Of a DNA stretch of 64,000 nt, positions 1-64,000 are shown one piece after another (positions within the stretch are counted from its first letter, which is position 1; every line of letters begins with the position of its first letter). The position numbers were made by a program, and so were the translations under genes. The stretch spans positions 1 through 64,000 of the forward strand of contig NZ_SDKK01000008.1 in the NCBI RefSeq assembly GCF_008107625.1. Reading direction: 5' to 3'. The notes under the pieces were generated by a model. It worked only from the letters and a program-made list of their open reading frames with translations. It was not told where the DNA came from and made no database searches. Source of the DNA: Zoogloea oleivorans. Its GTDB lineage: Bacteria > Pseudomonadota > Gammaproteobacteria > Burkholderiales > Rhodocyclaceae.

Positions 1-815
1 CCACGCTTTGGCGCAGCCCCGATGCCGACTTCGGCGACGTGACGGATCAAGACCGGCTGCCCATCGCGGACGGTAATGACCGTTTCCGCAATATCGTCCA
101 GCACGACAATCCGGCCCTGGCCCTGGATCAGGTACTCCTGGCCCGCCTCCACGTAGAAGCCGGCTGAGGCGTTCTGGTTGGACTCGCGTAGCGCCAGTAC
201 CACTTCGTCGAGCGTCAGCTTGTAGGCGGCCAGACGTTCGGGCTTCACCGTCACCTGGAACTGCTGGGTGTCACCACCGATAGGCAGCACTTCAGCGACC
301 CCAGGGACGGCCAGAATCCGCCGCTTGAGCACCTGCTCTGCGACGTTCTTCAGGACCAGACCATTGTGTTTGTCGGAGACCAATGCAATGAAAAGGATCT
401 CCCCCATGATCGATGCGGCAGGCGTCATCGCCGGCGCTGGGATATCCGGCGGCAAGGTGGCACGGGCCAGTTGCAGGCGTTCGGCCACCACCTGGCGGGC
501 CCGGTAGAGGTCGGTGCCCCACTCGAACTCCACGGTCACCACCGACAGGCCGATCTTGGTGGCCGAGCGTACCCGACGCACACCGGGGGCACCGTTGAGT
601 GCGGTTTCGATGGGAAAGGTGACCAGGTTCTCCACGTCCGTCGGCGCCATGCCGTGCGCCTCGGTGACGACCGTTACCGCCGGTGCGGTGAGATCCGGAA
701 AAACGTCCACCGGTGTGCGGGCAGCCTGCCAGCCCCCCCAGGCCAGCAGCAATACGCCGGCCAGTACGACAAAAAGCTTGTTGCGGAGCGACCACGCAAT
801 GATGTGTCCGATCAT
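1..815 (-). CDS. czcA: Heavy-metal RND efflux pump, inner-membrane subunit (CzcA/CusA family), N-terminal part
   Basis: Inner-membrane proton antiporter subunit of a CzcCBA-type tripartite metal exporter. The window edge cuts it; about 271 N-terminal residues are present. The start reads MIGHIIAWSLRNKLFVV, a typical first membrane helix of heavy-metal RND proteins, followed by a periplasmic porter region with TPVDVFPDLTAPAVTV and a long pore-domain stretch ending near VRDGQPVLIRHVAEVG. The start is the only ATG in frame near the czcB stop, 12 bases downstream of it. It is last in the czcI-czcC-czcB-czcA order, so it is probably co-transcribed. Metal specificity (Co/Zn/Cd or Cu/Ag) cannot be decided because the central membrane helices are outside the window. 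Confidence 0.9.
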   Translation of the reverse strand, partial: MIGHIIAWSLRNKLFVVLAGVLLLAWGGWQAARTPVDVFPDLTAPAVTVVTEAHGMAPTDVENLVTFPIETALNGAPGVRRVRSATKIGLSVVTVEFEWGTDLYRARQVVAERLQLARATLPPDIPAPAMTPAASIMGEILFIALVSDKHNGLVLKNVAEQVLKRRILAVPGVAEVLPIGGDTQQFQVTVKPERLAAYKLTLDEVVLALRESNQNASAGFYVEAGQEYLIQGQGRIVVLDDIAETVITVRDGQPVLIRHVAEVGIGAAPKR

Positions 816-827
816 GATCGTGCCCTG

Positions 828-2396
828 TCAGTGCGCATGGCCGTGGCCGATTTCACCAGTCTTGGTGGCGGCAAGCTTGACCAGATAGGCGCCTCGCGAC
901 ACCACCCGTTGGCCGGGCTCAAGGCCTTCGACGATTTCCACCCAGTCACCTTCGCGGGTGCCCACCCGTACCGGGCGACGCTCGAAGGATTCTCCGCCGG
1001 TCATTACAAACACATGGGGGACGCCACTCTCGTCGATCACCGCCGAGCCCGGAACAGCGATCACTTCGCGGGCTGCGCCGGAGTAGACCTCCGCTTTCAC
1101 CGCCATGCCGACACGCAAGCGTTCATCTGGCAGGGGGAACTCGAAAAGGACCGGCACCGTGCGGGTCGCCGTATCGATGGCCCCACCCGTGGCGATCAGG
1201 CGGCCATTCCTGCCCGGCACGATGTCGAAACTCTTCTCGATGCCTTCCACCCGGAAGCTGGCACCACTCGGCGCAGCGAGCCGGGCCGATTCCGACTCGG
1301 AAACCCGCAGTTCCAGCCACAGCATGCGGCGATCAACGATGTGAAAAAGCAAGCTGCCTTCCTGAGCAAAGGCGCCCGGCGACACACGTACATCGGCAAT
1401 GATCCCGGAAGCCGGAGCACGCAGGGGTACCCCGCCGGCGCTCCCTCCGTACTGGCCAAGGCGCCCTTGTGCGGCGTCGAGCTCGGCCCGTGCCGACGCT
1501 TCAGCGGCGCGGGCGGTGAGAACGCGCTTCTCGGGCACAGCCTCATCCTTGAAGAGCTCTTCCATGCGGGCACGTTCACGTGCGCTCAGATCAAGCGCCA
1601 CCCCGGCCTTGCGGGCATTGGCCTGGAGCGATGCCAGATCAGTGTCGCCGCCCAGGCGCGGTGAAAGGTAGGCGAGGATGTCACCCTTCTTCACGACCTG
1701 TCCAAGGTGCGGAAAAGTGCCGGAAGGCTGCACCTGGCCGGACATCGGCGCCGTCAGCAGGGCTTCGCCATCCGGTCGGGCACGCAGCGTGCCGGTGGCG
1801 GCGATCGCGGGACGGATCGCATGCCGGATCACTTCGGTCGTGGCGAAATCCACTTTCCACTGCTGTTCCTTGGTGAAACCGATGCCGCCCTCATCGTGCT
1901 CCGCGGCAAGCGCATCGGCGCTCTTCCGGTCAGGGTAGATCGTGACGGGGCCGAGGCGATGGCGAACGGTGAAGTCTGCGGTGACCACCTCAATGTCGAG
2001 TTCTCGCTGTCCGGCAAGCCTGGGCTCGGCTTCCGGCCTGAAGATGCCCGGCTGGGTTGGCGCGCGGGTGGAAAAGACTTCATCCGGCTGGCCACCACCG
2101 GAGAGAATCACGCTCACTGTGCCCGTGGCCAGGGCCTTGAAGTCGGCCAGTTGGGTCAGGTGGGCAGCGAAGGCCGACTTCTCGCCGACAACGAGGCGGG
2201 GAAACTCCACGAACAACTCGGTCTTGTCGGTGAAGTGGGTGATCTTCTCGCCGCCAGGGCCGTGGTCATGCCCATGCCCGGCTGCCGGTGAATGGCGGCC
2301 GTCGGCGGCATGTTCGTGGCCATGGTCGCTGCAGGCTGACAGGCTCAGGACGGCAAAGGTCGATACCAGCAAAGTGGCTATCAGGGTCTTGTTCAT
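828..2396 (-). CDS. czcB: Periplasmic adaptor (membrane fusion) subunit of heavy-metal RND efflux pump
   Basis: Links the RND pump to the outer-membrane channel. Starting at MNKTLIATLL it is 522 residues, with a lipoprotein signal ending at LSLSAC (Cys22). A His/Asp-rich segment follows directly (DHGHEH, GHGHDH), a likely metal-binding sponge, and the C-terminus ends in GHGHAH. The central part shows the lipoyl/coiled-coil hairpin order of HlyD-type adaptors (GTLRARPDGEALLTAPMSG, then ARKAGVALDLSARERARMEELF) and a beta-barrel region. The start codon overlaps the czcC stop as ATGA, which argues for this start over one further upstream and for translational coupling. Confidence 0.93.
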   Translation of the reverse strand: MNKTLIATLLVSTFAVLSLSACSDHGHEHAADGRHSPAAGHGHDHGPGGEKITHFTDKTELFVEFPRLVVGEKSAFAAHLTQLADFKALATGTVSVILSGGGQPDEVFSTRAPTQPGIFRPEAEPRLAGQRELDIEVVTADFTVRHRLGPVTIYPDRKSADALAAEHDEGGIGFTKEQQWKVDFATTEVIRHAIRPAIAATGTLRARPDGEALLTAPMSGQVQPSGTFPHLGQVVKKGDILAYLSPRLGGDTDLASLQANARKAGVALDLSARERARMEELFKDEAVPEKRVLTARAAEASARAELDAAQGRLGQYGGSAGGVPLRAPASGIIADVRVSPGAFAQEGSLLFHIVDRRMLWLELRVSESESARLAAPSGASFRVEGIEKSFDIVPGRNGRLIATGGAIDTATRTVPVLFEFPLPDERLRVGMAVKAEVYSGAAREVIAVPGSAVIDESGVPHVFVMTGGESFERRPVRVGTREGDWVEIVEGLEPGQRVVSRGAYLVKLAATKTGEIGHGHAH

Positions 2397-3637
2397 TCGG
2401 TGACACTCCCGGTCAACAGGTCGTATTCGATGCGGGCCTGGCGGGCTTTCCATTCCAGATCGAGGGCGGTGATTTCGGCATCCAGGGCGCCGCGATAGGC
2501 GTCGAGAAGTTCCAGCAGGGTGGACTCACCGCCCTGGTAGGCGGCCTCGGCGATGCGCAGCAGCTCTGCCGAGCCAGCGACGGCACGCGTGCGGTAATCA
2601 GCCACGGCGGTGCTCAGACGCTCGACCTGGCGGTGCAGGCCACGCAGATCGCCTTCCGCGCGGGCACGAATCAAGGCGTATTCCGAGCGAGCGCTGAGTG
2701 CATCGGCTATCGCCCTGCGCGCACCGGCCTGCTGGCGATCGAAGACCGGCAGGGGAATAGAGAGGGTGACGACGGTCGACGTGTCCCGGCCGACGCCGTT
2801 ATCCGTGTACTTGGGGCCGACGCCAACGGTGATATCCGGCACCCAGCCACGGGAGGCAGCCCGGCCGTCGAGATCGGCCGCTTCGGCACGCCGGGCAAGG
2901 GCCTGCAGATCCGGCCTCCGTTCAAGTCCCCCCAGAGCCTGGTCAAGGGCAGGTAAGCCTGCCGGAGGCAGCACGCCGCTGACGGGTGCGAGAGGCACGC
3001 CGGGCATGCCGATCAGGGCAGCCAGACGTTCGTGTGCCCGTTCGAGATCGGCCTGCTCGACACTGAGACGCGCCTGGGCGGTCTGGCGCTCGCGGGCAAG
3101 ACGACGGCGGTCATAGCCGGAGGCTTCGCCACTACGGGCCAGCTTGTCGACGATGCCCTCGACGCGCGCGAAACGCCGGGTCCAGGCCTCGGTCGAACTG
3201 ATGGTCTCCTGCTTGAGGAGCACTTCGTGGAAGCGGTAACGGATTTCGGCGGCAATCTCCTTGCGACGCTGGGCGTTACCGACGCTGGCCACATCCACAC
3301 GCACACCGGCGGCTTCCCGGCGCAGTCCGCGACGCCCGGACACATCGAAGGTTTGGGCAATCAGCCAGGTCTGCTCGGTGGCATCGGCGCCACGCCGACC
3401 GCCATCACGGCTGTAGCCCAGCGTGGGATTGGGCGGAAGGCCGGCGGCCAGGGCATCCGCCTCGGCCACCTCAACGCTTCCACGTTCAAGGCTGGAGAGA
3501 TCGCTCCGTGCAAGGCCAAGGCGAACGGCATCAGCCTCGGTCAGCGAGCGATATTGGGGTGCAGATTGGGGCGTATTGGTCTGTGCCCACGCAGCCAGCG
3601 GCAGCGCGAGCGAAACCATGCATAGCAGGTGTCGCAT
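2393..3637 (-). CDS. czcC: Outer-membrane channel of heavy-metal RND efflux pump (TolC/OEP family)
   Basis: A 414-residue outer-membrane factor with a cleavable signal peptide (MRHLLCMVSLALPLAAWAQ). Two OEP repeats are visible: one around NPTLGYSRDGGRRGADATEQTWLIAQTF in short pieces, the second around VPDITVGVGPKYTDNGVG and VTLSIPLPVFDRQQ. Long alpha-helical stretches rich in Arg, Ala and Glu fit the periplasmic tunnel. The protein forms the exit duct of the CzcCBA complex. Its stop overlaps the start of the adaptor gene by 4 bases. It follows the small His-rich czcI gene after about 100 bases that can fold (see separate entry). Confidence 0.93.
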   Translation of the reverse strand: MRHLLCMVSLALPLAAWAQTNTPQSAPQYRSLTEADAVRLGLARSDLSSLERGSVEVAEADALAAGLPPNPTLGYSRDGGRRGADATEQTWLIAQTFDVSGRRGLRREAAGVRVDVASVGNAQRRKEIAAEIRYRFHEVLLKQETISSTEAWTRRFARVEGIVDKLARSGEASGYDRRRLARERQTAQARLSVEQADLERAHERLAALIGMPGVPLAPVSGVLPPAGLPALDQALGGLERRPDLQALARRAEAADLDGRAASRGWVPDITVGVGPKYTDNGVGRDTSTVVTLSIPLPVFDRQQAGARRAIADALSARSEYALIRARAEGDLRGLHRQVERLSTAVADYRTRAVAGSAELLRIAEAAYQGGESTLLELLDAYRGALDAEITALDLEWKARQARIEYDLLTGSVTE

Positions 3638-3669
3638 CGGATTCCTCGTGACGAAATGACAGGGTCGAG

Positions 3670-3748
3670 GTCACCGGCAGGCGATGAAAGGCGACGGCTG
3701 CGCGAAGCAGCCTGGAGAAAACGGGCCTGCCGGTTCTACAGCAGAACC
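3670..3748 (-). other. Foldable czcI-czcC intercistronic region
   Basis: Nested inverted repeats: a 9-bp pair (3674-3682 with 3725-3733, CCGGCAGGC/GCCTGCCGG) encloses a 6-bp hairpin GGCTGC/GCAGCC (3696-3701, 3707-3712). A separate hairpin GGTTCT/AGAACC (3732-3737, 3743-3748) covers the czcI stop codon. No U-tract follows, so it looks more like an mRNA processing or stability structure than a terminator. Confidence 0.4.
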
Positions 3749-4128
3749 GATGGAGGCCAGTCGAACAGCGGGGGGATGTGAGACGTAAAGGCGGCAGGTG
3801 GCCGGACAGGGCGAACACCGGGCGGAGGGTCGCCGAGATTCAGATCGGGATTGATGATCAGCGTGCTGAACAGGGGGTGATAGTGCCCGCCGTCATGATG
3901 TCCGTCCTCACCATGATCACCGTGATCAGGGATCTGGTTCAGCCCGAACAGCCCGTCATGATCGCTGTCAGGATCGGATTCGTGCTGGTGATCATGATCC
4001 GTGTCATGAACGTGAAAGCCCAGGGCCACCACATCCTCCCCCCAGTGACCGTCGACGCTCTCGGCCGCCGCCCAGGCAAACTGGAGCGGAACGAGCAGCA
4101 TGAGGAGGATGGCTAGGATGCGGTGCAT
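3736..4128 (-). CDS. czcI: Small His-rich periplasmic protein of the czc operon (CzcI-like)
   Basis: A 130-residue protein with a signal peptide (MHRILAILLMLLVPLQFAWA, cleavage near AWA-A). A region dense in His and Asp follows (HVHDTDHDHQHESDPD, DHGDHGEDGHHDGGHYH), then a Pro-rich tail. Small secreted His-rich proteins encoded just upstream of czcC are known as CzcI and are thought to modulate metal sensing or buffer metal. It is first in the operon. No Shine-Dalgarno is visible before the ATG, and the best -10 box ends only 7 bases upstream, so a leaderless or near-leaderless mRNA is possible. Assignment rests on position, size and composition. Confidence 0.75.
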   Translation of the reverse strand: MHRILAILLMLLVPLQFAWAAAESVDGHWGEDVVALGFHVHDTDHDHQHESDPDSDHDGLFGLNQIPDHGDHGEDGHHDGGHYHPLFSTLIINPDLNLGDPPPGVRPVRPPAAFTSHIPPLFDWPPSVLL

Positions 4129-4130
4129 GG

Positions 4131-4165
4131 GCGGATTCTACTGCATGAATCCGCTCATCTGCCAA
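4131..4165 (-). promoter_or_regulatory. Putative metal-responsive promoter and operator of czcI
   Basis: A perfect 8-bp inverted repeat, GCGGATTC/GAATCCGC with an 8-base spacer, occupies 4131-4154. On the minus strand it overlaps a -10-like TAGAAT (4135-4140) preceded by TTGGCA at a 19-bp spacing. Over-long spacers with an embedded dyad are typical of MerR-family metal promoters; a response regulator of the CzcR type is an alternative. No regulator gene is in the window. Confidence 0.45.
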
Positions 4166-4371
4166 GCAGGCCTGATGGAGCGCTGCAGGTAAACATGCCT
4201 GGCCACTGCCACCTCAGGGACCCTCATCGAGAGAAGGAGAAAAATACAGCGCCCACGCCACCAAAATTCACGTTGGATCCGCATCCGTCAGCAACCCGTA
4301 CTACGTGACGGGGGCCTCTTGGGCTGCTACCCGCCTTGCCAACGCTAGGGCTGACCACACCAGGTTGCCGC

Positions 4372-6276
4372 TTATTTGTCTTTCGGCACTTCCAGAGCAG
4401 CAGCGTTCACCTTGACCTCGTAGCGCTTGCGCAAGGAAGCAACGTAAGCCCCAAAGTCCTGCTCGGCCAGCACCCGGGCGTACTGCTGCTTGATCGCCTT
4501 GAAACGGGGGTCCGCTTCATTGACCGCCGGACGGCTAACCTTCTCGATACGGAAAATCACGAAGCCCGCACCTGGAATCTGAACACCGGTATACGCTGGC
4601 AGCTTGGCACTGGGCGCACGAAAGACGGCACGACCCACTTCTGCCGGCAGTCCCCGGTCGGCGCGCTGCATGACCTGGGAGGCACTCCAGCTCAGCTCAA
4701 GCGCATCACCCTTGTTGAGCCCTGCCAGTTTGGCCTGACCATCCTTCTCTGCCAGCTTGACGGCTTCCGCAGTCGTCAAAGACTTTTCGATATCCGCCTT
4801 CACCTCGTCAAACGGACGAATTGCCGCCGGCTTGAACTCGACCACCCGCGCAGACACCAGCAAGCCTTTGCCAACCTCAACCGCGTCGGTATTGCGCTTG
4901 TTCTTGACTGCATCATCAGAGAACAGGGCCGCAATGAGCTTCTCGTTGTTGAGAGGCTGCTGAACCTTGCCCTCACGTCCGATCCATTCGGAAGTCTGCG
5001 TCTGCAGCTTGAACTTGTCGGCCGCCGGCTTCAGGCTATCTGCCTGCTCATAAACCGTATTGGTGAAACCTTCTACCAGCTCGGCAAATTTCTTCGCGGA
5101 CTCTGTGCGCTTGAGTTCCGCAGCAATTTCCGCCTTAACCTCATCGAACGGACGAACCTTCTCGCCCTTCACGCCGGTCAGACGGATGATATGGAAGCCG
5201 AAATCAGACTGCACGACGTCGGAAATCTCCCCCTCCTTGGCCAAGCTGAATGCGCTGTCTTCAAACGGCTTGACCATCGCGCCACGGGCAAAGAAACCGA
5301 GATCCCCCCCCTTTTCGGCCGAGCCGGGATCCTGAGAGTTTTCCTTGGCCAGCTTTGCGAAATCAGCCGGATTGGCCTTGACTTGTTTCAGCAGGCCGTC
5401 GATTTTCTCACGGGCCGCTTTGAGCACTGTTTCAGAAGCCCCCTTGTCAGCCTGAATCAGGATATGGCTTGCGCGGCGCTCCTCGCCCTGGCGGAACCGT
5501 TTCGGGTGAGCATCGTATTCCTTGCGGATATCCGCATCACTCACGACCAGTTGAGATGCCACACCTTCCTGACTGAGAACAATGTATTCGGCGCGCAACT
5601 GAGCAGGCAACTCGAACCGCTTGCGATTCGCTTCGTAGAATGCCTTGGCAGCACCATCGGTGAGCTTAACTGCCGACGCATATTGTGGAGCGGCGAGACG
5701 AACTTCGCTGACTGTCCGCTCCTCCAGTTGCACCGCATAGACACGCTCCGCCGACGTCCCGGAAACCATGACGCCTTCAGCGACAGCCCCGAGAACTTGC
5801 TGCAAGGCCAGATCCTTCCTCAGACGACTCTCGAATACAGCCTGGCTCATCCCCTGAGCGGTGAGAGCCGCTTCATAACGGGGCAAGGAAAACTGACCGT
5901 TTTCCTGGAAAGCCTGAATACCGGCGATCGTCTCCCGGACACGCTGATCGGATACGCTGAGTCGCATCTTGCTGGCGTCCAGGGCAAGCAAGCGCTGATT
6001 CACCAGATTGTCGAGCACCGCCTTGCGCGCCTCGGGAGTATTCATCATGGCCGGATTGAAATTGGCCCCCATGGCTGCCCGCATGCGCTCCTGCTGCTCC
6101 TGCAAGGCTTGCTGAAACTCTGCCGCCTTGATGGGAGTCCCCCCGACGGAAGCCAGATCGCCCTCTCCTCCGGCGTTCTTGACATAGGAGTCAACGCCCC
6201 AGAATGCAAAAGGAAGCGTGATCAGAAGCAGGAAAACCTGGACGATTTTCTTGTTGTTGCGTACGGCGTCGAACAT
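4372..6276 (-). CDS. ppiD: Membrane-anchored periplasmic peptidyl-prolyl isomerase / chaperone (PpiD)
   Basis: A 634-residue protein anchored by one N-terminal membrane helix (about residues 11-29, IVQVFLLLITLPFAFWGVD). A SurA_N-like chaperone region (about 40-165) follows, then one parvulin domain starting at RRASHILIQ (about 268-365; DLGFFARGAMVKPFEDSAF, FGFHIIRLTG), then a long helical C-terminal part. This matches PpiD in length and order. It assists folding of proteins leaving the Sec translocon. The start ATG lies 45 bases downstream of a strong hairpin terminator and about 190 bases from a promoter, which raises the possibility of attenuation or of a separate small RNA upstream. Confidence 0.93.
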   Translation of the reverse strand: MFDAVRNNKKIVQVFLLLITLPFAFWGVDSYVKNAGGEGDLASVGGTPIKAAEFQQALQEQQERMRAAMGANFNPAMMNTPEARKAVLDNLVNQRLLALDASKMRLSVSDQRVRETIAGIQAFQENGQFSLPRYEAALTAQGMSQAVFESRLRKDLALQQVLGAVAEGVMVSGTSAERVYAVQLEERTVSEVRLAAPQYASAVKLTDGAAKAFYEANRKRFELPAQLRAEYIVLSQEGVASQLVVSDADIRKEYDAHPKRFRQGEERRASHILIQADKGASETVLKAAREKIDGLLKQVKANPADFAKLAKENSQDPGSAEKGGDLGFFARGAMVKPFEDSAFSLAKEGEISDVVQSDFGFHIIRLTGVKGEKVRPFDEVKAEIAAELKRTESAKKFAELVEGFTNTVYEQADSLKPAADKFKLQTQTSEWIGREGKVQQPLNNEKLIAALFSDDAVKNKRNTDAVEVGKGLLVSARVVEFKPAAIRPFDEVKADIEKSLTTAEAVKLAEKDGQAKLAGLNKGDALELSWSASQVMQRADRGLPAEVGRAVFRAPSAKLPAYTGVQIPGAGFVIFRIEKVSRPAVNEADPRFKAIKQQYARVLAEQDFGAYVASLRKRYEVKVNAAALEVPKDK

Positions 6277-6320
6277 GCTGAATCCTCAGTTGCTACTAAC
6301 GGCAAGTGATCTTCGGGTTG

Positions 6321-6354
6321 AAAAACGCAAAGAGGCGAACTCTCGTTCGCCTCT
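6321..6354 (-). terminator. Rho-independent terminator upstream of ppiD
   Basis: Perfect 9-bp stem AGAGGCGAA/TTCGCCTCT (6331-6339, 6346-6354) with a 6-base loop. It is followed on the minus strand by TTTGCGTTTTT. It sits between the promoter at 6473-6501 and ppiD. Confidence 0.75.
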
Positions 6355-6466
6355 GACAACTAGCTGGCGGCATCACGACACAATACCCTGCGAGAAATGC
6401 AGGGGCGATTTCATGTGTGCTGATTCTTTGCGTGGGGCTGACTTTCATGCATCACATTGCAGAGAT
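6322..6466 (-). ncRNA. Candidate small RNA or attenuating leader of ppiD
   Basis: A good promoter (6473-6501) and a strong terminator (ending near 6322) bracket about 145 bases that carry no plausible gene. An internal hairpin CCCTGC/GCAGGG (6386-6391, 6399-6404) is visible. The sequence shows no features I recognise from 6S, 4.5S or tmRNA. It could be a stand-alone RNA or a 5' leader whose terminator is sometimes read through into ppiD. Confidence 0.45.
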
Positions 6467-6472
6467 TTTTTG

Positions 6473-6501
6473 AGTCTACATGCAGGAAGAGCATGGGACA
6501 A
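6473..6501 (-). promoter_or_regulatory. Sigma-70 promoter upstream of the ppiD leader
   Basis: Minus strand TTGTCC (6496-6501), 17-bp spacer, TAGACT (6473-6478). The predicted start is near 6466. It lies downstream of the tRNA terminator and therefore serves the region toward ppiD. Confidence 0.55.
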
Positions 6502-6552
6502 GCCCCGACTGGCCAAGCCGACCCGAATCAGCCGAAGGCGGGAGAAAAACAA

Positions 6553-6580
6553 AAAAGGCCACTTTCGTGGCCTTTTCCAA
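6553..6580 (-). terminator. Terminator of the hupB-tRNA transcript
   Basis: AAAAGGCCAC/GTGGCCTTTT stem (6553-6562, 6567-6576) with a TTTC loop. On the minus strand it is followed by TTTTTTGTTTTT. It lies 38 bases downstream of tRNA-Asp. Confidence 0.8.
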
Positions 6581-6613
6581 CACTGATGAGCCATGCTCAA
6601 AAGCAGCTTTTTT

Positions 6614-6690
6614 TGGCGGAGTGGACGGGACTCGAACCCGCGACCCCCGGCGTGACAGGCCGGTATTCTAACCAACTGAACTACCACTCC
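6614..6690 (-). tRNA. tRNA-Asp (GTC)
   Basis: Complete cloverleaf on the minus strand: acceptor GGAGTGG/CCACTCC, anticodon loop with GTC, T-arm GGTTCGAGTCC, discriminator G, and CCA encoded in the DNA. Length is 77 bases including CCA. It follows tRNA-Val by 24 bases and is probably processed from the same transcript. Confidence 0.97.
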
Positions 6691-6714
6691 AGACTGTTTT
6701 TTAGCTGATCAAGC

Positions 6715-6790
6715 TGGTGGGTGCTGACGGGGTCGAACCGCCGACATTCGCCTTGTAAGGGCGACGCTCTACCAACTGAGCTAAGCACCC
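6715..6790 (-). tRNA. tRNA-Val (TAC)
   Basis: Cloverleaf on the minus strand: acceptor GGGTGCT/AGCACCC, anticodon TAC within CCTTACAAG, T-arm GGTTCGACCCC, discriminator A, encoded CCA. Length is 76 bases. It starts only 33 bases after the hupB stop, with no terminator between, so hupB, tRNA-Val and tRNA-Asp may share a transcript. Confidence 0.97.
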
Positions 6791-6823
6791 ACTTTAATGC
6801 CGAAGATCAAGCAAAACAGGCAA

Positions 6824-7096
6824 TCAGTTTAGCGCATCTTTCAATGCTTTGCCAGGCCTAAATTTTGGAATTTTCGCAGAGTCTATCTTGATAGCCGCTC
6901 CGGTTCGCGGATTGCGACCACTTCGAGCTGCGCGCTTACCAACGTGAAAAGTACCGAACCCAACCAGAGTCACACTTCCACCCTGCTTAAGCTCAAGCTT
7001 GACTGCGGCTACGGCAGCATCCAACGCCCGACCTGCAGCGGCTTTCGAGATGTCAGCCTCAGCAGCAATTTGATCGACCAATTCGGATTTATTCAT
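6824..7096 (-). CDS. hupB: Histone-like DNA-binding protein HU
   Basis: A 90-residue HU/IHF-family protein beginning [11 protein letters not shown], with the conserved DNA-binding arm [12 protein letters not shown] and the C-terminal [16 protein letters not shown] dimers bend and compact DNA. The start was chosen for a strong GAGGGGG Shine-Dalgarno a few bases upstream; an extension of ten residues is not supported by the family. A consensus-like promoter lies about 100 bases upstream, and two tRNA genes follow directly. Confidence 0.97.
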
Positions 7097-7193
7097 ACCA
7101 GCCCCCTCTTTATGGAAATCAACCAACAGGAAACCCCGATATCAAATGCTGACGCCACATTCAGTCAAGCCAAGAGAAAATAACTTATTGGTT

Positions 7194-7222
7194 ATATAAC
7201 GCGCTAAAAATAGGGATGTCAA
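7194..7222 (-). promoter_or_regulatory. hupB promoter
   Basis: Perfect -35 TTGACA (7217-7222), 17-bp spacer, -10 TTATAT (7194-7199) on the minus strand. The predicted start near 7187 leaves a leader of about 90 bases before hupB. Confidence 0.75.
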
Positions 7223-7289
7223 GGGAGGGAACTGCCGCCCTAGCACCCCTTGCGCTCGATCAATCACGAAGACGGGGCGGGGTTGACGT

Positions 7290-7317
7290 AAAAAGGGGCC
7301 GCATGGCGACCCCTTTT
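7290..7317 (-). terminator. rpsT terminator
   Basis: AAAAGGGG and CCCCTTTT arms with an inner CGC/GCG pairing and CAT loop (7291-7317), then a T run on the minus strand. It lies about 55 bases downstream of rpsT. Confidence 0.85.
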
Positions 7318-7371
7318 CAGATTTTTGCTACCTACCTCACCGCAAAGGAGAAGAGGCTGGAAAGCTCAAAA

Positions 7372-7647
7372 TCAGGCAGCCACGGCGCCCATCGCCTTGA
7401 TGGCGGAGGACAGACGGCTCTTGTGGCGTGCAGCCTTGTTCTTGTGAATGATTTTCTTGTCAGCGATGCTGTCGATCGTGCGCTGGGAAGCGACGAAAAC
7501 TTGCTGAGCGACTTGTTTGTCGCCGCCATCAACCGCTTTACGAACAGCCTTGATGGCAGTACGCAGGCGCGAACGCAGACTCATGTTAAGGGCGCGAGCC
7601 TTGACAGCTTGGCGGGCGCGCTTACGGGCTTGTGCCGAATTGGCCAT
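7372..7647 (-). CDS. rpsT: 30S ribosomal protein S20
   Basis: A 91-residue, strongly basic protein starting [18 protein letters not shown], with the conserved [18 protein letters not shown] near the end. This is the full length and signature of bS20, which binds 16S rRNA early in 30S assembly. It is monocistronic: promoter upstream at 7686-7715 and terminator at 7290-7317. Confidence 0.98.
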
Positions 7648-7685
7648 CTTTTAGTAATCCTGAAAGGAATGCAATGAAGCCAAGG

Positions 7686-7715
7686 ATTTTATGGGAAATC
7701 CCATTCCCTTGGCAA
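7686..7715 (-). promoter_or_regulatory. rpsT promoter
   Basis: Minus strand TTGCCA (7710-7715), 18-bp spacer, TAAAAT (7686-7691), about 40 bases before the rpsT start. The spacer contains the inverted repeat TGGGA/TCCCA. The remaining bases 7716-7860 show no gene or further signal. Confidence 0.6.
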
Positions 7716-7860
7716 GTGTTTTATTGACTTTATTGCAGCTTTTGGGCGATACCGAAATAGGACCGGTCAGATAGCCTGCTACCCACCTACGCCCAGCGGC
7801 TGTTGCGCCACCGACGCGTTTAACTCCCGCCCGGCAGGAGCCCCCCCATATTGGCCGCAC

Positions 7861-7892
7861 CCAAAGAAAAAGCCCCGCCAACTGGCAGGGCT
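7861..7892 (-). terminator. Terminator of the thiolase gene
   Basis: Stem AGCCCTGCC/GGCGGGGCT with one G-T pair (7871-7879, 7884-7892), AGTT loop and a TTTTCTTT tail on the minus strand. It lies 20 bases after the thiolase stop codon. Confidence 0.85.
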
Positions 7893-7912
7893 TCGATCCA
7901 GCAAAGACCGAT

Positions 7913-9097
7913 TTAGATGCGCTCGAAAATGGTTGCGATACCCTGACCACCACCGATACACATCGTCACCAGCGCGTAACGGCCGCCAGTACGGTGCAAT
8001 TCATAAATGGCCTTGGTGGCGATGAAGGCGCCGGAACAACCGACCGGGTGGCCAAGAGCAATGGCGCCGCCGTTCGGGTTGGTCTTGAGCGGATCCAGGC
8101 CCAGCACGCGGGAGACGGACAGAGCCTGAGCCGCGAAGGCCTCGTTGGACTCGATGACATCCATTTGATCCAGCGTCAGACCAGCCTTCTTGAGCGCCAG
8201 GCGGGAAGCCGGGATCGGACCTTCACCCATGATGTCGTTGGGCACACCGGCAACTGCATAGGACACCAGGCGAGCCATCGGCTTGTAGCCGGCGTTCACT
8301 GCGGTTGTGCCATCAGCGAGCACGAAGAAAGCCGCACCGTCATTGATGCCGGAAGCGTTACCCGCGGTGACGGTACCATCCTTCTTGAAGGCCGGCTTCA
8401 TCTTGGCGAGGGATTCCATCGTGGTGCCGCGCTTCAGATGCTCGTCGGTATCGAAGACCACGTCACCCTTGCGGGTTTGCTTGACGATGGGAACGATCTG
8501 GGACTGGAAGCGACCTTCATCGATAGCGATGGCGGCACGACGCTGGGACTCAACAGCAAAGGCGTCCTGCTCTTCACGGGTGATGCCGTGCTTGGCGGCC
8601 AGATTTTCGGCAGTGATGCCCATGTGACCGATACCGAACGGATCGGTCAGCACGGCAACCATGCTGTCGATGGCCTTGGTGTCACCCATACGGGCACCAT
8701 TGCGCAGCGCGGGCAGCAGATAGGCGGCCTTGGACATGACTTCGACGCCACCGCCGATGCCGTAGTCAGCATCACCCAGAAGGATGTTCTGGGCGGTAGT
8801 CACGATACCTTGCAGGCCAGAGGAGCACAGACGGCTCACCTGCATGGCCACGGATTCCATCGGCAGACCAGCCTGGATCGAAGCAACGCGGGAAACATAA
8901 GCATAGCGTCCGTCGGTAGGCATACAGTTGCCAACGGTGATGTAGTTGATCAACTGAGGATCCACTCCGGAGCGGGCAACCGACTCCTTCATGACGATGC
9001 CGGCGAGCTCGCTGGCATCGAAGTCAGCCAATGCACCGCCAAAGGCACCGATAGCGGAACGTACTGCGCTCAAAACCACTACTTCACGACTAGCCAT
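7913..9097 (-). CDS. bktB: Acetyl-CoA acyltransferase / beta-ketothiolase
   Basis: A 394-residue thiolase that condenses or cleaves acyl-CoA with acetyl-CoA. Catalytic residues are visible: Cys91 in SRLCSSGLQ, His350 in GGAIALGHPVGCSG and Cys380 in CIGGGQG. Stretches such as QIVPIVKQTRKGDVVFDTDEH resemble BktB of polyhydroxyalkanoate producers, although it could equally serve fatty-acid degradation. It is followed by its own terminator. No phaB or phaC lies nearby, so a role in polymer synthesis is not shown by context. Confidence 0.9.
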   Translation of the reverse strand: MASREVVVLSAVRSAIGAFGGALADFDASELAGIVMKESVARSGVDPQLINYITVGNCMPTDGRYAYVSRVASIQAGLPMESVAMQVSRLCSSGLQGIVTTAQNILLGDADYGIGGGVEVMSKAAYLLPALRNGARMGDTKAIDSMVAVLTDPFGIGHMGITAENLAAKHGITREEQDAFAVESQRRAAIAIDEGRFQSQIVPIVKQTRKGDVVFDTDEHLKRGTTMESLAKMKPAFKKDGTVTAGNASGINDGAAFFVLADGTTAVNAGYKPMARLVSYAVAGVPNDIMGEGPIPASRLALKKAGLTLDQMDVIESNEAFAAQALSVSRVLGLDPLKTNPNGGAIALGHPVGCSGAFIATKAIYELHRTGGRYALVTMCIGGGQGIATIFERI

Positions 9098-9124
9098 CTG
9101 AATTCCTCCTCTGAATTGCTACGG

Positions 9125-10054
9125 TTAATTACCAACCCAACCTGCGACACCAAGCAGTGCCAGCAGCAAGAAAACCAGCACCAGCGTACGCCAGACCAGG
9201 CCGATAGTGCTTTGCATGAAATCGGCATCCGCATCATCGCCAATGCCCATTTCGGGGCGTTCAACAACTTCACCCGATTCGTGGATCGGCATACCGAGCC
9301 GAACCCCCAAGGCCCCGCCACCACTGGAAAGTAGTATACCGGAAGCCTTGTCCTTCCATTGACTCGCCTGAGCGCGCCAGCAATAGATGCCATCTTCGAA
9401 GTCGCCAACAATCGAAAAACCGGCGGCCGTCAGACGTACCGGAATCCAGTCGATGATGGCGAAAACCCTTTGGGCAAAATCACCGAAGTCTCCAAAATCT
9501 GCGGCTCCCTGGCGACGCCCCCACTCTTCATCAAAAAAGCGTGACAAACGGTAAAAGACCGCGCCACTTGGACCCGGAAAAAGTATGAACCAGAAAGCGA
9601 CGCCAAATACATTGCGATGGGCAGAAAGCAGTGCTTCCTCAATCGCCAGGCGCGCGACCTCACTGGAGCCGGAGTCGTCATGGGAGCGACCGCGCCATTC
9701 ACTGATCAGCTGGCGCGCACGGGGCAACTCGCCCATCCGGAGAGCCAGTTGTATATCGGTGAAAAAATGGCTGACCTGGCGAAAACCCATCGTCAGATAG
9801 AGGACGAGCACGTTAAACACCAAGGCAAGAGCCGGGTGCACGTGCCAGAGAATGAAGTAGATCAGCGCAGAGGCGAAACAGGCGGTGAGAATCGCGACCC
9901 ACCAGGCGACGGCGCCATGACGAGCTTCGCCGTCATTGAAGCGATCTTCGAGAAAACGGGAAAAAGCCTTCAGCGGCGCCTGAACAAAACGCTCTACGGG
10001 TAGTGGGCGAAGTTGCTCGATGAGCAGTGCGACTATCAGCGAAAACAGGGTCAT
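9125..10054 (-). CDS. CobD/CbiB-family membrane protein
   Basis: A 309-residue polytopic protein with membrane segments near the N-terminus (MTLFSLIVALLIEQLRPLP), around 48-90, 145-165, and at the C-terminus (TLVLVFLLLALLGVAGWVG). The pattern matches proteins annotated CobD/CbiB family, related to AmpE and to adenosylcobinamide-phosphate synthase. No cobalamin genes are adjacent, and this short form is common in beta-proteobacteria outside cobalamin operons, so a cobalamin role is doubtful. It lies between the Nudix gene and the thiolase. Confidence 0.7.
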   Translation of the reverse strand: MTLFSLIVALLIEQLRPLPVERFVQAPLKAFSRFLEDRFNDGEARHGAVAWWVAILTACFASALIYFILWHVHPALALVFNVLVLYLTMGFRQVSHFFTDIQLALRMGELPRARQLISEWRGRSHDDSGSSEVARLAIEEALLSAHRNVFGVAFWFILFPGPSGAVFYRLSRFFDEEWGRRQGAADFGDFGDFAQRVFAIIDWIPVRLTAAGFSIVGDFEDGIYCWRAQASQWKDKASGILLSSGGGALGVRLGMPIHESGEVVERPEMGIGDDADADFMQSTIGLVWRTLVLVFLLLALLGVAGWVGN

Positions 10055-10146
10055 GCGGCGGGGGGCCTTGGAGAGCCCTCATGGTTCAGGCCTATCGGGG
10101 ATGTCTCAAGATACCACCAAACGGACACAATACAAACGCTGTTCAC

Positions 10147-10752
10147 TCAGCGCGACACGAATCGCTGAAGGCTGACGATCATCCCGGCTGTTGCACCCCA
10201 GATGAAGTGATCGCCATAGGGCATCGCATAGTACTGACGGAGTTGCCCTCGTACTTCAATCGTATGGGTCTGATGATTGGCCGGATCGAGGAGGAAGGCG
10301 AGGGGAACCTCAAAGACTTCAGCGACTTCGAAAGAGTCCGGCACGAGCTCGAAGGGTGGCGTAACGAGACCAATGACCGGAGTGACCTCAAAGCCTGTTC
10401 CTGTCCGATACAGGGGAAGGCAGCCGAGCAGTTCGATGTGCCTGCGATGGAGGCTGATCTCCTCTTCCGTCTCCCGCAAGGCCGTATCGATGGGGGAAGT
10501 ATCCTGCTCCTCGACACGCCCTCCCGGAAAACTGACCTGCCCGGGATGATGATGCAGATGATCCGTACGACGAGTCAGCAATACAGTGGGCTCAGGATCG
10601 CGCAGGACGATGGGAAACAATACCGCAGCAGGCGTGAGAGGACCGGATGGCACGCCCTCCTCCACCGGCGACTGGGCCGGAAAGCCTGAGGAAAAGCATG
10701 CCCGGAGCCTGTCGATGGCAGTTGAACGAGGCGCTAAAGTGACTGGTTTCAT
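10147..10752 (-). CDS. Nudix hydrolase, CoA-pyrophosphatase type (NudL-like)
   Basis: A 201-residue protein starting MKPVTLAPR. The Nudix box runs from FPGGR (about 76-80) to RETEEEI (about 93-99), including the CoA-pyrophosphatase feature QVSFPGGR just before it. Members cleave CoA or acyl-CoA to phosphopantetheine and ADP derivatives. The ATG at 10752 is preferred over a TTG one codon upstream. The retropepsin gene ends 12 bases upstream of the start, so the two are likely co-transcribed. Confidence 0.85.
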   Translation of the reverse strand: MKPVTLAPRSTAIDRLRACFSSGFPAQSPVEEGVPSGPLTPAAVLFPIVLRDPEPTVLLTRRTDHLHHHPGQVSFPGGRVEEQDTSPIDTALRETEEEISLHRRHIELLGCLPLYRTGTGFEVTPVIGLVTPPFELVPDSFEVAEVFEVPLAFLLDPANHQTHTIEVRGQLRQYYAMPYGDHFIWGATAGMIVSLQRFVSR

Positions 10753-10764
10753 CAATTGTTCTGC

Positions 10765-11421
10765 TCAATAGCGTTGGTGCAGTTGCAAGGTCATACCGTC
10801 ACGACGCATTTCCATGCGATTGAGAAAACTCATGCCCAGCAGGGCGAAGGGCATGTCGGAACCATGGACGATGCCCTCAATATTGCGCAGGGTGACATCT
10901 CCGACACGCACACTGTCCAGACGCACTTTCCAGGCCCGGACAACGCCGTTGGCAGTCTGCATCATGGCAGGCTCACCTTTCGTGAAATCAATGCCGGCCC
11001 TTAATGCATCACCACGCCCGAGAGACACGAAGCTAGCCCCGGTGTCGACGATGAAGCGCATCGGCGCACCGTTGATCATACCGGTCGTGTTGAACTGTCC
11101 GCTGCTGTCCGCATGCACACTCACCGTCGGCGCCTTGCCGGAACCAGCGATATTCAGCGCCTGCTGCCCGACAAAAAGCCTGTGACTACGCCCGTCAAAA
11201 TCGACGGCCGCACTCTCTGCATCCACGGCAAGAATTCGAACGCCTTCCTGCGTTCTGGTTCCCACCGCCACCGTACGAGGGGGTCCTCCGTTGATAACCA
11301 CCAAAGCCTTGCCCGGAAAAACGCCAGCCAGTGCCACATCTGTGGCTTTGGCCGGGATCGCTAGGCATAGCATCAGCGCCCCGCTACACTGAAGCCAAGG
11401 GACAACACGGGACTTCTTCAT
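10765..11421 (-). CDS. Retropepsin-like aspartic protease (TIGR02281 family)
   Basis: A secreted or periplasmic protein of 218 residues from the MKKSRVVPW start, with a signal peptide ending near AKA. A retropepsin-type active site is present (FIVDTGASFVSL, Asp126) and the C-terminal flap-side motif DMPFALLGMSFLNRM. One such domain gives half an active site, so it should dimerise. An ATG six codons upstream (11439) is possible; either start overlaps the start of the divergent amidotransferase gene. Biological substrate unknown. Confidence 0.8.
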   Translation of the reverse strand: MKKSRVVPWLQCSGALMLCLAIPAKATDVALAGVFPGKALVVINGGPPRTVAVGTRTQEGVRILAVDAESAAVDFDGRSHRLFVGQQALNIAGSGKAPTVSVHADSSGQFNTTGMINGAPMRFIVDTGASFVSLGRGDALRAGIDFTKGEPAMMQTANGVVRAWKVRLDSVRVGDVTLRNIEGIVHGSDMPFALLGMSFLNRMEMRRDGMTLQLHQRY

Positions 11422-12130
11422 GAAACCGGTAGCAATCATTCGCCATAGCCTTACTGAGGGTCCAGGTCATTTTGCCACATTCCTCGAACGCCACTCGCAG
11501 CCGTGGGAGTTGATCCGTATCGACGCCGGCGATCCGGTCCCCGTCAGGCCGGACCGGTTTTCCGGTCTGGCCCTGATGGGCGGACCCATGAGCGTCAATG
11601 ATGACCTGCCCTGGATTCCGCCCGTACTCGATCTGATCCGCTGGATGATGGCTTCAAACAGGCCGGTGATTGGTCATTGCCTCGGCGGTCAATTGATGAG
11701 CAAGGCACTCGGGGGCGTTGTGACGCAAAACCCGGTGAAGGAGATCGGCTGGCTGGCGGTGTCTGTCGTGGACTCTCCCATGGCCCAGCAGTGGTTTGGC
11801 GACACGACGGACTTTGAGAGTTTTCACTGGCATGGCGAGACCTTCTCCATTCCCGAAGGTGCAACGCGACTGCTCGCCAGCCAGGCTTGCAAGAATCAGG
11901 CTTTCGCCCTTGGCAAGCATCTCGGCATGCAATGCCACGTGGAAATGACTGCGCAGATGATTCGCGAATGGTGTCTGAGCGGGGCCGGGGAAATCGAGGC
12001 CTGTGGCTCCCTCCCCACCGTCCAGCAAGCGGAGCAAATGGAAACCCGCCTGGAAGCGCGTCTCGGTGCGCTCAATGCCGCCGCTGAACGCGTGTACGCC
12101 CAATGGATCAAAGGCCTGGTACAAGACTGA
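11420..12130 (+). CDS. Class I glutamine amidotransferase (GuaA-type domain), stand-alone
   Basis: A 236-residue protein with the triad of class I amidotransferases: Cys87 in IGHCLGGQ, and His173/Glu175 in QCHVEMT. The substrate pocket HWHGETF is also present. Stand-alone members of this group are often called GMP synthase-like or gamma-glutamyl hydrolase-like, and their acceptors are mostly unknown. It is one of only two plus-strand protein genes in the window. Its ATG shares the CATG tetranucleotide with the start of the divergent protease gene. A bidirectional terminator follows. Confidence 0.8.
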   Translation: MKPVAIIRHSLTEGPGHFATFLERHSQPWELIRIDAGDPVPVRPDRFSGLALMGGPMSVNDDLPWIPPVLDLIRWMMASNRPVIGHCLGGQLMSKALGGVVTQNPVKEIGWLAVSVVDSPMAQQWFGDTTDFESFHWHGETFSIPEGATRLLASQACKNQAFALGKHLGMQCHVEMTAQMIREWCLSGAGEIEACGSLPTVQQAEQMETRLEARLGALNAAAERVYAQWIKGLVQD

Positions 12131-12136
12131 AGACAA

Positions 12137-12172
12137 AAACTAAAGACCAGTCCGAAGACTGGTCTTTAGTTT
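12137..12172. terminator. Bidirectional terminator
   Basis: Perfect 16-bp stem (12137-12152 with 12157-12172) and CGAA loop, with A and T runs on both sides. It separates the convergent amidotransferase and yjfB-like genes. Confidence 0.92.
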
Positions 12173-12187
12173 GAAGCAATGCACCAT

Positions 12188-12379
12188 TTACGCAAATGTA
12201 TCGACATTTCGCCCAGTGGTTGCCGCTGGATCAACAGCGGCCTGCACCGGCGGCGGTAGCGAGGCGATCAACTGCGCAGCATTGGCCTGCTGCTGATCAA
12301 GAGACTTTCGCAGCATCGTGACCGCTACCGGATCCTGCATCTGGACCTGCGAAGTGGATACGACCGACGAGAGATTCAT
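12188..12379 (-). CDS. YjfB-like small protein (putative motility protein family)
   Basis: A 63-residue protein, MNLSSVVSTSQVQMQD, with a short amphipathic middle (VAVTMLRKSLDQQQANAAQLI) and the end GRNVDTFA. The LRKSLDQQ and G-NVD pattern resembles the YjfB family (Pfam 'putative motility protein'), known from the motility regulon of Bacillus; function unknown. It lies 3 bases after yajQ and ends just before the terminator, so it is translated from the same message. No flagellar genes are in the window. Confidence 0.7.
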   Translation of the reverse strand: MNLSSVVSTSQVQMQDPVAVTMLRKSLDQQQANAAQLIASLPPPVQAAVDPAATTGRNVDTFA

Positions 12380-12382
12380 TGC

Positions 12383-12868
12383 TCAATCCCTGAAATTTCC
12401 ATACTGCAAAGGATAGTCGGTGATTTCCTTGCGGACCAGGGCGATACAGTCTTGCAGGAGGTCACGCTTGGCACCGCTGACCCGCACGGCTTCGCCCTGA
12501 ATGCTGGCCTGCACCTTGAGCTTGCTGTCCTTGATGAGCTTGACGATCCTCTTGGACTCATCCTGCTCGATACCAACACGAACCTTGAGCTCTTGCTTGA
12601 CCTTGTTGCCGCCCACCTTTTGTATGTCGCCATGATCAAGACAACGCACATCGATTTTCTTGGCGGTCATCTCGGGCAGCAGGAGGGCAAGCATCTGCTC
12701 GAGCTGGAAGTCGTTGTCGCCAAACAGGGTCAGCAACTTCTCGGCCTGCTCGACGCGCGCATCGGAACCCTTGAAGTCGTAACGACCGGAGATTTTTCGA
12801 TTGGTGCCATCAACTGCATTGCGCAGCGCAACCATATCGACTTCTGACGTAATGTCGAACGACGGCAT
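12383..12868 (-). CDS. yajQ: YajQ-family nucleotide-binding protein
   Basis: A 161-residue protein starting [20 protein letters not shown], with [13 protein letters not shown] and the C-terminal QYGNFRD, all diagnostic of YajQ. The family has two RRM-like folds; a member in Xanthomonas binds cyclic di-GMP, and RNA or nucleotide binding is proposed in others. The start was chosen by the family N-terminus; an upstream extension of ten residues is not conserved. It lies 14 bases after ppnP. Confidence 0.93.
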
Positions 12869-12882
12869 GGTCTGGTTCCCTC

Positions 12883-13206
12883 TCAGGCGAAGTGGCAAAC
12901 GTAGTGGTAGGCATCGCCCGCCACTTCGATATCGAAACTGGAGTTGCCCGGAACATTGAAGGACTCACCAGCACCGTAAGTTTTCCATTCGGTTTCCCCC
13001 TTGAGACGCACACGGCAGCTACCTGCCACGCCTTCCATGATCTCGGGAACACCAGTATTAAAGGTCAACGTCGAGGGCAGGATCACGCCGACAGACTTCT
13101 TGACCCCGTCAGCCAGCACGATGGAGTGGCTCACGCACTTGCCGTCGAAGTAGACGTTGGCTTTCTTGACAACCGATACGGCGTCGAATTGAGCGGATTG
13201 AGTCAT
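12883..13206 (-). CDS. ppnP: Pyrimidine/purine nucleoside phosphorylase (PpnP, YaiE family)
   Basis: A 107-residue single-domain cupin, full length for the family. Typical stretches are [39 protein letters not shown] and [11 protein letters not shown]. Family members phosphorolyse a wide range of nucleosides to free base and ribose 1-phosphate. It sits between the DUF2788 gene and yajQ in a tight minus-strand series. Confidence 0.92.
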
Positions 13207-13226
13207 TTTTCAGTTCAAGTCAAAAA

Positions 13227-13460
13227 TTATTCAATACCAAGCAGCTTTTGAATCAGCGACTTGGCGATAAAACCGATGAAGCCCACACCGAGCCCCACAA
13301 ACATCCATATCGCACCATATTTTCCCGACTTGGACTCCCAAGCGAGATGGCCGATGATGAAAATCATGTAAGCGATCAGTCCCCCAACGCAGACCTTGAG
13401 GGAAATATCCTCAAACTCTGCGACAGTCAGCCCGAACAGCAAAGGCGCGGTGGGATCCAT
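13227..13460 (-). CDS. DUF2788 small membrane protein
   Basis: A 77-residue protein with two predicted membrane helices (about 22-40, VCVGGLIAYMIFIIGHLAW, and 50-67, AIWMFVGLGVGFIGFIAK) separated by a short basic loop ESKSGKYG. Composition and length match DUF2788, unknown function, common in beta- and gamma-proteobacteria. It starts 9 bases after the argG stop. Confidence 0.8.
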   Translation of the reverse strand: MDPTAPLLFGLTVAEFEDISLKVCVGGLIAYMIFIIGHLAWESKSGKYGAIWMFVGLGVGFIGFIAKSLIQKLLGIE

Positions 13461-13469
13461 GCTTTGCTA

Positions 13470-14699
13470 TCAGCCCCGCTTGGTTTTCGCGTTGGCTGCG
13501 ATGCGCATGCGCAGCGCGTTCAGGCGAATGAAGCCGTGAGCATCCTTCTGATTGTAAGCGCCCTGGTCATCTTCGAAGGTAGCGATGGTCGGATCGAACA
13601 GGGAATCCGTCTTGGAATCGCGAGCGACGACGATCACGTTACCCTTGTAGAGCTTGACGCGAACCCAGCCGTTCACGGTTTGCTGGGTGTTGTCGATCAG
13701 CGCCTGCAAGGCCAGACGTTCCGGCGACCACCAGTAACCCGTGTAGATCATGCTGGCGTAACGGGGCATCAGGTCGTCCTTCAAATGGGCGACTTCCCGG
13801 TCAAGGGTGATGGACTCGATGGCCCGGTGCGCACGCAACAGGATTGTTCCACCCGGGGTCTCGTAGCAGCCGCGGGACTTCATGCCCACATAGCGGTTTT
13901 CGACCAGATCCAGGCGGCCGATGCCGTGCTTGCCGCCCAGCTCGTTCAGCTTGGCCAGCAGTTCGTGCGCCTTCATCCTGGTGCCGTTGATCGAGACGAG
14001 ATCACCCTTCTCGAACTCCAGGTCCAGATACTCGGCCGCATCCGGTGCGGCTTCGGGCGACACCGTCCAGCGCCACATGGACTCCTCGGCTTCGGCAGCC
14101 GGGTTCTCCAGGTGACGACCTTCGAAGGAGATGTGCAGCAGGTTGGCGTCCATCGAATACGGGGAGCCACCCTGCTTGTGCTTCATCTCGATGGGAATGC
14201 CGTTCTTTTCGGCATAGGCCAGCAGCTTCTCGCGGGACAGCAGATCCCACTCGCGCCACGGAGCGATGACCTTCACGTTGGGCATCAGCGCGTAGTAGCC
14301 GAGCTCGAAACGAACCTGGTCGTTACCCTTGCCGGTCGCACCGTGGGACACCGCTTCTGCCCCGGTAGCACGGGCAATCTCGATCTGGCGCTTGGCAATC
14401 AGCGGACGGGCGATGGAGGTGCCGAGCAGGTATTCGCCTTCGTAAACCGTATTGCCGCGGAACATCGGGAAGACGAAATCACGGACAAACTCCTCGCGCA
14501 GGTCGTCGATGAAAATGTTTTCCGGCTTGATGCCGAACTGCAGCGCCTTCGCGCGAGCCGGCTCGAGCTCTTCGCCCTGCCCCAGGTCGGCAGTGAAAGT
14601 CACCACTTCACATTGATAGGTGTCCTGCAACCATTTGAGGATCACCGATGTATCCAGCCCGCCCGAATAGGCAAGCACAACCTTCTTTACGTCGCTCAT
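13470..14699 (-). CDS. argG: Argininosuccinate synthase
   Basis: A 409-residue enzyme that ligates citrulline and aspartate with ATP, the penultimate step of arginine synthesis. The ATP pyrophosphatase loop [11 protein letters not shown] lies at the N-terminus, and the conserved [15 protein letters not shown] and [17 protein letters not shown] are present. The start [14 protein letters not shown] fits the family; an upstream 13-residue extension does not. It follows argF by 48 bases and argD-argF-argG read in pathway-related order. Confidence 0.97.
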
Positions 14700-14747
14700 G
14701 TCCCGCTTCCGCAATTTAGTAAATGAGTCTTGAAACAATCGACTGCT

Positions 14748-15680
14748 TCAAGCGCAGTCACCCTCGACCTTGCCGATCAAGAGATAATCCATTAGCGCCT
14801 TCTGCGCGTGCAGGCGATTTTCCGCCTCGTCCCATACGACTGACTGGGGTCCGTCTATGACTTCCGCAGACACTTCCTCGCCACGATGAGCCGGCAGACA
14901 ATGCATGAAAACAGCGCCAGGATTGGCGATTTTCATCATGTCCTCGTCCACCTGCCAGTCGGCAAAATCCCGCATCCGCTCTTCGTTCTCGGCCTCGAAG
15001 CCCATGCTGGTCCACACATCGGTGGTCACCAGATCGGCGCCGCGGCACGCTTCCATCGGGTCGTCAAAGTGCGCGAAATGACCGGTACCGTAAAGGCCTG
15101 CCCTTTCAGGCTCAACCTCGTAACCCGGCGGCGTGGAGACACGCACCTGGAAGTCCAGCACTTCGGCCGCCTGCAGCCAGGTGTTGCAGACGTTGTTCGA
15201 ATCGCCAACCCAGGCCACGGTCTTGCCCTGAATCGGACCACGATGCTCGATGAAGGTGAAGATGTCAGCGAGGATCTGGCAGGGGTGATATTCGTTGGTC
15301 AGGCCATTGATCACCGGCACGCGGGAATACTCCGCGAAGCGCTCGATGATCGACTGCTCGAAGGTGCGGATCATCACGATATCGCTCATTCGCGAAATCA
15401 CCTGAGCCGCATCTTCCACTGGTTCCCCCCGCCCCAGCTGGGAGTCGCGGGTATTCAAGTAGATGGCCGAGCCGCCGAGTTGCTGCATGCCCGCCTCGAA
15501 GGACAGGCGCGTACGCGTGCTGGCCTTCTCGAAGATCATCACCAGCGTTCGGTCGAACAGTGGATGATGGGGCTCGTAGCGCTTGAACTTGTCCTTTATC
15601 CAGCGGGTGCGGGCAAAAAGGTAGTCGTACTCGGCGCGCGAAAAATCTTTGAACTGTAGGTAGTGTCTCGGTGCGTTCAT
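14748..15680 (-). CDS. argF: Ornithine carbamoyltransferase
   Basis: A 310-residue anabolic enzyme making citrulline from ornithine and carbamoyl phosphate. The carbamoyl-phosphate motif STRTR is at residues 54-58, with HPCQILAD and the ornithine-side HCLPAHRGEE near 260. Length matches the trimeric anabolic type rather than the longer catabolic form. It starts 15 bases after the argD stop, so it is co-transcribed with argD. Confidence 0.97.
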   Translation of the reverse strand: MNAPRHYLQFKDFSRAEYDYLFARTRWIKDKFKRYEPHHPLFDRTLVMIFEKASTRTRLSFEAGMQQLGGSAIYLNTRDSQLGRGEPVEDAAQVISRMSDIVMIRTFEQSIIERFAEYSRVPVINGLTNEYHPCQILADIFTFIEHRGPIQGKTVAWVGDSNNVCNTWLQAAEVLDFQVRVSTPPGYEVEPERAGLYGTGHFAHFDDPMEACRGADLVTTDVWTSMGFEAENEERMRDFADWQVDEDMMKIANPGAVFMHCLPAHRGEEVSAEVIDGPQSVVWDEAENRLHAQKALMDYLLIGKVEGDCA

Positions 15681-15695
15681 GGCACTCGTTCTTCG

Positions 15696-16871
15696 TTATT
15701 GTGCTGCAAGAAATTCCTTGATCAGCGGGGTCAGCCCCTCGACCAGCGTCGCCGCGTCCGCGTCGCTGAAATTCAGCGGAGGCAGAAGCCGGATGACCTT
15801 GTCGGCCGTGACGTTGATCAGGTAGCCCGCGTCGAGAGCCCGCGCCACCAGGACGCTGCATGGACGATCCAGCTCGATACCGATCATCAATCCGGCACCA
15901 CGGATATCCACCACCCCAGCGACGCCCTCAAGGGCTTTTGCAAAACCACTGCAAATGGCCTGGCCAATTGCGGTGGCATTGCCGAGCAAATCATCCTCCT
16001 CAATGACAGCCAGTGTAGTCAGGGCTGCGGCACAGGCCAGGGGATTGCCGCCAAAGGTCGAGCCATGATTGCCAGGCTTGAAAACACCAGCGGCTTTTCC
16101 GGCAGCCAGGCAGGCGCCGATGGGTACGCCAGAGCCAAGGCCCTTGGCCAGCGACATGACATCCGGCTTCACACCGGCATGCTGGTGACCAAACCACTTG
16201 CCGGTACGCGCGATGCCGCATTGCACCTCGTCGAACATCAGGAGCCACTCACGCTCGTCGCACAGCTTGCGCAGCGCCTGCAGGTATTCCTGCTGGGCAA
16301 TGTGGATGCCGCCTTCACCCTGGACGGGTTCGACGAGAATGGCAACGATGTTCGTCCGGCCAGCCGCAAGTTGCTCAACCGCTGCCAGATCGTCAAAGGG
16401 AGCGCGAAGGAAGCCGCCGACCAGAGGCCCGAAGCCAATCTGGACCTTCTTGTTGCCCGTTGCGGAAAGCGTCGCCAGCGTACGGCCGTGAAAGGACTGG
16501 TCCATCACGATGATGCACGGCTCGGCAATACCACGCCCGTGACCGTAAAGCCTTGCCAGCTTGATGGCGGCTTCGTTGGCCTCGCAACCGGAATTGCAGA
16601 AAAACACTTCATCCATCGCCGAGACCGAGGCAAGCTTGTCCGACAAGGCCTCCTGGTTCGGAATGCCGTAAAGGTTGGAAGTGTGAATGACCCGGGCAGC
16701 CTGCTCGGAGATGGCGCGGACCAGGCGGGGATGATTGTGACCGAGCGTCGACACGGCGATTCCGGCCAGGGCGTCGAGATAACGCTTTCCGGACAGATCG
16801 TACAACCAGGAGCCTTCACCGTGGCTGAATGCCACCGGGAGCCGACCGTAAGTGTTCATCAAGTGAGACAT
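15696..16871 (-). CDS. argD: Acetylornithine aminotransferase
   Basis: A 391-residue class III PLP aminotransferase. Visible are the cofactor region NSGCEANEAAIKLAR, FDEVQCGIARTGKW, and the Schiff-base lysine in MSLAKGLGSGVPIG. It converts N-acetylglutamate semialdehyde to N-acetylornithine (and possibly succinyldiaminopimelate in lysine synthesis). The start MSHLMNTYGRLPVAF is chosen from the family N-terminus. Upstream bases 16872-16998 contain a 7-bp hairpin AACGGCG/CGCCGTT (16939-16960) but no clear arginine-repressor box. Confidence 0.95.
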   Translation of the reverse strand: MSHLMNTYGRLPVAFSHGEGSWLYDLSGKRYLDALAGIAVSTLGHNHPRLVRAISEQAARVIHTSNLYGIPNQEALSDKLASVSAMDEVFFCNSGCEANEAAIKLARLYGHGRGIAEPCIIVMDQSFHGRTLATLSATGNKKVQIGFGPLVGGFLRAPFDDLAAVEQLAAGRTNIVAILVEPVQGEGGIHIAQQEYLQALRKLCDEREWLLMFDEVQCGIARTGKWFGHQHAGVKPDVMSLAKGLGSGVPIGACLAAGKAAGVFKPGNHGSTFGGNPLACAAALTTLAVIEEDDLLGNATAIGQAICSGFAKALEGVAGVVDIRGAGLMIGIELDRPCSVLVARALDAGYLINVTADKVIRLLPPLNFSDADAATLVEGLTPLIKEFLAAQ

Positions 16872-16990
16872 CGAGCAACCTTGTTTCGTTGTTCGCCCCG
16901 CTGGCGCCACCCTCGTACGGCAAGCGCCAGAAAGGCGAAACGGCGACTTTCGCCGCCGTTAGGTACAAAAAACTGTATTCGCATCCTAAT

Positions 16991-17018
16991 CCAAAACCGC
17001 CTGCCTGTACAGGCAGGC
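16991..17018 (-). terminator. Probable terminator at the end of the polysaccharide locus
   Basis: A perfect 20-base palindrome (16999-17018, centred on CTGTACAG) starts 8 bases after the TPR gene stop. A short TTTT follows on the minus strand. The U-tract is weak, so termination efficiency is uncertain. Confidence 0.5.
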
Positions 17019-17026
17019 AAGATGGA

Positions 17027-17725
17027 CTAAAGCGACGGCTTCTCTGCCTTGGGTGGCTCGACTTCCTTGCTCTCACCCTCGTCACTCAGGACGGGCTCCG
17101 GATCCTTCCACTTTCCAGCCCGCTTGAGTTTGTCACGCAAGCCGGGAAGGGGGAAGCCCAGCGCATACGCTTTGTGAGCACTCGTCAGCGCTCTGTCGTA
17201 ATGCCCCGCCGAAAAATAGGCAAGCCCCAGGTTGTAGAAAAAATTGGGACTTTCCAGGGGCAATTCCCGAGCGTCATCAAGCTTCACCAGCGCCAGCTTG
17301 CTTTTTCCCTGATTGAGCAGATGTATTCCGTAAATGAGCTTTACCATCGGATCATCCGGCCGGAATGCCTCGGCGCGCATCAGAAAGCATTCCACTGTAT
17401 ATCCGGTGGCTGGCTTGTCCGACTTATCCCTGGCGCCCAATCTGACAATCGACATCAGAGCCCGGTGGTGATTGGGAAAAGCCCGGAGCGTGTAGTTGAG
17501 ATCGGGACCAGGCCTGACCGACTGCACACCCTTGCGAAGATTCTCGACATCTGAGGTGAAGTGAGCGATCTCGACAATATTCAGCTTGCTCAGATCAGTC
17601 CGGTAGTCGTAGGGGCCATAAGCATTACTCAACGGGCCGCACTGAAACGGCAACTCGTCAGCCCAACCCGGACTTGAAAGCATGGCGCCAAAAAGAAAGC
17701 CAAGACACAGAATGCGACGACTCAT
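17027..17725 (-). CDS. Secreted TPR-containing protein, function unknown
   Basis: A 232-residue protein with a signal peptide (MSRRILCLGFLFGAMLSSPGWA). A middle region contains YGPYDYRTD and HFTSDVENL, and at least two TPR-like units lie around 110-190 (DPMVKLIYGIHLLNQGKSKLALVKLDDA, in short pieces; FFYNLGLAYFSAGHYDRALTSAHKAYALG). A charged, Pro/Glu-rich tail ends it. It is the last gene of the polysaccharide locus, 131 bases after the ligase-like gene. Periplasmic assembly or protein-protein contact is a guess from TPR content and location. Confidence 0.65.
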   Translation of the reverse strand: MSRRILCLGFLFGAMLSSPGWADELPFQCGPLSNAYGPYDYRTDLSKLNIVEIAHFTSDVENLRKGVQSVRPGPDLNYTLRAFPNHHRALMSIVRLGARDKSDKPATGYTVECFLMRAEAFRPDDPMVKLIYGIHLLNQGKSKLALVKLDDARELPLESPNFFYNLGLAYFSAGHYDRALTSAHKAYALGFPLPGLRDKLKRAGKWKDPEPVLSDEGESKEVEPPKAEKPSL

Positions 17726-17856
17726 ATCGACCTAACCCCAAATTCCGCAATCCAGCGACGCTGGTCGCCATGACGTGAAAAAACTTGATGTATTTTCCCT
17801 GAAGGGAAGAATACCGTACTGGCGACTTGATCTCCCAATCCTGCGCGGAGCCACAA

Positions 17857-19173
17857 TCAGGACGGCAAAGTCCGGACCTTGACCGCCACCGCAGGGTCAC
17901 CGGCCTCCGCCACGCTCCCTGGATCCTGCGCTTCGCTGTTCACGCTTTTTTCCAGCAACCATCGATGGGCAACCACCACGATGACCATAATGTTGTAGGG
18001 TAAATCGAAATAGGCCAGGCTGAGGAATGCGCCGCCAACCGCGTAGCCCACAAGCGCCACCTGTGACATTCCGGCAAGATGGAAGAGCCACTCCAGATCC
18101 TTGCGGTTACGCGTTTTGGTCCGAATCTTCCCTGCGACCCGAAGGGTATGAACCCAAACGAGAAGGAACAGAATCAAACCGATATAACCATGCTCTCCGA
18201 GCACCGAGAAGTAAATACTGTGCGCAACGTGAATATCTGCAGGATTCGGTGCGAAGGCGGCGAAGGTTTCCGGCGTGTAGGCCTCGAACCCGGCACCGGT
18301 AATGCGCCTGTTGGCGATATTGAAAGCCAGCCACCAGGCGTTGATGCGCCCCATCGCCGAGCCATCTTCTTCATACTCCTTGATGGTGTGCATCCGCTCT
18401 TCCCAAGAGGAAGGCATGAGTGCCAGCAGAAGCATGCCGACCATCACCAGCGTAACGCCCATCACCATCTTCTTGTCGGAGCGTACCCACAGCACGGCCA
18501 TCATCGCCACAAGCGCCAGCAAGGCTCCGCGAGACTGCGTACCCAGTGCAGCAATGGCGGTCAGAACCATCATGGCGGTGAGGCCGATTTTCACCCATTT
18601 ATGGGTCACGATGAGACGCAGGTAATTCATGAAGGGAATCGACATGATGAGCGCCACGGCGATCTCGTTATTCCCTTCAATGAATCCGCCTGGTGGCCCC
18701 CATACCCGATAACTGCCACCGGTCATGATCGTGAAAATCCCGCCCTTTAGCCCATAGAAGCCGATGGACAGAACGTTAACCCAGATGAAAAGCTCAATGT
18801 GCCGACGCTCCTGCAGTGCAGCAAGGGCAACCAGGGTCATCAATTGAATCTTGATGACCTTCTTGAGCTGCATGAAAGACTCATCAGGATAAAAGGACGC
18901 CGCCGTGGTGATCGCCATCCATATGACGAAAAGAATCAGCACCGTGACCGGCGTTTCCTTGGGGAGCTTGAGCTTGTCCTTTGTGGCGATCAGCGAAACC
19001 AGCGCAGTAACGGCGGCAACCAGCGCAAACGGCGCATCGTTCGCAAAGCCGTAGGCCAGCTTGTGGGGGTTCATGATGCTGACCCAGGTCCACAGGAGGA
19101 CAGCCACATAGGTGTGCTTGAACGCAAAAGGCAGCGTTCCGAGCAAAATCACAATCAGCAGTAAATCACGCAC
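17857..19173 (-). CDS. O-antigen-ligase/Wzy-like membrane protein, exosortase A-associated
   Basis: A 438-residue polytopic protein with about ten or more hydrophobic segments and the Wzy_C-like region GRINAWWLAFNIANRRITGAGF and HSIYFSVLGEHGYIGL. This matches the putative O-glycosylation ligase family associated with XrtA loci. It probably polymerises or transfers lipid-linked oligosaccharides on the periplasmic side. The start codon is GTG, with an AGGGGG Shine-Dalgarno 6 bases upstream. Confidence 0.82.
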   Translation of the reverse strand: MRDLLLIVILLGTLPFAFKHTYVAVLLWTWVSIMNPHKLAYGFANDAPFALVAAVTALVSLIATKDKLKLPKETPVTVLILFVIWMAITTAASFYPDESFMQLKKVIKIQLMTLVALAALQERRHIELFIWVNVLSIGFYGLKGGIFTIMTGGSYRVWGPPGGFIEGNNEIAVALIMSIPFMNYLRLIVTHKWVKIGLTAMMVLTAIAALGTQSRGALLALVAMMAVLWVRSDKKMVMGVTLVMVGMLLLALMPSSWEERMHTIKEYEEDGSAMGRINAWWLAFNIANRRITGAGFEAYTPETFAAFAPNPADIHVAHSIYFSVLGEHGYIGLILFLLVWVHTLRVAGKIRTKTRNRKDLEWLFHLAGMSQVALVGYAVGGAFLSLAYFDLPYNIMVIVVVAHRWLLEKSVNSEAQDPGSVAEAGDPAVAVKVRTLPS

Positions 19174-19236
19174 GACTACCCCCTGCGAAGGCGCAGAGAT
19201 TCATTAAAAACATATACATCAGCGTCAGCCGGCGAC

Positions 19237-20241
19237 TCACGGGGCAACGCTGCCTGGAAGCAGTTGGCGAGAATGGCCCCTGAAATAATTGTGGGCCAGG
19301 CGCAGGGAAAAGCGCCAAAGCGGCTTGTCCCAGGGTGTGAAGCGCGGCAGTTCGAACACCCCCGACTCCGGCCCCACCGACCCGAAGGACGTGGTGAAGG
19401 CGGCTTCATAGCCTAGGTCGCGAACAATGTCGGCGTGCCCCGCCTTGTAATCGTTGTCCGGCCGCCCGTTGGGATAGGCAAAGAAACGCGGAGCCTGCCC
19501 CAGCAGCTCGCTCAGGCGCGCACGGTCGTCAGCGATCTGCCGACGCGCTTCGGCATCTGGCAATACCGCGAGGATCGGATGGCTGGAAGTATGTCCGCCG
19601 ACCTCCATGCCCGCATCCCGCAGGCCTCTCAACTGGGCCGTCGACAGCATCAAATCCTTGGGGATGACGACGCCGGTTTCATCCAGGATTCTTGCCAGGG
19701 CCTCACTCCGGCCTTCCAGAGAGCGGTACTTGAGCTTGAGGAGGAGCTCCTCGACCAGAACCTGGCGCTCATGGTCTGTCACGACGGATCGCGTCCCCAG
19801 ATCCAGCCATTCCAGGTCAATTTCATCACCCTTGTAGGCGCGCAGCGCTTCCCGGGCGACGTCGTTCCACATGATTCCACCGTTGAGAAAACCGCTGGCG
19901 ACGAAGAAAGTCGCCTTGACGCCATGCTTGACGAGAATCGGACAGGCGATGGTGAAGTTGTCGGCATACCCATCGTCGAAGGTAATGGCCAGCGCCCTGG
20001 CGGGCAGGCTTCCCTTCTTCCAGCGAGCCAGTGCTTCATCCATGGGAAGCACGTTGAACAGCCGGACGAGCATCCCCACCAGCGCATCGAAGCGCTCTGC
20101 GTACATTTCACCGGGTGCCAGCGGGTCCGGCCCGGGCAGTACGCGGTGAAAGATCAGCACGGTGAGGCGTTTGCTGTTGCCGCTGACCAGCGAAGCGATT
20201 CCTTCTGTGGCCAGCGACACAGTCCTGTTGAGTGATGCCAT
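19237..20241 (-). CDS. Polysaccharide deacetylase-family protein
   Basis: A 334-residue cytoplasmic-looking protein of the NodB homology family: FHRVLP, then AITFDDGYADNF (motif 1 with its two Asp), GGHTSSHPIL (His-X3-His metal ligands) and FAYPNGRPDNDY. It is likely to remove N-acetyl groups from sugar residues of the exported glycan. It is distinct from the XrtA-associated deacetylase at 33466-34335, so the locus encodes two deacetylases. Confidence 0.82.
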   Translation of the reverse strand: MASLNRTVSLATEGIASLVSGNSKRLTVLIFHRVLPGPDPLAPGEMYAERFDALVGMLVRLFNVLPMDEALARWKKGSLPARALAITFDDGYADNFTIACPILVKHGVKATFFVASGFLNGGIMWNDVAREALRAYKGDEIDLEWLDLGTRSVVTDHERQVLVEELLLKLKYRSLEGRSEALARILDETGVVIPKDLMLSTAQLRGLRDAGMEVGGHTSSHPILAVLPDAEARRQIADDRARLSELLGQAPRFFAYPNGRPDNDYKAGHADIVRDLGYEAAFTTSFGSVGPESGVFELPRFTPWDKPLWRFSLRLAHNYFRGHSRQLLPGSVAP

Positions 20242-20282
20242 CTGTTCCTCTGCGATTGCGGGAATCCCGCGAGAGCCGCTGT

Positions 20283-21632
20283 TCAGCGTTTTACGTGGCT
20301 GACAACATAACGATTCTTGCCGGATTTTTCACGTGGAATTTCAGGCACTTCGTTAATTTCAACCTGAACACGCTCACCCAGCCGGGCGGCGAAGTCACGA
20401 CGGATGCGTAGCCGTTCGCCATCCCCGAAACGTTCATCGACCACCACCATGACTTCAGTGCGCTCCAGGCTATGCTGGATGATCTTGAAGCGTTGAACGC
20501 CAGGAAGATCCCGCACCGTGTAGATCAAAGCCAGGGCGTGAATCACCGTACCGTCGGCCGCCACTACAAAATCGGTCGTGCGGCCCTGCACCTCGGCCAG
20601 CACCGGCAGCTTGATGCCGCAGCTGCACTCTTCGGTGCCGAGTACACCCACATCACCAGTGCGATAGCGCACGAAGGGAAAGTCGCGCGTCGCCGTATGG
20701 GTGATGACGATCTCCCCCGGCTTGCCAGGGCCAACCGGCTTCCCATCGGCATCGATGGTTTCCACGACGATGTCTTCGGCAGAAATATGCAGACGGCCGT
20801 GCGAACACTGGTGGGCAATGAAACCCGCGTCGCGGGCCCCGTAACCGTTGGCCACGGGGCAGCCGAATATCTCTGAAATGGACTGCTTCTGGTGGTCGTA
20901 CAACATTTCCGAGGTAACGAAGGCCACCTTGATGCCCAGATCGTTCATCGGGATGTTCCACGCACGCGCCTTTTCGGCGATGTGGGCCAGTGCCGAGGGG
21001 TAGCCGAAGAGCATCTTCGGGCGCACCGCCCTGATCTGCGCCAGCATTTCACGCACCTTGTCGTCCGACATCTGAAAGGCCGGCAGCAACCACGAGCGCA
21101 GCAGGCGGTCACGAATCGCCTTGACCCGATCCTGGGCGCCAAGCTCGATCGGCGAGCCCCACAAGACAATTTCAGGATCGCCGATATCCACATTCGACCA
21201 GCGGGTGGCGCGCCACTTGGAAGCCACATCGTGACTCTTGCGGGCCTTGCCGATATAGAAAATGAGCGGCTCGCCGCTTGAACCACCGGTGTTGTAGCGG
21301 CTCAGCGGACCGGCATCATCCGCTTTCAGGGCATCCACGTTTTCACGGATGACCGACTTGTTCATGAAAGGGAGACGCTGCAGATCCTCTGCGCTGCGGC
21401 AGCTTGCCGGATCGAACCCCAATTGCTTGAACAGATCGCGAAAATACGGAACGTGGGTTCCGATATCGGTGAGGAAATCCTTCAGGTGTTGCGTCTGGAT
21501 GGCTTCGATCTGCGGCCTGGGCAGGTACTGACTCTTCTCGAGTTCATGCAGACGTGCCACGGAGTCGTGTGACTTCAGTTTCTCGTGCAGAGGAAAGATC
21601 ACGCCCGAGCAAAACCGCGTATACAAACCCAT
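20283..21632 (-). CDS. CapK/PaaK-like adenylate-forming ligase
   Basis: A 449-residue protein starting MGLYTRFCSGVIF, related to phenylacetate-CoA ligase and to CapK of capsule loci. The adenylate-binding motif NTGGSSGEPL and the downstream VRYRTGDVG are visible, along with a Cys-containing segment GTEECSCGIKLP that could bind a metal. In polysaccharide loci these proteins are thought to activate acyl groups for decorating the glycan. The start was chosen to avoid a non-homologous 38-residue extension. It begins 5 bases after the glycosyltransferase stop. Confidence 0.78.
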   Translation of the reverse strand: MGLYTRFCSGVIFPLHEKLKSHDSVARLHELEKSQYLPRPQIEAIQTQHLKDFLTDIGTHVPYFRDLFKQLGFDPASCRSAEDLQRLPFMNKSVIRENVDALKADDAGPLSRYNTGGSSGEPLIFYIGKARKSHDVASKWRATRWSNVDIGDPEIVLWGSPIELGAQDRVKAIRDRLLRSWLLPAFQMSDDKVREMLAQIRAVRPKMLFGYPSALAHIAEKARAWNIPMNDLGIKVAFVTSEMLYDHQKQSISEIFGCPVANGYGARDAGFIAHQCSHGRLHISAEDIVVETIDADGKPVGPGKPGEIVITHTATRDFPFVRYRTGDVGVLGTEECSCGIKLPVLAEVQGRTTDFVVAADGTVIHALALIYTVRDLPGVQRFKIIQHSLERTEVMVVVDERFGDGERLRIRRDFAARLGERVQVEINEVPEIPREKSGKNRYVVSHVKR

Positions 21633-21637
21633 CTGTC

Positions 21638-22744
21638 TCACCCTTGCTGACTGATTGCACGCTGATAGGCCACGCGCCATTTCGCGCCGATCACCTGCCA
21701 TGCGTACTGTTTGACTTCTTCCCGGGCCGCCTCCGACATGCGGCACGCCTTGTCCTTGTGCACCAGCAGATCAAGCATCGCCTCGGCCATCTGACGCGGA
21801 TCCCGCGCAGGAACCAGCAAGGCGGTACGCCCGTGCTCAGCGATGAAAGGCACGCCGCCGACGTCCGTCGAGACGACCGGTACGCGGCTCGCAAAGGCCT
21901 CGAGAATCGAGATCGGCATGTTGTCGACCGTGCTGGGATTGATCATCAGATCCGCCGACGCATACAGCGCCGGAATCTGCTCGTTGTCGATCCGGCCGGC
22001 AAAACGCACCGCATCGGCAATTTTCAATTCTACGGCCAAGGCTTCCAGGCGGGCCAACTCGGGGCCACTGCCGGCAATCGTCAGGCGCGCACCGGGAAGG
22101 TGCGGCAAGATGCGTGAAAAAGCGCTCAGAACCGTCGGAATATCGTAAATCGGCTCAAGATTCCGCGTCACCACCACATGCGGAGGTGCGTCAGACTCCC
22201 CGCTCTTGGGCAAGCCGAAGCGCTCAAGATTGATGATGTTCGGAACAATCACCGGCTTGAAGCCAAAGTCGCGAAAAACCCCGTCGAGAAAGGCCGACGG
22301 CACCACCAGCATGCTGGCCGATGCGAGAGTGCGATGTACCCAGCGGGGCGCTGCAGCAAAGAAAGGCTGCGCTTCACCGCCCCGGTAATTGACGATCACC
22401 GGCGTGCCGCGCAAACGGGCAATCCAGATCGCTGGCGCGGCAAACAGATGCCACGCCCAGCCGGAATTGGCGAGCACATGCATGACCTGACAGCGGCCGG
22501 CCGCCCGCCACAGGGCGAACAGATAGGGCACCAGGCGGAACAAGGCCCGCAGGCCCGGCAGCTTGCCGGCCCAGGCCGGCTGATAGGGCGCGTTGGTGCG
22601 CACCAGTTCAACTTGGGCGCCCTCCCCTTCAAGCAGGCCGATCAGCTGCTTGCACTGATTGGCCATGCCGCCCGATGGGGGCGGCAACGGGCCGACAACG
22701 GCCAGACGCAGGCCTTTGTATCCTTCAACAGCCATGGCGGCCAT
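21638..22744 (-). CDS. Glycosyltransferase family 4 protein
   Basis: A 368-residue GT-B glycosyltransferase: N-terminal VVGPLPPPSGGMANQ and C-terminal nucleotide-sugar-binding region PSTVDNMPISILEAFASRVPVVSTDVGGVPF, the GT4 signature with its two Glu. It adds a sugar to the growing lipid-linked repeat unit; donor unknown. Two ATGs (22744 and 22735) are both in reach of Shine-Dalgarno-like AGGA or GAGGA sequences; the upstream one is listed. Confidence 0.85.
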   Translation of the reverse strand: MAAMAVEGYKGLRLAVVGPLPPPSGGMANQCKQLIGLLEGEGAQVELVRTNAPYQPAWAGKLPGLRALFRLVPYLFALWRAAGRCQVMHVLANSGWAWHLFAAPAIWIARLRGTPVIVNYRGGEAQPFFAAAPRWVHRTLASASMLVVPSAFLDGVFRDFGFKPVIVPNIINLERFGLPKSGESDAPPHVVVTRNLEPIYDIPTVLSAFSRILPHLPGARLTIAGSGPELARLEALAVELKIADAVRFAGRIDNEQIPALYASADLMINPSTVDNMPISILEAFASRVPVVSTDVGGVPFIAEHGRTALLVPARDPRQMAEAMLDLLVHKDKACRMSEAAREEVKQYAWQVIGAKWRVAYQRAISQQG

Positions 22745-22801
22745 TCCTCGATTCCTGCCCGGCAGAACCCTCCCCGCATGGGGGGAGCTGCCACACCTGC
22801 C

Positions 22802-24118
22802 TCACCAGCACAGGCCTTCGACATCACCCTTGAGCTTGATCGACGCCGGCAGGCTGACCAGATCCAGCACCTTCTGATCTTCACGCACCAGCCCGACGAG
22901 CGCTTCTGCCACTTCCTTGCCGGACAAGCCGATCACCAGCACTTCGGACTCCGCCACCACTTGCTCGATTTCCGGCTTGAGCAGTTCGCCAATGTGCGGC
23001 ACATGGCGTTCGATAAAGCTCTTGTTGGCGCCCAGCAGGCGGGACAGGTGCACTTCCGGATCGTAGATGGAGAGCTGCATGCCCTTGCCGAGCAATTGCT
23101 CCGCCAGCGAAACCAGCGGGCTCTCACGGAGGTCATCGGTACCGGTCTTGAAGGACAGGCCGATGAAGCCGATCTTGCGCTTGCCGGTTTCGAGGATCTT
23201 CTGCACCGCCAGATCCACGTGGCTGCGGTTGGACTGCATGATGCCGGCGAGCATCGGGATTTCCACGTCGTACTTCTTGGCCAGATAGGTCGTGGCGCGC
23301 AGATCCTTGGGCAGGCAGGAGCCGCCGAAGGCAAAGCCGGGCTTCAGGTAGGCCGGAGAAATGTTCAGTTGCTTGTCCTGGCAGACCAACTCCATGACCT
23401 CGAAAGGATTCACGCCGAGGGCTTCACACAGGCGTGCAGTTTCGTTGGCGAAGGTGATCTTGAGGGCGTGGAAGTTGTTGCAGCAGTACTTCATCATCTC
23501 GGCCGAACGCACCGAGGTGTGCAGAAAGTTGCACGGCAGATGGCCAAACAGCTCCTTCAGGCGCTCAATCGGGTAATCGTGATTGGCACCGACCACCGTG
23601 AATGGCGGCTTGTCGTAGTCACGGATCGAGGAGCCTTCGCGCAGGAACTCGGGCTGGAAGCACAGGTGGAAACCCTCGCCGTCCTTCTTGCCGGAACCGG
23701 CTTCGATGATCGGGCGCAGGACATCTTCCACGGTGCCCGGCACCAGGGTCGAACGGAACACCACCACGTGCGGCACCGACTTCTCGCGAATCGCCAGCGC
23801 CATGCTTTCAGCCAGACGCAGCACGGCGCCCTGATCCTGGCTGCCGTTGGCGGCGGACGGCGTACCGACGCAGACAAGGGAAATGTCGCTGTTCATGACC
23901 GCGTGCAGCGTGTCGGTGGTGACCGTGACACGGCCGTTCGCCACCACGCTCTTCATCAGGTCGACCATGCCTTCTTCGACAACCGGGGTCTTGCCCTCGC
24001 GGATCAGGTCAAGCTTGTTGGTGTCAATATCGACACCGATCACTTCGTGACCATCGCGGGCCAGGCAGGCAAGCGAGACTGCGCCGACGTAACCCAAGCC
24101 AAAAATGCTGATCTTCAT
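22802..24118 (-). CDS. Nucleotide-sugar dehydrogenase (GDP-mannose/UDP-glucose 6-dehydrogenase family)
   Basis: A 438-residue NAD-dependent dehydrogenase. The N-terminal Rossmann fold is ISIFGLGYVGAV, and the catalytic cysteine lies in GFAFGGSCLPKDLRATTY. The FAFGGSCLPKD form resembles GDP-mannose dehydrogenase (AlgD) more than UDP-glucose dehydrogenase, so the product may be a mannuronate donor; substrate is inferred only. It supplies an acidic sugar for the exported glycan. Its start overlaps the stop of the upstream glycosyltransferase gene by 4 bases. Confidence 0.85.
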   Translation of the reverse strand: MKISIFGLGYVGAVSLACLARDGHEVIGVDIDTNKLDLIREGKTPVVEEGMVDLMKSVVANGRVTVTTDTLHAVMNSDISLVCVGTPSAANGSQDQGAVLRLAESMALAIREKSVPHVVVFRSTLVPGTVEDVLRPIIEAGSGKKDGEGFHLCFQPEFLREGSSIRDYDKPPFTVVGANHDYPIERLKELFGHLPCNFLHTSVRSAEMMKYCCNNFHALKITFANETARLCEALGVNPFEVMELVCQDKQLNISPAYLKPGFAFGGSCLPKDLRATTYLAKKYDVEIPMLAGIMQSNRSHVDLAVQKILETGKRKIGFIGLSFKTGTDDLRESPLVSLAEQLLGKGMQLSIYDPEVHLSRLLGANKSFIERHVPHIGELLKPEIEQVVAESEVLVIGLSGKEVAEALVGLVREDQKVLDLVSLPASIKLKGDVEGLCW

Positions 24119-25329
24119 TTACGCTTTCCCTTGTTTTTCTGAAATTGTTTGATGCATCGCTCGATGATCCCGTCGAGGCGCTCCATGGAGCGCGGCCAGG
24201 CGTGGTGGCTCAGCATGCGGGCCCTGCCAGCCTCGGCCAAGCGCTGCCGCTCCACCGGATTCGAGGTGATGCGCAGGATTTGGCGAGCATAGGCTTCCGG
24301 CGTATCGGCGACGAGGAAATGCTTCTCGGATTGCGCGTCAACGCCACCGGCTGCGATGGTGCTGGTGACAACCGGCACGCCCATCGCCATGGCTTCAAGG
24401 ATCTTGTTCTGCGTTCCGCGGGCAATGTTGAGCGGCGCCACCATCAGGGCAGAACTGCGCACATAGGGGCGCACGTCAGGCACCGAGCCGGTCACCGTCA
24501 CTCCGTCCAGTTCGCCGAGCTTGCGCACCGCCGGCGTCGGATCCGCACCGACGATGAGCAACTTCATCTGCGGGCGCTCGGCCTTGAGCAGCGGCCAGAT
24601 CTGCTCGCAGAAGCGGAACATGCACTCCTGGTTCGGGTAATAGTCCATCCGTCCGATGAAGCTGATCGTATCCGGATCGTAGGGCGAGCCATCGGGGCTG
24701 AAAAAACCGGCATCCACCCCGTTGGGGAACCAGTCGGTCTTGAGCCCCGTTTTGTAGCCGTCCAGCGTTTCCCATTCAGCCCGCGTGGTCGCCGTGCCCA
24801 TGTCGAACTTCTTCGCCAGGCGCTTCTCGGCGGCCAGCATCTTGGTGCCTTCCAGGCGATAGCCCAGAGACAACGGGAAAGGCTTGTAGTTGGCATACTC
24901 CAGCCACTTCTGGGAATCCATGTCGCCGTAGTCGAGGATCTTCGGCACGTCGGTGACGTGCTCCACGTACTGGGCCACCGAGGAGCAATGGACAAAGATC
25001 AGATCCCACTTCTGGGTTGCCAGCAGATGATCGACCTTGCCCTTCAACTCCGGCGAATAGAAAAAGCCCATTGACGAGGGTGTGAGCAGCGGCAACCGCG
25101 CCACCATGCGCGCGGCCTGGATCGGATTCTTGACCATCCCGATCTCGAAAGCGGCACAGTACGGTGCAATGCCCCTGCCCTCGTCCGCCTCCTCCGGCGC
25201 ACGCGCCAGGGAGCACACGGTAAGCTTGTGCCCCTTGGCCGTCAGGTGACGAATCATGTTGAAGGGGCGGATCTTTCCACCCCGCTTCGGGGGGAACGGG
25301 AAACGGTGACAGACGTAAAGAATGTTCAT
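24115..25329 (-). CDS. Glycosyltransferase, exosortase A-associated (TIGR03087-like)
   Basis: A 404-residue GT-B glycosyltransferase beginning MNILYVCHRFPFPPKRGGKIR, a start typical of the sugar transferase family tied to XrtA systems. The C-terminal half has SFIGRMDYYPN and ALMVAPLNIARGTQNKILEAMAMGVPVV in short pieces, the nucleotide-sugar site. Four-base overlaps with both neighbours show that it is inside one tightly coupled operon. Confidence 0.87.
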   Translation of the reverse strand: MNILYVCHRFPFPPKRGGKIRPFNMIRHLTAKGHKLTVCSLARAPEEADEGRGIAPYCAAFEIGMVKNPIQAARMVARLPLLTPSSMGFFYSPELKGKVDHLLATQKWDLIFVHCSSVAQYVEHVTDVPKILDYGDMDSQKWLEYANYKPFPLSLGYRLEGTKMLAAEKRLAKKFDMGTATTRAEWETLDGYKTGLKTDWFPNGVDAGFFSPDGSPYDPDTISFIGRMDYYPNQECMFRFCEQIWPLLKAERPQMKLLIVGADPTPAVRKLGELDGVTVTGSVPDVRPYVRSSALMVAPLNIARGTQNKILEAMAMGVPVVTSTIAAGGVDAQSEKHFLVADTPEAYARQILRITSNPVERQRLAEAGRARMLSHHAWPRSMERLDGIIERCIKQFQKNKGKRK

Positions 25330-27251
25330 TTGACGTAGCTCTTCAGCTCGACGGCAACATCGCCAGGCTCGCGCCGGTCGAGGTAGATTCGGCTCCAGAT
25401 TTCCAGGTTCATCAGCGACAGCAGCGAATCCGTGCCGTCGGAACGATTCGATTCATGATCCGCCATCAGGCGGGCAATAACGTCATGGCGGAACAGGCCG
25501 CGGCGGGCGACGGTTTCCTTCGACAGCAACTGGCGCAACACCGGGGCCAGATCGCGCTTCAGCCAGGCGCCCATCGGGGTGCCGAAGCCACGCTTCTTGC
25601 GATCGAGAATATCCGGCGGCAACAGATCCGACAGGCTTTCCTTCATCAGATGCTTGAGACGACCGCCACGTACCTTGAGCGAGCCCGGAATCGACGCGGC
25701 CAGCTCGACCAGCTCATGATCGAGCAAGGGCACCCGGCATTCGAGGGACACCGCCATGCTCATCTTGTCGGTAAGCATCAGCAGATCGTCCGGCAACTGG
25801 GTTTCCGCATCCACCGCAAACATGCGGTTCAGCTCGTCGGAGCTGCCAGCACCGGCGAAGGCATGAGTCAGCGGATCGATGTTCGTTTGCCGGCCGTCCA
25901 GCAGCAATTCGGAAACGGCCTCGCGCCCCAGCACTTGCAGATAGCTGCGGTAACGGTCATCAGGATCCATTTCAGCCGAGGCGATGAAGCCCTTGGCCAG
26001 GCGCAGGGTATTGAGCAGGCCCGAATGGCGGTCGCTGGGCAGGCGGTTGGCCACCGCCGCGGCGACGCTGCGCACAAAACCCGGCAAGCGGTGGAAGCGC
26101 TCGGCGTAATGACCACCGAGGTAACGCCGGTAGCCGCCGAAGAGCTCGTCGCCGCCAACTCCGGAGAGAATCACCTTGACGTCCTGACGGGCGAATTCGG
26201 AGACCAGGAAAGTGGTGATGAAGGCCGTGTCGGCAATCGGCTCGTCCATGTGCCACAGCAGCTTGGGCAGCAGTGAGACGACGTCCGGCTTGACGACGAT
26301 TTCCCGGTGCTGGGTGCCGAACATCTTGGCCACCTGGGCCGCGTAAGGCAGTTCGTTGTAGAGCGTTTCCGCCTCGCCGCCCTCGAAACCGATGGCGTAG
26401 GTGCGGATCGGATGATCCGAATGGCGCGCCATGAAACCGACCACCGCACTCGAATCGACGCCACCGGACAGGAAGGCGCCGATGGGCACATCGCTGACCA
26501 TCTGCATGCGCACCGACTCCTCGAGCCGGGCACGAATGCGCGACACCCACTCGGCTTCGGACACCGAACGCTCGATGGCCGTCGGCAGACGCCAGTAGCG
26601 CCATTCCCTGACCTGCCCGTTCTCGATGGCCAGCAAGGTAGCCGGCGGCAGCTTGCGGATGCCCTTCAGCATCGAACCCGGCGCCGCCACGTACCCCAGG
26701 TGCAGGTAGCTCGGCAGCTGGTCGCGATCGAGTTCTGCGGTGACACCCGGCAGAGCCAGCAAAGCCTTGGCTTCGGTAGCGAAGGCCAGGCGCCTGGCGT
26801 CCTGCAGGATGTACAGCGGCTTGACGCCGATGCGGTCGCGGCCGATCAGCAGCCGGTTGCGACGCCGGTCCCACAGGGCGAAGTCGAACATGCCATTGAG
26901 GCGATGGACGAATTCGTCGCCAAAGGCGGCGTAGGCATGGAGCAGCACTTCACTGTCCGAACCCGTCTTGAAGCGAAAGCCCAGTCCCTGCAACTCGGTG
27001 CGCAGTTCGCGGAAATTGTAGATTTCGCCGTTGCACACCAGCCACAGGCTGTCGTCGGCGTTGGAGATGGGTTGATGACCACCGGCCAGGTCGATGATCG
27101 ACAGGCGGCGCATGGCGATGCCGCAGGGACCGTCGATGTACTGACCCTCGTCGTCCGGGCCGCGATGCACGGTCCGGTCGCCCATGGCCGTAAGCATGGC
27201 GGGCTCAACCCGCTGGCCGTCAAATCGGAAAAGTCCGTGAATGCCGCACAC
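25326..27251 (-). CDS. Asparagine-synthase-like amidotransferase (second copy)
   Basis: A 641-residue two-domain protein. The N-terminal class II glutaminase has Cys2 as nucleophile (MCGIHGLFR, HRGPDDEG, NGEIYNF); the synthetase domain has the ATP loop FLSGGVDSSAV and GVGGDELFGGYRRY. It probably amidates a sugar acid or amino-acid substituent of the glycan, not free aspartate, given its place between glycosyltransferase genes. The start codon is GTG and must be here, since the nucleophile is residue 2. It shares its length with the paralogue at 28469-30394. Confidence 0.87.
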   Translation of the reverse strand: MCGIHGLFRFDGQRVEPAMLTAMGDRTVHRGPDDEGQYIDGPCGIAMRRLSIIDLAGGHQPISNADDSLWLVCNGEIYNFRELRTELQGLGFRFKTGSDSEVLLHAYAAFGDEFVHRLNGMFDFALWDRRRNRLLIGRDRIGVKPLYILQDARRLAFATEAKALLALPGVTAELDRDQLPSYLHLGYVAAPGSMLKGIRKLPPATLLAIENGQVREWRYWRLPTAIERSVSEAEWVSRIRARLEESVRMQMVSDVPIGAFLSGGVDSSAVVGFMARHSDHPIRTYAIGFEGGEAETLYNELPYAAQVAKMFGTQHREIVVKPDVVSLLPKLLWHMDEPIADTAFITTFLVSEFARQDVKVILSGVGGDELFGGYRRYLGGHYAERFHRLPGFVRSVAAAVANRLPSDRHSGLLNTLRLAKGFIASAEMDPDDRYRSYLQVLGREAVSELLLDGRQTNIDPLTHAFAGAGSSDELNRMFAVDAETQLPDDLLMLTDKMSMAVSLECRVPLLDHELVELAASIPGSLKVRGGRLKHLMKESLSDLLPPDILDRKKRGFGTPMGAWLKRDLAPVLRQLLSKETVARRGLFRHDVIARLMADHESNRSDGTDSLLSLMNLEIWSRIYLDRREPGDVAVELKSYVK

Positions 27252-27260
27252 GTTGCAACC

Positions 27261-28472
27261 TCAGAAAGTAAGTACGCGGCCGCGGCTGGCCAGGGCACGC
27301 CGATAGACTTCGCGATAACGGGAAACGCTGGTCGCCCAAGTGCGCTCCACCTCGACGAAACGTCGGGCTTCGGCACGTATGGCGGGCCACAAATCGCGGC
27401 GCGACAGCACGTCGTCGATGGACTTTGCCAGCGCATTCACATCGCCGGCGCGGAACAGGAAGCCGGTTTCGCCGTGGCGGATGAGTTCCTTGTGGCCACC
27501 GACATCGGAGGCGACGAACATGCGCCCCTGGGCCATGGCTTCCAGCGGCTTGAGCGGCGTGACCAGCTCGGTCAGGCGGATCGGCAAACGCGGGTAGGCC
27601 AGCACGTCGATCAACTCGTAATAACGCTGTACTTCGGCATGCGGCACGCGACCGGTAAAGATGACCCGCTCCGAAAGCCCCAGCCGGGCCGCCTGGGCCT
27701 TGAGATTGGCATCTTGCGGGCCACCGCCAACAAGCAGCACGCGCAGCTCGGGATGGGCAGGCACCAGCTTGTGGGCCGCGTCGATGAGCAGGTCGAGGCC
27801 TTCGTAGCCGTAAAACGAGCCGGCAAAACCAAGCACTGTCTTGCCGTCAAGCCCCAGCGCCGTACGCAGCGCCGGGTCGGGCTCGGCGCCAAACTTGAAG
27901 GTGGCCACATCGACCGCATTGGGTATCACGGTCACCCGCTCGTCGGGCACATTGCGGGAGAGGATGTCCTTCCGCAAGCCTTCGCAAATCGTCGTCACCT
28001 GGTCGGCCCGGCGCAGGGCAAAGCTCTCCAACCCCCGGGAGACGCGGTAGCGCAGACTGCCTTCGCTGGTCGTGCCATGATCGACGGCAGCGTCTTCCCA
28101 GGACGCCCGCATCTCATACACCACCGGGATCTTGTGCTGGCGACCAACCCACAGGGCCGGCAGCGCGTTGAGCACCGGCGAGTGGGGATGGATGATGTCT
28201 GGCTTGATCTCGCGCACCAGCTCGTCGAGCCGCGCAGCGGTGAGGCGCATCTGCGCCACCAAACCATCCTGGTCGGTGCTTGGTGTGCGATAAAACGTCC
28301 AGCCGTCGGCGTCTTCCTTCAGCGCCGTACCGACGCCCTGCTTCGGCGTCGTGACGTGGAAAGTCTCCCAGCCCAGCTTGCGCTGCTCGCGCAGGATGGA
28401 CGCGGTACGGAAGGTATAACCGCTGTGCAGCGGCAAGGAATGGTCGAGAACGTGCAGAACCCGCAGCGTCAT
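27261..28472 (-). CDS. Glycosyltransferase, exosortase A-associated (TIGR04063-like)
   Basis: A 403-residue GT4-type enzyme starting MTLRVLHVLDHSLPLHSGY, a start typical for the second sugar transferase of XrtA loci. HPHSPVLNALPALW and the C-terminal PLKPLEAMAQGRMFVASDVGGHKEL are visible. The frame stays open far upstream, but the family start overlaps the stop of the amidotransferase by 4 bases, which settles the choice. Confidence 0.88.
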   Translation of the reverse strand: MTLRVLHVLDHSLPLHSGYTFRTASILREQRKLGWETFHVTTPKQGVGTALKEDADGWTFYRTPSTDQDGLVAQMRLTAARLDELVREIKPDIIHPHSPVLNALPALWVGRQHKIPVVYEMRASWEDAAVDHGTTSEGSLRYRVSRGLESFALRRADQVTTICEGLRKDILSRNVPDERVTVIPNAVDVATFKFGAEPDPALRTALGLDGKTVLGFAGSFYGYEGLDLLIDAAHKLVPAHPELRVLLVGGGPQDANLKAQAARLGLSERVIFTGRVPHAEVQRYYELIDVLAYPRLPIRLTELVTPLKPLEAMAQGRMFVASDVGGHKELIRHGETGFLFRAGDVNALAKSIDDVLSRRDLWPAIRAEARRFVEVERTWATSVSRYREVYRRALASRGRVLTF

Positions 28473-30394
28473 GCAGCCCTCACGATCGGCGAAGTCTGGA
28501 CACCCAGGCCACTGTTGCGCAGAAAGGCTTCGAACATGAGCAGGGTCCACAAGGGAGAGCTGTAATCCCGGGCGCCGCTCTGGTGGGCGTCGACCAGATG
28601 CTGCAGATACTCGCGGTTGAAAAGCCCTGTGCTGGCGAGGGTTTCGCCGAGCAAGGCCTTTTGCACCCGCTCCTTGAGCGGACCGCGGAACCAACGTGCC
28701 AAAGGAACCGAAAAACCCATCTTCGGACGATACAGCACATCGTTCGGCAACATCGGCTCCATGGCTTTCTTGAAGACGAACTTGCCTTCCTGGCCCTTGA
28801 TCTTGAGCTTGGTAGGCAGGCTGGCCAGCCATTCGACCAGCGGGTGGTCCATCAGCGGCTCGCGCACCTCGAGGGAATGAGCCATGCTGGCCCGGTCCAC
28901 CTTGGTGTTGATGTCTCCGACCAGGTAAGTCTTGATGTCGAGGTACTGGATGAGCGCCAGGTTATCGTCGGTGCCCGCCTTGGCAGCGTGACGACGGAAC
29001 ACCTCGAGGGCATTGTAGCCTCCCAACTGCCTGCGAAAACTCGGCGAAAAAAGCTGGCGCCGCATGTCGTCGCGCAGGATCGATACCGAATGGAAGTAGG
29101 CCTGAACGGAATCCCGGGCCAGTGCTTCGAAGGTCGTCTTGGCGCGAAACACCCGTGGCGCCCAGTCAGCCTTGGGGTACAAGCGGCCGAGCAGGCCGAA
29201 AACCGGCTTGCGCACCGAATGCGGCAAACCACCGCGCATCTTCTCTTCCATCATGTGGAAGCGATAGCGACGATAACCGCCCATGTTCTCGTCGCCACCA
29301 TCGCCCGACAGGGCCACCGTTACGTGCTTGCGCGCCAGTTGGCAGACCCGGTAGGTCGGGATCGCAGAGCTGTCGGCGTAGGGCTCGTCATACAGCGCGG
29401 CAAGGGTGTCGATCAGATCGAAGTCGTCGGACTTGACCATCTCCACCCGGTGATTGGTGTGGTAGCGGTCAGCCACCATCTGGGCAAACGCGGATTCGTT
29501 GAAAGCCGGATCGTCGAAGGCAATCGAGCAGGTATTTACCGGATCCGGGGAAATCCCGGCCATGGTCGCGACGACCGCGCTCGAATCCACACCTCCCGAC
29601 AGGAAGGCACCCAGCGGCACTTCGGCAACCATGCGCAGACGCACCGATTCGCGCAGACGCTCGACCAGCTCGGCCGAGGCGTCGGCCAGGCTCATGGCGT
29701 TGTCGAGGCTGAAGTTTACATCCCAGTACTGCTTGGGTTCAGGCAGCGGCTGACCGTGGCGGATGGTCAGTGAAAAGCCGGGCTCAAGCTTGAGTGCGCC
29801 AGCGAAAATGGTCCGCGGCTCGGCCACATAGCCCAACGCGAAGTACTCTTCGATGGCGTGCGGGTCCATGGTCTTGTCGAGACCCGGATGCTGCATCAGC
29901 ACCTTCAGTTCGGAACCGAACATCAGCGTGCCGTCGCGGAGCACCGCGTAATACATGGGTTTCACACCCATCCGGTCGCGGGCCATGAAAAAAGTCTGGC
30001 GATTGCGGTCCCACAGCGCAAAGGCAAACATCCCGCGGAAGCGCTTGACGCACTCCTCGCCCCAGGACTCCCAGGCGTGAACGATGACTTCCGTGTCGCT
30101 GCGGGTGTGGAACTGGTGACCGAGGGCGGTGAGCTCGGGAATCAATTCCTGGTAGTTGTAGATCTCGCCATTGAAGACCACCACCACGGAACCGTCTTCG
30201 TTGAAGAGCGGCTGCTGGCCGGTAGAGATGTCGATGATGGACAGGCGACGGTGCCCCAGGGCGACCCCCGGTTCGAAGTGATACCCCCCTTCGTCCGGCC
30301 CGCGGTGCTGCTGACTGTCGTTCATGCGCTGCATCAGATCGCGCGAGAACATCTGTTTGCTTCTTGTATCGAAAAGCCCGGCTATGCCGCACAT
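28469..30394 (-). CDS. Asparagine-synthase-like amidotransferase, exosortase A-associated
   Basis: A 641-residue protein with Cys2 glutaminase domain (MCGIAGLFD, HRGPDEGGYH, FNGEIYNYQEL) and a synthetase domain (FLSGGVDSSAVVATM, SGDGGDENMGGYRRY). It matches the XrtA-associated amidotransferase family. It is the first gene after a 471-base gap and likely starts a second transcript that includes at least the next five genes, several joined by 4-base overlaps. Confidence 0.9.
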   Translation of the reverse strand: MCGIAGLFDTRSKQMFSRDLMQRMNDSQQHRGPDEGGYHFEPGVALGHRRLSIIDISTGQQPLFNEDGSVVVVFNGEIYNYQELIPELTALGHQFHTRSDTEVIVHAWESWGEECVKRFRGMFAFALWDRNRQTFFMARDRMGVKPMYYAVLRDGTLMFGSELKVLMQHPGLDKTMDPHAIEEYFALGYVAEPRTIFAGALKLEPGFSLTIRHGQPLPEPKQYWDVNFSLDNAMSLADASAELVERLRESVRLRMVAEVPLGAFLSGGVDSSAVVATMAGISPDPVNTCSIAFDDPAFNESAFAQMVADRYHTNHRVEMVKSDDFDLIDTLAALYDEPYADSSAIPTYRVCQLARKHVTVALSGDGGDENMGGYRRYRFHMMEEKMRGGLPHSVRKPVFGLLGRLYPKADWAPRVFRAKTTFEALARDSVQAYFHSVSILRDDMRRQLFSPSFRRQLGGYNALEVFRRHAAKAGTDDNLALIQYLDIKTYLVGDINTKVDRASMAHSLEVREPLMDHPLVEWLASLPTKLKIKGQEGKFVFKKAMEPMLPNDVLYRPKMGFSVPLARWFRGPLKERVQKALLGETLASTGLFNREYLQHLVDAHQSGARDYSSPLWTLLMFEAFLRNSGLGVQTSPIVRAA

Positions 30395-30865
30395 AATTTC
30401 TTACCTTTTAACAGTCGCCTTGTCGGCAGAGCGATACCCATACATTTCGGGGCGCATTCAGGACAATTCTTCTGGCTGTGAGAATAGGGCAAAACATTCG
30501 GACCCAAGCATGACCTTCGACACACCGACAGCGATCCACAACCTGAATCAAACCCGCAGAATCAAGACAGGGCTGGCAGTGCACACCGGAAGCAGGCTGT
30601 GCCCGCTGGTTGGGCCAACGATTTCAGAAGAGCGGACGAGGGGCGCAAAGCATGCTTTGCGCATCGCAGAAGGGCCTGACATTCTACATCTGCCAACATG
30701 ACAGACGAGCAGCTGCAACATCACTTTTTGTTAGATAGCCCGAGGACAAGGGCCAAAACTGACCAACGAAACGGCCTGCCGGACCGAAAGAAGCCTTCCC
30801 TGCGGCAACCGGACGGAAGTCACGACGCGTAAAGGGGATGGCACTCTCGTTCCGGGCTACCGTCA
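30395..30865 (-). other. 471-base intergenic region between xrtA and the amidotransferase gene
   Basis: No credible gene; the open frames crossing it are antisense or out of frame and run into xrtA. It holds a perfect 20-base palindrome at 30643-30662 (GCGCAAAGCA and its complement). Weak -10-like boxes appear (TAGAAT near 30684, TATTCT near 30483) without good -35 partners. It probably contains the promoter and regulatory site for the downstream glycosyltransferase genes. Confidence 0.5.
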
Positions 30866-32368
30866 TCAAGGCACGACAACCGTCGCCAACATGTCGATCA
30901 GCCCTTGACCATTGCTGCGATGAAACGCCTCCAGTTCGCTCGTAGCGCTTGCTGCATCCTGCCCTGTCGCCCAAATGGCGACATACGCAGACCTGTCCGC
31001 ATGGCCTTGCAGCTTCTCGATGGCCAGCAAGCCCTTGGCAACATAATCGCTGGTCACCAGACGCCCGTTGATCCAGTAGCCAGACCACACGACTAGCGGT
31101 GTCGAGCCTCCGGAAAGCACGGCGCTGTGCCAGGTTCCGGCGCTGGAGTCGCCCCCCTTTCCTTCCTGGAACTTGCTCCAGGCGGGATCGGCCGGCTGCA
31201 GCAACATGTTCTCGCTTTGCACCAGTTCCCGTCCGGGCACCTGCTGGGCATAGGTCGCCACATAAACCGCCACCCGGCTCTTGCCATCCGAATAATGCCG
31301 GAGGCGCTCGCTGCGATAACCGTGGAAAGAAGGCTTGAACGCCGCCAGTGGCTCGGCCACCTCGGCCCACGGCGCAGCAAGCACCAGCGGCTTTGGTTCG
31401 ACAGATGCAGAGGCCTGCAAGGCCTCGGGACGGTCGAGGTATTGCAGGATGGCAGGCCACACAGCGACTGCGAGCGCCAGCGGAGCGAGTCGGACAAGCA
31501 GCGCCGAAGTCGCCAGCGGCGTGGAACAAACGGTTTGCGGGATATGCGCAGGTGCATCCATATCCTCACGCCAGCGGCCACCCAGCCAGAACATCAGCAG
31601 GATCACAATGCCGAAGAAAACCCAGCCATACAGCAGATGATCCACCCCGGTACCGAGGCGGTTCTCGCTGAGGTAGCCAATGATCACGATCATGTAGGCG
31701 CGCAGCCAGTTGGCGACGACCGGAACAATGATCGCAAAACCGACAAAAACCAGCCGGCGGGTCAGGCTGCGATAACTAAGGTAAGCGTAAAGCGTACCGA
31801 CCATCAGGGAGGCGATCAGATAGCGCACACCACTACAGGCTTCGACGACGGACCAGCGTCCATTCGGCACAATGAAATGGAGGCCTTCCTGATAAACGGG
31901 AATGCCGGTCAAACGCAACGCGGCAACAGTGAAGATTGCCGTGTACTTCATCATGATCGGCAGCATGAACTCGCCGATGGGCACACCGAACAACAGGAAG
32001 AGAATCGGAAAGGCCAGCGGCCGTGCGAGCTTCAGGCCAAGAACGCCGACAAGGCTGAAGATCAGCAGCAAAGCCAGAGCCGCGTGGCTGACCGAGGCGA
32101 CACTGGCCAGCTCGCCGAGTAGCCACACAAGTCCCGTACACAGCAGCGGCACGACCATCAACGGTGCCGGCGCCAGATTCAGCCCGATGAGGCGTTCCCG
32201 GTTGCGCCAGGCAAGCCAGGCGAACATCGGAATCACCAGAAGGCCGTGGGCAAAAGTGTCGGAGCGCCACCAGATTGAAAATACCTCTGCGGCAGTGACG
32301 TGATAGAAACCAATCACCCAGACAAACACCGCGCCAATGGTGACGCTCAAGCGGATCAGCGGATTCAT
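30866..32368 (-). CDS. xrtA: Exosortase A fused to EpsI domain
   Basis: A 500-residue protein. The N-terminal 270 residues form a multi-helix membrane exosortase with the catalytic Cys178 (VVEACSGVRY), Arg223 (ANWLRAY) and His244 (GVDHLLYGW). From about 290 a single anchor helix leads to a periplasmic EpsI domain. XrtA cleaves C-terminal PEP-CTERM sorting signals and releases or attaches proteins in step with polysaccharide export. It follows the FemAB-like gene by 49 bases in the same operon. No PEP-CTERM substrate is encoded in the window. Confidence 0.95.
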   Translation of the reverse strand: MNPLIRLSVTIGAVFVWVIGFYHVTAAEVFSIWWRSDTFAHGLLVIPMFAWLAWRNRERLIGLNLAPAPLMVVPLLCTGLVWLLGELASVASVSHAALALLLIFSLVGVLGLKLARPLAFPILFLLFGVPIGEFMLPIMMKYTAIFTVAALRLTGIPVYQEGLHFIVPNGRWSVVEACSGVRYLIASLMVGTLYAYLSYRSLTRRLVFVGFAIIVPVVANWLRAYMIVIIGYLSENRLGTGVDHLLYGWVFFGIVILLMFWLGGRWREDMDAPAHIPQTVCSTPLATSALLVRLAPLALAVAVWPAILQYLDRPEALQASASVEPKPLVLAAPWAEVAEPLAAFKPSFHGYRSERLRHYSDGKSRVAVYVATYAQQVPGRELVQSENMLLQPADPAWSKFQEGKGGDSSAGTWHSAVLSGGSTPLVVWSGYWINGRLVTSDYVAKGLLAIEKLQGHADRSAYVAIWATGQDAASATSELEAFHRSNGQGLIDMLATVVVP

Positions 32369-32417
32369 GAACTCTCCACGCAGGGCACGATATTCAACGG
32401 GCTGAGGCGAGCATCAC

Positions 32418-33455
32418 TCACCCCAGATTCCGCACGATGACCGGCCCGAGCCGGTTGGCCACCCCTATCGGCAACTTCCGCCACAGGGCAATGAAGGCAC
32501 GATACTTGGGGTTCATCGGATTGTTCTGCGGAACCGCATCCCGCTTGAACAGACGATACTCGTAGGAAAGAGGCATCGGTTCGAAGCCCCAGTTTTTCTT
32601 GAAATGGTAGGGACCGGTGCCGATCTTGCTGCGTCCATAGTCGAAAATTCGGCATCCACGGGCACAGGCGTGGCGCATGAGCTCCCAGTATTTGAAATCG
32701 TTGGCGGCCAGATCGCGGGCAGCCATGTCATCGCCGGCGTAATACGGCAGGATTTCTTCCCGGAAGTAGAAGCTCAGCACGCTGGACAGCAGCCGGCCGT
32801 CGGCCGTAGTGACAGTGAGGATTTCACAGTCCTTGCCGAACACGGCAAGCAGCGTTTCGAAGAATTTCTTGGAAAGAGCCGGCGTGCCATGGCGGAGCAC
32901 GTTGTCGGAATAGAGGGCGAAGAAGCGGTCGGCGTTGCTGTCGACAGTGCTCAGCAGACCATTCTTGATCCCCTTGCGCACCATGGCGCGCTGCTTGCGC
33001 GGAATGGCCAGCATGTTGGCTTCTTCATCCGGAAGAATCTCCTTCCGGAAGGTCACGTAAAGCTCCTGCCGGGGCCAGTCCGCATGGCGTTCGGTAAGGT
33101 TGCGATATTCCAGGTGCTGCACACCAGCCTTGCGGGCCGCAGCTTCAGCCGCAGCTTCGAGTGCCGCCACCGCCTCAGGATCGTCTCCGGCGACGCCGCC
33201 ATACACGGCAAACGGCAAGGATGTCAGCGCATGTCCGAACAGCCGGCTCTTGACTTCAGCCAGGGGAAGGACCGCCACAATCTGCCCATCGCGTTCGGCA
33301 AGCAGGTAGTGGGTACGATGATGAAACACCCCTTCCATGATCGCCCGCCACTCGATCCGGTGAAAAAAGGTTGCGCTCTGACAGGCGAAGACAAATTCAT
33401 TCCAGCGCGCAGCATCACGCTCTGCGTAAGGACGCACATTGACGACGGAAACCAT
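32418..33455 (-). CDS. FemAB-like GNAT protein, XrtA/PEP-CTERM system-associated
   Basis: A 345-residue protein starting MVSVVNVRPYAERDAARW, with two GNAT-like halves. Motifs include IPRKQRAMVRKGIKNGL and the C-terminal FDYGRSKIGTGPYHFKKNWGFEP, characteristic of the XrtA-associated FemAB family. By analogy with FemAB it may add an aminoacyl group to a lipid-linked precursor, but the substrate is unknown. The family start is used; an N-terminal extension of 22 residues in frame is unlikely. Confidence 0.88.
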   Translation of the reverse strand: MVSVVNVRPYAERDAARWNEFVFACQSATFFHRIEWRAIMEGVFHHRTHYLLAERDGQIVAVLPLAEVKSRLFGHALTSLPFAVYGGVAGDDPEAVAALEAAAEAAARKAGVQHLEYRNLTERHADWPRQELYVTFRKEILPDEEANMLAIPRKQRAMVRKGIKNGLLSTVDSNADRFFALYSDNVLRHGTPALSKKFFETLLAVFGKDCEILTVTTADGRLLSSVLSFYFREEILPYYAGDDMAARDLAANDFKYWELMRHACARGCRIFDYGRSKIGTGPYHFKKNWGFEPMPLSYEYRLFKRDAVPQNNPMNPKYRAFIALWRKLPIGVANRLGPVIVRNLG

Positions 33456-33465
33456 TCTTGAAACC

Positions 33466-34335
33466 CTAGACTGACTGTTTTGCAGCTTGAAGAAACACTT
33501 CATCCATCCGGCCCCAGGCAAAGTCCTGGAGCAGACGGTTGAGTCGGGCTTCGGTGCGTTCCAGATTCACGTAATGCCGGAAACGGGTCTTGGCACTGGC
33601 TTCCCGCACCACCGGCTGACCGGGATCGATTTCCCAGGGGTGAAAATAGAAAATTGCCGGCTTGCGGTCTTCATGGTTGACCTTGTCGATACCCCACGCC
33701 GAGAGCGAATAGGGCAGAAGACGAAAATACCCTCCTCCGCCCACCGGCCAGTTCCGGCCAAAACGACGCACGGTGGTGATGGGGATTTCCAGTAGCCCTT
33801 GTCCAACCGGATAGGTAAAACGGGGCGCATCGGGCACCCCGTAGTGATCGTGCTTGACCGGATAGACGCTCGAACTATAAGCGTAGCCAGCCGTCTCGAT
33901 ACAATCGTGGGCCCACGGATTGGACGCGCCCACCGAAAAACTCGGTGCACGATAGCCCTGTACGAGGCACCCGGAGATATCTTCGAGAACCACCTTGGCC
34001 AGTGTAATGTCCGCAAGAAACGCTTCGGGAGTCTGGTCGCTGGCACGCTGATGGCCATAGCCATGACTGGCCAGCTCATGGCCCTCCGCAACGATCTGGC
34101 GAACCAGTTTCGGATAACGTTCGGCGATCCAGCCAAGCGTGAAGAAGGTCCCCGTGGCGCCGTGCTCATGCAGCATTTCGAGAATGCGGTGTACGTTTTT
34201 TTCGACCCGGCAGGGCGTGTCGTTCCAGACGTCCTTCGGAAAATGAGGGGCCAGTGCCGAGACCTGGAAATAGTCCTCTACGTCGATCGTCAGTGCATTG
34301 ACGATTCCCTTGCCATTCGTTCCGGGCTTGGTCAT
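33466..34335 (-). CDS. XrtA-associated polysaccharide deacetylase (DUF3473 type)
   Basis: A 289-residue NodB-type deacetylase: NALTIDVEDYFQVSA (first Asp motif), GHELASHGYGHQ (His-X3-His), GYRAPSFSVG and the C-terminal FYFHPWEIDPGQP typical of DUF3473 deacetylases of XrtA loci. It probably trims N-acetyl groups from the exopolysaccharide. It overlaps the ATPase gene by 4 bases and precedes the FemAB-like gene by 10. Confidence 0.92.
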   Translation of the reverse strand: MTKPGTNGKGIVNALTIDVEDYFQVSALAPHFPKDVWNDTPCRVEKNVHRILEMLHEHGATGTFFTLGWIAERYPKLVRQIVAEGHELASHGYGHQRASDQTPEAFLADITLAKVVLEDISGCLVQGYRAPSFSVGASNPWAHDCIETAGYAYSSSVYPVKHDHYGVPDAPRFTYPVGQGLLEIPITTVRRFGRNWPVGGGGYFRLLPYSLSAWGIDKVNHEDRKPAIFYFHPWEIDPGQPVVREASAKTRFRHYVNLERTEARLNRLLQDFAWGRMDEVFLQAAKQSV

Positions 34336-35411
34336 TTTGTTTGGGCTCCGCTGTCCGATCCGGCGGCTTGCTGCTGGGCAGCGCCGATCAGCTGGCTGAT
34401 CGCATTCAGCGTCGTCGAAAGTGTCCGTTCAAGCAGGGCCAGACGTTCCTCGAAGCGCGCCGCATCAAAGCCCTGCCCTGCCCCCGCCAAGGCTTTGGCC
34501 GCCTCGGGGTCGGCCAGCAACCGCTGGAGATCAACAAGCCCTGCAAGCTCCCCCGGGTTACCGGCCTTGGGAGCATTGAAGGTCGTGCTTTGCGGGATGA
34601 CATGCTCCTCGCGCATTTCAGCAGTGACCTGGTCGACCATCTCGGCGCTGACACGGCGATGCTCACCGAGAAAGGCCGCAAGCATGATGCGGTCGGCAAG
34701 CGCGTTGATGCGGCGCGGGATGCCCTGGCTAAAAGCAAATATCCCCTTTGTCGCCTCCGCATCGAATGCCGGGTTGCCTTTCCAGCCAACGCAGGTCAGG
34801 CGGTGTTCCACGTAAGCCTGGGTCTCGGCAAGGTCCAGAGGGCCGAGGTGATAGGAGGCTATGACGCGCTGCCGTAACTGCACCATCTCGGGGCTCTGCA
34901 TGATCGTCCGGAACTCGGGCTGACCGACGAGAAAACTCTGCAGCAGGGCATGATCTTCGAGCTGAAAGTTGGAGAGCATGCGAAGCTCTTCAACCGCACG
35001 CTGCGTGAGGTTCTGCGCTTCATCGACAATCAGGAGCGCACGCTTTCCGGCAGCCGTGGTCGAGACCAGAAAGGCCTCGATCGCCAGCAGCAGATCACTC
35101 TTGGAAAGGTGCTTGCTCGGAATGCCAAAGGAAGCAGCCACCAGACGCAGGATATCGTCCGCGTCGATCTGGGTACTCACCAGGTTGGCCGCAACGATCT
35201 TCCCCGGATCGAGCTTCTCCAGCAGGCTGCGCACCAGCAAGGTCTTGCCCGCACCTACCTCGCCGGTAATGACGATGAAACCCTCGTTCTGATGCAGCCC
35301 GTATTCCAGATAGGCCATTGCACGACGATGACCACGGCTACCATAGAAGAAGGAGGGATCAGGATTAAGCTGAAAAGGCTTTCCCCGGAGGCCGAAATAG
35401 GCTTCGTACAT
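34332..35411 (-). CDS. XrtA-associated AAA ATPase (GspA/ExeA-like)
   Basis: A 359-residue ATPase starting MYEAYFGLRGKPFQLNPDP. Walker A is GEVGAGKT (50-57) and Walker B RALLIVDEAQN (about 124-134), with a lid region PRRINALADRIMLAAF. Such ATPases are standard in XrtA loci and resemble ExeA of type II secretion; they may power or regulate assembly of the export machine. The C-terminal part is Ala/Gln-rich and lacks the periplasmic peptidoglycan-binding domain of ExeA. Confidence 0.92.
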   Translation of the reverse strand: MYEAYFGLRGKPFQLNPDPSFFYGSRGHRRAMAYLEYGLHQNEGFIVITGEVGAGKTLLVRSLLEKLDPGKIVAANLVSTQIDADDILRLVAASFGIPSKHLSKSDLLLAIEAFLVSTTAAGKRALLIVDEAQNLTQRAVEELRMLSNFQLEDHALLQSFLVGQPEFRTIMQSPEMVQLRQRVIASYHLGPLDLAETQAYVEHRLTCVGWKGNPAFDAEATKGIFAFSQGIPRRINALADRIMLAAFLGEHRRVSAEMVDQVTAEMREEHVIPQSTTFNAPKAGNPGELAGLVDLQRLLADPEAAKALAGAGQGFDAARFEERLALLERTLSTTLNAISQLIGAAQQQAAGSDSGAQTK

Positions 35412-35419
35412 AAGCTTTC

Positions 35420-36958
35420 TCAGAAACGAATGGAGAGCGAGCCAATCAACGCGTTCTCCGTATAGGCGGTCAGACCTTCACCCCGGTTGTTCCGGAAGTT
35501 CAGGGTACCGCTGGTCTTGGGCGTGAACCTGGTGATCAGGGCGGCGGTGAAGATGCGCGAACGATTGGCCTGGCTGGCTGCCGCGCTCGTGCTGTCCCGA
35601 TGACTGCGCGTCAGGGTCAAGCCCACGTTCGCAGAAGTCAGCGGCGTAAGCCGGTGACTCAGGGTGACCGATCCACCGGTCTCGTTCACCCTGTCGGCCT
35701 GCTGGAAGTCACCGCCAAGGGTAAAGCTCTGGTCGGTCAGGTTGTTGCGCTGGGAGCGGAACCCTGAAAAAAGCAGGGAGTTGCGGTCGCCCGTCAGGGA
35801 AACCCCGAAGCGGATGCGACGGTCGAGAAACATGCCGTTGGACAGCACGGCCTGACTCGCGCCAAAACGCTCAGGCAACTGACGGTCGGCCATGTAAGTG
35901 CGAACCTGGATTGCCCGCTCCGTTTCGTTGGGATACTGGCCCTGCAGAGCCGCCATCAGGAAATCGTAGGTGTTGAAGAAGGTCGTGCCAGTCAAAGACT
36001 GGCTGGTGGTACTGACGTCCTTCGAATAGCTACCGGTAAACAACAAAAAACCACGGCGATGTTCGGCGGTAAACGAATACCCTGGACCAAAAAACCGGTC
36101 TTCCCACAAGCCGGAGAACTTGGTCAACGGACTCACCGACAAATCGGCGCCGACACCCATGATGGTGGAACGGGTCACGTCATCGGACCGATAGTTGTTT
36201 GATTCGGAACCCACCACAAGGCGCAAGACAAGCTGGGGATCAACCTGAAGCAAGCCGGTCAGCCTGGCGTTTTGCGTTTTCAGATCCCGTCGGTTCGCGG
36301 TCTGGTCCAGACTATCCGTAAAGGCCAGCGTCCAGCCTGAGGCCCCGAAAGCTCTCGGATCGGCAAGATTGATCGAGATGGCGTCACGCTGCATCTTCTG
36401 CAGGGTTGAACTGCTGGAGTCCGTTTCCGAGTGCGTGTAACGCAGATTCGCCTTGCCGGTCGCGCCAAAACGGCCAGTGAGGTAGGGGCTGATCACAACA
36501 TTGCGTACCTCGCCCTGATTAGCGGTTCCCGTCACCGTATCACCCGATTTGGGGCCCAGCGCAGACAAGGCCTCCCGGGAAACCGTCGCACTCAGATCGA
36601 TGAAACCGCGTTTCTCCCAGGCCTCGACCTTGGCCATCCCGTTCAGGGTCAGGTAGTTCCTGTTGCGGCCGCCGTCGTTGGCGTAAAAGGCACTGCTCAA
36701 CGCTGCCTGCATGCTGCCTTCGACACGCCCGCCCTTGGTGGTCGCGACAATGTTCGGAATGACCTGGGTAATCATTTCCGACTCGGCTTCCGAAGAACGC
36801 TTCAAGCTGACGTTATCCGTGATTGTCTCGGTAAGGGAGACCGACGGGATAATTTGTGTCTGCTGGGCAAACGCCATGCTGCCGATCGATGCCGATAGAA
36901 CCGCCAGGCACCAATGGGGAATGGAACGCTCACGCCGGGAATGAGGGCGGGCTTTCAC
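35420..36958 (-). CDS. Outer-membrane beta-barrel protein, PEP-CTERM system-associated (TIGR03016-like)
   Basis: 512 residues with a signal peptide ending at SMAFAQ, followed by many alternating beta-strand segments and a C-terminal GSLSIRF with terminal Phe, the outer-membrane insertion signal. It matches the outer-membrane protein family of XrtA loci and is probably the outer-membrane channel or scaffold for export. GTG is the start: it overlaps the kinase stop as GTGA and gives a proper signal peptide; the longer open frame would lack one. Confidence 0.88.
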   Translation of the reverse strand: MKARPHSRRERSIPHWCLAVLSASIGSMAFAQQTQIIPSVSLTETITDNVSLKRSSEAESEMITQVIPNIVATTKGGRVEGSMQAALSSAFYANDGGRNRNYLTLNGMAKVEAWEKRGFIDLSATVSREALSALGPKSGDTVTGTANQGEVRNVVISPYLTGRFGATGKANLRYTHSETDSSSSTLQKMQRDAISINLADPRAFGASGWTLAFTDSLDQTANRRDLKTQNARLTGLLQVDPQLVLRLVVGSESNNYRSDDVTRSTIMGVGADLSVSPLTKFSGLWEDRFFGPGYSFTAEHRRGFLLFTGSYSKDVSTTSQSLTGTTFFNTYDFLMAALQGQYPNETERAIQVRTYMADRQLPERFGASQAVLSNGMFLDRRIRFGVSLTGDRNSLLFSGFRSQRNNLTDQSFTLGGDFQQADRVNETGGSVTLSHRLTPLTSANVGLTLTRSHRDSTSAAASQANRSRIFTAALITRFTPKTSGTLNFRNNRGEGLTAYTENALIGSLSIRF

Positions 36959-37941
36959 GCCTTGTCCCTCGGTGCATGTCCGTACCCGTATCCGTAACCA
37001 TAGCCGTACCCGTAGCCATAGGAACCAGCACCAGACTGCTGGGACTTGTTCAGCAGCATCAGCCTTACCGGGCACGCATCGATCGTCGACAGCGCCTGCT
37101 TTACGGCAGCCTGCGTCGTCTTGTTCGACTCCACGACCATGACGACCTGCCCCATGTGCGTTGCGAGAACCCGCGACTCGGTCGTGACGATCAAGGGCGG
37201 GGAATCGAAAATGATGATCCGGTCGGAATACCGGTCAGCCAGCTCGCCAAGCAGGTGGTTCATCGCATCACTGGCGAGCAGTTCGGTCGCTCTCGGATGT
37301 GGAGTGCCGGCGGGCAGCAGACTGAGTTTCTCGATGTTCGTCTTGAGTAGTACATCGCCCAGTTCGATGTTGTTGGAGGTCAGAACATCCATCAGCCCTT
37401 TCCTCGGCGGAAGGCCAAGGATGTTCAGGACCGACGGCCGCGACACATCGGCATCAATCAGCAATACCGTATGGTCCAGCTCCATTGCCATGCTGATGGC
37501 AAGATTGATCGAACTGAAGCTCTTGCCTTCTCCCGGCAGAGAACTCGTCACCATGATCAAGTTGGCGTTTTTGACGGCCGATGCCCCCTTGCCCTGCACG
37601 TTGCGCAGAAGCGGACGCTTGATGATCCGGTATTCGTCACCGATCAGGGAGCGTGCGGCGTTCGGCGTCACGATGCCGACCGAGTTCAACCGGTCAAGAT
37701 CGATCTCCACGAACCTGTCGGGATTGGACGCCAGCATGGCCTTGGGAGCGGCTACCGGCTTTTCAACCGGCTGCGTTTCAACAGCCGGCTTGACAACCAC
37801 CGGTGACACATCCTCAGACGCGGGGGCAGGCACTGCAGTCAGGGGCTCGCCTTGCGGCTCTTCACGCGGGGCTACATTAGCGTTGCCACTGGCTCTCTGG
37901 AGTTGCTCGAGCCGCTCGACGGCCTTTTCAATAATGCTCAT
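36955..37941 (-). CDS. Bacterial tyrosine kinase, XrtA-associated (CpsD/CapB type)
   Basis: A 328-residue BY-kinase: Walker A in SSLPGEGKSFSS (Gly137-Ser141), Walker A' in LLIDADVSRPSV, and Walker B in DRIIIFDSPPL. The C-terminus carries seven Tyr-Gly pairs in a row, then HAPRDKA, serving as the autophosphorylated tyrosine cluster. It regulates chain length and export together with the chain-length protein encoded just upstream. Codons of the Tyr-Gly run vary, so the repeat is kept at protein level. Confidence 0.93.
   Translation of the reverse strand: MSIIEKAVERLEQLQRASGNANVAPREEPQGEPLTAVPAPASEDVSPVVVKPAVETQPVEKPVAAPKAMLASNPDRFVEIDLDRLNSVGIVTPNAARSLIGDEYRIIKRPLLRNVQGKGASAVKNANLIMVTSSLPGEGKSFSSINLAISMAMELDHTVLLIDADVSRPSVLNILGLPPRKGLMDVLTSNNIELGDVLLKTNIEKLSLLPAGTPHPRATELLASDAMNHLLGELADRYSDRIIIFDSPPLIVTTESRVLATHMGQVVMVVESNKTTQAAVKQALSTIDACPVRLMLLNKSQQSGAGSYGYGYGYGYGYGYGHAPRDKA
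36979..37020 (-). repeat. Seven Tyr-Gly codon pairs in the kinase C-terminus
   Basis: 42 bases, seven 6-base units encoding Tyr-Gly. TAT/TAC and GGC/GGG/GGT/GGA are mixed, which makes it an imperfect DNA repeat and a perfect peptide repeat. Confidence 0.9.
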
Positions 37942-37950
37942 GTTCGAACC

Positions 37951-39519
37951 TCAAGCCATCCTGGCCAGCATCAGCCAGACAGTCATTGCGCTAAACAACC
38001 CGACCAGGGCACCGACTCCTCCAAGGAACACGATTTTTCCACGACGCAGGTTCCGGAGCCGGTCGGGGTCGGCAAGCATGCTGACCGAACCGAGTACCGC
38101 CAGCCCTGTTACCTCACGCAGCACCTGCGTGTCGGAGAACGTGGGTCGAATCTGGCTGATCAGGAAACTGATCGCAGCACCGAGGAGCAGTGCAGCAAGA
38201 CCAGCTCCCGGCATCAGCAGGAGACGATTGGGTGCGGCGGGCTTGCTCGGAACGGTCGGCGGGTCGATCAGGCGGAAATCGGCAACGCCAGACGTGGCGC
38301 CCATCTCGACTGCCATCGTGGCCGATTCGCGTCGTGCAACCAGCGCATCGTAGTTGCGCTTGTTAACGTCGTAGTCACGGTTAAGCTGGGTAAACTCGGC
38401 TTCGATCTGGGGCAACATCCGCGACGACGCATTCAGCGACTGAACACGGCTCTCGTACTCGGCAACCCGCGCATGCAAAGAAGCGACATTGGCTTCGGCT
38501 TCCGCCAGTGACATCTTCAATTGCTGGAAAACCGGGTTGGCATTGGCGGAGCCCATGGCGCTACCACCACTCGGGGCTGCCTTGCGACGAGCCTTGATTT
38601 CCTGGATCTTCTGGGCTTCCAGACTTTCGATCTGCTTGCGGGCACCGACTACATCCGGATGTTGGTCGGTGAAACGCTGGAGCAAGCCATCGAGGGACTT
38701 CTTCAGGGCTTCGATACGACCATCCAGTTCCGGCACGGACACTGTAGCCAGCGTGGCACTCGACGGATTCTCGGGCAGCAGAACCGGCTCTTCACCGGTC
38801 AGTTGCCGCTTGAGGGCATCGCGAGAGTTCTCGGCCTCACGCAAGGCGAGTTTGGCCTGATTGAGTTGCTCACCCGCGTCGTTCATCTTCGAGAAGTAAT
38901 CGCGCCCGCCCGTACCCACCGTATTCAGGTTGCGCAGCTTGTATTCCTTCAGACGATTTTCGGCTTCCTCGAGCTTTTGCTCATAGGCCTTGATCTGCTC
39001 TTCGATAAACTTGCGCGCCGTGTCAGAATCCTTGCGCTTGTCGCCCAGGCCCGACTCCACAAACATCGACACCAGAGACTGAACAACGCGCTTCGCCCGT
39101 TCAGCGTCGGTATCCGTGTAAGCCAGCGTGTAGAGGTTGTCCCGGCCTGCGGCCACCCGAATCTCAAGCGATTTCGTAACGCTTGCAATAAGGGCTTCCC
39201 GTTCCTCCTTGTTCTTCACCGTCAGATCGAGATCTGCCATGCGAATCAACTTTTCGACGTTCGGGCGGCTGATCAGGGTACGGCTGAGAATGTTGATCTG
39301 TTGATCCACATTCGGCTGCACGGCCAGACCGGACATCAACGGCTTCAGAATGGACTGGGTATCCACATAGACCCGCGCCGAAGACTCGTAGCGATCAGGC
39401 AGCAAGTAGACCGTGGCAGCGGCGATCGGACCCACGATCCAGGCAGCAGCCAAGCCCCACCAGCGATAAAGCCACATGCCGCGGAGAATCACCGACAGCT
39501 GTCTTAATATGTCTTCCAT
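37951..39519 (-). CDS. Polysaccharide chain-length determinant, XrtA-associated (Wzz/PCP type)
   Basis: A 522-residue polysaccharide co-polymerase. The Wzz motif is near the N-terminus with a first helix WGLAAAWIVGPIAAATVYLL, followed by a long periplasmic coiled coil (about 170-240 and 300-400), the Pro-rich segment DPPTVPSKPAAPNR and a second helix. A third hydrophobic segment lies at the extreme C-terminus. It sets chain length and pairs with the kinase, whose gene starts 9 bases downstream. Confidence 0.93.
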   Translation of the reverse strand: MEDILRQLSVILRGMWLYRWWGLAAAWIVGPIAAATVYLLPDRYESSARVYVDTQSILKPLMSGLAVQPNVDQQINILSRTLISRPNVEKLIRMADLDLTVKNKEEREALIASVTKSLEIRVAAGRDNLYTLAYTDTDAERAKRVVQSLVSMFVESGLGDKRKDSDTARKFIEEQIKAYEQKLEEAENRLKEYKLRNLNTVGTGGRDYFSKMNDAGEQLNQAKLALREAENSRDALKRQLTGEEPVLLPENPSSATLATVSVPELDGRIEALKKSLDGLLQRFTDQHPDVVGARKQIESLEAQKIQEIKARRKAAPSGGSAMGSANANPVFQQLKMSLAEAEANVASLHARVAEYESRVQSLNASSRMLPQIEAEFTQLNRDYDVNKRNYDALVARRESATMAVEMGATSGVADFRLIDPPTVPSKPAAPNRLLLMPGAGLAALLLGAAISFLISQIRPTFSDTQVLREVTGLAVLGSVSMLADPDRLRNLRRGKIVFLGGVGALVGLFSAMTVWLMLARMA

Positions 39520-39576
39520 TAGGGAATTCCGAAAGCGTCCCCCCTGGACACCCAGGGGAGGAAATCAAGAGAGAGG

Positions 39577-40182
39577 TCAGAACCAGCTTTGCGGGATGAT
39601 GAGGACATCACCCGGCTTCACTTCGACGTTGGCAGAAACATCGCCACGCTTGATCAGGTCTCTCAGTCGAACTGAATACTGCTTGTTGCCCTCCGATGTG
39701 CGCAGCAGGGTCGCCCGATTGCCATCGGCAAAATCGGTTATGCCGCCAACCGCGATCATCACGTCAAGCAGCGACATCTGCTTCTTGAACGACAGGGTTT
39801 GCGGTTTGGCCGCCTCGCCCACCACGCGCACCTGCTCGGAGTAAGGACCCACGAAGCTCGTCACGATGACGGTCACGACCGGGTCACGGATGTACTTGGC
39901 CAGAGCCTTCTCGATTTCCCGGGCCAGCGTGGTCGCATCGCGGCCGGCAGCCGGAAGATCCTCGACGAGCGGGGTCGTGATCTTTCCATCCGGCCTGACC
40001 GGCACGGACATCGACAATTCGGGATTTCGCCAGACCACGATATTAATCGTATCCCCGGCGCCGATCAGGTAGTTGTAGTCGGAAGTCGAGGCCGTGGGCG
40101 GTGCCGGCGGATAGGTTGTCGCGCAGCCTGTCAAGCCGGCCACGGCACATGCCAACACACCCATCGCAAAGAAACGTTTCAT
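39577..40182 (-). CDS. Polysaccharide export lipoprotein, XrtA-associated (Wza/EpsE type)
   Basis: A 201-residue outer-membrane lipoprotein with lipobox LTGC (Cys20). The Poly_export domain (YLIGAGDTINIVVWRNPELS) and one SLBB segment (VRVVGEAAKPQTLSFKKQMS) are visible. It is much shorter than Wza and lacks its C-terminal barrel helix, so the beta-barrel protein at 35420 may supply the outer-membrane pore. The second ATG is preferred because AAGGGG sits 9 bases before it; the first ATG overlaps that site. Confidence 0.92.
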   Translation of the reverse strand: MKRFFAMGVLACAVAGLTGCATTYPPAPPTASTSDYNYLIGAGDTINIVVWRNPELSMSVPVRPDGKITTPLVEDLPAAGRDATTLAREIEKALAKYIRDPVVTVIVTSFVGPYSEQVRVVGEAAKPQTLSFKKQMSLLDVMIAVGGITDFADGNRATLLRTSEGNKQYSVRLRDLIKRGDVSANVEVKPGDVLIIPQSWF

Positions 40183-40277
40183 AAGGTACATCCCCTTAAA
40201 TGGCCGACATTCAGCCTTCGAATGATAACAAGCGGATATTACGGCAGCCCATTCATGAGCCCGGAGAAAAACGTCAC

Positions 40278-40295
40278 GGCGCTCTCAAAAGCGCC
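40278..40295 (-). terminator. Possible terminator after the DUF1302 gene
   Basis: GGCGCT/AGCGCC stem (40278-40283, 40290-40295) with a 6-base loop. On the minus strand it is followed after GTGAC by TTTTT. The delayed U-tract weakens the call. It lies in the 192-base gap that should also hold the promoter of the polysaccharide operon; I see no convincing -35/-10 pair there. Confidence 0.35.
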
Positions 40296-40374
40296 CATGA
40301 CTTTGCCATTGCATGGATCGACAGCTCCTCGGCCAGCAAGCGCCACAGGGCAAGAGCCCTGCCTGAGGCTGTCC

Positions 40375-41667
40375 CTAAAACGACCAGCGTGCCTCTGTGT
40401 AGATGCGATCCCGGTCGTCATAGCGACCGAACAGACCTGTGGGCTTGCCACCAAGGACATCTACACCAAAGACAAGCCGCCAACTCCGGCTAGCTGACCA
40501 GGTCACCTTTGGCCTGAACATGTAGTCGGTACGATTGAGCATGGACACAAGCAGGGCTTCAGCTTCCCAAGACCTTGTGACGGCGCTCCTGAGAAGTATG
40601 CTCGCGCCCCCTTCCGTACGATCCAGACCCGTGCCGGCATCATGATCAAAGGTCCTGCGCGCAAAATACTGCAGGTTTACTCTTCCATCACGGAACGCAG
40701 GAATGTCGACACCCACCACGTAATCCAGCGTGTCCTGATCAACGAGACCATTGGGCGCCATCAGGTTGTTGGTGTTGAACTTTCTCCCACGGCTATGCAC
40801 CACTTCGCCTTTAAGCACGAGATCGCCAAAGTCCTTGGCGAAGGTTCCTCCCAACTGTGCAATCCGCTCATGCCGCGGCTGGAACTCGTTGATCCCAACC
40901 ACATAGAAGGTCGGCGCAACATCCATACTCCGGTAATAGAAGCCTGAGAGATCCCAGCCCCCTACCAGCCTCGACAGACGTCCTCCCCAATTCGTGTTGC
41001 CCAGGGATGAATCCGGCTTGACCTCACCGCGGACGTTGGCACCCTTCGGCAAGGGATAGAACTCCGAACCCGGCTTGCCGATCTTGTCGTAGCTGGGAAC
41101 AGGAATCCACACCAGTTCCGCATGCGTATCGCCAAAGTAATACTCGGCGCGAGCAGCCCACTGGGGAATGCGAAGCTGTTCAAAATCAGGGAGGTAGAAG
41201 CTTCGAAGATCGCGAGCGGAGACAACGTCAGCAAAGAACAAACCGACCATCTCGCCCCAGACAATATGTTGGCGTCCGATTCTGACGTCAACTTCGCCAG
41301 TGGAGAAGTCAACAAAGGTTTCACGCAGATCGAACTGGTATTGCTGATCCCGGCGCACCGCATCGGGATAAAAGCCCGAATCGATCGCGAAGACCGCATC
41401 GGCATCGGCTCGCCCGGACACTTTCCACTTGAGGCTTTCGCCGCCGCCCTGCGCGGCAACTTCGGCACGGGCACGCGCCATGGACCAGTGCTCGGGACTC
41501 GCGTAGGTACGCGCCATATCAAACTGCAGATGCCCACCGGTTTTCACCGCCCCGGTGCTTGTGTCGTCGAGATCGAGATCCGCGTCGGCAGCCGTTGCTG
41601 CGCCACAGAAGGCCAGAGTAGAGAACGCGAGTGCGAACCGACCAAGCGTTGAATTAAAACTGTCCAT
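40375..41667 (-). CDS. DUF1302-like outer-membrane protein
   Basis: 430 residues with a signal peptide (ending near GAATA) and repeated amphipathic beta strands ending in ARWSF with terminal Phe. The segment VDVRIGRQHIVWGEMVGLFFADVVSARD is typical of DUF1302 or alginate-export-like barrels (IGRQ..WGE, broken here to short parts). Function unknown; in other genomes such barrels sit beside RND or ABC export modules. It begins 27 bases after the stop of the ABC ATPase gene, so the two form an operon. Confidence 0.75.
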   Translation of the reverse strand: MDSFNSTLGRFALAFSTLAFCGAATAADADLDLDDTSTGAVKTGGHLQFDMARTYASPEHWSMARARAEVAAQGGGESLKWKVSGRADADAVFAIDSGFYPDAVRRDQQYQFDLRETFVDFSTGEVDVRIGRQHIVWGEMVGLFFADVVSARDLRSFYLPDFEQLRIPQWAARAEYYFGDTHAELVWIPVPSYDKIGKPGSEFYPLPKGANVRGEVKPDSSLGNTNWGGRLSRLVGGWDLSGFYYRSMDVAPTFYVVGINEFQPRHERIAQLGGTFAKDFGDLVLKGEVVHSRGRKFNTNNLMAPNGLVDQDTLDYVVGVDIPAFRDGRVNLQYFARRTFDHDAGTGLDRTEGGASILLRSAVTRSWEAEALLVSMLNRTDYMFRPKVTWSASRSWRLVFGVDVLGGKPTGLFGRYDDRDRIYTEARWSF

Positions 41668-41694
41668 TTCTTCCTCGTGTCTTTCAAAAACCGA

Positions 41695-42441
41695 TCAAAT
41701 ATCGGGATCGTCTCCCGGCGTACGACGGTCCTGAACGAAAATCCAGGCGCCTTCACGCCGAAGACCCAGCGCCGTAATCTTTCCGTCCTCCATCCGCACG
41801 AGACGATCCGCACGATTCATGACCCTTTTATCGTGGGTCGAGAAGACAAAGGTGGTTCCGGCGTTCTGGTTGATGTCCCGCATCAGGTTCAGGATGCTTT
41901 CACCCGTCCGCCGATCGAGGTTTGCCGTGGGTTCATCGGCGAGCACGACCCGGGAATTGGTGACAAGCGCCCGCGCAATGGCTACCCGCTGACGCTGCCC
42001 CCCGGAAAGCTGGTTCGGTCGATGGCTGGCGTACTTGCTCAGACCCACCATGGACAGGTTGCGGGCAACCCTTTCCTTGCGTTCCTCCCGGGATATTTCC
42101 GGCATCTGCAAAAGCGGGTATTCGACGTTCTCCTCGGCGGACAGGACCGGAAGCAAATTGAAGGTCTGAAAAATGAAACCAATGGTTCTTGCACGTACGT
42201 CGGCAAGCTCGTCGGGTGTCTGACCCGACACATCCTTCCCTTCAATTTCAACGCGCCCCTTGCTTGGCGTATCGATGCACCCCATGATATTCAATAAAGT
42301 CGACTTGCCACTTCCGGACGGACCGGCAATCGCCATGAACACTCCCGGCTCGACCGTCAGGGACACAGACTCAAGTGCCGTGACGTACTGCTCTCCGAGT
42401 CGATATATCTTGCTCACGTCATCAATACGGATAATTGGCAT
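41695..42441 (-). CDS. ABC transporter ATP-binding protein (LolD/MacB type) without adjacent permease
   Basis: A 248-residue ATPase: Walker A GPSGSGKST (40-48), signature LSGGQRQR (145-152), Walker B LADEPTANLD (167-176). The family pattern MPIIRIDDVSKIYRLGEQYVTAL is that of MacB/LolD-type ATPases that drive FtsX-like permeases. No FtsX-like permease is encoded anywhere in the window, which is unusual. A DUF1302 barrel gene follows and a LolA-like protein gene is divergent, suggesting an envelope lipid or lipoprotein transport module. Confidence 0.88.
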   Translation of the reverse strand: MPIIRIDDVSKIYRLGEQYVTALESVSLTVEPGVFMAIAGPSGSGKSTLLNIMGCIDTPSKGRVEIEGKDVSGQTPDELADVRARTIGFIFQTFNLLPVLSAEENVEYPLLQMPEISREERKERVARNLSMVGLSKYASHRPNQLSGGQRQRVAIARALVTNSRVVLADEPTANLDRRTGESILNLMRDINQNAGTTFVFSTHDKRVMNRADRLVRMEDGKITALGLRREGAWIFVQDRRTPGDDPDI

Positions 42442-42483
42442 CGTTGCACCGATCTACGTAGTTTGCTTTCCAAGGATAACATT

Positions 42484-43272
42484 ATGAGCCTTAACTTTTG
42501 CCTTCCAAGCTCTCGCGCTCGCTTCTGCAACCTTCTGATCGCTACTGCAGCGCTGTGCTGCGGCAGCAGTCTGGTCACTGCCGATGATGCAGAAACGGCA
42601 CGTACGGTCGTATCCAAGGCGGATGAAGTGCGTTTTCCCCACGACGGATTTCAGGTGGTGATCGACATCAACTCGACCAGCCCCGGGGAGCAGCTCGACC
42701 AAAGAAAGTACAGGATCCTCTCCAAGGGTAACGAAAACACCATCGTTCAAATCCTTGAACCGGAATCGGACCGAGGCCAGGCCATGCTGATGCGCGGTCG
42801 GGACCTGTGGGTATTCATGCCCAACATTTCCCAGCCGGTCAGGCTCTCGCTGGCCCAGCGCCTGACCGGCCAGGTGGCAAACGGTGACTTGGCACGGGCC
42901 AATTTCTCCGGAGACTACGAGCCGAAAATCCTCCGCACGGAAACCATCGACGGCGAAAAAATGTACGTTCTCGAATTGTCTGCGGTAGACCGCGGCGTCA
43001 CTTACGCCAAGGTGATTTACTGGGTCAGGCAATCCAACAACTGGCCGCACAGGGCAGAGTTTTACTCTTTGTCGGATCGCTTGCTGAAGGTCTGTCGCTA
43101 TGAAAAATTCCAGAACCTCGGCGGCCGTGTCCGGCCAACCCAGCTGGTCATGGAAGACGCCCTCAAGAAAGGCGACGTTTCCGTGCTGCGCTACTCCCAG
43201 ATGACTCTGAAGGATCTTCCCGACCGGGTATTCACCAAGCAGTACATGGACAAACTCAACCGACTCGACTGA
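42484..43272 (+). CDS. Outer-membrane lipoprotein-sorting (LolA-like) protein
   Basis: 262 residues with a signal peptide (cleavage near SSLVTA). A LolA/LppX-type fold is suggested by ILEPESDRGQAMLMRGRDLWVFMPNISQPVRLS, the recurrent pattern of the 'outer membrane lipoprotein-sorting protein' family (cited here in the usual reading; key pieces are RGRDLWVFMP and YWVRQSNNWPHRAEFYS). It is likely to carry a hydrophobic cargo across the periplasm. AAGGA lies 7 bases before the ATG. It is divergent from the ATPase gene, with 42 bases between starts, and ends 3 bases from the convergent HugZ-like gene. Confidence 0.8.
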   Translation: MSLNFCLPSSRARFCNLLIATAALCCGSSLVTADDAETARTVVSKADEVRFPHDGFQVVIDINSTSPGEQLDQRKYRILSKGNENTIVQILEPESDRGQAMLMRGRDLWVFMPNISQPVRLSLAQRLTGQVANGDLARANFSGDYEPKILRTETIDGEKMYVLELSAVDRGVTYAKVIYWVRQSNNWPHRAEFYSLSDRLLKVCRYEKFQNLGGRVRPTQLVMEDALKKGDVSVLRYSQMTLKDLPDRVFTKQYMDKLNRLD

Positions 43273-43274
43273 AT

Positions 43275-43955
43275 CTAGCCCAGGTTTGGGTTGCCGGACG
43301 TGGGGGTGAAATCCCCCATGTGCCCAAGCAGAGCTTCAGCGGCTTCGCCAAGCGCAGCAAGGGTCGGGTTGACGGGATGCAGGTCGAAACGGCGAAAGAC
43401 GCCGCATATCCGCACATCCAGACCCTCGAAATCCACACCCAGCACTGACACACCGACCGGGGCCTGGCGTGCCAAATCGACCACCAGTGCCGCCTCGGCG
43501 GTACTGTCGAGGGTTTGTGCAGGAACCGATGCATCAGCCCAGCCCATTCGGGCAAACCCTCCGATATAGCGCACCCTTTCCGGCTCCATCCGGAAAAAAC
43601 GAAAGTCGCCCAGCGCCAGGTAGTCCGCGGACTCCGGGCTGTAGCGCAGGTAACGGCCGAGGGCGGCCTCATCCAGCACCACCGGTGTTACCAGTCCGAT
43701 CAGCGTGACTCTGGCCTGCTGAAGCAAGCCTCCCTCCCCGTCTGCCACCAGAAGGCTGGCACGGGCATCTGCAAGAATGTTTCGGGTATGTTCAGCCAGG
43801 CCGCTCAACAGAAACACTGGCCGGCACGCCTCGTCAGCGACATACGGAAGAAGCGTGACAAAAGGATAGCCCGGTGCGGCAACGGAGTGGGTCCCGAGAG
43901 CCCCACTCCGGCTTCGCCTGAGCAGCTTGCGCGCCTCGGCGTAGTCGACTCTCAC
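43275..43955 (-). CDS. HugZ-like heme-utilisation / pyridoxamine 5'-phosphate oxidase-fold protein
   Basis: A 226-residue protein with an N-terminal split-barrel flavin-binding-like domain (LGTHSVAAPGYPFVTLLPYV, ADARASLLVADGEG) and a C-terminal DUF2470-like domain (VGVSVLGVDFEGLDVRI). This is the arrangement of HugZ heme oxygenases, although many members have unknown function and the heme-ligand His cannot be assigned here. The start is GTG, directly after the rlmB stop. Confidence 0.75.
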   Translation of the reverse strand: MRVDYAEARKLLRRSRSGALGTHSVAAPGYPFVTLLPYVADEACRPVFLLSGLAEHTRNILADARASLLVADGEGGLLQQARVTLIGLVTPVVLDEAALGRYLRYSPESADYLALGDFRFFRMEPERVRYIGGFARMGWADASVPAQTLDSTAEAALVVDLARQAPVGVSVLGVDFEGLDVRICGVFRRFDLHPVNPTLAALGEAAEALLGHMGDFTPTSGNPNLG

Positions 43956-44708
43956 TCAGGCTTGCACAGTGCGCTGACGGCGCGCCTCAAAAAGGCACAG
44001 GCCGCTGGCAACCGAAACGTTGAGGCTTTCCACACTGCCGTACATCGGAATGCGGACCAGTTCATCACAGGTTTCACGGGTCAGGCGGCGCAGGCCGTCA
44101 CCCTCTGCACCGAGAACCCAGGCGATGGAGCCTTTCTGGTCGACGGTGTACAGCGACTTTTCTGCTTCGCCGGCAGCGCCGAGAATCCATACGCCCGCCT
44201 CCTGCATTTCCCGCAGGGCACGGGCCAGATTCGTCACGGTGACGTAAGGAACCGTATCCGCAGCGCCGCTGGCCACCTTGATGGCCGTCGCATTGAGGCC
44301 GACAGCCTTGTCTTTCGGGGCAATGACCGCGTGCGCACCCGCCGCATCGGCAACCCGCAGGCAGGCGCCCAGATTGTGGGGATCCTGGATGCCGTCGAGC
44401 ACCAGAAGCAGAGCGGGCTCGGTCAGACCGTCCAGCACGTCAGGCAGCTTCAATTCCTTGCGACGGCCGTCAATCCGGGCCACCACACCCTGGTGCCGAC
44501 GGGTACCGACCATCTTGTCGAGGCGTTCGCCCTCGGACGGAATGATGCGCATACCCAGCTGTTCGGCATGACGGAGGAGATCACGGGCACGGGCGTCGTT
44601 ACGCTGGGCGTCAGTGAAGATCTCGAAGATACCCTCGGGATCATGGCGAAGCTTGGCAAGTACGGCATGAAAACCGTAGATGAGGCGGGAACTGGCGGAA
44701 TCAGACAC
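43956..44708 (-). CDS. rlmB: 23S rRNA (guanosine-2'-O-)-methyltransferase RlmB
   Basis: A 250-residue SpoU/TrmH-family enzyme. An N-terminal substrate-binding domain starts [11 protein letters not shown], and the SPOUT knot motifs are [29 protein letters not shown] and [15 protein letters not shown]. It methylates G2251 of 23S rRNA. The start codon GTG overlaps the rnr stop region by 8 bases; rnr-rlmB order is common in proteobacteria. Confidence 0.95.
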
Positions 44709-47175
44709 TGGCTTTTGCTTTCTTCTTTACGCCGCCAACCGCGCTTTTGCGGGGCTTGGCGGTCTTTGCCTTGGATGGTTTGGAGACTTTTGCCTTACTG
44801 GACTTGGGCTTTGCGGCCTTGGGTTTTTCGGCGCGAACGGGGACCACGGCCTCACCGGCATTGACGACCCGGCGACGGGATGCTGCAGCCGGCTTCGTAG
44901 CGACGGGCGAAGGACTAACGGCAGCACCGGCAACCTTGTCGCGGGCGGTCTTGCCAACCCTTTCAGTTGCCCGTTGCGGCCCCTGGATCAAACGGAAGTC
45001 GATCTTGCTGGCTTCCATATTCACCCGAACAAGCTGCACACGGATACGGTCAGACAGGCGATAACGCTCTCCTGTGCGCTCACCGACCAGCGTGTGATGG
45101 GCGTCGTCGAAGTGGAAGTAATCGGTCCCCAGATCCGAGATGTGCACGAGCCCTTCGACAAAAACATCGTCCAGCGCAACAAAGAGGCCGAAAGGTACCA
45201 CCGACGAAACGCTTCCGTCGAACTCCTCGCCAATGCGATCGCGCATGTAGAAGCACTTGAGCCAGTTTTCCACATCCCGGTCAGCCTCATCGGCACGACG
45301 CTCGGTCATCGAGCAATGCACGCCGATGGCACTCCAGTCACCGGCATCCTGCGCCGGCTGGTAGTGCTGTCCGGTCAGCACGGCCTTGATGGCGCGATGC
45401 ACGAGGAGGTCCGGGTAACGACGAATCGGCGAAGTAAAGTGAGTGTAAGCCTCGTAAGCCAGACCAAAGTGGCCAAGGTTGTCCGGGCTGTAAACCGCCT
45501 GACGCAACGAGCGCAACATCACGGTCTGGAGCAACTGGAGATCCGGCCGACCCTTGAGGGCTTCGAGCAACTTGGCGTAATCGGCCGCCTTCGGCTCGTC
45601 ACCGCCGGGCAACTGGAGTCCGAACTCGCCAAGGAACTCGCGCAGCTTGGCAAGCTTCTCGGGTGTCGGACCTTCATGAACGCGATACAGAGCCGGTTGT
45701 TCATGCGCCTGCAGAAACTCCGAGGCACACACGTTGGCAGCCAGCATGCACTCCTCGATGAGCCGATGAGCATCATTGCGACTCTCCGGGATGATCTTCT
45801 CGATCTTCCCGTTGTCGTCGAAAACCATCCGGGTTTCCTGGGTTTCAAAATCGATCGCGCCACGCTTGGCCCGGGCCTTCAGGAGCACTCGGAAGAGCTT
45901 GTCCAGATTCTGCAGGTGGGGCAGCAGTTCGCCGATGATTTCCAGCGCGCCCGGCTCCTTGTCGTACAGCGCCGCCGCCACCTGGTTGTAGGTGAGGCGC
46001 GCCTTCGAGAACATCACAGCCGGGTAGAAGCGGTATTGCTTGATCACGCCGGTCTGGGACAAGGACATGTCACAAACCATGCAAAGACGTTCGACCTGGG
46101 GATTGAGGGAACACAAGCCATTGGAGATCTTCTCCGGCAGCATCGGAATCACCCGCCGGGGGAAATACACCGAATTGCCCCGATCATAGGACTCGCTATC
46201 CAGCGCCGAACCAACGGACACGTAATGGGAGACATCCGCGATCGCCACCACCAGGCGGAAGCCACGCCCCTCGCGCTCGCAGAACACCGCATCGTCGAAA
46301 TCCCTGGCGGTCTCGCCGTCGATGGTGACCAATGGGAGCGCGGTAATGTCTTCCCTGCCCTTCCAGTCCATCTTGCGAACCTTGTCCGGCAAGCGCCGCG
46401 CCTGCTCCTTGGCCGCCTTTGAAAACTCGAAGGGCAGTTCGTGCTTGCGCAACGCGATCTCGATCTCCATTCCCGGATCAGCGTAATTGCCGAGAACTTC
46501 AACGACCTTGCCGATAGGCTGAGCGTAGCGCGTCGGTTGCTCAACAAGCTCCACGACCACCACCTGGCCAGCTACAGCCTTTGACTTGGCACCGGGCGCA
46601 AGCAGGATCTCCTGGGAGATGCGACGGTTCTCCGGCACTACCAGTGTGACGCCGTTTTCGACCAGCACCCGACCGACAATGCGCGTATTGGCCCGCTCAA
46701 GCACTTCAACCAGCTTGCCTTCCGGACGGCCGCGACGATCCAGGCCAGCCACACGCACCATGACCCGGTCGCCGTGCAGCACTTCGCGCATCTCGTTGGG
46801 GCCGAGGAAAATGTCCGCCCCTTCGTCGTCCGACACGACGAAGCCATAGCCATCCGGGTGACCCTGGACGGTGCCGCGGACAAGATCCGCCTTTGAGGGA
46901 AGCAAGTAGGCGTTGCGCCGATTGCGCATCACCTGACCATCCCGCTCCATCGCAAACATGCGACGTTCGAAAAATTCGCGCTCGACTTCCTGGATGTCCA
47001 TCGCAACGACCAGTTCAGCGAACGGCATCGGCACACCCAGCTCGGCGAGTGTCTGGATGATGAATTCGCGACTCGGGAGCGGGAAGTCGTACTTTTGACA
47101 TTCGCGCTCGAAGAAGGGGTCGCTGCGGCGCAGCTTGCTTAATTTTTGGGTATTTTTTGATTTTGATATTGACAC
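44701..47175 (-). CDS. rnr: Ribonuclease R
   Basis: An 824-residue 3'-5' exoribonuclease. It has an N-terminal winged-helix region, cold-shock domains, an RNB catalytic domain with [17 protein letters not shown] (metal-binding Asp cluster) and an S1 domain ([19 protein letters not shown]). A Lys/Ala/Pro-rich tail of about 70 residues ends it. It degrades structured RNA and defective ribosomes. The start is GTG with no evident Shine-Dalgarno, and it overlaps the -35 box of the divergent tRNA-Leu promoter. Confidence 0.95.
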
Positions 47176-47196
47176 GGATATTTTCTACTCTATAAT
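47169..47196 (+). promoter_or_regulatory. Promoter of tRNA-Leu copy 1
   Basis: TTGACA (47169-47174), 16-bp spacer, TATAAT (47191-47196). The -35 box overlaps the rnr start codon on the other strand. Confidence 0.85.
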
Positions 47197-47208
47197 TTTT
47201 AGCTCGTT

Positions 47209-47293
47209 GCCCAGATGGCGAAATTGGTAGACGCGCTAGTTTCAGGTACTAGTGCCGCGAGGCGTGGAGGTTCGAGTCCTCTTCTGGGCACCA
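47209..47293 (+). tRNA. tRNA-Leu (CAG), copy 1
   Basis: 85 bases with encoded CCA: acceptor GCCCAGA/TCTGGGC, D-arm with GGTAGACGC, anticodon loop TTCAGGT (CAG), a long class II variable arm and T-arm GGTTCGAGTCC. Identical in sequence to copies 2 and 3. Confidence 0.98.
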
Positions 47294-47304
47294 AGCATTT
47301 CGGG

Positions 47305-47335
47305 AAAGCCGGTCTTTTTGACCGGCTTTTTCTTT
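47305..47335 (+). terminator. Terminator of tRNA-Leu copy 1
   Basis: AAAGCCGGTC/GACCGGCTTT stem, TTTTT loop, T-rich tail, 11 bases after the tRNA. Confidence 0.93.
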
Positions 47336-47385
47336 GTCTGATTCGCTTTCAGAAATCTTTCCACAGCAGCCTGATCGTTTAAGTT

Positions 47386-47413
47386 TTGCGTTGGCATCAA
47401 TTTGTTCTATAAT
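47386..47413 (+). promoter_or_regulatory. Promoter of tRNA-Leu copy 2
   Basis: TTGCGT (47386-47391), 16-bp spacer, TATAAT (47408-47413). Confidence 0.8.
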
Positions 47414-47425
47414 AGCGCCTTCGTT

Positions 47426-47510
47426 GCCCAGATGGCGAAATTGGTAGACGCGCTAGTTTCAGGTACTAGTGCCGCGAGGCGTGGAGGTTCGAGTCCTCTT
47501 CTGGGCACCA
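47426..47510 (+). tRNA. tRNA-Leu (CAG), copy 2
   Basis: Same 85-base sequence as copy 1, 217 bases further on. The CGTT just upstream is also shared. Confidence 0.98.
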
Positions 47511-47521
47511 AGCATTTCGGG

Positions 47522-47552
47522 AAAGCCGGTCTTTTAGACCGGCTTTTTCTTT
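47522..47552 (+). terminator. Terminator of tRNA-Leu copy 2
   Basis: AAAGCCGGTC/GACCGGCTTT stem with TTTTA loop and T tail; one base differs from the first terminator in the loop. Confidence 0.93.
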
Positions 47553-47598
47553 GTCTGTTCCAGCTGGAGCAGTTATTAAAAATAGCTTCACGAATCTC

Positions 47599-47626
47599 TT
47601 GCATTACTTAAAAATCAGTCTATAAT
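47599..47626 (+). promoter_or_regulatory. Promoter of tRNA-Leu copy 3
   Basis: TTGCAT (47599-47604), 16-bp spacer, TATAAT (47621-47626). Confidence 0.8.
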
Positions 47627-47638
47627 TCGGTCTTCGTT

Positions 47639-47723
47639 GCCCAGATGGCGAAATTGGTAGACGCGCTAGTTTCAGGTACTAGTGCCGCGAGGCGTGGAGG
47701 TTCGAGTCCTCTTCTGGGCACCA
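47639..47723 (+). tRNA. tRNA-Leu (CAG), copy 3
   Basis: Same 85-base sequence as copies 1 and 2, 213 bases after copy 2. Its terminator stem differs. Confidence 0.98.
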
Positions 47724-47734
47724 AGCATTTCAGG

Positions 47735-47765
47735 AAAGGCCAGTCATTTGACTGGCCTTTTTCTC
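47735..47765 (+). terminator. Terminator of tRNA-Leu copy 3
   Basis: AAAGGCCAGTC/GACTGGCCTTT stem with ATTT loop. The stem sequence is unrelated to that of the other two copies but has the same geometry. Confidence 0.9.
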
Positions 47766-47790
47766 GTTCACTCGAACAGACCTATTCCAT

Positions 47791-47847
47791 CCAAAAAAAC
47801 AGCCCGGGCAGTGACAACAACCCGAAGGTATTGTCACTGCCCGGGCT
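47791..47847 (-). terminator. purA terminator
   Basis: A 17-bp perfect stem (47801-47817 with 47831-47847) and a 13-base loop, with a run of T on the minus strand (47792-47799 complement), 25 bases after purA. Confidence 0.92.
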
Positions 47848-47871
47848 GGGCAGTGCTGGTTCAGAAAGCGA

Positions 47872-49182
47872 TCAGGCGCCGAACGGGTGACGCTTCAGAA
47901 TCGTTTCGTCGCGTTCCGGACCCGTCGAGATGACGTCGATGGAAATCTCGCAGATTTCCTCGATCCGGTGCAGGTAGGCACGCGCCTCCGGCGGCAACGC
48001 GTCCCAGGTGCAGGCCCCAAACGTGGTGCCACTCCAGCCGGGCATCGTTTCCAGAATCGGCTCGCAACGCACCACTTCTTCAGCGCCCATCGGCAACAGG
48101 TCGATCCGCTTGCCATCGAGCATATAGCCGGTGCACAGCTTCAGTTCCGTCAGACCATCAAGAACGTCCAGCTTGGTAATACACAAGCCCGAAACACCGT
48201 TGATGATGATGGAGCGCTTCAGCGCCGCCAGGTCAAGCCAGCCACAACGACGCTTGCGGCCGGTAACCGTACCGAATTCGCGACCGACCGTGGACATCTG
48301 ATAACCCGGCGTACCCTCGGTTTCAAAGTCCAGCTCGGTGGGGAACGGGCCGCCACCGACGCGGGTACAGTAGGCCTTGGTGATGCCCAGCACGTAATGT
48401 AGACGACCGGGACCAACACCTGAACCGGCTGCCGCCTGCCCTGCCACACAGTTGCTGGAAGTCACGAACGGGTAGGTCCCGTGATCGATGTCGAGCAGCG
48501 TGCCCTGGGCACCTTCGAACAGCAGGTTGCCGCCGGCCTTGTTGATCGCATACAGATCAGCCGACACGTCGGTGACCATCGGGCGAATCTCTTCGACGTC
48601 CGCCATGGCCTGGTCGAAAACGGCCTGAAATTCCACCGGCTCGGCGCCGAGGTAATTGGTCAGAACGAAGTTGTGGTAATCCAGAACCTCGGCAAGCTTC
48701 TCGGCGAAACGCTTCGGATCAAACAGGTCGTAGACGCGCAGAGCGCGACGGGACACCTTGTCCTCGTAAGTCGGGCCAATGCCCTTGCCGGTCGTACCGA
48801 TCTTTTCACCGGCACTCTTCTTGGCCTCGCGGGCACGATCAAGCGCAGAGTGATAACCCAGAATGAGCGGGCAGCCCGGGCTGATTTTCAGGCGGTCACG
48901 AACCTTGATGCCGCCGGCCTCGAGCCCGCGGACCTCCGCCAACAGGTGATGAACGTCGAGCACGACGCCATTGCCGATGAAGCACTGCACTCCCTCCCGG
49001 ACAATGCCGGAAGGAACCAGGTTCAGCTTGTATTCGGTGGTGCCGACGACCAGCGTATGTCCGGCATTGTGACCGCCCTGAAAGCGGACCACGCCCTGCG
49101 CCTGATCGGTCAGCCAGTCAACGATCTTGCCCTTGCCTTCATCACCCCACTGGGTACCAACAACTACTACGTTCTTAGCCAT
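47872..49182 (-). CDS. purA: Adenylosuccinate synthetase
   Basis: A 436-residue enzyme joining IMP and aspartate with GTP in AMP synthesis. N-terminal [18 protein letters not shown] (GTP loop), catalytic His in GGHNAGHTL, and the conserved [21 protein letters not shown] in short pieces. The MAKNVVVVG start is canonical. It begins 4 bases after the hisZ stop and ends the operon at a strong terminator. Confidence 0.97.
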
Positions 49183-49186
49183 ATAT

Positions 49187-50344
49187 TCACTCTCCCTGAA
49201 GCGGTTCAACCTGCCAGGCGCCGCCCCGCAGAACAAGATGCCGATCACAACCGGCCTCACGCCACGTGCCTTCATGGCCGGGCAATTCAATCGTTACATT
49301 TTCACCTTCTGCACGCAGGCGGGCTACTGCTTCCTTGAAACCAGGCTCCGCCGTCGGAGAAGCCAGAACTCCCCCCACAAGCACCGCATCGGCAACCTGG
49401 GCAGCCAGCTCTCGCAAATCGAGGCTGAAACCCGTTGCCGGACGGCCACGACCAAAAGCCCGACCTACGCTGTCGTAACGACCACCGAGTGCCAGCGCCA
49501 CCGGTGAACGACCGCCGTAAGCGGCGAACACGACGCCGCTGTGATAGTGATAGCCACGCAGATCGGCCAGATCAAAGCTGATCGGCAAATCGGCCAGCTC
49601 TGCGGCGAGCTGCTCAAGCTCGCCCAGCGCAGTCATGATCTCGACATCATTCGGCAGGATCTCCCTTGCCTTGGTCAGCACGTCGGCACCGCCATACAGC
49701 GTCGGCAAGGCAAGCAGAGCCCTGGAAACTTCGTCGGAAACATCACGGAGAAGCTCGCGCAATCCCGGCAAATCCTTGGCCTGCAGGCAATCGAAAAGCG
49801 CCTCCTCGCGTTCCGGGAGGAGGCCTGCCTTGCTGGCCAGGGCCTTGAAAAGACCAACGTGCCCGAGATCAATCCGCGACGTGCCGACGCCCGCCGTCTG
49901 CAGGGACTCTGCCAGCAGCCGAATGACTTCCGCGTCGGCTTCGAGCCCGGCATGACCGTAGATTTCGGCCCCCAGTTGCAGCGGCTCGCGGGTGGCTGTC
50001 AGCGAGGACGGCACCGCGTGAGCGACACTGCCGCAATAACACAGGCGGGCAACGCCCTTCCGGTTGAGCAGATGGGCATCGATACGTGCAACCTGCGGCG
50101 TGATGTCAGCACGTACGCCCATCGTGCGGCCGGAGAGCTGGTCGACGAGCTTCAGCGTTTTCAGTTGAAGATCCTGACCGGCACCGGTCAGCAGGGACTC
50201 CAGGTACTCAAGAAGCGGCGGTGCGACCAACTGGTAGCCATTCACACGGAAGGCATCAAGCAGACGACGGCGCAGGTCTTCGAGCTTTGCCGCCTCGGCG
50301 GGCAAAGCATCCTGGATATATTCGGGTAGAACCCAACGCAACAT
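49187..50344 (-). CDS. hisZ: ATP phosphoribosyltransferase regulatory subunit
   Basis: A 385-residue HisRS-like protein without aminoacylation function, required with short-form HisG for histidine synthesis. It starts [15 protein letters not shown], and shows the class II motif-2-like [13 protein letters not shown] and [15 protein letters not shown]. The ATG is preferred over a TTG two codons upstream. No hisG is in the window. The placement between DUF2065 and purA is standard in beta-proteobacteria. Confidence 0.95.
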
Positions 50345-50356
50345 GGGCAAAGTGCC

Positions 50357-50542
50357 TCAGGAAAAAACAATCAGAATAACGAGGCCGAGAACCATCGAGC
50401 CGAGACCCACAAAGCGGATCTGTCCATCCGCCATGCGAATCAGCCGGGTAAATGTCTCACGCCATGTGGCCGGCGCAATAAAGGGAATCAGGCCTTCGAG
50501 CACCAGCATCAGTGCGAAAGCCAGAATGAGGGTTCGCCCCAT
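50357..50542 (-). CDS. DUF2065 small membrane protein
   Basis: A 61-residue protein with two membrane segments (LILAFALMLVLEGLIPFIAP and FVGLGSMVLGLVILIVFS) and the conserved WRETFTRL between them. DUF2065 proteins follow hflC in many proteobacteria; role unknown, perhaps in the HflKC complex. Its ATG overlaps the hflC stop by one base (TAATG), implying coupled translation. Confidence 0.88.
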   Translation of the reverse strand: MGRTLILAFALMLVLEGLIPFIAPATWRETFTRLIRMADGQIRFVGLGSMVLGLVILIVFS

Positions 50543-51459
50543 TACTTCCCGCTCTTGCCGCCCTTGGCGGACTCGGACGCAGCCGCAGAACGACCGCCTG
50601 CCCCCTTGAGATACTTGAAGAAGTCGGAGTTCGGATCAACAACCATCACGTCAGACTTGTTCTTGAAGCTGTTCCGGTAAGCATCGAGGCTACGGTAGAA
50701 AGCATAGAACTCGGGGCTCTGGTTGAAAGCCTGGGCGTAGATCGCCGACGCCTTGGCATCACCATCGCCCTTGACCACCTGGGCATCGCGATAGGCTTCG
50801 GCGATGATCACTTCCCGCTGCCTGTCGGCGTCGGCCTTGATCTTCTCCGCCTCCGCACCACCCTGGGAACGCAGTTCGTTGGCGACACGCTTGCGTTCAG
50901 CTTCCATCCGGCGATAGACGGACTCGGAAACCTCGGCCGGAAGATCGACCCGCTTGAGACGGACATCCACAATTTGCACGCCGATCTTGCGCGAATCCAG
51001 GTCGGCCTTCAGGCGCATTTCGTCCATGATCTTGTCGCGCTCGCCGGACACTACGTCATGCACGGTGCGCTTGCCGAACTCCTCACGCAAACCGGCATTT
51101 ACGGTTTGCTCAAGGCGGGTCCGGGCGCGCGCCTCATCACCGCCTACGGAGATGTAATAAAGCTTCGGGTCGACAATGCGCCACTTCACGAAAAGATCGA
51201 CGAGAACGTTCTTCTTTTCGGATGTGATGAAGCGCTCAGGCTCGGAAGTATCGAGGGTCAGGATGCGGCTGTCGAAATAACGCACATTTTGAATGAGCGG
51301 AATCTTGAAATGCAGGCCAGGCTCGCTGATCTGACCCTTGACCTCACCCAGCTGAAAGACGAGCGCGTGCTGGCGCTGATCCACCGTGAAGAGCGACATG
51401 GAGAGGATCGCCAGGACAAACAGACCCAGCCCGAAAATGAATGGCAAACGTTCGCGCAT
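50542..51459 (-). CDS. hflC: FtsH protease modulator HflC
   Basis: A 305-residue SPFH/Band 7 protein with one N-terminal helix (FIFGLGLFVLAILSMSLF), then FTVDQRQHALVFQLGEV and the coiled-coil RMEAERKRVANELRSQG. With HflK it forms the large periplasm-facing cage that regulates FtsH proteolysis. The C-terminus is Ala/Ser/Lys-rich. It starts directly at the hflK stop. Confidence 0.95.
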   Translation of the reverse strand: MRERLPFIFGLGLFVLAILSMSLFTVDQRQHALVFQLGEVKGQISEPGLHFKIPLIQNVRYFDSRILTLDTSEPERFITSEKKNVLVDLFVKWRIVDPKLYYISVGGDEARARTRLEQTVNAGLREEFGKRTVHDVVSGERDKIMDEMRLKADLDSRKIGVQIVDVRLKRVDLPAEVSESVYRRMEAERKRVANELRSQGGAEAEKIKADADRQREVIIAEAYRDAQVVKGDGDAKASAIYAQAFNQSPEFYAFYRSLDAYRNSFKNKSDVMVVDPNSDFFKYLKGAGGRSAAASESAKGGKSGK

Positions 51460-52733
51460 TAGCGTTCTCCCCGCTCACGGCTACGTGTCGACTCGCGAGT
51501 ACGGGACTCACCGGAAAGCGCGTCGACCCTGGGCGGCGAAATGTTGTTTTCAGTCGTGGCCGGAGCAGAAGCTGGCCTGGCCATCTGCGGCAAATCAGCC
51601 ACTGGCGCAGCAGACGGCACAGCCGTCGACTGGATGATCTTGTCCAGCGGGAGATAAAGGAGGTTTCCGCTGCCACGAGCGTCCAGCATCACCTTCGTGG
51701 TATTCGAGAAAACCTGCTGCATCGTGTCGATATACATGCGCTGACGCGTCACCTCGGGTGCCTTCGCATACTCCGTGTAGACCTGCTTGAAGCGGGATGC
51801 ATCACCTTCAGCCTGGGCAACTACACGACTCTTGTAAGCATCGGCTTCTTCGAACAATCGGGATGCCGCACCGCGGGCACGGGGAATCACGTCATTGGCG
51901 TAGGCTTGGCCTTCGTTCTTCTGGCGCTCCCGATCCTGACCTGCCTTCACGGCGTCGTCAAAGGCGGCCTGCACCTGCTCGGGCGGCTGGGCGTTCTGCA
52001 TGGTGACCTTGCTGACCTGGATACCTGTCGCATAGCGATCAAGGATCTCCTGGGTGAGCTTCTGGGCGTTGGCAGCAACCTGCTCACGCCCCTCGTAGAG
52101 CACAAAGTCCATCTTGCTCTTGCCGACAACCTCGCGCACAGCCGTTTCTGCAGCCTGGATCACCGAATCATCGGCATTCCGGTTGTTGAAAAGGTATTGC
52201 TGGGGATCCTTCAGGATGTACTGGACAGCAAACTGGATGTTCACGATGTTTTCGTCGTCGGTGAGCATCAGCGCTTCCTTGAGCACCTTGTTGCGCTCTG
52301 AGCCACGGTAGCCAATTTCGACCGTGCGAACACCGGTCAGGTTGACCAGTTCGTGGCTCTGGACCGGGTATGGCAGACGCCAGCGCAAGCCCGGCTCGGT
52401 AGCTTCGAGAAAACGGCCAAACTGAAGAACGATTCCCCGCTGGCTGGCATCCACGATGTAGAAGCCGCTGGCCAGCCAGATGACCGCTGCGAAGGCGGCA
52501 ATCAGCCCTATCCCGCCGCCCACCTGCCGGAAATTGAATTCAGGAATCCGGTTGCCACCGTCTCCGCCACCCGAACCACCGCCATTGCGCCCGGGATCGC
52601 GCCCGAACATGCCGGAAAGCCGCCGATTGAAATCGCGCCAAAGTTCTTCAAGGTCGGGGGGGCCTTGATTGCCATCACCACCGCGCTTGTCGTCGCCGCC
52701 GCGATTGCCCCATTTGGGATCATTGAGAGACAT
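51459..52733 (-). CDS. hflK: FtsH protease modulator HflK
   Basis: A 424-residue SPFH protein. A Gly/Asp/Arg-rich N-terminal segment (MSLNDPKWGNRGGDD) precedes one membrane helix (GGGIGLIAAFAAVIWLASGFYIV, about 75-97), then the Band 7 domain (VDASQRGIVLQFGRF) and a coiled coil. It partners HflC. The start MSLNDPKWG is the family start; upstream in-frame codons overlap the end of hflX. Confidence 0.95.
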   Translation of the reverse strand: MSLNDPKWGNRGGDDKRGGDGNQGPPDLEELWRDFNRRLSGMFGRDPGRNGGGSGGGDGGNRIPEFNFRQVGGGIGLIAAFAAVIWLASGFYIVDASQRGIVLQFGRFLEATEPGLRWRLPYPVQSHELVNLTGVRTVEIGYRGSERNKVLKEALMLTDDENIVNIQFAVQYILKDPQQYLFNNRNADDSVIQAAETAVREVVGKSKMDFVLYEGREQVAANAQKLTQEILDRYATGIQVSKVTMQNAQPPEQVQAAFDDAVKAGQDRERQKNEGQAYANDVIPRARGAASRLFEEADAYKSRVVAQAEGDASRFKQVYTEYAKAPEVTRQRMYIDTMQQVFSNTTKVMLDARGSGNLLYLPLDKIIQSTAVPSAAPVADLPQMARPASAPATTENNISPPRVDALSGESRTRESTRSRERGER

Positions 52734-52792
52734 GAGGATGCCTGAGATCACAGTGAAAAATCCGTTCCGGGAAGTATGGCAACCAGGATTCA

Positions 52793-53926
52793 TCAATTCG
52801 AATCCGATGTTGCCGAGCTAGCAGTCAGCGCTGCCTTGTGGGCCAGAGCAACGTCGGTAAGCACCTTGCGCAACAGGCCTACTCCGTCCCCTGTTCTGGC
52901 GCTGAGCAAAACGCGCGTGATATTACCATAAGCGTCCTGCTGGACTTCCGGGCTTGCCAGCGTGGCGTCGACCTTGTTCCATACCTGAATCTGGGGAAGC
53001 ATACCGGCTCCGATTTCTTCAAGTACGCCATTGACCGCAGCGATCTGTCCTTCCCTGTCTTCGCTCGATGCATCCACTACATGGAGCAGGAGATCGGCAG
53101 AGATGGTCTCCTCCAGCGTCGCATGAAATGCGGCGACGAGTGAGTGAGGCAAGTCCCGAATGAATCCGACCGTGTCGGACAGGACGACGTTCCCCGCCTC
53201 CCCAAGAAAAAGGCGGCGGGACGTTGTATCGAGCGTGGCAAACAACTGGTCGGCTGCATACGCGCCGGCCTTGGTCAGGGCATTAAAGAGCGTTGACTTG
53301 CCCGCGTTGGTATAACCAACAAGGGAAATGGAAAGCACGTCACGCCGCTCCCGGGCCCGCCGGCGCACCGCACGCTGACGTTCCAGTTGCGCCAGGCGCC
53401 CCTTGAGAAGCTTGACCCGCTCGCCAAGCAGGCGGCGGTCGGTTTCCAGCTGCTTTTCACCCGGACCGCGCAGACCAATGCCACCTTTCTGGCGCTCCAG
53501 GTGCGTCCAGCCGCGAACCAGGCGGGTGGACAAATGCTGCAATTGCGCGAGCTCTACCTGCAACTTGCCTTCATGGCTCTTCGCCCGGAGGGCAAAGATG
53601 TCGAGGATCAGCGCAGAACGGTCAACAACGCGGCAATCCAGCTTGCGCTCCAGATTGCGCTGTTGAGCGGCGGTGATATCGTGATTGAAAATCACGATAT
53701 CGGCTTCGTTCAGCTGGGCGGCAGTGCCGACCTCCTCCGCCTTTCCCTTACCGACAAAAAAAGCGGAATCGGGTGCCTGACGGCGGCCCTGGACAATGCC
53801 CACGACCGTCGCGCCGGCACTGCTGGCCAGCAAGCCCACCTCAGCCAGGCGTTCGTCAATGCCGCCCTGGCCGAAATCAACCTGAACCAGAATGGCGCGG
53901 GTCCCGGCAGCAGGTCTGTCAAACAC
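52793..53926 (-). CDS. hflX: GTPase HflX
   Basis: A 377-residue ribosome-associated GTPase. The N-terminal HflX domain has PDSAFFVGKGKAEEV and GIGLRGPGEKQLETDRR; G1 is GYTNAGKSTLFN, G3 DTVGFIRDLP, G4 NKVD. It splits stalled ribosomes under stress. The start codon is GTG. It lies between hfq and hflK, the usual arrangement. Confidence 0.95.
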   Translation of the reverse strand: MFDRPAAGTRAILVQVDFGQGGIDERLAEVGLLASSAGATVVGIVQGRRQAPDSAFFVGKGKAEEVGTAAQLNEADIVIFNHDITAAQQRNLERKLDCRVVDRSALILDIFALRAKSHEGKLQVELAQLQHLSTRLVRGWTHLERQKGGIGLRGPGEKQLETDRRLLGERVKLLKGRLAQLERQRAVRRRARERRDVLSISLVGYTNAGKSTLFNALTKAGAYAADQLFATLDTTSRRLFLGEAGNVVLSDTVGFIRDLPHSLVAAFHATLEETISADLLLHVVDASSEDREGQIAAVNGVLEEIGAGMLPQIQVWNKVDATLASPEVQQDAYGNITRVLLSARTGDGVGLLRKVLTDVALAHKAALTASSATSDSN

Positions 53927-53977
53927 GATAAAACCCGAAGTCGAAATGGCCGAAAACCGGCCGGATGAGAGAGAAAC

Positions 53978-54220
53978 TCAGCTGGCAACCTCGTTTTGTT
54001 CCTGCTGGATATTGACCGGACGGGCCGGAACAACCGTGGAAATGGCGTGCTTGTACACCATCTGCGTGACCGTATTCTTCAACAGCACGACGTACTGGTC
54101 GAAGGACTCGACTTGTCCCTGCAACTTGATCCCGTTCACAAGATAGATGGAAACCGGAACGTGCTCGCGCCGAAGCGCATTGAGGAATGGATCTTGAAGG
54201 AGTTGCCCCTTGTTGCTCAT
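53978..54220 (-). CDS. hfq: RNA chaperone Hfq
   Basis: An 80-residue Sm-like protein, [20 protein letters not shown], with Sm1 residues [10 protein letters not shown] and Sm2 [10 protein letters not shown]. It lacks a long C-terminal tail, as usual in beta-proteobacteria. It binds small RNAs and A-rich or U-rich mRNA sites, so the candidate small RNAs in this window could depend on it. A promoter -10 lies about 32 bases upstream. Confidence 0.98.
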
Positions 54221-54251
54221 GGTAGAACCTCTATGGTTTTAGTTTGGAATA

Positions 54252-54257
54252 ATTATA
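54252..54257 (-). promoter_or_regulatory. -10 box of an hfq promoter
   Basis: A perfect TATAAT on the minus strand, 31 bases before the hfq ATG; no clear -35 partner, so an activator or a weak -35 is implied. AGAGGT precedes the start codon as ribosome site. Confidence 0.5.
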
Positions 54258-54320
54258 GAGCCATTTGCTGCACTGCCGCATGGAAGGCAGCAAGCCGCCC
54301 GTTGGTGTGGAAGCGGTTCT

Positions 54321-55649
54321 TTAATCCCTGTTGGCGTAGGGATTCGTGGAAGACTTGAATTGTATCCGTAATGGCGTGCCCTGCAATTTGAACGCCTCCT
54401 GGAAGGTGCGCTCCAGGAAGCGGACATAGGATGCAGGAACGTGATCAAGGGCGCTGCCGTGAATCACGATGATCGGCGGATTCATGCCGCCCTGGTGGGC
54501 GTAGCGCATCTTAGGGCGGAAACCACCGTGACGCGGAGGCTGCTGACGAGCAATTGCATCAAGCAAAAGCCGCGTCAGCTTCGGCGTGGCGAGCTTGGTC
54601 ATGGCTGCCTCGTAGGCGCCATCCACGGCCTTGAGCATGGCGGCGATCCCCTGCCCCTTCAGTGCCGAAACGTACAGGAAACGAGCGAAGGCAAGGAAGG
54701 GCAGCTTGCGGTCGATGTCCTCCTTGATGCGCTGACGACGGTAATCGTCGACGCTATCCCACTTGTTCACCGCTACCACAAGGGCTCGGCCGGCCTCGAC
54801 CACGAAGCCCGCGATATGGGCATCCTGATCGGAAATCTCCTGGCTGGCATCAAGAACCAGGACCACCACGTTAGCTTGCTCGACGGCCTGCAGGGTCTTG
54901 ATAACCGAAAATTTCTCGACAGCCTCGAAGACCTTGCCGCGCTTGCGCAGACCGGCAGTGTCGATCAGCGTGTAATGTCGTCCATTGCGCTCGAACGGCA
55001 CCTCGATTGCATCCCGTGTCGTGCCGGGCATGTCGAAAGCGATGACCCGCTCTTCGCCGATCAACGTATTGACCATGGTGGACTTGCCCACGTTGGGGCG
55101 TCCGACGATCGCCACGCGAGGGCCTTTTTCGGCAACTTCTTCGCCTTCCGGATCTTCCGGAAAGGACTCGAGAATCAGCTCCATCAGGGACGTGACGTTG
55201 TCACCGTGGGCCGACGAAATGCACAAAGGTTCACCGAGGCCAAGCTCATGGAACTCGGCCGAGATCATCGACCGGTTCATGCCTTCGGCCTTATTGACGA
55301 CCAGGAATGTCGGCCGACCGGCACGGCGCAGGCGCGTGGCGATTTGCTCATCGTGGGGAGTCAGGCCACTGCGGGCATCCACCATGAAGAGGAGCGCGTC
55401 GGCTTCGGCGATCGCCTGCTCGGCCTGCTTGGCCATCTCATGAACGATGCCGTCCTTGGCGACCGGGTCAAAACCGGCGGTATCGACGACGAGGAATTCC
55501 CGCTCAAGCGCCCGGCCAAGACCATAGCGACGATCCCGGGTCAGACCGGGGAAGTCGGCGACGAGCGCATCGCGGGTTTTGGTGAGGCGGTTGAAAAGGG
55601 TAGATTTGCCCACATTGGGGCGTCCAACCAGGACGAGGGTGGGTTTCAC
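54321..55649 (-). CDS. der: Ribosome-assembly GTPase Der
   Basis: A 442-residue protein with two tandem GTPase domains, each with [10 protein letters not shown]-type G1 (residues about 8-16 and near 183), and a C-terminal KH-like domain ending YANRD. It acts in 50S assembly. The start codon is GTG. It follows bamB by 15 bases; the bamB-der pair is common. Confidence 0.96.
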
Positions 55650-55664
55650 GCTTTGGCGACTCCG

Positions 55665-56801
55665 TTATTGAACGCCGAGGGCGTAAACATTGCCATCCCG
55701 AGTCTGGACGACAATGTCGCCAGTGGCACGCTGCAAATCTGCAACGATCGGGCTGGAATTGGTGCGGTGGCGTCCAACGAGGGTTCCATCATCCTTGCGC
55801 AGGATATGGATGTAGCCTTCACTGTCGCCGACCACTACATGATCACCGAAAACACGCGGGCGACCGGTACCACGGCCGGCAAGCAAGTCCTGTTTCCAGG
55901 CACTGGCGCCGTTGGAAATATCGAGAGAATGGACCGCACCTTTTTCGTCGGTCACGAAAACGTGCTCTTCGTCCAGATCCAGCCCCCTGGAGCTTGAAAG
56001 ATCGCGCGTCCACAGGGTGGAACCATTAGCCAGATCGAAGCAGGCCACCCGCCCCTGATAGGCAACCGCGCAGGTTGCCCGGGTGCCAATGGCAGGAAGA
56101 CTGGTGATATCGGCAACCCGCTCCAGCTCAGTGGAACCGCGCGGAACAGCCACCGTCCCCTCCCACATCAATCCACCATTGGCCGGATTGATGGCGGTCA
56201 GCTTGCCACCGGGAAAGCCGGCAAAGATGGCCTTGTCTTCGAGCAGGACCCCCGCCGCATTGCGCAGGGACAAGGAAGGCGCCGCCCGCTGATACACCCA
56301 GCGCTGCTTGCCATCTGCCGGATTGAGACCGAACAGGCGACTATCCGCACTGCGGACCACAACGATGTTGTCAGACACGGCGGGCGCAGCCAGGATTTCA
56401 GCGTTAACGCGCACACGCCACTTGACCTTCCCGGATACCGCATCAAGAGCGATCACCTCGCCCTTCGGGGAACCCACCAGCACCAGCTTGCCATCGGTAC
56501 CGACACCACCTGACAGCGTCGTATCGACCGATGTCTTCCAGACGGTACGACCGGCTTCGAGCCTCAACACATTGCCGTCGCGACCCGCCGCAAAAACCGC
56601 GTCGCCGCTCGCAGCAGGCTGGAACACGAAGAGCCCGGCATCGCCAACACGGCTGCGCCACACTTCCGTGGTCTTGAGCGGATTGTTCAGCGGCTTGAGT
56701 GCAGCAAGCTTGGCGCCACTGGAGGAGAACGGGTTAAGAGAGCTGCAGGCTCCCAGCGCCAGCGTGCCCACGAGCAGCAAGGCGAGTTGCCGGGCTTTCA
56801 T
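55665..56801 (-). CDS. bamB: Outer-membrane assembly lipoprotein BamB
   Basis: A 378-residue PQQ-like beta-propeller lipoprotein with lipobox ALGAC (Cys19). Repeated blade motifs are seen (LVGSPKGEVIALDAVSGKVKW in short pieces; RLFGLNPADGKQRW; RVACFDLANGSTLW; AVHSLDISNGASAW). It is a subunit of the BAM complex. Its ATG overlaps the yfgM-like stop by 4 bases. Confidence 0.95.
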   Translation of the reverse strand: MKARQLALLLVGTLALGACSSLNPFSSSGAKLAALKPLNNPLKTTEVWRSRVGDAGLFVFQPAASGDAVFAAGRDGNVLRLEAGRTVWKTSVDTTLSGGVGTDGKLVLVGSPKGEVIALDAVSGKVKWRVRVNAEILAAPAVSDNIVVVRSADSRLFGLNPADGKQRWVYQRAAPSLSLRNAAGVLLEDKAIFAGFPGGKLTAINPANGGLMWEGTVAVPRGSTELERVADITSLPAIGTRATCAVAYQGRVACFDLANGSTLWTRDLSSSRGLDLDEEHVFVTDEKGAVHSLDISNGASAWKQDLLAGRGTGRPRVFGDHVVVGDSEGYIHILRKDDGTLVGRHRTNSSPIVADLQRATGDIVVQTRDGNVYALGVQ

Positions 56802-57451
56802 TGAGCGTCTCCGACGGCATCCAGCTTGGCCTGGGCGATTTCGCGCAATGTCACGGCTTCCGGCTTGGTCGCAGTGGCAAGGGCTTCCACCGCAGCCGTG
56901 TAGGCAACACGCGCCTCGGCCGGCTTGCCTTGGGCAACCAGAATGTCGCCCTTCAGATCGGCGTAACGGGCAGCAAAACTTTCGTCAGGCGGCGTCTGGA
57001 CCTGTGCCAGCGCTTCGTCGTAGGCCTTTTCGTCGAGCATCACCGTAGCCAGTCGCAGACGGGCAAGTCCGCGCAGGGCCGGATCATTGGCTTTCTCGGC
57101 GGCCCAGGCAAGGGGAACCCGGGCGTTCTTCAGGTCGCCTGCTTCGCTTTGCACCTTGGCAGAAAGGAGGGCAGCCATATCGGCGTAAGCCGTACCGCTG
57201 TACTTCTCGATCAGCGCTCCAGCGGCTTCGCGGGCTTTCTGAGCATTGCGCTCAACCGCAGCCCTTTGGACCGCATCGTAGAGAACAGAAGCTTCGCTGC
57301 CCTGCTTGCCCCGGTACCAGTTCAAGCCCTGCCAGCCAACAGACGCCAGGGCGGCAACGACGGCCAATGCCGTGACCAGCTTGCCGTACTGCTCCCACCA
57401 GCCCTTGATCTGGGAAATCTGTTCTTGTTCTTCGAGGTCAAATGCTGCCAT
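56798..57451 (-). CDS. YfgM-like membrane-anchored TPR protein
   Basis: A 217-residue protein, [23 protein letters not shown], with one helix ([22 protein letters not shown], about 26-46) and a periplasmic TPR_21 region ending [20 protein letters not shown]. YfgM links the Sec translocon with PpiD and other periplasmic chaperones in E. coli; a PpiD gene is present in this window at 4372-6276. The ATG overlaps the end of hisS by 14 bases. Confidence 0.9.
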
Positions 57452-58736
57452 CGTCTTCTTCTTCCGATTCGAGTAGGCGGTCTGCCAGGGTTTCGGGGAG
57501 CGCGTCCATATGAACGCGAATCTGTTCGCCGCCATCGCGCAGGGGCTTGAGGCTGACTTCGCCCGCCGCGGCTTCATCCTCACCGATAACGACGGCGAAA
57601 GGCGCACCGGATGCGTCGGCACGTTTCATCTGAGACTTGAAGCCACCGCCACCACAATGCAGGGTGACGGCAAAGCCGGTGCCACGCAGTGCTTCGGCAA
57701 CCCGGAACGCCGCGCGCTGTGCGGCCTCGCCGGAATGCACGAGATAGACGTCCGGCGTCGGCCGCTCAGCCTGGCCGCCGCATTCCTGCCAGAGGGACAG
57801 AATCCGTTCGATGCCCATCGCGAAACCGGCCGCCGGTGCCGGCTTGCCGCCGAGTTGGGCGACCAGGCCATCGTAGCGGCCACCGGCACAGATCGTGCCC
57901 TGGGCGCCGAGACGGGTTGTGACCCACTCGAACACGGTGCGGTTGTAGTAATCGAGCCCCCGCACCAGACGGTGATTGATGCGGTAAGGCAGGCCGGCAT
58001 CCTTGAGGAAGGTCTGCACGCCATTGAAGTGCTTCAGCGAGTCTTCCCCAAGGAAGTCAGCGAGCTTCGGAGCCGCTTCGACGATGGCCTGCAGGGCCGG
58101 ATTCTTGGTATCGAGAATGCGCAGCGGATTGGTGTAAAGACGCCGCTGACCGTCTTCGTCGAGACTGTCCTTGTGGCCTTCCAGATAGGTAATCAGGGCC
58201 GCCCGGTGAGCCGCCCGCTCCTCGCTGCTGCCAAGGGAGTTGATCTCCAGCTGGACGTCCTCAAGCCCCAGGTCATCCCACAGGCGAGCACACATCAGGA
58301 TGTGCTCCGCATCCACGTCCGGGCCTTCGTAGCCGAGCGCTTCAACACCCACCTGGTGGAACTGGCGGTAACGCCCCTTCTGGGGACGCTCGTGGCGGAA
58401 CATCGGACCGTGGTAGTACAGCCGGCGCGGATTGCCGAAAAGCAGATTGTGCTGGATCGCCGCCCGCACGCACGACGCCGTGCCTTCCGGACGGAGGGTC
58501 AGGTGCTCGCCGTTGAGGGCGTCCTCGAAGGAATACATCTCCTTCTCGACAATGTCGGTCACTTCACCGATGGCGCGCTTGAAAAGCGGCGTCGGTTCGA
58601 CGATCGGCATGCGGATGGGGCGGTAGCCGTAGCTGTGCAGCCAGTTGCGGACGATGTCCTCGAACTGCTCCCAAACTTCGGCATCGTCGGGCAGGATGTC
58701 GTTCATCCCGCGCACGGCCTGGAGGGTCTTGCTCAT
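57438..58736 (-). CDS. hisS: Histidyl-tRNA synthetase
   Basis: A 432-residue class II synthetase: [18 protein letters not shown], motif 2 [20 protein letters not shown] (in part), histidine A signature [13 protein letters not shown] and the C-terminal anticodon domain. The C-terminus is acidic ([12 protein letters not shown]). It lies between ispG and yfgM. Confidence 0.97.
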
Positions 58737-58767
58737 GATTCCCTTTGTTCTTTTGTCGGGCGCTGGC

Positions 58768-60018
58768 TCAGGCCGGCGTGCCCTTTCTGGGGTAAGTGCG
58801 GGCCACGTAACGCTCGATGATGGCCTTGAATTCGTTGGTAATATTGTCGCCGCGAAGGGTCTGGGTCTTCACGCCGTCCTCAAAAATCGGGGCGGCCGGC
58901 ATTTCACCGGTACCGGGGAGCGAGATTCCGATGTTGGCGTGCTTGCTTTCGCCAGGGCCGTTCACGATGCAGCCCATGACAGCCAGGCTCATGTTCTCGA
59001 CACCATCAAATTGATCGCGCCAGATAGGCATGTTGTCACGAACGAAACTCTGGACGTCGGAAGCCAGCTCCTGGAACAGCGTGCTGGTTGTACGGCCGCA
59101 ACCCGGACAGGCGGTGACCATCGGAGTGAACGCGCGCAGCCCCATGGTCTGGAGGATTTCCTGGGCAACAATCACTTCCTGCGTCCGGCTGCCGTTGGGT
59201 TCCGGAGTCAGGGAGACGCGGATCGTATCACCGATCCCCTCCTGCAGCAGAACTGCGAGAGCGGCGGTCGATCCGACAATTCCCTTGGAGCCCATGCCGG
59301 CCTCGGTCAGCCCCAGGTGCAGCGGGTAATCGCACTTGGCGGCCAGGTCACGATAAACGGCGATCAAGTCCTGAACGCTGCTCACTTTGGCCGACAGGAT
59401 GATCTTGTTCCCGGCAAGACCATATTCTTCTGCCTTGACAGCAGATTCGAGTGCCGAAGTGACCAGCGCCTCGCGCATCACCGCTCCCGCATCCCGCGGA
59501 ATGGCACGCCTGGCGTTCTCGTCCATGATTCGGGCCAGCACGGACTGATCCAAGCTGCCCCAGTTCACACCGATGCGCACGGGTTTGTCGTAACGGCAGG
59601 CCATTTCGACGATCGACGCAAACTGGGTGTCGCGCTTGGCGCCCTGCCCCACATTGCCCGGGTTGATACGCAGCTTGTCGAGGGCCTCGGCGCAGGCCGG
59701 ATTGTCGGCAAGCAGCTTGTGACCGTTGTAATGAAAATCGCCGACCAGCGGAATGTCGAGATTCATCGACAGCAGCTTCTCGCGAATTTTCGGCACCGCC
59801 TTGGCGGCTTCATCGTTATTGACGGTGATCCGCACCAGTTCGGAACCGGCCCGCGCGAGCTGGGCGATCTGCATGGTCGTCGAGAAGTCGTCGGCGGTGT
59901 CCGTATTGGTCATCGACTGAACAACAACCGGCGCACCTGCACCGATCAGGACGTGACCAACCCGAACCTGGCGGGTCGTGCGGCGGGCGGCGGCGCGCCC
60001 GGAAAGAAGTAGATCCAT
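58768..60018 (-). CDS. ispG: 4-hydroxy-3-methylbut-2-enyl-diphosphate synthase (flavodoxin)
   Basis: A 416-residue iron-sulfur enzyme of the MEP isoprenoid pathway. The N-terminal barrel has [15 protein letters not shown]; the C-terminal cluster domain has [14 protein letters not shown] and [16 protein letters not shown] supplying the three cysteines. The start [21 protein letters not shown] is used; it lies 10 bases after the rodZ stop. Confidence 0.96.
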
Positions 60019-60028
60019 GGAAGTCTGA

Positions 60029-60946
60029 TTACTCGAGCTTGAGGCGGGCAACCGTCCCCTTGGTGGAGGTGCCCAGATCGACGGGAGTACCGTTACGTTC
60101 AAGTTTCACGAAACGCGCATTGCCCACGACGAGTGAAAGAGGAGCCTTGCCACCGAACTCCTGGCGGGAACCTGCTTTACCCAGTTGGGAAAAGACGATT
60201 TTGCCATCCTTGTCTTTCACTTCTACCCAGGCATCCTTGGCAAACTCAAAAACGAGATGGTCGGCACCGGCAACCGGCTTCGACGACTCGACGGCGTCTT
60301 TCTGGATGACCTGCGGCGCGAGAGGCGCAACAGCCGTCTGCTCAACGCCAGGCGCCTGAGCAGGTACGGACCCGGGGATTTCGGTCGTGCTGGCCGGCGG
60401 AGTCGATGCGGCGACAGGCGCTGGAGAGAGCGCCACGGGCTCGGCAGCGACCGGTGCTTCGGCGGCCGCAGGCACGGGCAGGCTGGCCACCAAGTCTTCC
60501 GCGGTTTTCTTGCGCTGAGTGTCGTAATACCACCCAGCGACAACGATGCCCAGCAAACCCAGGGCCGCGATCACGCCGGGCAGCACTGAACGACTGAAAC
60601 GGCCCCGCCCCACCTGAGGCATGTCGCCCTGGGCATTGGAGGCCGGCGCCAGCTCGATGGAAGCCTCGTCCGCAGGCGATTGCAAGGCCGCCAGCAGCGG
60701 GGCCGCATCAATCTTGAGAAGCCGCGCGTAGTTGCGCAGAAAGCCCCGCGTGAATGCAAACCCCGGTAGCAGATCGAAGCGACCCGACTCCAGCGCTTCG
60801 ATCTGGCGAGCATTGAGTTTGAGCGAACTGGCCACTTCGGAAATGCTCAGTCCCTGGGCTTCACGCGTGCGACGCAAGGTATCGCCAACGGAAGAGTCCT
60901 GGACTGAGCTCGTCGGTGAATTGGGCAAAGCTTGAGAATCGGTCAC
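60029..60946 (-). CDS. rodZ: Cell-shape protein RodZ
   Basis: A 305-residue bitopic protein: an N-terminal Cro-like HTH (about 22-75), one membrane helix (about 121-141), an Ala/Pro-rich periplasmic linker (about 150-215) and a C-terminal DUF4115 domain. It links MreB to the cell-wall machinery. The GTG start overlaps the pilW stop as GTGA. Confidence 0.93.
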
Positions 60947-61740
60947 TGGTACTGCCCTTGCAAGAAAGCCTTGAATTCGAGGGAGCCGGGGAAGCGGCGT
61001 CGAAGCTGTTGAACGAATCCCGCCTCGGCAGCGCGATCACCAAGGCGGCGCTCAACACGAATGGCCAGCCACAGACTCTCTGCGGTGGGTTCGCTCCCCT
61101 GGTGCAAGGCGCCGAGATAACGCTTCGACGCCTCGTTGGCCCCCCGACGGTAGGTGATCGCAGCCAGATGAAACAGCGCCTGAAAATTTCCATTGTCCGT
61201 TTCAACTGCGCGCAGAAACTGCTCTTCCGCCGCCTGATCGTTTTTCAGGCGCAACTGGCACAGCCCGGCATTGGCATAGGCGCGGGTGGGCGTCTGGTAG
61301 TAGGGATTGCGGACCACCGTTGCAAACTGCTCGAGCCCGGCCTGCTCCTTGCCTGTAGAGCACAGAAACCAGCCGTAGCTGTTCATGATTTCCGGATCGC
61401 CCGGCGCCAGTCGCATGGCGTACTCGAAGTTGGCAGCCGCAACCGCATTCTCCTCGAGGAACATGTGCACCAGCCCCATCAACTGGTAAGCCGGTGCGTA
61501 GCCGGAATCGTAGGCGACAGCGGAACGGGCTTCATCGAGGGCCACGCCGTAGCGACCAGCCTGAAAATAGGCTTGGCCGAGCTCCACATGAACCTTGGCC
61601 TTGCGCCGTGCATCGGTGACAACCGGCTCGTCAGACATGGGCCGATCGAGATTGGCAACAGAGGTCGGGATACGGGGTCCGGCACATCCAGCCAGCGCAC
61701 ACAGTGCTGCCAGCACCGGCAACAAGCGCTTCACGCTCAT
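60943..61740 (-). CDS. pilW: Type IV pilus assembly lipoprotein PilW/PilF
   Basis: A 265-residue TPR lipoprotein with lipobox LAGC (Cys19). About six TPRs follow, with [24 protein letters not shown] and [24 protein letters not shown] (broken into short runs). It pilots the PilQ secretin to the outer membrane. The ATG overlaps the rlmN stop by 4 bases. The rlmN-pilW-rodZ-ispG-hisS order is the classic proteobacterial one. Confidence 0.93.
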
Positions 61741-62819
61741 GCCTCCGCAACCGGAATGATCCGGGTGGTACGGCGCGTCTTGTCCTTGACCTGGCCGGCA
61801 AGCTGACCGCAAGCGGCATCCACATCGTCACCGCGGGTCTTGCGCGTCGTGGTGACGATACCGGCCGCCATCAGGATGTCTGCAAACTGCTTGATGCGCG
61901 ACGCCGGCGAGCGGTCGAAGCCGGAGTTCGGGAAGGGATTGAACGGGATGAGGTTGAACTTGCAGGACACATCCCGCGTCAGCGCGACGAGCTCCCGGGC
62001 GTGAGCGTCGGAATCGTTTACGCCGTCGAGCATCACGTACTCGAAGGTGACGAAATCCCGCGGCGCCTTTTCGAGGTAGCGCCGACAGGCCGCCATCAAC
62101 TCACGCAAGGGGTATTTCTGGTTGATCGGCACCAGCTTGTCGCGCAGGGCGTCATTCGATGCATGCAGGGACACGGCAAGGGCCGTCGGACAGGCGTCGC
62201 GCAGGCGGTCCATGGCCGGAACAATGCCGGACGTGGAAACCGTGACCCGGCGGCGCGACAAACCGTAGGCGTTGTCGTCCAGCATCAGATTGAGGGCCAA
62301 CACGACGTTGTCGAGATTGGCAAGGGGTTCGCCCATGCCCATCATCACCACGTTGCTGATGACGCGCTCACCGTCGCCGTTGGCGCCGAGCAGGCGGTTG
62401 GCGAGCCACAGCTGGCCGATGATTTCGGCGGCAGTCAGGTTGCGGTTGAAGCCCTGCTTGCCCGTCGAACAGAAGGCGCAATCGAGCGCACAGCCGGCCT
62501 GGGACGAGATGCACAGGGTGCCGCGATTGGTTTCGGGGATGAACACCGTTTCCACCGCATTGGCGTTGCCCACATCGAGCAGCCACTTGCGGGTTCCATC
62601 CGTGGACACGCTGTCGCGCACCACCACAGGCGGAGCAATGCATGCCGTCGCCACGAGCTTGGCCCGCAGCGACTTGGCAACGTCAGTCATCTGGTCGAAA
62701 TCGGTTGCGCCGAAGCGATGCACCCAACGGAGCACCTGCTTGGCGCGAAATGGTTTCTCACCCTGCTGGACGAACCAGTCGGTGAGGGCTTCGGCATCGA
62801 AATCGAGGAGATTGACCAC
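61737..62819 (-). CDS. rlmN: Dual-specificity RNA methyltransferase RlmN
   Basis: A 360-residue radical-SAM enzyme methylating C2 of A2503 in 23S rRNA and A37 of some tRNAs. The cluster motif CALDCAFC gives Cys110, Cys114 and Cys117; the C-terminal [11 protein letters not shown] holds the methyl-accepting cysteine. The start is GTG. It begins 57 bases after ndk, with a hairpin in between. Confidence 0.96.
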
Positions 62820-62835
62820 GTAAGTATCCGTTCAA

Positions 62836-62868
62836 ACCAGCAGGACGAAGCGATTTCATCCTGCTGGT
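62836..62868 (-). other. Hairpin between ndk and rlmN
   Basis: Perfect 10-bp stem ACCAGCAGGA/TCCTGCTGGT (62836-62845, 62859-62868) with a 13-base loop. Only TTTG follows on the minus strand, so it may be a partial terminator or an mRNA-stabilising structure. Confidence 0.5.
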
Positions 62869-62876
62869 AGAGATCA

Positions 62877-63302
62877 TCAGCGGCTGTAAACGTTCATGCC
62901 GGGGAAGAAGAAAGCAATTTCCACCGCTGCCGTTTCGGCTGCATCGGAGCCATGCACTGCGTTGGCATCGATGGACTCGGCGAAATCGGCGCGAATGGTG
63001 CCGGGAGCGGCCTTCTTCGGGTCGGTGGCGCCCATCAGGTCACGATTCTTGAGAATGGCGCCTTCGCCTTCGAGAGCCTGGATCATCACCGGGCCGGAGG
63101 TCATGAAGGACACCAGATCCTTGAAGAAGGGGCGTTCCTTGTGCACAGCGTAGAACTCACCGGCTTCACGCTCGGAGAGGTAAGCCAGCTTGGCGGCAAC
63201 GACTTTCAGGCCGGCAGCTTCGAAGCGGGCGTAGATCTGGCCGATCACGTTCTTGGCGACGGCGTCGGGCTTGATGATGGACAGGGTGCGTTCAATAGCC
63301 AT
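62877..63302 (-). CDS. ndk: Nucleoside diphosphate kinase
   Basis: A 141-residue enzyme that balances nucleoside triphosphates. [18 protein letters not shown] is the canonical N-terminus and the phospho-acceptor His117 is in [12 protein letters not shown]. Preceded by GGAG; a -10 TAAAAT lies at 63354-63359 with a poor -35. Confidence 0.97.
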
Positions 63303-63353
63303 GTTGCTAACTCCAGTGAGACAAAGGATGGTTCGAAAAACCGAAAGCTTGGA

Positions 63354-63359
63354 ATTTTA
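63354..63359 (-). promoter_or_regulatory. Probable -10 box of the ndk promoter
   Basis: Minus strand TAAAAT, giving a start near 63347 and a leader of about 45 bases. No good -35 match is seen 16-18 bases upstream. Confidence 0.4.
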
Positions 63360-63480
63360 ACAGGTTGATGCGGCTCATCGGCTTTTTTCGGCTCGATGAT
63401 GTCGATGAGGGAGAGCAGGGATTGGGGAACACATAAGCCTGACGGGACCGTCAGGCGGGAATCGGGACAAAACGGGGAGC

Positions 63481-63507
63481 AAAAAAAAGGGTGCGCATCG
63501 CGCACCC
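63481..63507 (-). terminator. Terminator of the candidate small RNA
   Basis: GGGTGCGC/GCGCACCC stem (63489-63496, 63500-63507), 3-base loop and eight T on the minus strand. Confidence 0.93.
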
Positions 63508-63590
63508 CCAACCCCAACAGAGAGACTTAAGTCAAGGCACCCAGTGCCTGGAAGACGCATGTTGTTGCTCGTGTTTGCGTCTTCAACCTG
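63481..63590 (-). ncRNA. Candidate FNR-dependent small RNA (about 110 nt)
   Basis: Lies between ccoS and ndk, with its own promoter (63597-63638) and a strong terminator. From the predicted start near 63589-63590 the RNA can form a 9-bp hairpin (63576-63584 with 63551-63559) with a 16-base A/C-rich loop, a short hairpin GGCAC/GTGCC (63544-63548, 63536-63540), and a single-stranded CU- then G-rich segment before the terminator. The A-rich loop and poly-U end suit Hfq. No open frame of good quality follows the promoter. Not recognised as a known RNA family. Confidence 0.6.
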
Positions 63591-63596
63591 AGAGGA

Positions 63597-63638
63597 AGTA
63601 TGCGTGTCACTGCCGGACCCGATCTTGACCTTTATCAA
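63597..63638 (-). promoter_or_regulatory. FNR/ANR-type box and -10 of the candidate small RNA
   Basis: Minus strand TTGATAAAGGTCAA (63625-63638) differs from the FNR consensus TTGAT-N4-ATCAA at one base. Its centre is 63631.5. A CATACT -10 box occupies 63597-63602, exactly where a class II FNR promoter (box at -41.5) needs it for a start at 63590. Confidence 0.65.
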
Positions 63639-63695
63639 AAACCCTTCAGATGCCAGGGTAAATGCAGGCGGGCGATCATTGTTCATGCGCTGGGC

Positions 63696-63893
63696 TCAGG
63701 ATCCGGGCTTGGCGGCCTGATCTTTTTTGCTCGCATCCACCTGAACGGGCGGCGTGTCATCGTCGCTGACCACCCGGTAACCCGGGCCTTCCAGATCGTC
63801 AAACTGCCCGCTGCGAACCGACCACCAGAAAATGAGGCCGATCAGAAAAACAAGGATCAACGACAGGGGAATGAGCAGGTAGAGGCTTTCCAT
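63696..63893 (-). CDS. ccoS: cbb3-type cytochrome oxidase assembly protein CcoS
   Basis: A 65-residue protein with one membrane helix (LYLLIPLSLILVFLIGLIFWWSV) followed by RSGQFDDLEGPGYRVV, the CcoS signature. It is needed for cofactor insertion into the high-affinity cbb3 terminal oxidase. The start is 8 bases after the ccoI stop. The C-terminal tail is charged and poorly conserved. Confidence 0.93.
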   Translation of the reverse strand: MESLYLLIPLSLILVFLIGLIFWWSVRSGQFDDLEGPGYRVVSDDDTPPVQVDASKKDQAAKPGS

Positions 63894-63901
63894 GGTGGAT
63901 C

Positions 63902-64000
63902 TCAGTGAGTGCGCTTACGCTGCAGGCGCAGGGCGTTCAGAACAACGAACAAGGAACTCGCCGACATGCCGATACCCGCCATCCAGGGCGTTACGAGGCC
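63902..64000 (-). CDS. ccoI: Copper-transporting P-type ATPase CcoI/FixI, C-terminal fragment
   Basis: Only the last 32 residues are present, the rest lying beyond the window: LVTPWMAGIGMSASSLFVV then LNALRL and a basic end (QRKRTH). The MSASSL...LNALRL ending is characteristic of copper P1B-type ATPases, and the position directly before ccoS identifies it as CcoI, which supplies copper to cbb3 oxidase. Confidence 0.85.
   Translation of the reverse strand, partial: GLVTPWMAGIGMSASSLFVVLNALRLQRKRTH

Follow-up and report, generated by a model that had tools for sequence, protein, structure and literature searches.

Between ccoS and ndk in Zoogloea oleivorans lies a stretch without a protein gene, and the question it raises is whether this DNA encodes an RNA of its own and, if so, which genes that RNA acts upon. 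A preliminary description of the window (the whole stretch of DNA analyzed, 64,000 nucleotides) had proposed a free-standing small RNA (sRNA), activated by FNR, and had compared it in logic with FnrS of Escherichia coli. We examined this proposal by comparative analysis of the promoter, the RNA and its possible targets (thresholds and samples are given with each result). With considerable confidence, we read the locus as a predicted FNR-activated, trans-acting sRNA that would block translation of oxygen-linked genes.

Locus layout and conservation

The features of the locus are collected in Table 1. The center of the FNR-type box lies 41.5 bases upstream of the predicted start, which is the spacing of a class II site. 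The predicted RNA folds at -43.1 kcal/mol (z score -2.96) and is more stable than all 200 of 200 shuffled sequences; this fold and the 10-pair hairpin bear out the foldable stretch of about 110 bases and the GC-rich terminator with eight U that had been described. The gene for Hfq, whose presence in the genome had also been pointed out, is encoded in the window itself.

Table 1. Features of the sRNA locus and its surroundings (window coordinates).
Feature	Position	Strand	Remarks
FNR-type box TTGATAAAGGTCAA	63638-63625	minus	one mismatch relative to TTGAT-N4-ATCAA
-10 element CATACT	63602-63597	minus	22 bases past the FNR box
sRNA gene (predicted), ~110 nt	63481-63590	minus	predicted start ~63590
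5' hairpin	63551-63584	minus	63584-63578 pairs with 63557-63551; compensatory changes
Second, variable hairpin	63535-63549	minus	predicted fold
Near-invariant pairing module UCUCUCUGUUGGGGUUGGGG	63525-63506	minus	20 nt, just before the terminator
Intrinsic terminator, eight U	63481-63509	minus	hairpin 63509-63487, 10 pairs; eight T to 63481
ccoS (FixS, PF03597)	63696-63893	minus	upstream neighbor of the sRNA gene
ndk (PF00334)	62877-63302	minus	downstream neighbor of the sRNA gene
hfq (PF17209)	~53981-54220	minus	end coordinates counted by hand from the protein

Two further features of the window are recorded here as separate observations. A second terminator-like perfect hairpin (GCCTGACGGTCCCGTCAGGC, 63437-63456) lies between the sRNA gene and ndk, and three copies of tRNA-Leu(CAG), with equal scores and about 215 bases apart, form a tandem triplication at 47209-47723 on the plus strand.

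A DNA search of 60 genomes from the same genus, family and order (the genome of the window included) gave matches in 29, namely 21 of 23 Zoogloea genomes and 8 of 13 other family members, with none among the 24 genomes from outside the family. The eight matches from other family members span the 3' end only. All 29 copies have exactly one upstream TTGA-N6-TCAA box, and a hexamer sharing at least four of six letters with TATAAT stands 22 bases past the box in 26 of them and 21 bases past it in two. The terminator is conserved in the aligned copies as well, so box and terminator, whose absence from close relatives would have counted against the original proposal, are both kept. The aligned copies vary in length and, by eye, have no start codon in common.

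A covariance model built on the 3' end of the sRNA (matches accepted at E up to 0.001) reached 235 of 296 genomes of the same GTDB family, in 56 of 68 genera, and gave no match in the other 61. We rechecked the weak matches in 30 family genomes, taking in every one with E above 1e-9: 26 are genuine, with an FNR box present and ccoS or ccoN adjoining in each, and one (G220) lies between ccoS and ccoN but without a box. The remaining three (G060, G250 and G269) resemble terminators matched by chance. In a sample of 399 drawn from across the order, 54 matches were obtained at the same threshold, of which only two from outside the family (G478 and G497, both above 59 bits and with a box) are convincing; a match at 39.4 bits (G374) has no box by eye, and the six inspected among those of about 32 bits or less all resemble chance terminators.

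The named genomes were scanned with an exact 18-mer of the module (UCUCUGUUGGGGUUGGGG), which returned at least 119 stretches; the genera among the matches listed are Azoarcus, Aromatoleum, Thauera, Pseudothauera, Denitromonas, Dechloromonas, Azonexus, Azospira, Accumulibacter, Sulfuritalea, Uliginosibacterium, Tepidiphilus, Hydrogenophilus, Desulfobacillus and Zoogloea. Pooling gave 152 distinct copies among the matches listed, each with the 18-mer, a run of T and at least 120 bases of upstream sequence. Ten rows were dropped before this count, two with fewer than 50 upstream bases and eight without a run of T. These eight are six loci (one having three matches): two (L100 and L199) probably come from genomes that hold dsrC-like target leaders (G249 and G331, respectively), and four (L102, L155, L189 and L201) look like chance.

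Exactly one TTGA-N6-TCAA box occurs within 260 bases upstream in 151 of the 152 distinct copies (among the matches listed), compared with 16 of 7600 shuffled upstream sequences, and the best -10 element stands 21-22 bases past the box in 144 of the 151 boxed copies (likewise among the matches listed). Because six FNR-type boxes with at most one mismatch are found in the window when 1.07 would be expected, the box taken by itself is little evidence, and its assignment rests on this conservation, which upholds the class II arrangement that had been described. The distance from box to module ranges from 34 to 198 bases, while the box and its spacing to the -10 element stay conserved. The one copy without a box, L140 (JAJVIJ010000045.1), is the sole terminator-bearing copy of its kind with at least 120 upstream bases among the matches listed, and it also has no ccoS match.

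Structure of the predicted RNA

Compensatory changes in the 5' stem had been named as a point to check, and here the outcome is divided. Across the alignment, 92.9% of the cells in this stem are paired, and at four of its seven pairs both partners have changed; counted over the entire structure, 12 cells are changed on both sides, compared with 3.9 in shuffles, a number that 0 of 500 shuffles reached, and the slid controls were all lower than the real alignment. The count of pairs changed on both sides was matched by 56 of 500 shuffles, however, and 242 of 500 reached the count of further pair types; neither count therefore supports covariation. The outermost pair of the 5' stem fails in 7 of 20 sequences, and the terminator stem is invariant within the Zoogloea set used for covariation. 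A second hairpin of five to seven pairs, differing in sequence and not constant in position, is present in 20 of 21 Zoogloea copies, a figure that carries no chance control.

The A/C-rich loop at 63560-63575, earlier suggested as the targeting part, is not the part that is conserved across the family, and the likely pairing module is instead the 20-nt segment just before the terminator (Table 1). In the first 29 copies, which were collected by similarity over the whole region, the same 20 letters recur in 26 and the first two letters differ in three, the last 17 being identical in all 29. The named copies do not bear on invariance, because they were collected by the 18-mer itself. Among the 26 genuine weak matches, the exact 18-mer is found in 10, the 14-mer core UCUCUGUUGGGGUU in 19 and UUGGGGU in all 26, and the last four G are the most variable part of the module. 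In one subgroup (L426, L429-L434, L439, L440 and L446-L448, from genera g43 and g41) UUGGGG at the module end is replaced by UUCGGG or UUUGGG or is altered in some other way. In predicted folds the UGUU in the middle of the module is most open and the module ends are partly paired.

Gene neighborhood

Of the 110 boxed sites in the named collection, 104 have a same-strand match to ccoS upstream. On the other side, 115 of the 152 distinct boxed copies are followed by ccoN in the same orientation, mostly at a distance of 190-500 bases (both counts among the matches listed). In 33 of the 37 copies without ccoN, also among the matches listed, the sequence available downstream was shorter than 2 kb, and in four it was longer. 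Most often, then, the elements follow one another as ccoS, FNR box, sRNA, terminator, FNR box, ccoN. At six named Zoogloea loci and in the window, ndk and rlmN take the place of ccoN downstream, with box, module and terminator kept, and among the named loci listed only Zoogloea has ndk as the downstream neighbor. The position beside the cbb3 oxidase genes, as first described, stands, whereas the setting between ccoS and ndk was seen only in Zoogloea among these loci, the gene elsewhere lying mostly between ccoS and ccoN.

This order invites the reading that the region is the leader of the ccoNOQP operon, with the FNR box driving ccoN and the hairpin serving as an attenuator; the frequency and closeness of ccoN on the same strand speak for it. 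We nevertheless consider it highly unlikely. At least one further FNR box, belonging to ccoN, stands between the module and that gene in 111 of the 115 copies (among the matches listed), and the module is complementary to other mRNAs (see below). Moreover, Zoogloea keeps the sRNA at a site that has no ccoN, which argues against a cis-acting ccoN leader.

The regular presence of ccoS on the other side would suit a region that is merely the terminator or 3' untranslated region (UTR) of ccoS mRNA. Any RNA from it might then be a processed 3'-UTR product, made without a dedicated promoter, and read-through from ccoS would indeed stop at the same terminator. This we hold to be very unlikely, given that the box and its -10 spacing are conserved although the distance between box and module varies so widely, and that a plain terminator has no need of a conserved module or of matching target sites. 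Both origins may apply together, the sRNA arising from its own promoter and also from the ccoS transcript. As for the free-standing FNR-driven sRNA first proposed, the prediction is strongly supported by the conserved box, the -10 spacing, the stem, the terminator and the complementary target sites to which we now turn.

Candidate targets

We searched 23 Zoogloea genomes for the 14-mer CCCCAACAGAGAGA, a complement of the module, allowing at most one mismatch. It occurs 50 times, 29 of them outside the sRNA gene, compared with 12 occurrences for the backward control. These 29 sites fall in petA leaders (three), mauB-like leaders (five) and a cytochrome-like gene (seven), with one each at hmp, a DUF2889 gene, a MOSC gene and an SRPBCC-like gene (assigned by eye), and ten others, most of them without an evident start. 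Because two of the 12 backward-control sites also lie at translation starts, part of the start-site effect is attributable to the likeness of GAGAGA to a Shine-Dalgarno sequence.

For a family-wide search over 296 genomes we used the pattern CCCCRRCRGAGAGA followed by ATG after 2-14 bases (the backward control of this pattern carries no ATG). The 46 rows obtained, from 41 genomes, include 14 that are the sRNA gene itself and one duplicated site; 31 non-self start sites stand against six for the backward pattern, and six of the 31 are doubtful, with a reading frame of fewer than 100 codons. The remaining sites include those of sodB (PF00081), four pobA (TIGR02360, above cutoff), a folE2-like gene (by eye) and a citE-like gene (below cutoffs), and of a dsrC/tusE-like gene (PF04358) that has its site in seven Desulfobacillus-genus genomes and in one further genome. 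The hmp candidate, with a score of 425, stays below the cutoff of the NO-inducible flavohaemoprotein model (432). As a family-wide target petA was set aside, its site being clear only in three Zoogloea genomes; among 30 petA loci, 13 yielded a leader by motif, L287 alone looking strong, and the other 17 yielded none.

With G.U pairs allowed, the pairing runs are long: a perfect 20 of 20 at the dsrC-like gene in four loci of one genus, 21 with one G.U at sodB, 20 with one G.U at hmp (one genome), 15-19 at pobA (four genomes), 18-19 at the cytochrome-like gene, 14-17 at mauB-like genes and 14 at petA. The members of the cytochrome-like family (L232, L226, L236 and L238-L241) share a CGSCH motif and are preceded by a conserved short reading frame, within which the sRNA site lies and which reads MTGPDRET... 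in L226 and L236; the L232 protein is matched by no Pfam or NCBIfam model, and in the PDB only weakly.

The target evidence in the window's own genome is thinner. At up to two mismatches it has 22 places (the sRNA itself included), compared with 13 for the backward control. The best sites are in a mauB-like leader (a 17-base run with two G.U pairs, about 50 bases before the start) and at the cytochrome-like gene (an 18-base run about 100 bases before the start, inside the short upstream reading frame), and weaker ones start 27 bases before the ATG of nifB (TIGR01290) and lie about 20 bases before the start of an MFS-like gene (by eye). Pairing with the closest sodB is average (-21.7 kcal/mol, the lower quartile of the background), the one petA leader examined of two has no site, and a protein search of this genome found no gene of the dsrC type seen among the predicted targets.

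Tests on independent leaders

We sought the dsrC-like protein in 150 family genomes, found a match in 38 and examined 30 leaders, ranking them against 455 background leaders taken from loci of the family (the cco region contributes many of these, and some probably belong to spurious frames). For dsrC/tusE-like orthologs (61-100% identity), 18 of 24 leaders, from nine genera, fall in the best 2% of this background; when the three discovery genomes are removed, 15 of 21 still do. None of the six paralogs (48-50% identity) is in the best 2%, their best rank being 0.029 and the others 0.42-0.96. Two orthologs from genomes with no detected sRNA rank at 0.22 (G063) and 0.12 (G110). The real module pairs with the ortholog leaders at a median of -33.3 kcal/mol, compared with -23.75 kcal/mol for the best shuffled module, and 0 of 300 shuffled modules did as well.

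The sodB leaders (n = 30) are also shifted relative to the background (P of about 9e-8 once the discovery genome is left out), and all 300 shuffled modules pair less well than the real one, albeit by a narrow margin for the best of them (-22.75 versus -23.4 kcal/mol for the real module). Shuffling the sodB leaders destroys the Shine-Dalgarno sequence, so that control was dropped in favor of real leaders with shuffled modules. P values of this kind are too small, because related genomes are not independent; the paralog and shuffled-module controls are independent of them. In these sequences, then, the promoter layout, the terminator, the structure, the conservation and the long complementarity at orthologous leaders are all directly visible, and the dsrC/tusE-like gene, which belongs to sulfur relay and is not evidently oxygen-linked, is the best-supported predicted target.

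The same controls bear on whether the RNA might mainly bind protein (as a sponge for Hfq or another RNA-binding protein), the target matches being secondary. A conserved pyrimidine- and GU-rich module beside the terminator could be a protein site, and its ends are partly structured in the predicted folds. That the same orthologous leaders bear complementary sites in nine genera and none of the paralogs does, and that no shuffled module of 300 matches as well, makes this explanation highly unlikely in our estimation.

Proposed mechanism

In the reading that we favor, that of an FNR-activated sRNA acting in trans, low oxygen would activate the gene's own class II FNR promoter and give rise to an RNA of about 110 nt that ends at the intrinsic terminator. 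The 20-nt module, held between the 5' structured region and the terminator, would pair with the translation-start regions of oxygen-linked mRNAs, and this pairing would block ribosome binding and repress translation, probably with Hfq. Transcription, its dependence on FNR and oxygen, the dependence on Hfq and the repression are what we infer from the comparative evidence. The sRNA is very probably switched on when oxygen runs out, and it probably turns off the matched oxygen-related genes. Since the sRNA gene sits in the cbb3 (cco) cluster under the same kind of switch, the high-affinity oxidase would go up while aerobic functions are trimmed. The products of sodB, hmp, pobA and petA are a superoxide dismutase, an NO dioxygenase, an O2-consuming hydroxylase and a component of the bc1 complex, and as predicted targets these several functions fit a switch away from oxygen.

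A wider reading is that a roughly 20-nt address (core UCUCUGUUGGGGUU) of an FNR-driven RNA, present in most sampled Rhodocyclales, defines an anoxia regulon that mRNAs would enter by acquiring, and drop out of by losing, a near-full-length complementary tag at their translation start. We offer this tentatively, as a real possibility toward which we do not yet lean; it is weakened by the variation of the address in the weaker family members. Pairing as long as 20-21 nt is unusual among bacterial trans-acting sRNAs, and the address reading, if true, would amount to strong plug-in silencing coupled to induction of the cbb3 oxidase. Rhodocyclales are prominent members of the bacteria in sewage works with alternating aerated and airless phases, and the sRNA loci include those of Zoogloea, Thauera, Azoarcus, Dechloromonas and Accumulibacter. 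If confirmed, a conserved sRNA linking the induction of the oxidase with the silencing of aerobic genes would be a missing layer of the air/no-air switch. The predicted pairing is long and specific enough for direct testing, and the sRNA family could be proposed to Rfam.

Comparison with known systems

When the Rfam models were compared with the locus, no family attained its gathering score, and the FnrS model is absent from the eight matches obtained at E up to 10. One report places the FNR site of FnrS at -41.5 (PMC3032703), and another counts SodA and SodB among its targets (PMC8595263). The sRNA described here resembles FnrS (of E. coli and other Enterobacteriaceae) in the -41.5 site and in having sodB among the targets, predicted ones in our case, and it differs in its near-invariant module, able to pair over its full length, just before the terminator. 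The likeness in logic that had been suggested is thus upheld, together with the absence of evident sequence likeness.

AniS/FnrS of Neisseria is a beta-proteobacterial, anaerobically induced sRNA with a class II FNR site, comprising a 5' stem-loop, an unstructured stretch and a terminator (PMC3032703). The predicted RNA shares with it the class II site, the 5' stem-loop and the terminator. The Rfam AniS model (RF02274), which we take to represent the Neisseria AniS/FnrS RNA, scores 18.7 bits (E 0.47) against a gathering threshold of 50, and its consensus lacks the core CUCUGUUGGGG.

The SorX and SorY models, from Rhodobacter RNAs, have in common with the module the string CUC-CUGUUGG before the terminator, which may reflect common ancestry or convergence; they score 19.9 and 23.2 bits at the locus, compared with gathering thresholds of 46.6 and 111. 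PhrS of Pseudomonas aeruginosa is anaerobically induced under ANR. PaiI of the same species is reported to be anaerobically induced in a NarXL-dependent manner. Anaerobic induction, predicted for the sRNA here, is the likeness to these two, and neither is among the Rfam matches of the locus (compared by name only). S17/bdhR1, likewise from beta-proteobacteria, is reported to have a 27-nt pairing region that is fully conserved and that should disrupt ribosome binding when it anneals (PMC11722255). Our sRNA resembles it in host group and in having a conserved pairing region, but the locus is unmatched by the corresponding model (RF02278, a beta-proteobacterial 'toxic' sRNA family). Two other loci of the same genome, C8:329548-329613 and C47:181779-181848, are above the cutoff of this model.

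We found no description of the sRNA in the open-access literature (most subscription papers lie outside this search) and no Rfam family for it. In our judgment it forms a new family whose functional kind is already known, set apart mainly by the unusual length of its target pairing, and the best reading of the compared sequences is that the predicted RNA is FnrS-like in logic, not in sequence.
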